From NCBI GenBank assembly GCA_903901015.1, contig CAIUPH010000014.1, positions 1 through 32,272 of the forward strand: a stretch of DNA of 32,272 nucleotides, written 5' to 3'. A model generated the notes under the pieces. It was not told where the DNA came from. It ran no database searches and saw nothing but the letters and a program-made list of their open reading frames with translations. A program made the position numbers and the translations under genes. The DNA comes from Candidatus Bathyarchaeota archaeon. Its GTDB lineage: Archaea; Thermoproteota; Bathyarchaeia; Bathyarchaeales; Bathycorpusculaceae. Shown here piece after piece: positions 1-32,272 of this stretch (position 1 is its first letter; the number at the start of each line of letters is the position of its first letter).

Positions 1-73
1 CTCTAAGATAATGTGGGCATCTTGGATTTTGACATACAACATCAACTTTGCTTCTCGGCCTGCCTTTGGGCAT
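1..73 (-). CDS. Partial N-terminus of a zinc-finger protein, possibly a transposase
   Basis: The minus strand opens with ATG at 73 and stays open to the window edge (24 codons). The start reads MPKGRPRSKVDVV followed by CQNPRCPHYL. This basic stretch plus a C-x4-C-type pair resembles the N-terminal zinc ribbon of IS1-like or ISH-type archaeal transposases, but the catalytic part lies outside the window. An AT-rich TATA-like stretch lies about 35-40 bp upstream (about 103-113), which fits archaeal promoter spacing. It could equally be a small zinc-binding regulator. The family assignment is weak; the coding call rests on the start, the promoter and the Cys motif. Confidence 0.45.
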   Translation of the reverse strand, partial: MPKGRPRSKVDVVCQNPRCPHYLR

Positions 74-170
74 GTAATCACCGAGAACATCAAATAGCAC
101 ACAGAATATAAAAGGTATTCTATATTAGGACATTACCGAAATTTACCTTGCTCAAAAAGAAGTTAAATTC

Positions 171-298
171 AGAATCATTGCTATGACGTTGAACCATTCT
201 TCTTTACTATTACCCATTTTGGGATTTTCTTCTTGACTTACGTTTTTACATGTTAAGAATCCAGTCAGAAGTTTGACGTAAAATGGTTCAATGATTCT
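171..298. repeat. Interrupted inverted repeat in a gene-free stretch
   Basis: The stretch 74-501 has no convincing gene. It contains AGAATCATTG at 171-180 and GAACCATT at 191-198. The reverse complement of the two joined appears at 282-298 (AATGGTTCAATGATTCT). The left arm carries 10 extra bases (181-190) in the middle. It may form a cruciform or mark a decayed element end. No function can be assigned. Confidence 0.5.
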
Positions 299-441
299 TT
301 TATGGTTCGCAATTCTTCACTGGGCTTCTTCTGAAAACTCCGAGTTAGTCTCTGGAAACTAGAGATATGGAATAAGTCAGTACGCACAACAAAGACGTTT
401 CCAGCTAAAATTAGAAGAGTCTTCGTACTCCCCTTTATTTT

Positions 442-495
442 AGTCAAGAAAGTTTGACTGAACCCAGTCAAGAAACCCTTACAAATAACCTTTTA
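442..495 (+). repeat. 55-bp direct repeat, copy 1
   Basis: This segment matches 1224-1279 with about four mismatches over 55 bp. It contains an internal hairpin (AGTCAA, short spacer, TTTGACT) followed by CCCAGTCAAGAAACCCTTAC and an AT-rich CCTTTTAT. Copy 2 sits directly upstream of a real gene, where the CCTTATAA part would be a TATA box. Here the same sequence lies just past the stop codon of the interrupted surface-protein gene, pointing at no gene on the plus strand. It is best read as a duplicated promoter segment or the end of a small mobile unit. Confidence 0.75.
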
Positions 496-501
496 TCAGC
501 A

Positions 502-1056
502 TCAATGAATGGCAAAATTAACCGAGGATGAATTTTCAAAAGAACCATATCCTCTATTTGCTGTAACAGTTATGGTGTGGTTTCCTTGAGGTATATTTTC
601 AAGCGTTGTGGTTATGGTAAGTCCTTGTGTGATAAATAAGCCATTATCCAAGTTATAGAAAAGTATGGTCTCATTTGACCAATCTGTTACCAACCAAACA
701 TCCACCATCATGTACGAAGACTAGATGCCAGCATGAACACTTAGAGTTACACTGTTTGTGGAATACACGGAATTATTTGTCGGAGAATCAATAATGACAA
801 TACTGCCAGTAACGCCTGACAGTGGTTGCCAATGTGAAAGTTGAATCCTTGTGCCATTTGTATCTTGGATTAAGTTTGTCGGAGACGAAGCGGTTGTAGT
901 TTCATTTGGTGCTGGGGCTAAAGCAGAAATAACAGAGGATGAACTCAAGGTTTTTTGTCTATTGGAACCACCAAAGAAAGCAAGATTAACAAATCCTACG
1001 ATGGATGCAACAATGATTATTCCTGCCAAGAGTAAAACTAACATCGTTTTCTTCAT
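502..1056 (-). pseudogene. Surface/secreted protein gene interrupted by one in-frame TAG
   Basis: Two open stretches, 724-1056 and 502-720, lie in the same frame and are separated only by a TAG codon at 721-723. The start is chosen at 1056 (MKKTMLVLLLAG) because it begins a clear signal peptide or membrane anchor; an open extension upstream to 1134 looks non-coding. After a Ser/Thr/Pro-rich linker the protein has a beta-rich Ig-like domain: SPTNNSVYSTNSVTLSVHAG before the stop, then VWLVTDWSNETILFY and IPQGNHTITVTA after it. Both halves are needed for one domain. This pattern is common in archaeal envelope proteins. The TAG may be a nonsense mutation, an assembly error or readthrough. TAG is used as an ordinary stop by trm1 and proC in this window, so recoding is unlikely. 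Confidence 0.7.
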
Positions 1057-1223
1057 TCTAACCCTGAAAATAATTGGTGATAGCTGCTTATTACTCTCCT
1101 CAAGGAACAGGTTGTTCCGCCAAAAGAACAGCAAAACCTTCTCCCATGTATCGAAAACCTCTAACTTGAATCAATAAGGCAGGACTTTTTCCCACGGCAA
1201 GGTGTACCCACCCACTGTTTGTT

Positions 1224-1279
1224 AGTCAAGAAACTTTGACTGAACCCAGTCAAGAAACCCTTACGAATAGCCTTATAAT
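1224..1279 (+). repeat. 55-bp direct repeat, copy 2, overlapping a promoter
   Basis: This is the second copy of the segment at 442-495, with the same AGTCAAGAAA hairpin and the CCCAGTCAAGAAACCCTTAC core. Its 3' end contains CCTTATAA at about 1271-1278. That sits about 25-30 bp before the ATG at 1303, the spacing expected of an archaeal TATA box for a leaderless or nearly leaderless transcript. The two copies bracket the interrupted surface-protein gene. Confidence 0.75.
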
Positions 1280-1302
1280 GAAAACCAGCTCCAGATATAA
1301 GC

Positions 1303-2019
1303 ATGGAAACAACAAACAAAGGTTTTGCAGTATTCATTATTCTAATCATGGCTATCTCAAGCCTGATAATAGTTGAATCTGCCTATGCTCAGGTGGGAGT
1401 AACTACCCCGTCAACGCCAAGTTTTGGAGTAAAATATGAATTCTTCCCTCATAGTGTACCTCCCGTCTATGGTGTAGACCCTGCAACAGGCAAAGCTGTG
1501 ATGACAAAAGAGGGCTATATCGTGTACAGTGAAAGCGCTTACCTTTCAATTATGAACCAGCCATTCGAGCCTTACAAAGATGCAAAGGGTAACTCTATAC
1601 AATTATACTATAACTTAAGATGGAAGGAGCCTATCAGCAATTCATGGGTGTATATGTCCCCTAGTGCTAGGATGACCCAAAACTCTGAGGGTGACCGAAT
1701 CTTAGTAACTTTTGATTTCAAAGATAGCTCTCAGAAATCTGGTTGGGGTATACTTGATATCCCTATGGGAACTGAAACAGACTTCCAAGTTCAAGCCATG
1801 ATAGGGTATTATTCATCAAACAATGTCTTCACGGGAAAAACCAGCGATTGGACTGACACACACAGTGTGATGCACGCCTCTTTACCCACAGATTTCAATT
1901 CACCAACCCCAACTCCTTCAGTTCCAGAGTTTCCAGCAACAATAGCCCTAACATTTCTAGCCTTGACAGCATTGGCTATTGCAGTAGTCTCAAGAAGAAA
2001 GCATCTGGCAGGGAGATAA
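1303..2019 (+). CDS. Secreted protein with PEF-type C-terminal sorting signal
   Basis: This 238-residue protein starts with a signal peptide (hydrophobic residues 8-28, AYA-type cleavage near residue 30). A non-repetitive ectodomain of about 170 residues, rich in aromatic and polar residues, follows. The C-terminus has a Pro/Thr spacer, VPEFPATIALTF, a hydrophobic helix and a terminal SRRKHLAGR. That tripartite end matches the PEF-CTERM class of archaeal sorting signals processed by archaeosortase. The ectodomain is not recognised. The gene has its own TATA-like element inside the upstream repeat, and the mini zinc-ribbon gene begins five bases after its stop. Confident for location and anchoring; function unknown. 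Confidence 0.85.
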   Translation: METTNKGFAVFIILIMAISSLIIVESAYAQVGVTTPSTPSFGVKYEFFPHSVPPVYGVDPATGKAVMTKEGYIVYSESAYLSIMNQPFEPYKDAKGNSIQLYYNLRWKEPISNSWVYMSPSARMTQNSEGDRILVTFDFKDSSQKSGWGILDIPMGTETDFQVQAMIGYYSSNNVFTGKTSDWTDTHSVMHASLPTDFNSPTPTPSVPEFPATIALTFLALTALAIAVVSRRKHLAGR

Positions 2020-2023
2020 ATCC

Positions 2024-2155
2024 ATGGGAACCAAAGAAAGCAAACTTCGATGCAAAAACTGTGGGCATCTTGTAATCGTTGAAGATGGAAAACTAAAACA
2101 TAAACAATCTAACCATAGTATGTATTGCCCGTGCAGAAAACCAGAACCCGCTTAG
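2024..2155 (+). CDS. 43-residue zinc-ribbon mini-protein
   Basis: ATG at 2024 begins a 43-codon frame reading MGTKESKLRCKNCGHLVIV and ending CPCRKPEPA. The CKNC and CPC pairs lie about 22 residues apart, a compact zinc ribbon. It starts four bases after the stop of the surface-protein gene, so the two may share a transcript. Its TAG stop overlaps by four bases the stop of the convergent DpnI-like gene. Such mini zinc ribbons are frequent in archaea and mostly uncharacterised. No function is proposed. Confidence 0.6.
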   Translation: MGTKESKLRCKNCGHLVIVEDGKLKHKQSNHSMYCPCRKPEPA

Positions 2156-2925
2156 GCAAGACGATAACGTCCTCTTCCAACAAATTCAAGATATCCTTTG
2201 TTTCGCAAAAATTGTAATTGCTGGCGAATTTTGTCTTTGACGTGGTGGTTATCAGGATGTTTTTGGCTTAAATAATCTTCAAATCTGTACACGTCTTCCA
2301 GTGAAAATTCTTTGCGGTTTATTCTTTCAAAAGACAGCATTACGTCTAAAAGCCAACCTTTTGCCCCTAAATCTTTTTCCTCGCGTAGAAAAAGCGTCTT
2401 TTTCCACTCTGCACGAACCTTATCTTTCAATTCAACGGTTTTATTTTTTATTATAAATATTTTACCCGTTAATGGAATATTTTGAAGAAGAATATTGCAA
2501 CCGACCCAACCTGAACGATGCGCAGTCTGAGCTAGTGCCTTTCTTTTTTCGATGATATCTTCAACAAAAAAGTGTTTTGGGATAACAAGGAAATCCACCA
2601 CCTGCCAAGTTGGCAAATCGTAATTGAGCAAAAAAAGATTAGGAGTATGGCTTTCCCTCAATCTTTCAACCATTGTATTATAAGCGCCATCGACAATTTT
2701 TTTGCCCATCTTATCTTTCTTGCTTTTTAATTCATAATCCTCATTGCAACTCGAGCAAAAAAAATCTGCAACAGGTTTATTGTTTCTATACTTAGCAATA
2801 TCTAAATTTCCACAGTTTGGACAATAAATTTGATTGCCCACCCAATGTTCGGTAATTACACGAATTTTTTGAGAAGGGCTTGTGTATTTATCAGCTAATT
2901 TTGTCTCAAGAGCTAAATTCGTAAT
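2152..2925 (-). CDS. DpnI-family methyl-directed restriction endonuclease, probable ATT start
   Basis: The product is closely similar along its length to DpnI, which cuts GATC when adenine is N6-methylated. Numbered from the proposed start it has the treble-clef zinc site C35-x2-C38 and C57-x2-C60, and the PD-(D/E)xK site D54, E65, K67 within PVADFFC and ELKSKK, one residue offset from DpnI D53/E64/K66. A C-terminal winged helix spans about 190-257 (YRFEDYL, KDKIRQQLQFLRNKGYLEF, GRGRYR). The first ordinary start is GTG at 2841 (229 residues), but the frame upstream encodes 28 more residues that align with the DpnI N-terminus (SPSQKIRVITEHWV). No ATG/GTG/TTG exists there until a distant TTG at about 2993. 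An ATT at 2925-2923, preceded by GAGGT, would give 257 residues against 254 for DpnI. No Dam-type methylase is seen nearby, as expected for this enzyme class. Confidence 0.93.
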   Translation of the reverse strand: MTNLALETKLADKYTSPSQKIRVITEHWVGNQIYCPNCGNLDIAKYRNNKPVADFFCSSCNEDYELKSKKDKMGKKIVDGAYNTMVERLRESHTPNLFLLNYDLPTWQVVDFLVIPKHFFVEDIIEKRKALAQTAHRSGWVGCNILLQNIPLTGKIFIIKNKTVELKDKVRAEWKKTLFLREEKDLGAKGWLLDVMLSFERINRKEFSLEDVYRFEDYLSQKHPDNHHVKDKIRQQLQFLRNKGYLEFVGRGRYRLA

Positions 2926-3003
2926 TGAAACCTCAATCCTTTTTGTCCAAGATTGAAATTAAGAAATTTAACTATATTTGATTTATTGATTAACAAGAAC
3001 TAA

Positions 3004-3213
3004 CTACTTTGGATATTCTGCTCTCACTGTACTGAATGAAAGAATGAATAGACTGACCAATAAAATGAAGAGAGTGGATGACCAATCTGATGAAACTATG
3101 AGGTAACTGATGATTTTCCTTTTCACTATTAGATATTTTATTTGGTGATGAACTGTTCCTGTTTTTTCAATACGACAAAACGCTTCAAAATAATTATAGA
3201 GACGTCTAACCAA
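3004..3213 (-). CDS. Hypothetical 69-residue protein with one membrane segment
   Basis: This short frame starts at TTG 3213, overlaps the stop of the metallopeptidase gene by eight bases, and ends at 3004. The C-terminal half (about residues 45-63) is a hydrophobic segment, preceded by basic and aromatic residues. No family is recognised and the start has no strong ribosome-binding site. It may be non-coding; it lies between the metallopeptidase and DpnI-like genes on the same strand. Confidence 0.25.
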   Translation of the reverse strand: MVRRLYNYFEAFCRIEKTGTVHHQIKYLIVKRKIISYLIVSSDWSSTLFILLVSLFILSFSTVRAEYPK

Positions 3214-3646
3214 GTTTATTTGAGTTGCTTTCTGGGCAGTGGGGATTGAAACAATTAAGACATCCCTTTGGGTAAGTTTGGCAGAGTTGTTTCTTCTTGA
3301 ATCCCCATTTCTTTCTCAGTTCATCGGCTTGTGTCTCTTGGTCTGATTTGCTTTTTGCTTTGGTGAAACTAAGGTAAGCGTGGGCGATTTCGTGAGCTAT
3401 TAGGGATTCTGAATCTGTTCGTTTAAGAATTATCATGTAAGGTTTACGTATTTCTTCCACTTGCACTGTTTGACTTTGACCTGCATGAAAAGAGATTTTA
3501 TGTACTGTAAATTGGTAAACATCTTCAGGTAATCTGGAGAGAGTATTTAGTAGTCTTGTATGGAGGTTATTCCATCTTTGAGCAAGACGGATAAACTCAT
3601 CTATGTCACTATGGAAGTCTACTGTTTCCCTATCTCTTCTTTTCAT
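3206..3646 (-). CDS. Small HExxH metallopeptidase with Cys-rich tail
   Basis: This 146-residue protein has the zinc-protease motif H85-E86-I-A-H89 and a downstream QETQADE segment (E104, D108, E109), the layout of the gluzincin-like minipeptidases (SprT or ImmA/IrrE-type). A compact tail with C122, C129, C132 and C137 could bind a second metal or Fe-S cluster. No signal peptide is present, so it is probably cytoplasmic. It sits upstream of the DpnI-like gene on the same strand within the accessory region. ImmA-type proteases cleave repressors of mobile elements, and a similar role here is possible but unproven. The metallopeptidase fold is well supported; the substrate is unknown. Confidence 0.75.
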   Translation of the reverse strand: MKRRDRETVDFHSDIDEFIRLAQRWNNLHTRLLNTLSRLPEDVYQFTVHKISFHAGQSQTVQVEEIRKPYMIILKRTDSESLIAHEIAHAYLSFTKAKSKSDQETQADELRKKWGFKKKQLCQTYPKGCLNCFNPHCPESNSNKLG

Positions 3647-4281
3647 GTTTTATTCGCTGTGTTTCTTTTTTTGAGCTTCCATCGTACTTAGCTGTTTCTT
3701 CTGGCGACATTGATTGGATATTGGATATGCCTTAGATGTAGACTAGCTGATTTTAAAGAAGTTCTTCAATCCCTTCAAAGAGGCTCGAAGGTCATCAGGA
3801 CAGTAGAGCGAGTTTATTATCTCCTTCAAGTTTGGCAGGTACCTAAGTACCCGTTGTTGAGTACTAAGGTACTTTGCTTAAATCTGAAAAAATCCGTGGG
3901 GGATACTTCCCTCGTCGTTAATGTTCGACTCACTTGGAAAGAATCCCGGCACCCGCAGGTGCCGCGAGAGCAGAGAGCAACAGCACCATACTGGGTTACA
4001 GTCGTTCGTTAGAACGATGAAAAAGAAATTGAAAAAGATGAAAGTTGGCGAAGCCATAGTCAGGAAAATATCAGCCACTCTTCAACTGTTTATGATAGTC
4101 TTTCTGTCTTCCTGTTAATGCTTCTGCTACGTTATATCTGTCTTAATGTCTATGCTTGATGATATACTACTGATTACGTGATTATGTGTTATAGAGTGCG
4201 TTAGTGCGTAATGGAGCGTTATTGGGTGTGTGATCGTGTGTGCACAAACCTTGCTGCCAGTGATTCAACCGTTGTTTGGGA
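3647..4281. other. Gene-poor stretch with several strong hairpins
   Basis: About 630 bases hold no frame I can support: the open frames lack ribosome-binding sites and recognisable motifs. Three hairpins cluster inside: 3839-3872 (12-base arms, one mismatch), 3947-3964 (CGGCACC, loop CGCA, GGTGCCG) and 4002-4017 (TCGTTC, GTTA, GAACGA). The spacing suggests a structured RNA, an origin-like region or recombination sites of the neighbouring integrated element. None has a T-tract typical of a terminator. Confidence 0.4.
3839..3872. repeat. 12-bp inverted repeat (hairpin)
   Basis: GTACCTAAGTAC at 3839-3850 and GTACTAAGGTAC at 3861-3872 are inverted copies with one mismatch, separated by a 10-base loop. 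It is the strongest hairpin in the gene-poor stretch upstream of the metallopeptidase gene. Confidence 0.8.
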
Positions 4282-4575
4282 TTACTCCAAGCTTAAATTT
4301 TGCGGAAGAATTTTGACTATGAATTGTCCTTCTTCAATTCTGTTTAGATTCGACAGGTCTGCTTTGGATGTATCTAATTTAACTAATTTTTTGGCTTGAA
4401 GTGCTGTTAGATATTGTAAAGTTATTTCTCTGGCTTTATCAATGGATCGTCCTTCTTCAATAACCATTAAGAAGAAGTTCATGAAGTCATCATCTGTTGC
4501 GGCATGCGCTTTGCAATAGTTCACGAATTTTCCAAAGAACCCTTTATTATCTGTTGTAAAATCCATTCTGGGCAT
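4282..4575 (-). CDS. Hypothetical 97-residue protein of the integrated element
   Basis: This frame starts with ATG at 4575, preceded by a purine-rich GGAGGAAAGG ribosome-binding site, 17 bases after the stop of a small ribbon-helix-helix-like gene, so the two are probably co-transcribed. The protein is mostly helical by eye, soluble and acidic in the first half (ATDDDFMNFF, EEGRSIDKAREITLQYLTAL). I do not recognise the family. Paired with an upstream antitoxin-like protein it could be a partner protein, but no toxin active site is visible. Confidence 0.6.
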   Translation of the reverse strand: MPRMDFTTDNKGFFGKFVNYCKAHAATDDDFMNFFLMVIEEGRSIDKAREITLQYLTALQAKKLVKLDTSKADLSNLNRIEEGQFIVKILPQNLSLE

Positions 4576-4592
4576 TCTTTTTTCCTTTCCTC

Positions 4593-4742
4593 CTATGTTT
4601 TCTCTATTTTTTCTATTAGATTTTCTAAGGCGTTTTCACAGGTTGCAGACATATTGATTCCTATTTTCTTCGCTTTTTCTCTGATGTCTGCATGGATGTA
4701 GACTGAACACATTTTTTTGGTTCTCTTGGTTTTCTCGCTCAT
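4593..4742 (-). CDS. 49-residue CcdA/ribbon-helix-helix-like protein
   Basis: ATG at 4742 opens a 49-codon frame. Its centre, SVYIHADIREKAKKIGINMS followed by ATCENALENLIEKIE, is a beta strand plus two helices typical of CcdA-like antitoxins and other ribbon-helix-helix DNA binders of archaeal plasmids and integrated elements. The basic N-terminus would contact DNA. It is directly followed by the 97-residue gene with a strong ribosome-binding site between them, suggesting one unit, possibly autoregulated. Toxin-antitoxin function is not demonstrated, because the partner is not a known toxin. Confidence 0.65.
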   Translation of the reverse strand: MSEKTKRTKKMCSVYIHADIREKAKKIGINMSATCENALENLIEKIEKT

Positions 4743-4812
4743 ATGTTTCACCAATTTAGTTTCTTTATTTTCAATTGACTTTTTGATTTTTCAAAAAAAA
4801 ATAAGAAAATAA

Positions 4813-5079
4813 TTACTCGCGTTCTATATCCTCAATTGGGATATCGTGTCGGGAGTCGAAATCGTTCTTTTCTTTTACAAGCTCTTGGGTTTGCTTTGCC
4901 AAGTCCTGAGATGATGCATCGCCTTCCTTGTTGGGCATTTTGCTTGTTATTTTTTCATCTTTCTCTTCCGGCTTTAACTGCTTCTTTTTTCGTTCTTGAA
5001 CAAATGTTTCGAAGTCTTGGCTATCCTTTGCATTAAGCCCAGATGTTTTGGTAGCTGTTACGTCATTTCCTATCTTCAA
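4813..5079 (-). CDS. Hypothetical charged protein of the integrated element
   Basis: This 88-residue, very hydrophilic Lys/Glu/Asp-rich protein is likely disordered or coiled-coil through residues 25-75. The start is TTG at 5079, overlapping the stop of the upstream ribbon-helix-helix-like gene (TTGA-type overlap), so translation is likely coupled. No domain is recognised. Its composition resembles accessory proteins of plasmid partition or mobilisation loci, but nothing specific supports this. Confidence 0.5.
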   Translation of the reverse strand: MKIGNDVTATKTSGLNAKDSQDFETFVQERKKKQLKPEEKDEKITSKMPNKEGDASSQDLAKQTQELVKEKNDFDSRHDIPIEDIERE

Positions 5080-5258
5080 TCTACGTTCACCTCTTGATTG
5101 GACTTTTCATTCGGGATGTCACTGTTTACTAAAAATTCTCGAATCACATGTCTCAGCGCAAGTCCTATGCAGTCTTTTCGTCCTCCAAAAAGTATCCCTG
5201 CCTGCTTTCGAAAAGCTTCTTCCAGTTTAGGGTCTATTCTAAAAGTGATTTGCCCCAT
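5076..5258 (-). CDS. 60-residue ribbon-helix-helix-like DNA-binding protein
   Basis: The product begins MGQITFRIDPKLEEAFRKQA, the strand-helix opening of CopG/Arc-type proteins, followed by a second helix around CIGLALRHVIREFL. ATG at 5258 follows an AGGAGG ribosome-binding site, and an AT-rich TATA-like tract lies at about 5288-5305. It probably heads a two-gene unit with the charged protein downstream. Likely a small repressor or copy-control-like regulator of the element. Fold call moderate, role inferred. Confidence 0.65.
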   Translation of the reverse strand: MGQITFRIDPKLEEAFRKQAGILFGGRKDCIGLALRHVIREFLVNSDIPNEKSNQEVNVD

Positions 5259-5516
5259 GAAAAAATAAGCCTCCTATGGGCTAATTTTATATAATTATAT
5301 AATAAATGGAACTATTTAAGAATTATGAGCCTAAATATTGCTCTATTTTCTAAAACAAGTGTTTATTGTTCTTTGCTAATGATACTCAGAATTCAGAGCT
5401 TATTTGATTTTTTTAGATTTTTAGTTTTTTAGCTTAATCCGTTTGTTCAATTAGAAATGATAGAACTCTAGCGTGAAATTGCTATAAAACTATAAAACTA
5501 AAATCAATTTTACCTG

Positions 5517-6998
5517 TTAAGCCATCAGCAAATTGGATGTATCATTGTCTGCTGTGTAGACCCAAGTGTTTGTTTGTGGAGAAAAAGCTATACAATTCAA
5601 TTCTACGCGTCTGAAAATGTTTTCGTTGATTTGTCTTTTGGTCAGAAAGTTAGTCATTTCTTCTCTTGTCGGGGACTTTGCCGCTACAAATCTTGCTATA
5701 TCTTCAAGTTTGTGGAAGTTCATTTCGTCATTGATTCTGTTTAAGCTTTCCTGAACCTGAGATAGCAGGGTTGAAACGCTGGTTAGTTGCCCGTTCATGT
5801 TGTTGATTTGTGCATCTTTATAATTTGAGTTTTGCATTAATGCTTGGATTATGCCTTGGTTGCTTTTAGTTTCTTGCTCGAAGGTTTTTGATTTGTTTTC
5901 CAGTTCATCTAATTTCTGATGGTCTGCTATTGCATTGATTGAGAGGTATTTTTCAAACTGCCTGTAGCTTTTTCTAAGCTCTTCCACATCGAAATTCATG
6001 TATGCTTTTTCAGTGGGTGAGATTGAGTGTCCACAGAAATATTCTACCAAAGTGTTGTTCATGTTTGCTAACTTTAGGATGCTGATAAATGCTGTTCGTA
6101 AAGCGTGTGGTCTGACGGGGTTCATGTCAGAATTTTTTAGCTTCTCTTTAGAGACCAATCCAGCTTCAAACGCTGCCCTTCTCATGAAGCATTCAATTAG
6201 TAAGGGGTAAATTTTCTTAATCTTACTGCCATTTAGTTTCGTTGCAAATTCAATCGTAAAAAGAGGAGATTCGTTATCTAAAATCTCTCCATCTCTGACT
6301 CTTTGGGCTAAATACGGTTTTATTGCTTCGATCGCGTCGTTTCCAAGGAAAGTTTCGTATTCAACATTTTCTTTCTGCCTTATAATGTGCAAATACAGGG
6401 GTCTTTCGTTGGTTAATAGTCCATTTCTTACGTCACCATAAGTTAAGTTGCAAAGCTCATTTATGCTGATTCCACTTTGAAACAGAGTTAGTATTATTGC
6501 CCTATCTCGAAGGCAGGTAACAGCTTCGATTAATTTTTTTATTTCTGGAATCCTGATTGCTAATTTGAAATTTTCCTTCTTTTTCACTGCTTTGGGTAAT
6601 TTTACGATTAAGGGAAAGTTATTTTGTCTATAGAAGCCTTTGATGGCATGGCAATAACAGCAAGCAAGATTGCTGGATAATTGCTTTTTATTTTTTAGCC
6701 ATTTGTTGCCTCTGGCTTTTTGTATCTTGAGATATTCTGTTGGCAGCCATTGAAAGAACGTGCTTATTTTGTGCTCAGGTTCCCCCCTTAGCCTTGAACT
6801 TTTTTCCCGGTCTTTTTCAGCCTCATCTATAAGTTCTACTGGGGTGAGGGAAGTGAACTCCATAAAAGCGGTTAATGCTGAAAGGTAAACTCTTTTTGTC
6901 CCTTCGTTTTTGCCTTCAAGCCATCTTTTGACTTCATACTGCTCTAAAAGAAGTCGTTTTTTATTTTGCGCCTCATTAGAAGCTTTATTTTGCTCCAT
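5517..6998 (-). CDS. Tyrosine recombinase/integrase lacking the first catalytic Arg
   Basis: This 493-residue protein has an N-terminal SAM-like DNA-binding region (about 20-135), the catalytic domain (about 150-350) and a C-terminal coiled-coil/helical extension (about 355-440) beyond usual integrase length. Box II is intact: H298-A-L-R301, H324 in CGHS and nucleophile Y333 in EKAYMNF; K209 may be the beta-hairpin Lys. Box I, usually GLRxxEL, reads GISINEL (176-182), so the first catalytic Arg is replaced by Ser178. Either the family uses another residue or the enzyme is weakened. It would integrate or excise the element carrying the small genes at 4282-5258, and perhaps the DpnI-like and metallopeptidase genes. 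The att sites were not identified. Confidence 0.88.
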   Translation of the reverse strand: MEQNKASNEAQNKKRLLLEQYEVKRWLEGKNEGTKRVYLSALTAFMEFTSLTPVELIDEAEKDREKSSRLRGEPEHKISTFFQWLPTEYLKIQKARGNKWLKNKKQLSSNLACCYCHAIKGFYRQNNFPLIVKLPKAVKKKENFKLAIRIPEIKKLIEAVTCLRDRAIILTLFQSGISINELCNLTYGDVRNGLLTNERPLYLHIIRQKENVEYETFLGNDAIEAIKPYLAQRVRDGEILDNESPLFTIEFATKLNGSKIKKIYPLLIECFMRRAAFEAGLVSKEKLKNSDMNPVRPHALRTAFISILKLANMNNTLVEYFCGHSISPTEKAYMNFDVEELRKSYRQFEKYLSINAIADHQKLDELENKSKTFEQETKSNQGIIQALMQNSNYKDAQINNMNGQLTSVSTLLSQVQESLNRINDEMNFHKLEDIARFVAAKSPTREEMTNFLTKRQINENIFRRVELNCIAFSPQTNTWVYTADNDTSNLLMA

Positions 6999-7045
6999 AA
7001 CGTACGATATAAGACGTTATTTAAATAGGTTATTGAACGTACACC
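6999..7045 (-). promoter_or_regulatory. Integrase promoter with AACGTAC repeats
   Basis: Directly upstream of the integrase ATG are two copies of AACGTAC (6999-7005 and 7036-7042), an inverted partial ACGTT near 7013-7017, and an AT-rich TATA-like tract (7018-7027) between them. The two sites flanking the TATA element would suit a repressor, for instance one of the small ribbon-helix-helix proteins of the same element. They could alternatively be integrase arm sites. Confidence 0.4.
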
Positions 7046-7109
7046 TTTTCTAATAATTGTTTGCTTTTCAAAAAAGAATAGGAACGTTGGGACGAAGGAA
7101 GTTTATGCG

Positions 7110-8783
7110 CTAATCTTTAACCTGCAAAGTTGCTTTCTTCGCTGCCTCTTCAGTCAACATACCGATGAGCTGCCCGTTCTTAACCATGGCTGCCCGCTTG
7201 AAGCCTTTTTCTCCCATGAGCTTCATGGCGGTTATCATCGATTCGTTTCCTTCAAGGATAATGAGCGGGATGTAGTTGGTGTCTTTTGCAAGGGTCTTTA
7301 ATGGGTCTTTGTGTGCGTCAACGATTTCTTTTAGCAATTCCCGGTCGTTTATTACGCCGACGGGTTTACAGTTTTCAGTAATTAACACTGAGTTAACGTT
7401 GTTCTCCATCATTCTGCCCACGGTCTTAGCCAAGGTCTCCGTGGTCGCAACCTCGATAATCGGAAGTTTTGTGCCGGCTTGACCGCTGATTTCTGTTATG
7501 TCGATGCCGCGTTTCCAGATGTCGTTTAGCATTTCGCTTGTTCGCTCGATTTGACTGGGGTCGCTTGAGTAGAATGTGTCGGCTAAGTGAAAAGCGCCTT
7601 CTGTGGCTTCGTCGCTTAGCGGTGGAATCTTGAACATGAATAGGTGTTTGCCGTCGACCATCATCATGGTTAAGTAGCTGATTGGGACGTGTTTGACTTC
7701 GTAGTTTTTGGCGAGTTTCTGTGCGGGTTCAAGGTTGTCGAGGTCGATGGATGCCATTATCCGTGTTTTTAAGGTTTTTTTGAAGTATTTTATGATGGGG
7801 TCGTCTTCGGCGAGTCTGTTGATGCTCTGTGAAGAAGTGATGACGACGATTTCTTTCTTTGCTGAATCGAGTATCTTGGTTACTTTGCTCCATGCTTCCT
7901 CTGCGCTTTTTATGACGAGGGTTTCGCCGATTGGGATTCCGCTTTTGAGTTCTTCGATGCGTCTTGAAGCGTCGACGCCGCTCTGCCACATTTGTACAAA
8001 GAACGCTTTCAAAACGGAGATAACCATTTTATCGTTAATCCATAAGCCTTCATCTTCCAAGTTTAGAACAGACGCTTCGTTGCCAAACGGTGCGTAGAGA
8101 ATGACTTCTTCTCCGTCTTTGATTAGGAAGCGTGGGAAAAATTTGGAGCTCATGTTGACGTGGCGGAGTTTTATGTTGAGTTTGTCTTCGGTGATGTTGC
8201 GGTTGAGTCTTTCGACGACTTTGAGGTTTTCGGGTGCGATTTCGGTTATTATTTGAGTTTGGACGTTGCGTTCTTGTGATGGGGTGACGGCTGCGTCGAA
8301 GATTCCTGCGATGTCTTCCTGGATTAGTCCATGCGCGGTTGTTAAGACGATGATTTCGGATTTTGATTCTTCAACCATCGTGGTCATTTTTGAGTGTATT
8401 TTCTTTTTGCCTGTGATGATGGAGAATTTGGCGATGGGGTATTCGGATTCGGGTGCACTGATGGATCCCCATGCTGTTAGAAGGTCCTGTTTTTGGTCGC
8501 TGAGGTTGGATACTTCGTTTTTCTTGGCGTTGATAAAATTGTCGATTAAAACGTTGAAGGCGACGATGGTGAATCTTGTGGGGCGTTCAAGTGTTGCTTC
8601 GATGAAGCCTTTTTCCTGCAGTTTCTTGAAGGTGCGATAGGCTTGGACGCGTTCCATCTTGAGTCGTTTAGCCACGAAACTTGTTGATTGAACGCCGCTT
8701 TTGGCGAGGAACATGTAAACCTGGATTTCCCGGTTAGACAATCCGAGAAGCTGCAAAAACTTTGTTACGTCTTTTTCACTCAT
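7110..8783 (-). CDS. TrmB-family regulator with C-terminal CBS pair
   Basis: This 557-residue protein begins with a TrmB-type winged helix (about 8-75: LGLSNREIQVYMFLAKSG, AYRTFKKLQEKGFIEA). Two related TrmB regulatory segments follow (about 115-275 and 285-430), each resembling the PLD-like sensor domain, so the sensor appears duplicated. The C-terminus (about 437-555) is a pair of CBS motifs (VLITENCKPVGVINDRELL and AAMVKNGQLIGMLTEEA), usually adenine-nucleotide sensors. TrmB proteins control sugar and central carbon genes in archaea; the ligand here is unknown. It is monocistronic, with TATA-like tracts at about 8800-8840. Confidence 0.88.
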   Translation of the reverse strand: MSEKDVTKFLQLLGLSNREIQVYMFLAKSGVQSTSFVAKRLKMERVQAYRTFKKLQEKGFIEATLERPTRFTIVAFNVLIDNFINAKKNEVSNLSDQKQDLLTAWGSISAPESEYPIAKFSIITGKKKIHSKMTTMVEESKSEIIVLTTAHGLIQEDIAGIFDAAVTPSQERNVQTQIITEIAPENLKVVERLNRNITEDKLNIKLRHVNMSSKFFPRFLIKDGEEVILYAPFGNEASVLNLEDEGLWINDKMVISVLKAFFVQMWQSGVDASRRIEELKSGIPIGETLVIKSAEEAWSKVTKILDSAKKEIVVITSSQSINRLAEDDPIIKYFKKTLKTRIMASIDLDNLEPAQKLAKNYEVKHVPISYLTMMMVDGKHLFMFKIPPLSDEATEGAFHLADTFYSSDPSQIERTSEMLNDIWKRGIDITEISGQAGTKLPIIEVATTETLAKTVGRMMENNVNSVLITENCKPVGVINDRELLKEIVDAHKDPLKTLAKDTNYIPLIILEGNESMITAMKLMGEKGFKRAAMVKNGQLIGMLTEEAAKKATLQVKD

Positions 8784-8882
8784 CGAGTTACCGCCGAATA
8801 AAACAAGTTATAATAGTAAAGAATGCTGTTTATGTTTATAAATTGTGTCTTTTTAGACGCTACAAAACACAATATCAACGCG

Positions 8883-9578
8883 TTAAAACAGCTTCAACTG
8901 CTCCGTGCCCAACTCGCTTTTAACTTTTTGCGCGGGCTTCCAGGATTTTCTTATGCAGCTCGGGTAGCTGCCGTTCTTCTCGATTAGGCTCTTGAGGAAA
9001 ACCATGGTTTTTTCGTCAGTTAAGTATCCTGTGCCGAAGTCGCCGTACTTCACATGCAGCTTCGCAATCTCGCTGTCCCGCTCCACCTTCGCGATGATTG
9101 AAGCCGCGGAGACAACGGGGTAAGTTCGGTCAGCTTTATGCTCCGATATAACCTTGGTTTTGAATCTGAGGCACTCGCTGATGTGGCTGCCAAAGCGTTG
9201 TTCGAGCACGTCGGCGGCGTCAACGTAGGCTTCGTCGGGTTTGAGGGCGTCGATTATCTTCGCCATTGTTTGGGCTTCGAGGCGGTTGAGTTTGTGGAGG
9301 ACTCGGCTGCTATACACGACTTTGTCGATTTGGGCAGGCGGCAACTTTATGATGTGATGGTTCTCGGAGAGTTTGATGATTTGGGGGTATAGTGCCTCGC
9401 GTTTTTTGGCTGTGAGCAACTTGGAATCTTTAACGCCCAGCTGAGCAAGAAGCGGCAGGTTCTCAGATTTCACGGCGACGCCGGCAACCACCAATGGACC
9501 AACCACGCAGCCCCGCCCCGCTTCATCAACACCCGCCACCAACAACCGCAAATCCACCCTAAACACAGAAAGGGTCAA
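8883..9578 (-). CDS. rnhB: Ribonuclease HII
   Basis: This 231-residue protein has the RNase HII signature VAGVDEAGRGCVVGPLVVAG near residue 14, with the catalytic Asp-Glu pair of DEAGRG, the YVDAADV Asp, and the VSAASIIAKVERD block carrying the last metal ligand. It removes RNA from RNA-DNA hybrids, including single ribonucleotides. ATG at 9578 adds about twelve residues before the conserved start of the family, so a GTG or TTG a few codons in could be the true start. It stands alone, with the repeat-bearing intergenic region upstream. Confidence 0.95.
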   Translation of the reverse strand: MTLSVFRVDLRLLVAGVDEAGRGCVVGPLVVAGVAVKSENLPLLAQLGVKDSKLLTAKKREALYPQIIKLSENHHIIKLPPAQIDKVVYSSRVLHKLNRLEAQTMAKIIDALKPDEAYVDAADVLEQRFGSHISECLRFKTKVISEHKADRTYPVVSAASIIAKVERDSEIAKLHVKYGDFGTGYLTDEKTMVFLKSLIEKNGSYPSCIRKSWKPAQKVKSELGTEQLKLF

Positions 9579-9712
9579 GGTTCTAAGCTATAACGCTTTT
9601 CCAAAACTGGGGCATCCAGAAAAACGCGCTTAAAAGCAGCAATTTTTTGGGCGCTTGGAATTTTTCTGAGGGGTAATCATTGGTTTTCAACATGCTAATG
9701 AGCTTGTTTTCG

Positions 9713-9966
9713 GGCAATACTGACCTACCCCTCTATCGTTTGTGCATAGAACCTCTAATAGGATCCGAGGGGTGTGCAGTATTCTGTTTTTTGGGTGGTT
9801 TGTTGCTCTTTTTCTGTTACTCTAAAGTTGATCATCAGGAAAGTTAAACAGTAAAGAAAACACAAAACCTAATTGCGCACAGAGCTCGGATCCAAATAGG
9901 CTCGTGAACGCAGCCTACCCCTCTATAGGTCCTATGCATACCTTGGATATTAGGATCCAAATATGC
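9713..9966. repeat. Two-unit intergenic repeat, copy A (with insertion)
   Basis: Unit 1 (9713-9766) and unit 2 (9888-9966) match the arrangement at 21675-21800. Shared words are CAATACTGACCTACCCC, CATAGAACCTCTA, CTACCCCTCTATAGGTCCT and TTAGGATCCAAATATG. The two units within a copy are also related to each other. In this copy they are split by a 127-bp insertion after GGATCC. It lies between the 3' end of selD and the start of rnhB and accounts for most of the 429-base gap; no gene is seen there. Confidence 0.85.
9761..9893. mobile_element. Small insertion with imperfect inverted ends and GGATCC duplication
   Basis: Relative to copy B at 21675-21800, copy A has about 127 extra bases flanked by GGATCC at 9761-9766 and 9888-9893. 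The ends are inverted copies: GGATCCGAG-ggg-TGTGC (9761-9777) against the complement of 9877-9893, GGATCCGAG-ctc-TGTGC, 14 of 17 matching. This is the layout of a miniature inverted-repeat element with a 6-bp target duplication. Because GGATCC is itself a palindrome, the duplication and the inverted end cannot be separated cleanly. No coding capacity. Confidence 0.5.
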
Positions 9967-10007
9967 CACGTTGCCCTTTTGGCTACCCAAAGAAATGCCC
10001 TGTCTGA

Positions 10008-11027
10008 TTATGCTTCGATAACCCTTGCGTCCTTGAGTACATCGACGTTCCCAATGCCCTTCACGACGCAACCCACTTCGAAATGCCTGACTTTGCGCTT
10101 ATCCAACTCGCTAAGCAAGTCGTCCACATTCTCTTTTCCGACGGCGATGAGCATTCCACCCGCCGTCTCCTTAGCTTCGCCTTGAAGAAGTGGATAGCCG
10201 AAAATCTCCGTTAAAACGGGAGTGCCCCGAATAACGGGTAGTTGGTCGATTATGATGTCAACTTTTCCCAGCGTAGCCATGTTTGCCGCGTGACCCTTCA
10301 AGCCAAAGCCAGTCACGTCAGTGGCAGCGTGGACGGGAACTTTCTGCATGGCTTCGGCTACAGGTTTGTTTGAAGTAATCATTCCGCTGATGGCTTCCTG
10401 GACTGCCGCATCAATCAAATCCTCTGGAACATCCTTTAGCAGTTCCCTACCGTCCTCTTCCTTGCGCAGGCGGTAAGCAGCCATCGCAGGCGCAATCCCC
10501 AAGGGCTTAGTCAAGAACAATCGGTCACCCACCTTCGCTCCTCGGGTATAAACAATTTTTTCGGGGTCGCCAACGCCTGTTGCTGCGCCGCCGATGATTG
10601 GCCAGGGATTGCGAATAGTGTGCCCACCCACAACGGGCGCATCCATTTCGCGGCAGAAATCCCCAAACCCCTTAAGCATCCCAACCGCCAACTCGTCGGG
10701 CATGTTCTCGGGAAACGCCATAATCGTCAGTACACTTGCGATTTTGGTAACTGCCAAAGCGTAGATGTCGCTTGTAACGTTGCTTCCAGCGATTCTGCCC
10801 TGTATTTCAGGTTCATCAACCATAGGCGTGAAGAAATCCAGCGTGTTCAAGATAGCGATGCCGTCAGCGATTTTAACGACGCTACTGTTTTCCCATGGAC
10901 CAGCCACAACATCCCCGCCGAAATCACCTGTCAAACCAGCTTTATCCAGCAGCTCTCCCAGCTGGTACTGGGGAAGCTTGCAGCTGCAACCGTGAATAGG
11001 AACAACCTTAGTTAACCTATAACTCAT
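10008..11027 (-). CDS. selD: Selenide, water dikinase (selenophosphate synthase)
   Basis: SelD makes selenophosphate from selenide and ATP. The 339-residue product has the N-terminal catalytic loop HGCSCKLP, with C14, C16 and K17 matching E. coli Cys17, Cys19 and Lys20. It also has the AIRS-family core (GSNVTSDIYALAVTKIASVL, VVGGHTIRNPWPIIGGAATG) and the second-domain motifs ATDVTGFGLKGHA and GGMLIAVG. Full length, with no internal TGA. The 81-base gap upstream holds a TATA-like TTTTTATATC (about 11062-11072) and a GAGGCG ribosome-binding site, so it may have its own promoter as well as reading from the dsrE-tusA-reductase genes. No selenocysteine machinery or SelU is visible here, so the acceptor is unknown. 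Confidence 0.95.
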   Translation of the reverse strand: MSYRLTKVVPIHGCSCKLPQYQLGELLDKAGLTGDFGGDVVAGPWENSSVVKIADGIAILNTLDFFTPMVDEPEIQGRIAGSNVTSDIYALAVTKIASVLTIMAFPENMPDELAVGMLKGFGDFCREMDAPVVGGHTIRNPWPIIGGAATGVGDPEKIVYTRGAKVGDRLFLTKPLGIAPAMAAYRLRKEEDGRELLKDVPEDLIDAAVQEAISGMITSNKPVAEAMQKVPVHAATDVTGFGLKGHAANMATLGKVDIIIDQLPVIRGTPVLTEIFGYPLLQGEAKETAGGMLIAVGKENVDDLLSELDKRKVRHFEVGCVVKGIGNVDVLKDARVIEA

Positions 11028-11108
11028 CTTTTTTACGCCTCAACTGTTAGACGATTTACTTTTAAGATATAAAAACGTTAAAAAAAACTAAAATGTGAAA
11101 GGGAAAAG

Positions 11109-12398
11109 TTACTGCTTTTTCCCTTGGATGATTTCGGAGAAAGCTTGGATTCTGGTTTTAATCTGTTCAGAATCGCCCATTGTGTAGTCTGTTTCGATTT
11201 TTATCATGGGTAAACCTTGGGCTTTTAACGCTCGCTCAACTTTTACTCCTTCAACGTTGTAGTCGTGGCAGTTTTGCAGTGTGTAGTAGATTACGCCGTC
11301 AACTTTGAATTGTTCTGCAAGTTGCTTGATGCTTTCAATTCTTCTGTCGTTTGGAGTGAAGCATGCACAGGGGATTTTTGAGTATTTTTCATCTATCGCC
11401 CAGAGCAAGTCCTTCAAACTTTCGCCTTTGGGTTCTATGGGGTCGTTGAAGTATCTTGTGCCAACGCAGCTTTCTTCAACCACCACTGTGGCGCCAGCTG
11501 ACTCGACGATACTGTGGACTTTCCAGTTAGGAACTGCCATCGGAGACCCTGAAATCATGATTCTCGGTGCATCTTTGCTCGCGACGCCTTTGCCTTGTTT
11601 TGCGCGTTGCTCCAGTTCTTCACATAGCTCATTCACTTTAGAGGTAAACCGTTGTACGTCATCCATGAAGCCTATTTGGTTGATAAGCAATCCGTCTAAA
11701 CCGCTGATTGGCGAAGGCGACGAAGCGCGTAGGTCCGATAGGCGTTTGAGGGCTTTGCGTTTGCCGTTTATCCGTTCAATGGCAGTTTTTAGTTTTTCAG
11801 CAGTTATCTTGTTGCCAGTGACTTTTTCCAACTCAGTTTTGAAGGCTTCCAACTCTTTGAACCAGAACTCTTTGCCTTGTTGGGTGTCTGGTTTATGGGG
11901 AACCTCAAGCACGTAGGTCGGGACAAGTTCTCTGAGGAGCTCGTAGACTTTCTTTTTGCCGTCGCACGTTGTTTCTCCGACGACAAGGTCGCTGGATTGG
12001 AAGTAAGGGCAGGTGCGGTTTAGTTTGAAACCGTAGAATGACTTGATTAGCGGGCAGAGGTTTCGTGGTAAAACAGCTTCTGCGTCGGGCACGGAAAAAT
12101 CTGCGCCTGCACATAAACCCACCATTGTAGCGTCTGCTGCATAGACAAGTTCTTCGGGTGCGTAGATGCAGAATGCGCCGATTACTTTCTTTCCTTTTGC
12201 TCTTTGGTCGTTGAGTTCTTTAATTATTAAGCCATGGACCTCAGAGACGACATAGTCGAAGTAATCCATCTTTTTAGGTCTGTTTTTTTGTGACAGGACG
12301 GCGCTTGTGTAGTATTGACCAAGACCGTTTAGGAGTAGATTATGTTTTTCAATATCCATTCCAAGGTTTTTCCACATTTTCACATATTTTTCTGCCAT
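11109..12398 (-). CDS. Double-cubane-cluster reductase (HgdB/2-hydroxyacyl-CoA dehydratase family)
   Basis: The product matches the family that includes 2-hydroxyglutaryl-CoA dehydratase and benzoyl-CoA reductase subunits and the single-subunit double-cubane proteins. Visible motifs are GAFCIYAPEELVYAADA, LCPLIKSFYG, CPYFQSSDLVVGETTCDGKK, a SCVGTRYF segment and TLQNCHDY, supplying Cys ligands for Fe-S clusters. Those enzymes drive low-potential reductions after electron transfer from an ATP-dependent activator; the activator gene is not in this window. ATG at 12398 is preferred; a GTG at 12407 is possible. The selD-tusA-dsrE neighbourhood suggests a redox role in selenium or sulfur handling rather than amino-acid fermentation. 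Substrate not deducible. Confidence 0.85.
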   Translation of the reverse strand: MAEKYVKMWKNLGMDIEKHNLLLNGLGQYYTSAVLSQKNRPKKMDYFDYVVSEVHGLIIKELNDQRAKGKKVIGAFCIYAPEELVYAADATMVGLCAGADFSVPDAEAVLPRNLCPLIKSFYGFKLNRTCPYFQSSDLVVGETTCDGKKKVYELLRELVPTYVLEVPHKPDTQQGKEFWFKELEAFKTELEKVTGNKITAEKLKTAIERINGKRKALKRLSDLRASSPSPISGLDGLLINQIGFMDDVQRFTSKVNELCEELEQRAKQGKGVASKDAPRIMISGSPMAVPNWKVHSIVESAGATVVVEESCVGTRYFNDPIEPKGESLKDLLWAIDEKYSKIPCACFTPNDRRIESIKQLAEQFKVDGVIYYTLQNCHDYNVEGVKVERALKAQGLPMIKIETDYTMGDSEQIKTRIQAFSEIIQGKKQ

Positions 12399-12480
12399 TG
12401 CAATCACATGCCTTTGGCTTCGGTATTAAAAACGGTGACTATTATAATTTTTGATATTACTTATTAGAAATTTTGCGGGG

Positions 12481-12705
12481 TTAGTGCTTTTTAACTAAAA
12501 CCTTAAACTCAACGCCAGACTTCGATGCCTCAACCACTTCATGCCCATTATTCCTAAGCCAACGCTGAACATTATCGAACTCGAGTTCGCCCTCGCCCGT
12601 AACCTCCAGCAGCTGCCCAACAGCCATCTCAGCAAGCTTTCGCTTCGTCAACGCCACGGGCATGGGGCACATTTTTCCTTTAACATCCAACTTTTCAAAG
12701 CTCAA
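12481..12705 (-). CDS. TusA/SirA-like sulfur (selenium) carrier
   Basis: This 74-residue protein has the TusA signature: DVKGKMCPMPVALTKRKL with the carrier Cys at C13 in the CPxP motif, then the ferredoxin-like strand-helix pattern ending VEFKVLVKK. TusA-fold proteins hold persulfide on this Cys and pass it on; the selenium-linked YedF proteins combine this fold with a DsrE-like domain. Here the two are separate neighbouring genes. The start is a TTG nine bases after the dsrE-like stop, implying coupled translation. The actual cargo (S or Se) is inferred from selD. Confidence 0.9.
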   Translation of the reverse strand: MSFEKLDVKGKMCPMPVALTKRKLAEMAVGQLLEVTGEGELEFDNVQRWLRNNGHEVVEASKSGVEFKVLVKKH

Positions 12706-12714
12706 GCAAAGTCA

Positions 12715-13065
12715 CTAGAACACTATAACCTTATCACTATTAACCGTCCAATCGACCAGTTCGTGAACAGACGCAATCTTAACCCCATCCATCAAGTCAG
12801 CCTGGGTTAAGCCGCGGGCATCAACGCAGACCACGCACGCTTTAACTTCGACGCCGCCTTGGATCAGGTTGTCCAGGAGTTGACCGTAGTTGATTAAGCC
12901 TTGAGCGGGTTTCTGGCCTTTCTTTGCGAGGTAGACTCCGTTTTCGAAGAGCCAGATTCTTACTTTGTGCCCTTCTACGTCGCAGGTTGCGGCGAATCTT
13001 AGGGCGGAGAGTGCGCGTTCTTTTGCGTAGGGTGCTTCGTTGATTATTATTGTGAAGGTTACCAT
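12715..13065 (-). CDS. DsrE/TusD-like protein
   Basis: This 116-residue protein has the DsrE/F fold order: an N-terminal strand MVTFTIIINEAPYAKERA, the VRIWLFENGVYLAKKG segment, then GVEVKACVVCVDARGL with C77 and C80. C77 corresponds to the active Cys position of TusD/DsrE, which accepts persulfide from TusA. The end ADLMDGVKIASVHELVDWT is typical of the family. First gene of the minus-strand set, with ATG at 13065 and the shared regulatory gap to lysR upstream. Probable partner of the adjacent TusA-like carrier. Confidence 0.88.
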   Translation of the reverse strand: MVTFTIIINEAPYAKERALSALRFAATCDVEGHKVRIWLFENGVYLAKKGQKPAQGLINYGQLLDNLIQGGVEVKACVVCVDARGLTQADLMDGVKIASVHELVDWTVNSDKVIVF

Positions 13066-13183
13066 GGTTTATGCCTCAAATATACTGATAGATATTATTA
13101 AAAAAACTGATATAAGCGTTTTCTAAAGCACAAAGCAAATATCACAACAAACCCCTAAGATGCATACGACAGGGGCACAGCAC
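13066..13183. promoter_or_regulatory. Divergent regulatory gap between dsrE-like and lysR genes
   Basis: This 118-base AT-rich gap carries two ACTGATA words (near 13084 and 13107) around an AT tract (GATATTATTAAAAAAAC). LysR regulators commonly bind such divergent gaps at T-N11-A sites; the ATATACTGATAGATAT stretch is the best candidate operator. This placement suggests control of both lysR itself and the reductase/selD genes. Confidence 0.45.
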
Positions 13184-14116
13184 ATGGAAACTATACGTTT
13201 CGATTACCTCAACACCTTTCTAACAGTCGCTAGAACACGCAGTTTCTCAGTGGCAGCTAAAGAACTTAAAACCAGCCAGGGCACCGTAAGCCACCATGTA
13301 GCCGCCCTAGAAACCTACTTTGACGCTGAATTATTCAAACGCTCAGCCAACGGCGTAGAACTCACCGACGAGGGCGCCACACTTAAGGAAGCCGCCGAAA
13401 AAATTCTCCAGCAAGCCCAAGATACAAAAGCAAAAATTTCAACCGCCAAACTCAACTTGGCAGGAACCATAAAAATCGCTGCAAGCTCAATACCCGGCGA
13501 ACACTTAATCCCCAGCTTAATCTCTGGATTCCAAAAAAAGCATCCAGACGTGAAATTTAGAGTAAAAGCTGAAGACAGCTTAACCAGCCTTGGCATCCTG
13601 CAAACCAACGACGCCGATTTCGCTGCGGTTGGCACCACTCAGGGGTTTGAAGAAAAATTCGATTTCCTCCAAATCGGCGAAGAACAATTAGTCCTTATCG
13701 TGCCCTGCAGCCATGGGTTAGCCAAGCATAAATCGGTTAAACTCAGTGAAATCCTCAAGTACCCCTTCGTTAACCGCGAAGAAACTTCTGGTACACGATT
13801 GGAAATCGAGCGTCTACTTGAAAAAAACGGGGTCCTTCCTCAGAAGTTGCAGGTTGCACTGGAGCTTGGAAGCACCGAATCTGTAATAACAGCTATTTCA
13901 GAAGGCAGAGGCACAAGCATAATCTCTTCAATAGCGGCTACAAAAGCTCAAGCTGCAGGTCTGATAAAAATAGTCAAAATCCAAGAAGCAGAAACCCCCC
14001 GAAAACTCTACATCGTAAGACCCAAAAGACCGTTGCTAAAGATTTCTGAGGCTTTCTGGGACTTCTGCAAAGGCTACCGATTTAAAAACGAAGCCATCTC
14101 ATGTTCAACGGGTTAA
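13184..14116 (+). CDS. LysR-type transcriptional regulator of the selenium/reductase cassette
   Basis: Residues 1-65 form the LysR winged helix (FDYLNTFLTVARTRSFSVAA then SQGTVSHHVAALETYF). The periplasmic-binding-like sensor follows, beginning GTIKIAASSIPGEHLIPSLI and ending near KLYIVRPKRPLL. The sensor opening with IPGEHLIP resembles the CysL/YwfK group and the selenium-metabolism-associated LysR proteins. ATG at 13184 (METIRFDYLNTF) is preferred to 13160 because it fits the family N-terminus; length about 310 residues. Divergent from dsrE, tusA, reductase and selD, so probably their regulator. Overlaps the convergent Rieske gene by four bases. LysR proteins are uncommon in archaea, consistent with transfer from bacteria. 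Confidence 0.92.
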   Translation: METIRFDYLNTFLTVARTRSFSVAAKELKTSQGTVSHHVAALETYFDAELFKRSANGVELTDEGATLKEAAEKILQQAQDTKAKISTAKLNLAGTIKIAASSIPGEHLIPSLISGFQKKHPDVKFRVKAEDSLTSLGILQTNDADFAAVGTTQGFEEKFDFLQIGEEQLVLIVPCSHGLAKHKSVKLSEILKYPFVNREETSGTRLEIERLLEKNGVLPQKLQVALELGSTESVITAISEGRGTSIISSIAATKAQAAGLIKIVKIQEAETPRKLYIVRPKRPLLKISEAFWDFCKGYRFKNEAISCSTG

Positions 14117-14448
14117 GAGTCGCTTGTTTCATCGTTTAGTTTAACCCAGATTTTCCCCGACTCAATCTTCCACTCAAACTGGTTCAGCTTCAACTCTGGG
14201 TCTTCCTCGTATTCGCCGTTTTCCAAGCTGAAACGCCAATCGTGGCAAGGACAAACAATCACCAATCCGTCGAGCGTGCCGCCGGATAGGGCGCAGGCTT
14301 GGTGTGGACAGCGGTTGTCTATGGCGAAGATTTTGCCCTGCTGTTTAATCAGCAAAACTGGGGTGCCATTCGCGGATACACGTTTCATCTTGCCTTCCTG
14401 CAACTCTTTTTCATCCAAAACAGATACAAATTCCTCTTGATTTTCCAT
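14113..14448 (-). CDS. Rieske-type [2Fe-2S] ferredoxin
   Basis: This 111-residue soluble protein has the Rieske ligands C47-P-H49 (RCPHQACALSGG) and C66-P-C-H69 (VCPCHDWRF), and a beta-rich frame close to dioxygenase-type Rieske ferredoxins and the small NirD-like subunit. No membrane anchor. It likely shuttles electrons to an unidentified oxidoreductase. Its stop overlaps the lysR stop by four bases. It is not in the same operon as the reductase genes, but its position next to their regulator may be meaningful. Confidence 0.9.
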   Translation of the reverse strand: MENQEEFVSVLDEKELQEGKMKRVSANGTPVLLIKQQGKIFAIDNRCPHQACALSGGTLDGLVIVCPCHDWRFSLENGEYEEDPELKLNQFEWKIESGKIWVKLNDETSDS

Positions 14449-14529
14449 CGTTGATGTCTCCTCAAAATATTCTGATAAATCATTGTGTAAACGGGAATTT
14501 AGAATTTGCCCTTGATCTCTGGAGCCTGA

Positions 14530-14694
14530 TTATTTATTTCTGAACTTCAAGAACCAAACCGCGCCGCCTGCCGCTGAAGCAGCAACAATCCCTATGCCAG
14601 GTACAATGCATACTTCACGTAGAACGAAGGCTCCTGAACCTTCACTTCCAGTTGACCGCTGTCGCAGCAAACATGTAAAACCAGTTGACGAAAG
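14530..14694 (-). pseudogene. Remnant of a C-terminal membrane anchor
   Basis: In the 340-base gap between the Rieske gene and the next small gene, the minus strand is open for 54 codons and ends GIVAASAAGGAVWFLKFRNK then TAA. That end looks like the membrane anchor and basic tail of a secreted archaeal protein. Upstream the frame hits a TGA, and no signal peptide or start is visible. Probably the 3' relic of a surface-protein gene; weak evidence. Confidence 0.3.
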
Positions 14695-14792
14695 TCAATC
14701 TCCAAACTTTTCTTTTTTGTCTTTCTAAAAATAATTAGTAACGGTAAGTTAATACGCTGATTCTGCATATGAAAACTTGGGTAACTTGACCG

Positions 14793-14972
14793 ATGGCGCA
14801 AACCAATAAAGATGGCTCATCTGCGGTTTTAAAGGAAGAAAAGTTACCCTGCGGCTGCGTGTACCGCGATAACGGATGGATGCTAATGCGCGTTACTGAA
14901 TGCGAATACCACCACCGCAAAAGAACCACCAAACGCCCCTACAGACCAAAAGCCGAATGCGTAAGACCCTAA
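14793..14972 (+). CDS. 59-residue Cys/His-rich small protein
   Basis: ATG at 14793 opens a 59-codon frame with LPCGCVYRDNGWM followed by VTECEYHHRKRTTKR and a terminal ECVRP. The C-x-C and C-x2-HH groups could bind zinc, and the C-terminal half is strongly basic, suggesting a nucleic-acid-binding mini-protein. No family name is offered. The composition and the clean start-stop frame, in an area with no competing gene, support coding. Confidence 0.5.
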   Translation: MAQTNKDGSSAVLKEEKLPCGCVYRDNGWMLMRVTECEYHHRKRTTKRPYRPKAECVRP

Positions 14973-15060
14973 AACAAATCTTGCCCCAAACATCGCATTA
15001 TAACTATTTGGTATTCATTCCACAAGAGATTTAACCGTCAAAACACATCTTGGATGTACC

Positions 15061-16224
15061 TTGTCAACCTCAGATATGCCTCAACAAAGCAAGAAAGCGC
15101 CTCATTCACGCAAGTACATTCAGATAACTCTTGAAGTCGTCTTCATGGTTGCGATTTTAGCTGGACTGCTCTACTACATCGGAACAACAGTTCCTTCAGA
15201 TTTTAAACCTGGAGAAATGACAATTCTGAGGGGTGTTGACTATATTTACACTGCAATTCTCACTGTCAAAATTGAGTTTTTGCTTCTTGCTTTTCTGATG
15301 TATTTTGGAATAAACGTTCTATTCGCGGTTCGGTTAAGACGGGTTCTTAGTAAAAACGGGGTTAAAACATCATTTGGTAAAACATTGCTTGCTCAATATG
15401 CAGGCATGTTAACCAGCGACGTCACACCAGGACGCTCAGGCTATATTCTCACACCAGTCTACTTAAGGGATCAAGGTGTGCCAGCATCAAAGGGTCTCTC
15501 AAGCATTCTTGGAATTCAAACATTTGAGTTTCTGATTAAAGTGGCTGGCGGAATAGGTGCAGTAATTTTGTTGGTCACAACTGTTCCTGCAAGTACATGG
15601 AGCACTATATTTCCAACTCAGCTTTTAGGCGTAAACATTGGATTAATCATCGCAGTACTCGGAATCAGCTTGATGATGGTTGGCGCAGTCATCCTTGCTG
15701 CCTTCACATGGTCGAAAAGAGCCATCTCAATATTTGATAAAATTGCAAATTCACGGTACCTCAAAAGATTCACAGGCGGCATAATGGGAAAACTTGAAGA
15801 ATACAAAGAAAGCTCAAGCAGCACAAGCAAGGCAATCCCAGAAATATTAGGCCTAACCGTCTCATGCTGGATCTTAAAAGGTTTTGAATGGTGGTTTTTA
15901 GGCTACGCATTAGGAATCTCACAATTAACATGGACATGGTGGATAGCTTTCTTCTTGATCCACCCACTGGTAACTGCCCTCGCTTTCATACCTATTACTC
16001 CAGCAGGCATAGGTGTGCAGGAATTTGGAATAGTCGGAATTCTTGGTCTCTTAGGAGTTGCGGCTCCAATAGCAGGCGTATTCGCGCTGCTTGCTCGTGG
16101 CTTACTAATCTTTGAAGACCTCGCAGGCGTACCCCAAATCGTGAAATCCACGAGCCTAATCTTTACGCACAAAAAACCCAACGAGACACCGCTACCGCCT
16201 CCAATGCCGCCACTTTCACCATAA
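15061..16224 (+). CDS. LPG-synthase/UPF0104-type integral membrane protein
   Basis: This 387-residue protein has about eight membrane segments. Family motifs are LRRVLSKNGVKTSF followed by YAGMLTSDVTPGRSGY, ILKGFEWWFLGYALGI, and ITPAGIGVQEFGIVG near the C-terminus. It belongs to the lysylphosphatidylglycerol-synthase transmembrane superfamily, whose archaeal members include AglD-type proteins linked to lipid-carrier glycans. A Pro-rich tail follows the last helix. The start is TTG at 15061, or ATG at 15076, both before the first basic segment. Likely role: lipid or polyprenyl-phosphate-sugar handling at the membrane; substrate unknown. Confidence 0.85.
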   Translation: MSTSDMPQQSKKAPHSRKYIQITLEVVFMVAILAGLLYYIGTTVPSDFKPGEMTILRGVDYIYTAILTVKIEFLLLAFLMYFGINVLFAVRLRRVLSKNGVKTSFGKTLLAQYAGMLTSDVTPGRSGYILTPVYLRDQGVPASKGLSSILGIQTFEFLIKVAGGIGAVILLVTTVPASTWSTIFPTQLLGVNIGLIIAVLGISLMMVGAVILAAFTWSKRAISIFDKIANSRYLKRFTGGIMGKLEEYKESSSSTSKAIPEILGLTVSCWILKGFEWWFLGYALGISQLTWTWWIAFFLIHPLVTALAFIPITPAGIGVQEFGIVGILGLLGVAAPIAGVFALLARGLLIFEDLAGVPQIVKSTSLIFTHKKPNETPLPPPMPPLSP

Positions 16225-16283
16225 TATTCCTTCGCTAAATTCTCAACTATTCTCACAATTCAGTATCCAAAAGGAAAAACAAG

Positions 16284-16769
16284 ATGAATACCCCATCGAT
16301 AAGGCAAGCCACTTCAGACGATTGCGCAAAACTAAAAGAAATAATTAATTTGTCTTTTCCAAGGTTTTTCCGCTTCTTCGCCAATCACAGCTTGTGCTCC
16401 GAAGAAGGCAAAACCCTCGTCTGTGAACAGCAGGGTACCGTCGCTGGGTTTGCAAAGTTAATAGAATTCAACGTTGGCAGCAGCAAATATGGGTGCATCT
16501 TGTGGCTTGCAGTCCATCCTGAGCAACGCCGAAAAGGCATTGCAGCGGCACTGGTTAAGGCTGGTACAGAAACTTTGAAGAAAAAAGGCACAGAAATGGT
16601 GTTTGCTTCGGTTCAGCGAAGAAACAAGGCTTCGCTGGCGGCTTTTGGCGGGAAGGGTTTTGTGCGGGTGGGTTTTTGGGGTTTGCGACGCCTTTTCGGC
16701 TGGCGGGTTTTTGGTTTTTACCGTGGTATCTGGTTTGCTCCTGGTGAGATAGTTTGGATGCATAGCTAA
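16284..16769 (+). CDS. GNAT-family N-acetyltransferase
   Basis: This 161-residue protein has the GNAT pattern: an N-terminal IRQATSDDCAKLKEIIN, the central strand ILWLAVHPEQRRKGIAAALV with the acetyl-CoA pyrophosphate loop Q/R-x-x-G-x-A, then VFASVQRRNKASLAAFGGKGF. The C-terminus is unusually Trp/Phe/Gly/Arg-rich. It transfers an acyl group from CoA to an unknown amine. It follows the membrane protein by 59 bases on the same strand and may share its transcript. Confidence 0.85.
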   Translation: MNTPSIRQATSDDCAKLKEIINLSFPRFFRFFANHSLCSEEGKTLVCEQQGTVAGFAKLIEFNVGSSKYGCILWLAVHPEQRRKGIAAALVKAGTETLKKKGTEMVFASVQRRNKASLAAFGGKGFVRVGFWGLRRLFGWRVFGFYRGIWFAPGEIVWMHS

Positions 16770-16813
16770 TGTGTTGAATGTCGAGGTTTTGTTTATCTGC
16801 GATATTGTCCAGC

Positions 16814-16866
16814 AATACTTATTGTACAGTACATCAATACTTACTACACAATACACCTGTGTTGTG
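16814..16866. repeat. Short tandem words plus a palindrome downstream of the GNAT gene
   Basis: CAATACTTATTGTACA (from 16813) and CAATACTTACTACACA (from 16835) are imperfect direct repeats. They run into a near-perfect 20-base palindrome at 16847-16866 (CACAATACAC, CTGTGTTGTG). The spot lies in the 350-base gap between the GNAT stop and the small membrane-protein gene, where no gene is seen. It could be an operator, a terminator-like structure or an element end. Confidence 0.5.
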
Positions 16867-17121
16867 AAACGCATCGATTGAGGAAAATATGCATCAAAAC
16901 AAACTAAGCAGGATGACTAATTTGATAAATTTGGTTCTGGTAACTTTGTGGGCGATGGGTTTAGCTGTTAAAATTCGGGTGACAAATCTGCTATTTTCTA
17001 TTTCTTGAAAAGGGGCTGTTAACTTTCGGGTGATGGGGCATTCGGGCATTTCTTCTGTTGTGGTTCCCATGTTACTTATCGTCTGTATACCGAGTTCTTA
17101 AGCATTGAGTTGGAGTGTGGT

Positions 17122-17355
17122 TTAGTTTGTTAGTGCTTCGTTTTCTTGCAGAGGAATCATGATTAATTCGACTTGGTATTGCTTTGAGGGCACTTTGCTT
17201 AGTGTTTTTTGTGCTTGCTTTGGTTTTGACTGCCCTATCCAATAAAGGCTCCAACCAACGATGAAAACAATCGCGCATAGGGGTGCTAATAGAAACACTT
17301 TGAGTTTGTTTTGTTTTCTTCTATTGATTGGTTTTACCACGCCGAACACCTGCAA
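17122..17355 (-). CDS. Small single-pass membrane protein
   Basis: In this 77-residue protein, a basic N-terminus (PINRRKQNKLK) is followed by one membrane helix (VFLLAPLCAIVFIVGWSLYW), then IGQSKPKQAQ and a short polar tail. The VGWSLYWIG segment is a recurring pattern in small archaeal membrane proteins. No enzymatic motif. It lies alone between the GNAT gene and the transposase remnant; start at ATG 17355. Confidence 0.5.
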   Translation of the reverse strand: MQVFGVVKPINRRKQNKLKVFLLAPLCAIVFIVGWSLYWIGQSKPKQAQKTLSKVPSKQYQVELIMIPLQENEALTN

Positions 17356-17512
17356 TATCTTGTTACTTAATTCTCGATATAAGCTTTGTCAATTGTTAGT
17401 CTCGATAAGGTATTAGTCGAACAATTAGACAGAACGGGTGAATCTGTTCCTTCTCTACTAGCGGCACTGTTTGCTTACGTTCTCCATTAGGGTTTGCCAT
17501 TATCCTGTCCTT

Positions 17513-18175
17513 CTATTGTATTCCGCAAGCTTCCGCTGGAGTTTTACCGTTCAAACCTTCATGAGGTCGAATATAATTGTGGTAAAGTTGGTAACCTGTT
17601 AGAACAGTTGTGCGTTTCTGTTTTAATCCCCTCATGGTCTTTTCGCGGTCTCTGATTTCACCGTTTACCCTTTCCATCTTATTGTTATTGTGTACCTTGC
17701 CGGTGAAGGGTATTTTGCGGATATGTTTAGTTCCATCAAACACTTGCTCGCAAGCCACAGAATAAGAAGACAATCCATCAGTAACCAGGGTTTTTGGTTG
17801 TTTACCCATTAATCGTTTAGCTCTAAAGAACAACGCTATAGCATCGTGTTTCTCTTTTGTTTCCGCTACCTCTTGAGCTATCCAAAAGCGTGTTTGGGTG
17901 TCCATCATTGCGAAAAGATACTTCATGTTTCCGCCGATTTTTATGTAAATTTCATTAGCACAGAAAGTATCTGAAACGTTAGGTTTGATGTTTTCAGTGT
18001 AGGCTTTCATTAAGCGTATGTATTTCTTTATCCAATTCAAGATTGTTCAATAAGATACTTTTACACCCATAATTTCTAAGGCGCTCATGGTGTTTCTGAG
18101 ACTTTTAGGCTTTCTAAGAATTCCTGCGTTAATTCGGTAGTCATATGCATTCCTCGAATTATATTTTAGCGTAAA
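17513..18175 (-). pseudogene. Decayed DDE transposase (IS6-like), internal TGA and 5'-truncated
   Basis: The open part 17513-18040 encodes the catalytic half: FCANEIYIKIGG, KTLVTDGLSSY, NNNKMERVNGEIRDREKTM and YHNYIRPHEGLNG. In-frame sequence upstream continues as a transposase N-terminus (YNSRNAYDYRINAGILRKP, SALEIMGVKVSY, TILNWIKKYI) but is cut by a TGA at 18047-18049 inside the helix-turn-helix. The frame has no start before it meets the tRNA CCA end. The usual first catalytic Asp (ADE) appears as Asn (ANE), a further sign of decay. The second Asp and the Glu are present. No terminal inverted repeats were found. Confidence 0.8.
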
Positions 18176-18176
18176 T

Positions 18177-18330
18177 TGGTCGGGAGAGCAGGATTTGAAC
18201 CTGCGACAGCTCGGTATCTGTGGCCTAGACAGGCTAGAATGAAGCCCACCATGGGTAGACCTCTACAGCTTCTCCGTCCACTGGACTTGCCAGCGGGCTC
18301 GAGAGCTCTGCCAGGCTGAGCTACCTCCCG
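18177..18330 (-). tRNA. tRNA-Tyr(GUA) with two introns
   Basis: The acceptor stem CGGGAGG (18330-18324) pairs with TCTCCCG (18187-18181), A73 is at 18180 and CCA is encoded at 18179-18177. The D arm is GCTC/GAGC and the T arm GCAGG-TTCAAAT-CCTGC. The anticodon loop is CTGTAGA with GUA. C1-G72 is the archaeal Tyr identity pair. The anticodon stem CTCGG/CCGAG forms only if two introns are removed. The first is 30 nt (18299-18270), between positions 30 and 31. The second is 47 nt (18262-18216), at the canonical 37/38 site. Both have bulge-helix-bulge structures: CTCT/GGAG with bulges CG^A and AA^G, and CTGT/ACAG with bulges AG^A and AT^A. A transposase relic abuts the 3' end. Confidence 0.95.
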
Positions 18331-18451
18331 ACAAAGACCATAAAGACAGAAGATTGGAATTTATGTGTTTTGGAATCGACTGCGCGTTCTATGACGTACT
18401 AAACGTTTTAATCTTCAAGCAAGAAGAGTTTAAGAAAAGAGGCGCACTTAA

Positions 18452-19417
18452 ATGGCAAAAACAATCGGCATAGTTACATCTGGAGGCGACGCACCAGGCA
18501 TGAACGCAGCAATCCGCGCGGTCACGCGTGTGGGGCACTCGATGGGGCTTCAAGTAGTTGGGTTCGAACGCGGCTGGGACGGATTGCTATCTAACTGCTG
18601 CAAAAAGCTGACTCCACGCAACGTCGGAGGCATAATCCAGCTGGGCGGCACCATGCTGCACACGCTTCGATGCCCCGCGTTTGAGCAGCCAGGCGGAACC
18701 GAAACAGGCGCCGAAACCCTGCGCATAAACGACGTCGACGGTTTAGTGGTTATTGGCGGCGACGGCTCCTTCCGCGGCGCCTTGGAACTGGGCAAAAAAA
18801 GCGACACTCTAATGGTTGGAGTTCCAGCCACCATCGACAACGACGTCTACGGCACAGACGAAACCATAGGTTTTGACACAGCAGTCAACACAGCTGTTAA
18901 CATAATTGACAAAATCAGGGACACCGCAATCAGCCATGAACGCGTATTTATCGTGGAGGTTATGGGTCGCAAACGGGGGTTCTTGGCTCTGGAAGTCGGT
19001 ATGTGTGTGGGTGCAGAAGTTATTTTGATTCCTGAAAACCCAATGCGTACTGAAGACATATGCACCATAATGGATGATAACGCCCGGAAAGGCAAGAGAG
19101 CGGGAATAATCGTGGCTGCAGAAGGCTTCGGGGACTCGAGCAAACTGGCGCAGGAGATGCAGCGGCAAACCGAGTTCGAAGTGAGGCTTTCCATCGTTGG
19201 CTATGCGCAGCGAGGCGGCAGCCCAACCGCACGCAGCAGATTGCTGGCTAGTTTGTTCGCGGAGCGAGCGGTTGAGTTGATATGTGAAGGAAAGGGAAAC
19301 ATGGCAGTTGGGTTACAGAAGGGCGCAATCACCAGCTTTGACCTTGAAAAGTCAGCAACAAACAAGAAGGTGCTGGATTTGCGATTGTTGAAAGTGGCGG
19401 AAATGCTCGCGATTTAA
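18452..19417 (+). CDS. pfkA: 6-phosphofructokinase
   Basis: This 321-residue protein of the PfkA family phosphorylates fructose 6-phosphate to the 1,6-bisphosphate. Motifs are GIVTSGGDAPGMNAAIRA at the N-terminus, VVIGGDGSFRGA, the catalytic TIDND in VPATIDNDVYGTDETIG, and EVMGRKRGFLALE. Gly after GGD favours ATP as donor, while the residue before TIDND is Ala, so donor choice is not settled. PfkA-type enzymes are rare in archaea, many of which use ADP-dependent kinases, so acquisition from bacteria is possible. Ribosome-binding site GAGGCG precedes ATG at 18452. Confidence 0.93.
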   Translation: MAKTIGIVTSGGDAPGMNAAIRAVTRVGHSMGLQVVGFERGWDGLLSNCCKKLTPRNVGGIIQLGGTMLHTLRCPAFEQPGGTETGAETLRINDVDGLVVIGGDGSFRGALELGKKSDTLMVGVPATIDNDVYGTDETIGFDTAVNTAVNIIDKIRDTAISHERVFIVEVMGRKRGFLALEVGMCVGAEVILIPENPMRTEDICTIMDDNARKGKRAGIIVAAEGFGDSSKLAQEMQRQTEFEVRLSIVGYAQRGGSPTARSRLLASLFAERAVELICEGKGNMAVGLQKGAITSFDLEKSATNKKVLDLRLLKVAEMLAI

Positions 19418-19428
19418 ACGCGAGTTTT

Positions 19429-20676
19429 TTAAATCAGTGACTCGTAGATTTTGCTGGTTTGCAAAGCCACCTTCTCCCAAGTAAAATACTCCAGCACCCT
19501 TCGCCTGCCGTTTTCACCCCAGTCCCTCGCTTTTGCGGGGTCACGCAGCACTTCTTTGATGCCCCAAGCTATGTCAGCGGGGTCTTCGCCGTTGATGTGC
19601 ACGCCGTTCTGGTCTGGTCCGCCGTTCACAACTTGCTCCTTAAAGCCGACGACGCCGCGGGCACCCACCACCACGGGTTTCTCCATGGACATTGCTTCTA
19701 AACTGACGATTCCGAAGGGCTCGTAGACTGATGGAAAAACGCAGACGTCTGAGGCAGCGTAGTGGAGGATTCTTTCTTTTTCGGAGACAAAGTCGAAGCG
19801 GTAGACGATGTTGTCTTTAATGTTGAGGCGGTCAGCGGTTTCTTCGATGTCGCCCTGTTCTTCGCCCTTGCCAAGGATAACCAGTTTAGTGTGGGGGTAT
19901 TCTTTGAGCACCATGGGCATCGCCTGCAGCAGATTACGTACGCCCTTCACCCAGGCAAGTCGCCCCACAAAAAGCAGCATGTTCCAATCGTTGGGAATCC
20001 CATATTTCTGCCTGATTGTGGCGACATCTTGCTTTTGAACGGTGGCGGGGTCGTAGCGTTTAGGGTCTACGCCATTCCAGACTACGCTGATTTTGCCCGG
20101 TTGCCACCCGTGCCGTGTCAAGTCGTCTTGCATGGCGTAGCTGACGGTTATTATTTTGTCCGAGTTCTGAGCCATGGCGCGTTCAAGGTGCGAGACCACT
20201 TCGGAGCCTGGTCCGCCGCTTCGACCCCACTCCGTGCTATGGGCATGGAAGACCACTGGGATGTTGGTTTCGTTCTTAATGACTAGACCAGCGATGCTGC
20301 TTAGCCAATCGTGGCAGCAGACAACGTCAAATTTGTAGCCTTCTTTTTTTATTAAGCCGTTGATGAATTTGGTCGCGCTCAAAATGTTGTAGATGAATAT
20401 GTCGTTGAAGAGTTTAATGTTAGTGCCCCATTTCTTTAAATCGTCCACCACAAAAAATGGCCAAATATTGCTTGCATCAGCAATCTGCGGCCTGTGGACT
20501 TCGACGCCCTTCATTATTTCCCGGGTTTTGAGCCCGTTGTTGTTTAATGTGAAAACGGAAACGTCATGTCCCAAATCAACATATTCCTGCGTGATGTATT
20601 CGGCGTAGGTTCCTAAGCCCCCGACGATTTGAGGCGGATACTCATAAACAAAAAAGCCAATTCTCAAAAAAGTCAC
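19429..20676 (-). CDS. GT4-family glycosyltransferase (glycogen-synthase-like)
   Basis: This 415-residue GT-B enzyme has the N-terminal Rossmann opening GGLGTYAEYITQEYVDLGHD and the C-terminal nucleotide-sugar domain (VGRLAWVKGVRNLLQAM, LVILGKGEEQ), with the donor-binding PSVYEPFGIVSLEAMSMEKP containing the E-x7-E pair. The GGLGTY opening and length resemble archaeal glycogen or glucosylglycerate-type synthases. It is convergent with phosphofructokinase, with eleven bases between stops, so a storage-sugar role is plausible but not proven. Start ATG at 20676. Confidence 0.87.
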   Translation of the reverse strand: MTFLRIGFFVYEYPPQIVGGLGTYAEYITQEYVDLGHDVSVFTLNNNGLKTREIMKGVEVHRPQIADASNIWPFFVVDDLKKWGTNIKLFNDIFIYNILSATKFINGLIKKEGYKFDVVCCHDWLSSIAGLVIKNETNIPVVFHAHSTEWGRSGGPGSEVVSHLERAMAQNSDKIITVSYAMQDDLTRHGWQPGKISVVWNGVDPKRYDPATVQKQDVATIRQKYGIPNDWNMLLFVGRLAWVKGVRNLLQAMPMVLKEYPHTKLVILGKGEEQGDIEETADRLNIKDNIVYRFDFVSEKERILHYAASDVCVFPSVYEPFGIVSLEAMSMEKPVVVGARGVVGFKEQVVNGGPDQNGVHINGEDPADIAWGIKEVLRDPAKARDWGENGRRRVLEYFTWEKVALQTSKIYESLI

Positions 20677-20775
20677 CTATAACTCGGTTTATCTAGTGTT
20701 TACTTTCTATTTAACTCTTCACGGATGCTTTTTTGGCGAATACACTTTTATTTCAAGCAGCATCAATTAGGTTAG

Positions 20776-21324
20776 GTGCCAAAGTTGAAGTCAGCGTTAA
20801 TCGTTTATTTTTCAAGCACAGGAAACACCCAGAAAGTTGCTTTAGCCATCAAAGAAGGGCTCGAAAAAGAAAGCGTCGCTGTCGATTTGAAAACGCCCCA
20901 AGAAGCCGCCGACGCAGATTTTGACGGCTACGATTTGATATGTGTAGGTTCACCCTCGATTGAGTGGCAGCCAGCTAAACCCATGGCGGACCTGTTGAAG
21001 GCTAAACTGAACCTTTACCGCAGTCAAGGAAAAATAAAGCCATGCGCTCCGAAAGTTCCCGGACAAAACGCGCTGGTCTTCGTCACTTATTCTGGACCCC
21101 ACACCGGCATCGAGGAAGCAACGCCCGCGGGGAAAACCATGAGGCAGTACTTTGAGCACTTCGGCTTCACAGTTGTTGGCGAATGGTACATTCCAAGCGA
21201 GTTCCACGGACGATTGGACATGAGCACTTTGGGCAGGCTTGGCGACCTCAGGGGCAAACCATCGGCGGATGAGTTGGCGAAAATTAAAAAGGACGCAGAG
21301 CAGATAGCTAAGAGTTTATTGTAG
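20776..21324 (+). CDS. Flavodoxin-family protein
   Basis: This 182-residue single-domain protein has the FMN phosphate loop SSTGNTQ at residues 13-19, then DLICVGSPSIEWQPAKPM and ALVFVTYSGPHTGIEEATP for the isoalloxazine loops. It carries low-potential electrons or acts as a quinone-reductase-like protein. GTG at 20776 is the start. A ribbon-helix-helix-like gene follows with an 11-base gap, so the two are probably co-transcribed. Confidence 0.88.
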   Translation: MPKLKSALIVYFSSTGNTQKVALAIKEGLEKESVAVDLKTPQEAADADFDGYDLICVGSPSIEWQPAKPMADLLKAKLNLYRSQGKIKPCAPKVPGQNALVFVTYSGPHTGIEEATPAGKTMRQYFEHFGFTVVGEWYIPSEFHGRLDMSTLGRLGDLRGKPSADELAKIKKDAEQIAKSLL

Positions 21325-21335
21325 GAGTGTTTGGT

Positions 21336-21617
21336 ATGGTTAAATCTGTTGATTTGCCGTTGCGGGTTCATGAGGATTTAGTTAAGGTTTCACAGGAATT
21401 GTCGTTGATGGCTAAAAAACCGATTTCGCCGTCGATGGCAGTTGATATGCTTATAGAGATTTACCGAGCTCACCTTGGCAACCCTTGCGCGCTAGATTCT
21501 TTCAGCCAGCAGCTAAGGAGTCTAAACATCATGACGCCGGAAGAGTTCGACAAGTATTGGGACGAACCAGCAACAACATCCGAAGTCAAGCGCAAGGAAA
21601 AAACTAAAAAACAGTAA
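21336..21617 (+). CDS. Small ribbon-helix-helix-like protein
   Basis: ATG at 21336, eight bases after a GGAG site, gives 93 residues; a GTG at 21327 is less likely. The first half, VDLPLRVHEDLVKVSQELSL then SPSMAVDMLIEIYRAHL, follows a strand-helix-helix order like CopG-type DNA binders. The C-terminus is Lys-rich and charged. Linked to the flavodoxin gene upstream. Function unknown; possible regulator. Confidence 0.55.
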   Translation: MVKSVDLPLRVHEDLVKVSQELSLMAKKPISPSMAVDMLIEIYRAHLGNPCALDSFSQQLRSLNIMTPEEFDKYWDEPATTSEVKRKEKTKKQ

Positions 21618-21674
21618 ACTACGTTCTTTCTTCGTTTGACACGGGTTTTATCATGCTTATGCGCTGGTTTTGAG

Positions 21675-21800
21675 CCAATACTGACCTACCCCCTATAGGT
21701 TTCAACATAGAACCTCTATTAGGCTCCAAATATGTTCGTGGCGCATAGCCTCCCCTCTATAGGTCCTGTGCATACCCTTGGATATTAGGATCCAAATATG
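21675..21800. repeat. Two-unit intergenic repeat, copy B
   Basis: Unit 1 (21675-21735) contains CAATACTGACCTACCCC, AACATAGAACCTCTA and CTCCAAATATG. Unit 2 (21747-21800) contains TCCCCTCTATAGGTCCTGTG, CATACCC and TTAGGATCCAAATATG. The units are diverged copies of each other, and the pair matches 9713-9966 without the insertion. Here it fills the gap between two convergent genes, so a transcription-end role is possible. Confidence 0.85.
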
Positions 21801-21811
21801 GACTCCAAAAA

Positions 21812-22378
21812 TTAAATCGTGTTCAGAGCCTTACTGATTAACTGTTCAAGTAATTTTTCCCTGTTGGAAAAAGTCACGTTGAAAATTTCGGCGTCAACTC
21901 TTCGCTTAACCTGAGTTACGAGTGGGTCTTTGGCTTTTCCATGCACGACCACCAAAACCAATTTTTTGCTCTCCAATGCCTGCGCCGCTGCTTGCTTGAA
22001 CTTTTGTGAGTAAAGCTCCATGGGTCCGATTTCGTCGATGGCTATGACGCGGCATTTTTCGAGTGCTTGAGTGATGGCTGCAGTGCCGATGCGGTCAAGG
22101 TCACCGAGGTTGACATGGTACTTACCCACCTGTGGGCCATCGCCATTTACGTGAGCCAGCCACCCATGTTTGCCGCTGGTTAAATCCAGGATTTCAAAAC
22201 CCACCCGCACGTTGTCTTTTCGAACTTCATGGCTAACCATGCCGCCGACGCTGACACCCTTCGCTTTTAATGCGTCCACTATTTTAGTGAGCAAAGTGGT
22301 TTTTCCAACTCCTGGAGCACCGGTCAAAATCAGAACTCTCGACATATTCATTTTCATCTTTTGCATCAACCCTACCAT
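21812..22378 (-). CDS. THEP1-type nucleoside-triphosphatase
   Basis: This 188-residue protein has Walker A GAPGVGKTTLL near residue 20, Walker B VIAIDEIGPMELYS, and the family pattern VGGMVSHEVRKDNVRVGFEI. THEP1 proteins hydrolyse nucleoside triphosphates broadly; their cellular role is unsettled. Several ATGs exist in the first twelve codons, and MSRVLILTG (about 22342) would fit the family best. Divergent from trm1. Confidence 0.9.
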   Translation of the reverse strand: MVGLMQKMKMNMSRVLILTGAPGVGKTTLLTKIVDALKAKGVSVGGMVSHEVRKDNVRVGFEILDLTSGKHGWLAHVNGDGPQVGKYHVNLGDLDRIGTAAITQALEKCRVIAIDEIGPMELYSQKFKQAAAQALESKKLVLVVVHGKAKDPLVTQVKRRVDAEIFNVTFSNREKLLEQLISKALNTI

Positions 22379-22435
22379 AAGTCTAATATGGTGATTAAAT
22401 TGTTTTCATAACCTACACCTCTGGAGCATGCAAGA

Positions 22436-23656
22436 ATGGCTAATAAAGAAGGCTATGTAGCGGATTTTCCAAGCGAAGTAATCAAGGAAGGCAAAGTACA
22501 GATTTTAGTGCCAAAGCTAAAAGCCTACGGCGTTGTGCCTTCGGATTATGCGCCCTCTAAAGCTCCAGTGTTCTACAACCCCGTCATGGAGTTCAACCGC
22601 GACGTATCGGTTTTAGCGTTCAAGGCTTACCAGCACATGGTTAACCATGAAATCACCATATGCGAACCCTTCACAAGTCAGGGTATACGCGGAATCCGTT
22701 TCGCAGCGGAAGTTGACGGCGTATCGAAGGTTTTGGCAAGCGACATCAGTACTAAAGCATTGGAACTTGCAAAACATAATGTTGAACTAAACAAACTGGA
22801 AGAAAAAATCACGCTCAAACACAAGGATGCCAACTGCGTTTTAAGCAACTACGCTTCACCAAAAAAACGCTTCGACATAGTAGACATTGACCCATTCGGC
22901 ACCCCCGTGCCCTACTTGGATTCCGCGTTTAGAGCCCTAAAAAACAACGGGTTACTCGCTGCAACCGCCACAGATTTAGCTCCCCTATGCGGAGTCCACG
23001 CGAAGGCATGCGTGCGCAAATACACCGGCAAACCCCTGCGCACAGAGTACTGCCAAGAGTTGGCTGTGCGATTGTTGGCTAACTGTATGGCTTCGGTGGC
23101 GGCGAAGCATGATATCGGAATCCGCATCCTTTTCAGCCACAGCAGCGACCACTACATCCGCGTCTACGCCCAAATCGGCTACGGCTGCCAAAAAGGCGAC
23201 GAAAGCCTAAAGAATACAGGCTACATCCTGCATTGTTTCGACTGCCTACACAGGGAAATCACGCATCAGATTTACGGAAAAAGCACCCAATGCCCTGAAT
23301 GCGGCTCAAAAATGGAGTACGCAGGACCACTGTGGACTGGCAGCATCATTGACTCCGCTTTTAATGAGCAGGTGATTAAGGAAAACCAAAGCACCGCCTT
23401 CAAAGACAGCGCCAAAATCGCCAAACTTTTAGCTTTAACAAAAAATGAAGCCTTGGCACCCGCCACCTACTTCGTGAATGATAAGTTAGGCGGAAAACTT
23501 AAGCTGCCAGCGCCCAGCGTTCAATCAGTTTTATCCGCCCTCAAAGACGGCGGCTTTCAAGCGGTACCCACCCATTTCAACACTAGGGGCATTAAAACAG
23601 ATGCACCAGCCTTGGCAATGCATAGAATACTCAAAGAAATCGTGGCAGCCAAATAG
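22436..23656 (+). CDS. trm1: tRNA (guanine26-N2)-dimethyltransferase
   Basis: This 406-residue archaeal Trm1 methylates G26 of tRNAs using S-adenosylmethionine. The SAM-binding region reads EPFTSQGIRGIRFAAE and VLASDIS. The catalytic motif is DIDPFGTPVPYLDSAF, followed by LAATATDLAPLCG. A zinc-binding CFDCLHRE...CPECGSKM block lies in the C-terminal half (about 270-300). First gene of a plus-strand run with proC and the HAD gene (67- and 9-base gaps). Confidence 0.95.
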   Translation: MANKEGYVADFPSEVIKEGKVQILVPKLKAYGVVPSDYAPSKAPVFYNPVMEFNRDVSVLAFKAYQHMVNHEITICEPFTSQGIRGIRFAAEVDGVSKVLASDISTKALELAKHNVELNKLEEKITLKHKDANCVLSNYASPKKRFDIVDIDPFGTPVPYLDSAFRALKNNGLLAATATDLAPLCGVHAKACVRKYTGKPLRTEYCQELAVRLLANCMASVAAKHDIGIRILFSHSSDHYIRVYAQIGYGCQKGDESLKNTGYILHCFDCLHREITHQIYGKSTQCPECGSKMEYAGPLWTGSIIDSAFNEQVIKENQSTAFKDSAKIAKLLALTKNEALAPATYFVNDKLGGKLKLPAPSVQSVLSALKDGGFQAVPTHFNTRGIKTDAPALAMHRILKEIVAAK

Positions 23657-23723
23657 CCAACTGTTTTTAGCAACAAAAGTTTAAAGAGCAAAACCAATGT
23701 TCTAAAAGGGTAAGTGAACAGTC

Positions 23724-24533
23724 ATGACTCAAAAAATCGCAGTTATCGGCACCGGCATGATGGGCGGCGCTATAATCAAAAGTCTCGTTAAAGGCAAAAC
23801 TTCTCCCTCTACCATTACAGCGGTTGATATTCAAGCTGAAAAACTCAAGGAGTTCGAGGCTTTAGGCGTCAAAACAAGCAGTGATAACGTCAAAGCCGTG
23901 GCGCAGGCAGACATAGTTTTTGTCATCGTTAAACCCGGCGACGTGGCAAAGGTGCTAAAAGACATCAGCGAAGAAATCAAAGGTAAACTTGTAATATCTG
24001 TTGCGGCTACAGTGCCCCTGAGTTTTCTTAAGAAGAATGCGCCCGAAAGCAAAATCGTCAGGATAATGCCTAACCTCTGTGCCATGGTGCAGGCTGCTTA
24101 TACCGCGTATTGCTGCACAGAAAACGTGACATCTCACGACAAAGAAACTGTGAAAAGTTTACTGAACATGATGGGTATCTGCGAGGAGATGGATGAGAAA
24201 TACATGGATGCCATCACCGCGATAAGCGGCAGTGGACCAGGATACATGTCCATAATCGTTGAAGCATTAACGTATGCTGGATTAAAGGTTGGGTTACCAC
24301 GCGAAATCGCCTTGAAATGTGCAGCCCAAACAGTCATGGGCACTGGCAAACTTGTTCTAGACCTACCTGCAGACCCAGCTAAAATAAGAGACATGACTAC
24401 AACGCCTGGCGGAACAACCATCGAAGCCATCTACCAAATTGAGCAATCCCAAATTCGCCCCGCCATGATACGCGCCATCGAAGAAGCCACCAAAAAAAGC
24501 CAAACCATCCGCGAGAAACTCAACCTCACATAG
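23724..24533 (+). CDS. proC: Pyrroline-5-carboxylate reductase
   Basis: This 269-residue protein catalyses the last step of proline synthesis with NAD(P)H. It has the Rossmann opening IAVIGTGMMGGAIIKSLVKG, VRIMPNLCAMV, the SGSGPGYMSIIVEAL segment and the C-terminal PGGTTIEAIYQIEQSQIR signature. Full length. ATG at 23724; the HAD gene starts 9 bases after its TAG stop. Confidence 0.95.
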   Translation: MTQKIAVIGTGMMGGAIIKSLVKGKTSPSTITAVDIQAEKLKEFEALGVKTSSDNVKAVAQADIVFVIVKPGDVAKVLKDISEEIKGKLVISVAATVPLSFLKKNAPESKIVRIMPNLCAMVQAAYTAYCCTENVTSHDKETVKSLLNMMGICEEMDEKYMDAITAISGSGPGYMSIIVEALTYAGLKVGLPREIALKCAAQTVMGTGKLVLDLPADPAKIRDMTTTPGGTTIEAIYQIEQSQIRPAMIRAIEEATKKSQTIREKLNLT

Positions 24534-24542
24534 CGATCCACA

Positions 24543-25214
24543 ATGTTTGAAGCGGTTCTCTTCGACTGGGACGGAACCCTCGCCGACACACGCAAAGCAA
24601 TAGTGGTTTCATTCCAAAAAGCCCTCAAAGAAATCAACCTTGAAGTTCCCACCCATTACATTGAACGCAGAATCGGCATCGGCGCATCGGAGACTTTCCG
24701 CGAAATATTAAACGCCGCAAATAGGCGGGTTGATGAGAAAGTTGTGAAGCAACTTGTTGAGCGCAAGAGTAAAGTGCAAATCGAATTAGCCGAGGAGGTG
24801 ATGCTGTTTGAGGGTGCACGGGAGCTTCTGGAGATGTTGCATGGTAAGGTGAAGGTGGGTTTGGCGTCTATGAATAACCGCGCTGTGGTTATGCATTTGC
24901 TCCAAATCAACGATATTGCCGATTGCTTTGACACCATTTTAACTGTCGAGGCGGTTTCACATTCTAAGCCTGACCCTGAGATTTTCCTCAAGACTGCTGA
25001 GCAGCTGAAGGCTAAGCCGAGTGGATGCGTGGTTTTTGAAGATTCCATTTTCGGCGTTAAAGCCGCCAAAGCCGCGGGGATGAGTTGCGTATCTGTTACA
25101 ACGGGTGTCTACAGTGAGCAAGAGCTTGCCGTAGAAAAGCCTGATTTAATAGTTAAAACCTTAAAAGACCCCCGAATCGCCCAGTTTATTTTCGGTTATA
25201 AGACCTTGTGGTAG
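24543..25214 (+). CDS. HAD-superfamily phosphatase
   Basis: This 223-residue protein has all HAD motifs: the nucleophile in FDWDGTLADT (residues 7-16), GLASMNNRA, KPDPEIFLK with the Lys, and FEDSIFGVKAAKAAG with the acidic pair. A helical cap lies between the first two, as in phosphoglycolate phosphatase and beta-phosphoglucomutase subfamilies. SMN in place of the usual S/TN order is a small variation. Substrate unknown. Likely co-transcribed with proC. Confidence 0.9.
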   Translation: MFEAVLFDWDGTLADTRKAIVVSFQKALKEINLEVPTHYIERRIGIGASETFREILNAANRRVDEKVVKQLVERKSKVQIELAEEVMLFEGARELLEMLHGKVKVGLASMNNRAVVMHLLQINDIADCFDTILTVEAVSHSKPDPEIFLKTAEQLKAKPSGCVVFEDSIFGVKAAKAAGMSCVSVTTGVYSEQELAVEKPDLIVKTLKDPRIAQFIFGYKTLW

Positions 25215-25292
25215 CGCATACGCAACAACATAGCTTTAAACATTTTTTGAAGAGATATAACTTCACTCTCAAACTGAAAGGAAGAAGCATTT

Positions 25293-25562
25293 TTGACAAT
25301 CCAGCTCAAGAAAAGGACTAAACCCTCTGTTTTCCAAGTGTTACTGCTTGACAGAGATGACAGTGCAGACGTTGAAGTTCAAGAATCCAAAGAAGTGGAT
25401 TTTTTCCAGGTTAAAGAACACCTCAAGAACGGCGGCTCAGTCTTCATAACTAGCAAAGGCTCAGAAAAACTCTCATACCCCAAAACCAAAGCCCAACAAA
25501 ACTATAGCCGATCCAGGCGAACCTACGGATTTCTCTTCCGACAGCACCTGAGAAGCCCATAA
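25293..25562 (+). CDS. Hypothetical 89-residue basic protein
   Basis: TTG at 25293 follows a GAAAGGAAG site. The protein reads as one compact domain with FQVLLLDRDDSADVEVQESK, VDFFQVKEHLKNGGSVFIT and a basic C-terminus (SRSRRTYGFLFRQHL). The pattern of strands, helix and Arg-rich tail suggests nucleic-acid binding, but I do not recognise the family. It stands alone, 78 bases after the HAD gene. Confidence 0.6.
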   Translation: MTIQLKKRTKPSVFQVLLLDRDDSADVEVQESKEVDFFQVKEHLKNGGSVFITSKGSEKLSYPKTKAQQNYSRSRRTYGFLFRQHLRSP

Positions 25563-25571
25563 CTGTGTGAC

Positions 25572-25741
25572 GTGCACTCAAAGTTCCTTTACCCTCTCTC
25601 TTCCAAATAGTTTTTGGGTGCACGCCACTCCCGCTTATCTGTTTTTTATTAGTAGTTGTAACAGAAAACTCTATACAACAACCAACAGGCTGGACTGCAA
25701 ATTGTGTTTTGTGTTCAGCGTCAGGTTGGACTGCAGATTGG
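25572..25741. repeat. Inverted and direct repeats in a gene-free gap
   Basis: The 394-base gap 25563-25956 has no gene. It holds an inverted pair, GTGCACTCAAAG (25572-25583) and TTTTGGGTGCAC (25612-25623), 10 of 12 matching. It also holds a direct pair of about 20 bases, GGCTGGACTGCAAATTG (about 25688) and GGTTGGACTGCAGATTG (about 25724). The function is unclear; the hairpin lies just after the 89-residue gene and could help end its transcript. Confidence 0.45.
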
Positions 25742-25956
25742 TTGTGCAAACCGCCACTAGTTCTTACTGACCCAATGAACTTGTATATTAGCAAAAACTA
25801 ACTTCAACTCGTAAAAACGCTAAAACAAGTAAAAGGTACATCAAATAAACACGGAGTTTTAATTTGCGCTGAAATTTAAAAACCCTTAAATCTCCACTGC
25901 CTAATATCACCGCTTGGATGCCATAGGAAAACAAGCGATATGGTGTGGATGTACCA

Positions 25957-26923
25957 ATGAAAAGTGTAAAGTTGTTAGGTTTACTTGCAATAGCCCTCGT
26001 GATTTCAGCCTGCACTTCCCTTGCAGCTGCCTCCACAGTTACTTTAACAAACAATGGGAAACCCTGTTTATACTCCAATGCAGGGCGGTTTTCCTTTTCC
26101 ATTTGACACACCAACGCCCACTCCCACAGCTACTCCTGAACCAACCCCAACCCCAACGCCTAAACCAGAACCCACAGTTTACCCAACAGTAACGTTGAAC
26201 TGCATAAGCATAGCCGCTGCAAGCAACCTCAAAGTCCAAGTAACAGGCACATTGACCTACAACAAAACAGGTATCCCCAGCACAGCCGTATACGTCGGTT
26301 TTAGCGCTGATGGTGGAAATCAATGGGAAAACTTTTCGCTCATACAAACCCACGCTGACGGCAGCTTCCAAACGGTCTGGACACCCAACGCAACAGGCAA
26401 CTATTTGCTGTGTGCCCGATGGTCAGGAAACGATTCGTTGCACTGGATGAACGCAACAGTCAACCTGGCTACTATATCCGATTCTTCGGGCAACGAGTTC
26501 TCGGTGGCGTCGAACTCAACGTTATCCAACCTCAGCTACAACTCGACCACAAGAGAACTCATCTTCAACGCAAACGGGAACTCAAGCACAACGGGTTATG
26601 CTCAGGTTTGAATTCCAAAAACCCTCGTAAACGACTCCCACACAATGAAATTAGGCATAGATGGACGAACAGTTGCGTTTAACAGCGAATCGCAATGCGA
26701 CGTGTGGGTTATCTCCTGCGTGTATGCTCAGAGCCAACGTTCTTTCACTTTGACGCTGCCCTTAGAAGAGACGATAAGTCCCGCCGCGACAAACTGGATA
26801 CTCATTGTCGTTGTCATCGCTGTCTTAGTCGTTCTCGTAGCTGTCGTTGTGGTTGTTAGGCGTAGGCGCAGAACCGCGGCAACAGTCGCATCCATCCTAA
26901 AAGAAAATCGCCCAGTATACTAG
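25957..26923 (+). pseudogene. Surface-protein gene broken by a frameshift and an in-frame TGA
   Basis: The start ATG at 25957 encodes a signal peptide with a lipobox-like VISAC, then TVTLTNNG. One extra base at the GGG near 26055 shifts the frame. The correct continuation (NPVYTPMQGGFPFPF, then a Thr-Pro repeat linker and an Ig-like domain with many NxT/S sites) runs in the next frame. That frame has a TGA at 26609-26611 where related domains have a residue between V and IPK. It then continues (IPKTLVNDSHTMKLG) to a membrane helix (about 26790-26860) with an RRRRR tail and stops at 26923. All parts of one anchored surface protein are present, so the damage is recent or is a sequence error. 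Confidence 0.75.
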
Positions 26924-26925
26924 TT

Positions 26926-28074
26926 TCAGCGAGCAGAAGACTTGTCTTTTTTATGAGCAGCAGGTATGTAGGCGCATCTTGGGTCAGACCCATGGATATC
27001 GCCCGTATAAAACAGTGCTGCAGACCTGCATCCGCCGCAAAGCTCCTTGTATTCGCAGACCCCGCATTTGCCCTTGATGTTAGCTTTGTCCTTGACTTTA
27101 TTGAAGAACTCGCTGCTTTGCATGTCATCCCAAATCTGCTTTATCGGTTTGTCCTTGATGTTTCCGACTCTGTAGAAGTCGTTGTAGCTACAGGGGATGG
27201 CGTCGCCGTTCTCCGCGATACTCATGAATTTGCCAAAGAAACATCTGCCCAAGAAGAAGCCGTTGAACCACTTGTCAAAGTCTGGCATGCCCCGTTGCTT
27301 TGCCACGCGTGCGTAGAAGGGAATGTAAACGTTGATGCTTGGCGTGCCGTTGTATTCTTGGGTTAAATCGTAGAGTTTGTTGCATGCCCACTCGTACTGG
27401 GCGGGAGTTGGGTCGGCTTTGAGGCAGTCTTTGCTGTATGGGATTAAGCCGTGGAACACAACCCAGCGGGCTCCATACTGACGAGCTAAATCTAAAACGT
27501 GGCGCATATCCGCTTCGTTAACGTTGGTGGCGTCGCCAGCGTTAGCGAATGTGTAAACGAGAACGTTCAACAATTTTTCCTGCGCCACCCGCTTTATCAG
27601 GGAAACCACTGCTTCGTAGGCGCCTTTGCCGCGAATTGCATCATTGATTTTCTCCGCGCCGTCGATGCTCACGGAGATTTTAGTTTGGTTCTTAACAATT
27701 TTTTTGAAAGCATCCTCATCGAGGAGCCGTCCGTCGGTGATTATGCTTGTGCAGAGCCCTTTTTCTTTTGCGTAATCTAGCACTTCAAAGAGGTCTTTAC
27801 GCAGAAACGGCTGCCCACCTGTGATTCCAAAGAAGCTGGCGCCGAAATCCTCTACTTGGTCAACGATTTTTTTAGCATCTTCTGTGCCGATTTCGTCTGA
27901 TGCGGCTGGTTTTCCCGCTGAAGTACAGTGGACACAGGTGCTGTCGCATGCGAAGGTGCATCGCCAGGGAATGATGAGTACGGGACCCTTATTTTTCAAG
28001 CCTTTAATCTCCGAGGTCTTTATGGGATAATTAGAAACGGTTTTTTCGGTATTTAACGGTTCATGTTTTGTCAT
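26926..28074 (-). CDS. Radical SAM protein with SPASM domain
   Basis: This 382-residue protein has the radical SAM cluster motif C43-x3-C47-x2-C50 (CDSTCVHC), GITGGQPFLRKDL, and SIDGAEKINDAIRG. The C-terminal SPASM-like region has CSYNDFYRVGNIKD, then CGVCEYKELCGGCRSAALF and DPRC, the Cys set for auxiliary Fe-S clusters. The C-terminal pattern is close to the heme-pathway AhbC/AhbD/NirJ and peptide-modifying groups, but no heme or peptide-precursor genes are nearby. Last gene of the lrp-MBL-radical SAM run (7-base gap to the MBL gene). Reaction unknown. Confidence 0.9.
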   Translation of the reverse strand: MTKHEPLNTEKTVSNYPIKTSEIKGLKNKGPVLIIPWRCTFACDSTCVHCTSAGKPAASDEIGTEDAKKIVDQVEDFGASFFGITGGQPFLRKDLFEVLDYAKEKGLCTSIITDGRLLDEDAFKKIVKNQTKISVSIDGAEKINDAIRGKGAYEAVVSLIKRVAQEKLLNVLVYTFANAGDATNVNEADMRHVLDLARQYGARWVVFHGLIPYSKDCLKADPTPAQYEWACNKLYDLTQEYNGTPSINVYIPFYARVAKQRGMPDFDKWFNGFFLGRCFFGKFMSIAENGDAIPCSYNDFYRVGNIKDKPIKQIWDDMQSSEFFNKVKDKANIKGKCGVCEYKELCGGCRSAALFYTGDIHGSDPRCAYIPAAHKKDKSSAR

Positions 28075-28080
28075 GAGTTT

Positions 28081-29073
28081 TCAATCCTTTGAAGATTTTA
28101 GTTGGTAACGATTTCCAACGCTGTTGTTGACGAATGCGTCGGGGAATTCTTTTGCTAACGCATGGTTAGCCCGCCATCCTGTGCAGTGGCAGGGAACTAT
28201 GAGGTTGGGGTTGATTTTTTTTAGTTCTTCAAGGGTGGGTTGGATTCGGTTTTCGTATTCTTTGCCTGCCAAGTGGAAACCGCCCAATACCGCGTAGATA
28301 CGTGCTGTTCCCGTAATTTGCTGGGCATAGCGTACTGTGTTTATTATGCCTGCGTGGGCGCATCCAGAAATAACGACCAAGCCTTTGTTCTTGAGGTTGA
28401 CGACGAGGGCGCGGTCATCTAAAACACAGGGGTCAGGTTGCCATGTGCTGCCCGTTAAAAGTTTGTTTTGCGGGAACCCTTTCTCGAACGCTGATTCTCG
28501 CGGAATCTCGCCAGTTACGCAAACGAAGTCGTTGGCTATTAGGTAAGGTTGTTTTGTGTTAACGATTTTGGCAGGGTGCACTTGGGTTGGTGTTGGGAAT
28601 TGGGGATGCTGCCTTAAGGCTCCATGCGAGTTTGCTGTTCCACGGATCTTAAACATGTCTTCATGAGCGATTATCGTCAATTCAGGTTTTCCAATGGCTT
28701 TCACTGCGTTTTGCAATCCGCCAAAATGGTCGTAGTGCCCATGTGAAAGAACAACATAGTCTGTTTCAGATAAATCCAGTCCCATCCGCTGAGCATTCAT
28801 TACGACCCCGTCAGAGCTGACCCCAGTATCGAACAGGATACTGCAGGTACTATTTTCCCCGAAAACGCGAACAAACATTGAAAAACCATGTTCCGCAATA
28901 GGCAGAACGGTATGGGTTTGACTCCATTCTTCGCCGAACCGTTCTCTGGTCCACTGTCTTAACGGCTGAACCTCCCTTCGAGGGGTACTGGAGAGAAAAT
29001 CTATCGAATTATCTACCAAACTAATTATTTCTATTTTTGTTGCTTCTTTAAGCAAAAGATTTTTGATTTCCAA
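28081..29073 (-). CDS. Metallo-beta-lactamase fold hydrolase, methanopterin-linked family
   Basis: It has the MBL zinc motif LSHGHYDHFGGL, a later ISGCAHAGIINTV and the end IVPCHCTGWRANHAL. This combination matches the family annotated as 7,8-dihydropterin-6-methyl-4-(ribofuranosyl)aminobenzene-5'-phosphate synthase/hydrolase, tied to methanopterin in archaea; many members have unknown substrates. TTG at 29073 (LEIKNLLLKEATK) is chosen because it follows GGAGTGGCG and sits 11 bases after the lrp stop. A longer frame from 29130 would overlap lrp. Probably co-transcribed with lrp and the radical SAM gene. Confidence 0.85.
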   Translation of the reverse strand: MEIKNLLLKEATKIEIISLVDNSIDFLSSTPRREVQPLRQWTRERFGEEWSQTHTVLPIAEHGFSMFVRVFGENSTCSILFDTGVSSDGVVMNAQRMGLDLSETDYVVLSHGHYDHFGGLQNAVKAIGKPELTIIAHEDMFKIRGTANSHGALRQHPQFPTPTQVHPAKIVNTKQPYLIANDFVCVTGEIPRESAFEKGFPQNKLLTGSTWQPDPCVLDDRALVVNLKNKGLVVISGCAHAGIINTVRYAQQITGTARIYAVLGGFHLAGKEYENRIQPTLEELKKINPNLIVPCHCTGWRANHALAKEFPDAFVNNSVGNRYQLKSSKD

Positions 29074-29084
29074 CGCCACTCCCG

Positions 29085-29654
29085 CTAAAGAGGTCCTCTG
29101 TAATGAATGGTTGTGGGGCACCCGACGCATTTTTTGTTTTCAAACCGACTGCATGGATCACACTCTACTTTGCAGGGCGCCACCTTGTTTTCTTTATGCA
29201 CAAGGTTTTCCCTTATTTGCAGAAAGGGCGAGAAATACGTGTCGCTTATTGGGTAGAATTCTGAGCGACGAATTCCTTTGCTGCATCGCAGTGAACATTT
29301 TTCCATGGATATGCTTTCGAGGGTTTCTTTTGTTTCAGCCACGACCAGCGCGATTAAGTTATAGCCGCCCATGGTTTTGAATATCTGGATTATCCTGGGG
29401 CATTCTTCGAAACGGTCAAGGACGTTTTGCATTGCTTCGGCGCTTTCCATTTCGAGCATTACGATTGCGGGGTAGAGTCCGAGGGCGCTTGGGTTTATCA
29501 GGGCTGAGATTTTGATTATGCCTTTTTTTATTAGGTTTTCGAGGCGTTTTTTGGTTCCCATGCTTGTGAAGCCTGTTAGTTTTGATAGTTCCTCAAGGGT
29601 TGTTCTGCCATCTTTTTGGAGTTGGGTGATTATTTTTCTGTCTACGTCGTCCAC
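29085..29654 (-). CDS. Lrp/AsnC-type regulator with Cys-rich C-terminal tail
   Basis: Residues 1-50 form the AsnC winged helix (DRKIITQLQKDGRTTLEELS, STGFT-type recognition helix, GIIKISALINPSALG). Residues 55-115 are the RAM-like ligand domain. Instead of ending near residue 150, the protein continues to 189 with C120, C124, C161, C165, C168, C176 and C179, including CKVECDPCSRF and KKCVGCPTTIHYRG. That tail could bind an Fe-S cluster or zinc and sense redox state or metal. First gene of a run with the MBL and radical SAM genes, divergent from the NifX-like gene, so it probably controls both sides. Confidence 0.9.
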   Translation of the reverse strand: MDDVDRKIITQLQKDGRTTLEELSKLTGFTSMGTKKRLENLIKKGIIKISALINPSALGLYPAIVMLEMESAEAMQNVLDRFEECPRIIQIFKTMGGYNLIALVVAETKETLESISMEKCSLRCSKGIRRSEFYPISDTYFSPFLQIRENLVHKENKVAPCKVECDPCSRFENKKCVGCPTTIHYRGPL

Positions 29655-29749
29655 GGTTAATCACTTATGTTTAGAAAGTAAACATAAAGTATTAATAATG
29701 TTTACTACTTAAACAGCCACCAATCAACATAAAAAAGGAGAAAAACATT

Positions 29750-30127
29750 TTGACAAAAATCATAATACCCGTCGAAAACCAAAACGGACCCGACTCAACC
29801 GTTGCCCAACACTTCGGCAGAGCACCCAACTACGCCATCATAGAACTAAACCAGAACAAAGACATAATCAACGTTAAAACCCAAGCAAACACAAACGAAC
29901 ACATGGGCGGAACAGGCCACCCGCACGACACCCTGCTGACGGAAAAACCAGACTACATGATTGTCTGCGCCATGGGACCCGGCGGATTACAGAGCTTCAA
30001 AAACGCAGGCGTCACGGTGTTAAAAGCAGAGGGCACCACGGTTAAAGAAGTGATAGCGAATTTCAAATTGGGCAAGCTCCAAGATTTGGTCGGCGGCTGT
30101 GAACATGCCCATGAACACCACCACTAA
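29750..30127 (+). CDS. NifX/NifB-type metallocluster-binding protein
   Basis: This 125-residue protein is of the dinitrogenase iron-molybdenum cofactor family: IIIPVENQNGPDSTVAQHFG at the N-terminus, then HPHDTLLTEKPDYMIVCAMG and GGLQSFKNAGVTVL. It ends in a Cys/His cluster (GGCEHAHEHHH) suited to metal binding. Such small proteins carry Fe-S or Mo-Fe-S cofactors; no nitrogenase genes are here. TTG at 29750 follows GGAG. Divergent from the Cys-rich Lrp gene across a 95-base AT-rich gap. Confidence 0.88.
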   Translation: MTKIIIPVENQNGPDSTVAQHFGRAPNYAIIELNQNKDIINVKTQANTNEHMGGTGHPHDTLLTEKPDYMIVCAMGPGGLQSFKNAGVTVLKAEGTTVKEVIANFKLGKLQDLVGGCEHAHEHHH

Positions 30128-30169
30128 GATGAATCGCCAAATCTAATTATTTTATTCTTTTTTGTGCTA

Positions 30170-30658
30170 CTATTTGCAGAATCTGCCGTCATCTCTGGTT
30201 GACGAGAGCTTGTTGATTTTTTCGGTGAACCAGCCAATTTTATCGGTTTTTCTGCAGTCAAACTCTGGGACATAGGGTTTGATGTCTATCAGCGGGGTGC
30301 CGTCGATGATGTCTAAGTCTTGAATGTGCAAGGTGTTGCCTTCGATTCTTGTGAGTTTCACTGTGGATATGCCGATTGGGTTAGGTCGGGCTGGGGCGCG
30401 GGTTGCGAATACTCCGTGGAGCTTGTCGTCCAGAAACGGCTTAACCATCAAAGAACCGGCTTTGACTAGGTGAAAGTGGTAGAGTAGCATGATGTGTGAG
30501 AAGCCTTCAAGGTCCACTAAGCCCTCGGCGTATTCTACGTAGATTTCGATGGTTCCCTTTGCGCCTGTTGACGCCGCGGCTTGTATGGGAATGTTTTTGG
30601 GGTCTTTAAACGGCGAATGCACGATGCCGATCGGCTTGTACGTTAATGAATCCACCAA
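30170..30658 (-). CDS. TrmO/TsaA-family tRNA methyltransferase
   Basis: This 162-residue TsaA-like (UPF0066) protein has YKPIGIVHSPFKDPKNIPIQ, LVDLEGFSHIMLLYHFHL, the SAM-linked GVFATRAPARPNPIG motif and LDIIDGTPLIDIKPYVPEFD. Characterised members (TrmO) methylate the t6A at position 37 of tRNA-Thr. Some archaeal members act on other tRNAs or are uncharacterised, so the exact target is inferred. Convergent with the NifX-like gene. Confidence 0.88.
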   Translation of the reverse strand: MVDSLTYKPIGIVHSPFKDPKNIPIQAAASTGAKGTIEIYVEYAEGLVDLEGFSHIMLLYHFHLVKAGSLMVKPFLDDKLHGVFATRAPARPNPIGISTVKLTRIEGNTLHIQDLDIIDGTPLIDIKPYVPEFDCRKTDKIGWFTEKINKLSSTRDDGRFCK

Positions 30659-30777
30659 TACTTCGCTCCTTTGAACGGTTATTGGTGACTACAGTTAAAA
30701 AAAGATGCTCCCCAAACACCCATGAAAACTAAGTCAACTTTAAATCAGCAAATCACCATTGTTAACTTGTGGTTTTA

Positions 30778-31197
30778 ATGGCAAAATTAAAGGCTAACGC
30801 GAAACTTTTAGAAAACGTCAAATTAGTAACAGACAATGGCCGTGGACACAGTGTGGTCTGCGATTTATCCGAGGCTGCGGGAGGAACAAACGCTGGACCA
30901 ACCCCGCTGGAGCTGGCTTTGATGGCGCTGGCTGGCTGCGGAGTCGTAATCTACGCTGACGTCTGCAAGAACAGCAAAATCGACCCAGGCAACATCGAAA
31001 TCGCGGTGGAAGCAGAAAAAACACCCGGTTCACCAATATTAAGCGATGTAACCATGAAAGTTAACATTGAATCGAAAGTGCGGAAAGGCTTGGTTGAAGC
31101 AGCCTGGAGAAGAACAGAAGCAGGTTGCCCTGTGATGCTCGTTTTCAAAGACCAAGTTCCCGTTAAAGTAGATGTGGAAATAAAGGCGACACAGTGA
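30778..31197 (+). CDS. OsmC-family protein
   Basis: This protein is about 139 residues long from ATG at 30778; a GTG three codons upstream is less likely. It has the OsmC layout GGTNAGPTPLELALMALAGC and a second Cys in RTEAGCPVMLVF. OsmC/Ohr proteins use two Cys to reduce organic peroxides or handle thiol stress; both are present. The TATA-like TTTAAATC at about 30740 lies about 35 bases upstream, fitting a leaderless transcript. Monocistronic. Confidence 0.9.
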   Translation: MAKLKANAKLLENVKLVTDNGRGHSVVCDLSEAAGGTNAGPTPLELALMALAGCGVVIYADVCKNSKIDPGNIEIAVEAEKTPGSPILSDVTMKVNIESKVRKGLVEAAWRRTEAGCPVMLVFKDQVPVKVDVEIKATQ

Positions 31198-31310
31198 GCC
31201 TTTTTAACAATTTTTTTTCCTTTTTAAACACAGTGCTTGCATAGTTTTTTTTTCGGAACAGTTTTTTTAAGCAACCTCTCTTTTACGTTTAAGTGAGGAG
31301 AAGAAGGAGA

Positions 31311-31481
31311 ATGGAAGAAGACACACTGTTTACTATGCGCCAGCTTAATTGTAATCATCAAAAAGAGGAATTGTACACGCAAAGACGCTTCGACATCTTA
31401 AACGGCTTCGAATACAACCTGACAAGGTGCCTTAACTGCCACAAAATCGTGGAGTTAGAAGCAAAAAAATTCTCTAAATAA
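31311..31481 (+). CDS. 56-residue zinc-binding small protein
   Basis: ATG at 31311 follows the purine-rich GAGGAGAAGAAGGAG, which is better read as ribosome-binding sequence than as an Arg-rich N-terminus. The protein contains LNCNHQKEELYTQRRFDILN and LTRCLNCHKIVELEAKKF, a C-x-H plus C-x2-C zinc ribbon. No known function. Convergent with the DCD-like gene; seven bases separate the stops. Confidence 0.6.
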   Translation: MEEDTLFTMRQLNCNHQKEELYTQRRFDILNGFEYNLTRCLNCHKIVELEAKKFSK

Positions 31482-31488
31482 TTGCCTT

Positions 31489-31890
31489 CTACCTGTCTTT
31501 TGCGTAGAGGTACAGTTCGCCTTTTTTGAGCATATCAAACGCCCGCTGCGTCTGCATAGTTGTAAGCTTGCAGGTTTTAGGGTCTTTGAGGAACGGGAGG
31601 CTGTCGGGTGCGTTCTTGATTACATGCAGGTCTTCCCAGTTTATCTTCAAATCTTCTGAAGGAATGTGGGTGTCGACATCCATGGCCCATGCGCCTGCGT
31701 CAAGTTCGCCGCCTTCCCGCATAGCCGTGAAAAGACCCCAAAGGCTTTTGTCGTCGAGGTTATAGAGGAAAATTACTGAGCCTGCCTTAATTTTTTCTTC
31801 GTCGGGCTTGGTTTTTTCATCCGCGCAGGTGTAGCGTTTGTTGGTTAAGCATTGCTGCGGTGAAGCACTTTCAGTGACCCCTCCACTCAC
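31489..31890 (-). CDS. DCD-domain-like protein
   Basis: This 133-residue protein contains AGSVIFLYNLDDKSLWGLFTAM, a GGELDAGAWAMD segment and a C-terminal LTTMQTQRAFDMLKKGELYLY. This order resembles the DCD (development and cell death) domain, best known from plants and also found in scattered archaea. The N-terminus QQCLTNKRYTCADEKTKP may hold part of the domain. The GTG start at 31890 is uncertain; the upstream frame gives no clear alternative. Function in archaea unknown. Confidence 0.6.
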   Translation of the reverse strand: MSGGVTESASPQQCLTNKRYTCADEKTKPDEEKIKAGSVIFLYNLDDKSLWGLFTAMREGGELDAGAWAMDVDTHIPSEDLKINWEDLHVIKNAPDSLPFLKDPKTCKLTTMQTQRAFDMLKKGELYLYAKDR

Positions 31891-31958
31891 CCGCAGAGTC
31901 GCTTCTGCACCCGCCTTTTAAGCATTATCCACGATAACGGTGCCTCCGTAGAGAAAAA

Positions 31959-32168
31959 ATGACCCAAAACCAAATGGAACCCCAAGAAGACCTACTCGTG
32001 TCATTGACGCTCCACAACTTCAGCGCTGAAATGCTAAAAGAATTCGCCCTAAAGATTGTCAAGCCCTACTTCGGCGGCAACATGAACGAGGCGATGAGAC
32101 GCTTGATGGAAAAAGCCATATCTGAAGAAACAATGGTAAATCAAGCTGTAGTAGAAACAAAAGGTTAA
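31959..32168 (+). CDS. Hypothetical 69-residue helical protein
   Basis: ATG at 31959 starts LLVSLTLHNFSAEMLKEFAL, followed by IVKPYFGGNMNEAMRRLMEK. The strand-helix-helix order with a Gly-Asn turn suggests a ribbon-helix-helix-like fold similar to the small proteins near 5076 and 21336, but identity is not secure. Divergent from the DCD-like gene across about 68 bases. Confidence 0.55.
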   Translation: MTQNQMEPQEDLLVSLTLHNFSAEMLKEFALKIVKPYFGGNMNEAMRRLMEKAISEETMVNQAVVETKG

Positions 32169-32216
32169 CCTCCAAACTTTAAAAAAATAAGAAAAAAACG
32201 CGTTCGGTCAAGTAAT

Positions 32217-32272
32217 CTACACTCGTATTGCCGCCCGCATCACCAACGTCGAGTTGCCGCTTTCGGTTATCA
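32217..32272 (-). CDS. Partial C-terminus of an unidentified protein
   Basis: The minus strand is open from the window edge to a TAG at 32219-32217 and reads ITESGNSTLVMRAAIRV. Eighteen residues are too few to assign a family. The T-rich tract after the stop (32180-32199, minus strand) could end its transcript. Confidence 0.4.
   Translation of the reverse strand, partial: ITESGNSTLVMRAAIRV

Follow-up and report, generated by a model that had tools for sequence, protein, structure and literature searches.

A LysR-linked dsrE–tusA–double-cubane reductase–selD cassette in Bathyarchaeota as a candidate selenium module

Genes of the cassette

The window, a stretch of 32,272 nucleotides, belongs to a 97% complete Bathyarchaeota MAG that derives from a sediment archaeon. 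It contains a cassette in which dsrE, tusA, a gene for a double-cubane-cluster anaerobic reductase (DCCP), and selD follow one another on the reverse strand, with a gene for a LysR-type regulator divergent from dsrE. These five genes, which the first-pass annotation had already named, are open at the coordinates given below, and the motifs by which they were recognized proved invariant in relatives. The locus was compared across 91 genomes of the host's family, including 32 of the window's genus, which are MAGs with gaps. The gene order is kept across the window's genus and recurs in a second genus, and the pN/pS values of dsrE, tusA, the DCCP gene, and selD are 0.1-0.3, which indicates purifying selection. 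Because of this conserved order and these ratios, we conclude that the cassette is more than a chance arrangement.

The selD gene (10008..11027, reverse strand) encodes a selenophosphate synthetase that scores 231.7 bits against TIGR00476 (cut-off 125) and 339.4 bits against PRK14105 (cut-off 291); the sulfur-type SelD model gives it just 36.7 bits, with a cut-off of 250. Its N-terminal loop, HG-C14-S-C16-K17, contains the catalytic cysteine and lysine, and the motif is invariant in relatives. Comparison of the loops aligned C14 with the selenocysteine (Sec) of SelD from a Sec-decoding sister genus, and the SelD of the window's genus, which has Cys at this position, is 67-72% identical to that Sec-containing protein. 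The SelD of a distant outgroup (G087) is also of the Sec type. Within the window's genus, selD is present in 22 of the 32 genomes, with a pN/pS of 0.1-0.17 and synonymous sites near saturation.

The TusA and DsrE families are classical carriers, mostly of sulfur. The DsrE/TusD-like small protein (dsrE, 12715..13065, reverse strand; PF02635, 83.6 bits) features two cysteines, C77 and C80, that are invariant in an alignment of 12 orthologues, and the TusA-like carrier (tusA, 12481..12705, reverse strand; PF01206, 68.7 bits) features a C13 within its CPxP motif that is likewise invariant among aligned orthologues. Both proteins exceed the Pfam gathering thresholds, yet they fall under every NCBIfam equivalog cut-off. 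Against the YedF model TIGR03527 (cut-off 110), TusA reaches 35.2 bits, and TusA and DsrE are encoded by separate genes; our analysis suggests that the pair may work like a split YedF, which is a likeness in function only. In a Nautiliaceae bacterium, a true fused YedF (195.8 bits with the same model) adjoins a DCCP and its activator. Transcripts of tusA and tusD in Methanococcus maripaludis rise by 4.5-4.6 log2 on selenium depletion, and TusAD was taken by the authors of that study as a thiouridylation system (PMC11097638).

The DCCP gene (11109..12407, reverse strand), which has its conserved start codon at 12398 (ATG), encodes an HgdB-type protein that scores 506.5 bits against NF040772 (cut-off 350). 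Its best PDB match is the DCCP of C. hydrogenoformans (7yyl/6eno, E 3e-147), and homology to that DCCP and reductase system extends over the full length, with the cluster cysteines kept. Residues C80, C118, C148, C314, C347/C349, and C380 are invariant and align with the six BzdN cysteines that bind the [8Fe-9S] cluster (C36/73/100/263/293/327); in the double cubane, one bridging sulfur joins the two halves (PMC11971306). Among the family genomes, all 12 cassette-type DCCP genes, which occur in two genera, adjoin selD, which confirms in this family the selD–HgdB linkage that had been noticed in the window. These DCCPs separate from a divergent DCCP clade located elsewhere in the genomes. In contrast to the C. 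hydrogenoformans gene, the window's DCCP gene adjoins selD and has no ATP-dependent activator gene next to it in the cassette or elsewhere in the window. The only two activator genes of the host genome lie beside another DCCP-like gene (G000:C75:7170-8818). A dedicated activator was also considered for the window's genus and rejected, with nearly all of its genomes having just the two genes in tandem at this other DCCP-like locus. One genome (G019) has a third activator gene.

Regulator and candidate operators

The LysR_Sec regulator gene (13160..14116, forward strand), whose product likely starts with METIRF at codon 9, scores 250.6 bits against NF040786, which is marginally over the cut-off of 250; its cassette orthologues score 231-262 bits, some of them below the cut-off. 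Of the 16 LysR_Sec occurrences in the family, 15 are in genomes with selD, and the exception (G029) scores 196.7 bits. The LysR protein HrsM of M. maripaludis acts as a repressor in a selenium-dependent manner, binding to an intergenic region (PMC11097638).

A scan of the window revealed a candidate operator, TAATA-ATATC-TATCA (13086..13100, reverse strand), 20 bp upstream of the dsrE ATG. The palindrome TAATA-N5-TATTA occurs at -18 to -28 of dsrE in 12 of 14 loci with an adjacent LysR gene (0.48 expected) and in 2 of 14 loci without one. A TATA-box-like TTATAT (13110..13115, reverse strand) is located at -50 of dsrE, 9 bp upstream of the palindrome, within a block that is conserved among nine aligned intergenic regions. 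A second candidate operator, TAATAAGTAATATCA (12452..12466, reverse strand), lies 53 bp upstream of the DCCP ATG. Before the DCCP gene, the palindrome is found with at most one mismatch in 5 of 12 loci (0.52 expected), and the best sites fall at -50 to -56 in 10 of the 12. The palindrome was also found before yedE, and it was detected before none of 12 cassette selD genes and none of nine stand-alone selD genes. We describe TAATA-N5-TATTA here for the first time as a candidate operator which, judging from sequence, LysR_Sec may bind.

Convergent with the LysR gene is a gene for a Rieske [2Fe-2S] ferredoxin (14113..14448, reverse strand; PF00355, 78.7 bits), a conserved neighbor that lies beside LysR in several cassettes from the two genera and whose role in the cassette is uncertain. 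The first-pass annotation had overlooked this gene and the operator-like palindromes, as well as the fact that the locus has no activator.

Distribution and search for a selenium acceptor

Across the 91 family genomes, which are not phylogenetically independent, dsrE and selD occur together in 25, dsrE alone in three, selD alone in two, and neither gene in 61. The two genes occupy separate mid-contig loci in four of the co-occurring genomes (G009, G013, G033, and G035). The neighbors of unlinked dsrE-tusA were flippase-like and M48 peptidase genes, with no enzyme of selenium metabolism among them. Sister-genus cassettes feature an extra YedE, a DUF3343 Se/S carrier, an activator, and Sec in SelD, and both SepSecS and tRNA-Sec were found in a sister-genus genome. 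Gagatemarchaeum (L091) has DUF3343, a kinase, TusA, XdhC, DCCP, and an activator, and no true selD was found in its assembly, which suggests that the DCCP/TusA set may also serve sulfur.

SepSecS and a tRNA-Sec over the gathering score were each found in 0 of the 32 genomes of the window's genus, and both searches were positive in the sister genus. A hidden Sec system in the host was rejected, with SepSecS absent and the best tRNA-Sec-like match, at 40.8 bits, below gathering. SelU/YbbB (TIGR03167) was detected in 0 of 91 genomes, with positive controls from M. jannaschii and E. coli, and YqeB (TIGR03309), a marker of selenium-dependent molybdenum hydroxylase, in 0 of the 32. Because Sec machinery, SelU, and YqeB were not found, we consider the SelD of the window's genus to be an orphan. 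The earlier claim that Sec and SelU genes are absent is thus borne out at the level of the genus, and neither of the observations that had been named as evidence against a selenium pathway, a lack of conserved linkage or a full Sec system elsewhere in the genome, was made.

Cassette-type DCCP is present in 8 of the 22 selD genomes of the genus and missing in 14, which indicates that the reduction step is not universal, that DCCP is not the sole acceptor for SelD, and that SelD must have another use. In the DCCP-free genomes, selD lies next to genes for DnaG primase and a TrmB-like regulator. Other neighbors there, identified by eye from sequence, encode a predicted secreted protein, a glyoxalase-like hydrolase, and an alcohol dehydrogenase-like protein, and no consistent partner emerged as an acceptor. 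The archaeal selenium pathway that the first-pass annotation had outlined therefore stands in its conserved linkage, its selenium-type LysR, and its lack of Sec and SelU; its suggestion that the reductase is itself the selenium-dependent enzyme is unsupported as the main story.

Proposed model, alternatives, and known systems

Taken together, these results suggest, with a probability that we put at roughly 0.58, a LysR_Sec-regulated split-YedF/DCCP/SelD module for the scavenging, reduction, and activation of selenium, the product of which passes to a non-Sec acceptor in the window's genus. DsrE and TusA, acting jointly like a split YedF, would take up selenium, or a mixture of Se and S, in the form of a perselenide on cysteine. 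With energy from an ATP-dependent activator whose gene lies in another part of the host genome, DCCP would use very-low-potential electrons to convert scavenged selenium to selenide, from which SelD would make selenophosphate. That the carriers and the reductase feed SelD with reduced selenium is a plausible proposal. LysR_Sec would sense selenium status and control dsrE-tusA and DCCP-selD through promoter-proximal TAATA-N5-TATTA operators. Selenophosphate would enter selenocysteine synthesis in the sister genus. The window's genus would have lost the Sec system or never had it, and its Cys-type SelD would serve an acceptor other than SelU or a YqeB-type molybdenum hydroxylase. More tentatively, the window's genus may have a previously undescribed fourth use of selenophosphate, distinct from selenocysteine, selenouridine, and YqeB-type molybdenum hydroxylase, that is fed by this LysR-regulated split-YedF/double-cubane module and arose after SelD exchanged Sec for Cys and Sec decoding was dropped.

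An alternative that we consider unlikely is a sulfur relay, in which the substrate of DsrE, TusA, and DCCP is sulfane sulfur or a sulfur compound, SelD having turned to thiophosphate chemistry. Such a sulfur role has reportedly been proposed for SelD-like proteins of sulfur-reducing archaea. The carriers belong to classical sulfur families, Gagatemarchaeum has a similar set without selD, every tested known selenium acceptor system is missing from the genus, and the thiouridylation assignment of M. maripaludis TusAD (PMC11097638) points the same way. However, the SelD scores are those of a bona fide SelD, the identity to Sec-containing SelD is high, the sulfur-type model falls far short of its cut-off, the LysR is of the selenium subfamily, and dsrE tracks selD across genomes. 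Still less probable is that SelD and its supply genes are leftovers of a lost Sec system without real use, or belong to a divergent Sec system that the searches missed. The Sec/Cys difference amounts to one residue, the distant outgroup has a Sec-type SelD, and gaps in the MAGs favor such a reading; against it, selD evolves under strong constraint and is retained in most genomes of the genus while SepSecS and tRNA-Sec are missing from all of them, and the palindrome-bearing promoters are conserved. We think it very improbable that DCCP is the selenium-dependent enzyme, with selenophosphate supplying the selenium of its active site, for instance an atom that bridges the double cubane. The invariable adjacency of DCCP and selD in the cassettes is consistent with this role, and the single bridging sulfur (PMC11971306) marks a site where selenium could sit, but most selD genomes of the genus lack cassette-type DCCP, and the characterized C. 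hydrogenoformans DCCP was described with an [8Fe-9S] cluster.

The proposed selenium module resembles bacterial selenium operons that contain YedF, DUF3343, YedE, LysR_Se, and 2-hydroxyglutaryl-CoA dehydratase/activase, as in Slackia heliotrinireducens (PMC5322559). TusA and DsrE domains, an HgdB-type protein, LysR_Se, and SelD are common to both, and sister-genus cassettes also share YedE, DUF3343, and the activator, which the window cassette lacks. In contrast to the Slackia-type operons, the cassette is archaeal, its TusA and DsrE are separate, and the window's genus is without Sec genes. Among the STRING associations of LysR_Se in Slackia, a 2-hydroxyglutaryl-CoA dehydratase gene ranks first (PMC5322559), and the dicubane protein is a listed putative selenium gene in bacteria (PMC10418091). 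Because this link between DCCP and selenium is already known in bacteria, we regard the cassette as a new archaeal variant that is not new in kind. M. maripaludis likewise combines an archaeal selenium-type LysR with selenium-responsive TusA/TusD genes, although HrsM controls hydrogenase isogenes and its host is a Sec-using methanogen (PMC11097638); the increase of TusA/TusD under selenium starvation in that organism has lacked an explanation, and the cassette may provide one.

The donor of selenium to SelD and its form are still an open question (PMC13188914), as is the natural job of double-cubane reductases (PMC11971306); the cassette joins these two questions in archaea and provides a predicted operator. 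The lineage keeps an apparently active SelD without any known selenium acceptor, and none of the systems that commonly use selenium turned up in the host genome. Orphan selD genes that accompany selenium-dependent molybdenum hydroxylase genes also occur without Sec or SeU (PMC2276186), but they differ from those of the window's genus, where YqeB is absent. Type I mlp gene clusters with the dicubane protein tie DCCP to selenium metabolism in anaerobes (PMC10418091). The window cassette differs from them in having no methyltransferases or corrinoid protein, and another genome (G060) encodes a DCCP-corrinoid-MtaA-like cluster of the Type I mlp kind.

The cassette and its proteins

Four genes of the cassette lie on the minus strand, dsrE (12715-13065), tusA (12481-12705), an HgdB-type gene (11109-12407) and selD (10008-11027), and a LysR gene (13160-14116) diverges from them, with a Rieske ferredoxin gene (14113-14448) as a further conserved neighbour. 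SelD exceeds the cut-offs of two curated models (231.7 versus 125 bits and 339.4 versus 291), and the HgdB-type protein scores 506.5 against a cut-off of 350, which identifies it as a double-cubane reductase (DCCP). For the LysR, referred to here as LysR_Sec, the score only just exceeds the cut-off of the selenium-metabolism LysR model (250.6 versus 250). Pfam places TusA and DsrE in their families, and neither reaches an NCBIfam equivalog cut-off; the pair does not belong to YedF as a family. Among solved structures, that of the C. hydrogenoformans DCCP is closest to the reductase, and the cysteines that match the [8Fe-9S] ligands described for BzdN (PMC11971306) are invariant in an alignment of 12 archaeal DCCPs. 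Near the cluster, at residues 138-139 of the window's DCCP, this alignment has a Cys-Cys pair (FQCCD) in the Sec-using sister genus and SS, TS or VS in the window's genus.

The MAG containing the window is 2.05 Mb and 97% complete, and the named genomes that hold relatives are Candidatus Bathyarchaeota. The region is flanked by a XerA-like tyrosine recombinase with a long C-terminal extension (5517-6998) and an ORF resembling a DDE transposase (17513-18040).

Two versions of the locus and their selenium-using systems

In the Sec-using sister genus, the locus additionally encodes a split YedE transporter, a second TusA, a DUF3343 Se/S carrier (PF11823), a YjeF-C-like kinase and an acyl-CoA-dehydratase-type activator. 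Its selD contains an in-frame TGA exactly at C14 of the window's protein (HG-U-SCK versus HG-C-SCK), and these genomes encode SepSecS and tRNA-Sec. In the window's genus, the locus is mostly cut down to LysR, dsrE, tusA, DCCP and selD, with one exception (G024) that keeps YedE, DUF3343 and the kinase and is without DCCP. Because all 32 genomes of this genus lack SepSecS, a tRNA-Sec above the gathering score, SelU and YqeB (a marker of selenium-dependent molybdenum hydroxylases), their SelD is an orphan as Haft and Self (PMC2276186) use the term, minus the molybdenum hydroxylase signature described there. In the distant outgroup G087, a Sec-containing SelD adjoins SepSecS, a tRNA-Sec-like gene and a PSTK-SelB fusion of 734 aa (L029:5015-7219); both this fusion and Sec itself have previously been reported for Bathyarchaeota (PMC9499178). 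The outgroup fits Sec as the older state of SelD, although the tree cannot prove direction. HgdB-type proteins linked to selenium genes are known in bacteria (PMC5322559; PMC10418091); what is new is an archaeal cassette with split carriers that persists together with Cys-SelD in a genus lacking all known selenium acceptors.

YedE, a putative selenium transporter, occurs as two half-length genes in four archaeal loci (L028:1855-2634, L030, L032 and L054). The divergent kinase, which resembles YjeF-C (NAD(P)HX dehydratase), directly adjoins the DUF3343 carrier at L028:3344-4276, L054:1326-2192 and L091:3728-4600, and its recurrence in selenium-type loci possibly marks a new selenium-associated kinase family.

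Linkage, selection and the proposed role

Within the 91 genomes of the family, selD scores over cut-off in 27 (22 in the window's genus, four in the Sec-using sister genus and one in g32), and full-scoring DCCPs (480 bits or more) are found in 15. The order dsrE-tusA-DCCP-(activator)-selD holds for 12 of the full-scoring DCCP genes, and the copies outside cassettes in G010, G021 and G036 group apart, in a divergent clade of their own. Orthologues of dsrE and selD occur together in 25 genomes, dsrE alone in 3, selD alone in 2 and neither in 61 (21, 3, 1 and 7 within the window's genus), for which Fisher values are indicative only because the genomes are related. Four genomes (G009, G013, G033 and G035) carry dsrE-tusA and selD at different mid-contig sites, so this co-occurrence is not only due to physical linkage. 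Values of pN/pS between 0.10 and 0.32 show purifying selection on each of the four genes for enzymes and carriers. Two full selD genes per assembly were seen in G033 (C51, C60) and G035 (C26, C71), possibly from strain mixing (contamination 4-5%).

TusA and DsrE correspond to the two halves of bacterial YedF. Because of this correspondence, because a fused YedF adjoins DCCP and an activator in a Nautiliaceae bacterium, and because tusA and tusD rise by 4.5-4.6 log2 in M. maripaludis under selenium depletion (PMC11097638), these two proteins are most likely carriers of bound selenium. DCCPs are ATP-driven low-potential reductases of small molecules whose natural substrate is unknown (PMC11971306); scavenged selenium would most likely be reduced to selenide by the cassette's DCCP, and SelD would make selenophosphate, which may also signal to LysR_Sec, as proposed for HrsM, the selenium regulator of M. 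maripaludis (PMC5322559, PMC11097638). The first-pass annotation had suggested that the reductase might itself be the selenium-dependent enzyme, and DCCP is ruled out as sole selenophosphate acceptor because 14 of the 22 selD-containing genomes in the window's genus lack a cassette-type DCCP. A purely sulfur role for the cassette is possible, since Candidatus Gagatemarchaeum stordalenia carries a similar gene set (L091:3182-10208; DUF3343-like carrier, YjeF-C-like kinase, TusA, XdhC, DCCP and activator) in an assembly where a search for a true selD found none, which suggests a sulfur role there or an incomplete assembly. A weak point of the selenium mechanism is the source of the activator: in the window's genus, this would have to come from a tandem pair at a second DCCP-like locus, the only activators in most of these genomes, the window's included.

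That second DCCP-like gene lies with its two activators at L056:7131-10169 (contig C75 of the window's genome) and is widespread; DCCP-type matches occur in 59 of the 91 family genomes, mostly of this type, with selD present or not. In the Sec-using Bathyarchaeon G060, a second DCCP copy adjoins a corrinoid protein, an MtaA/CmuA-like methyltransferase and sugar-type ABC transporter genes (L116:4842-9267, contig C26), a cluster similar to the type I mlp clusters of bacteria, for which a role in using methyl-selenide has been proposed.

A candidate LysR_Sec operator

The divergent LysR-dsrE region contains a TATA-like box at about -50 of dsrE and, shortly downstream (9 bp in the window), a palindrome, TAATA-N5-TATTA, at about -20. 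Allowing no more than one mismatch, the palindrome lies at -18 to -28 of dsrE in 12 of the 14 loci where LysR_Sec is adjacent (0.48 expected from shuffles), and the remaining two carry it with two mismatches. Where no LysR adjoins, it precedes dsrE in 2 of 14 loci, one of which (L104) belongs to a group showing decaying versions of the site. It is absent before selD (0/12 in cassettes, 0/9 elsewhere). Under the same mismatch limit, the palindrome recurs at -50 to -56 of DCCP (5/12; 0.52 expected), and it also lies before yedE in two of three loci. The simplest reading is that dsrE-tusA and DCCP-selD are controlled from this newly predicted operator, which would be where LysR_Sec binds. The site lies directly downstream of the TATA box, close to where transcription should begin, and this placement would be apt for repression; HrsM of M. 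maripaludis is itself a repressor (PMC11097638). A scan of the window returned five palindrome matches against 0.67 expected, three of which fall in the cassette's two intergenic gaps.
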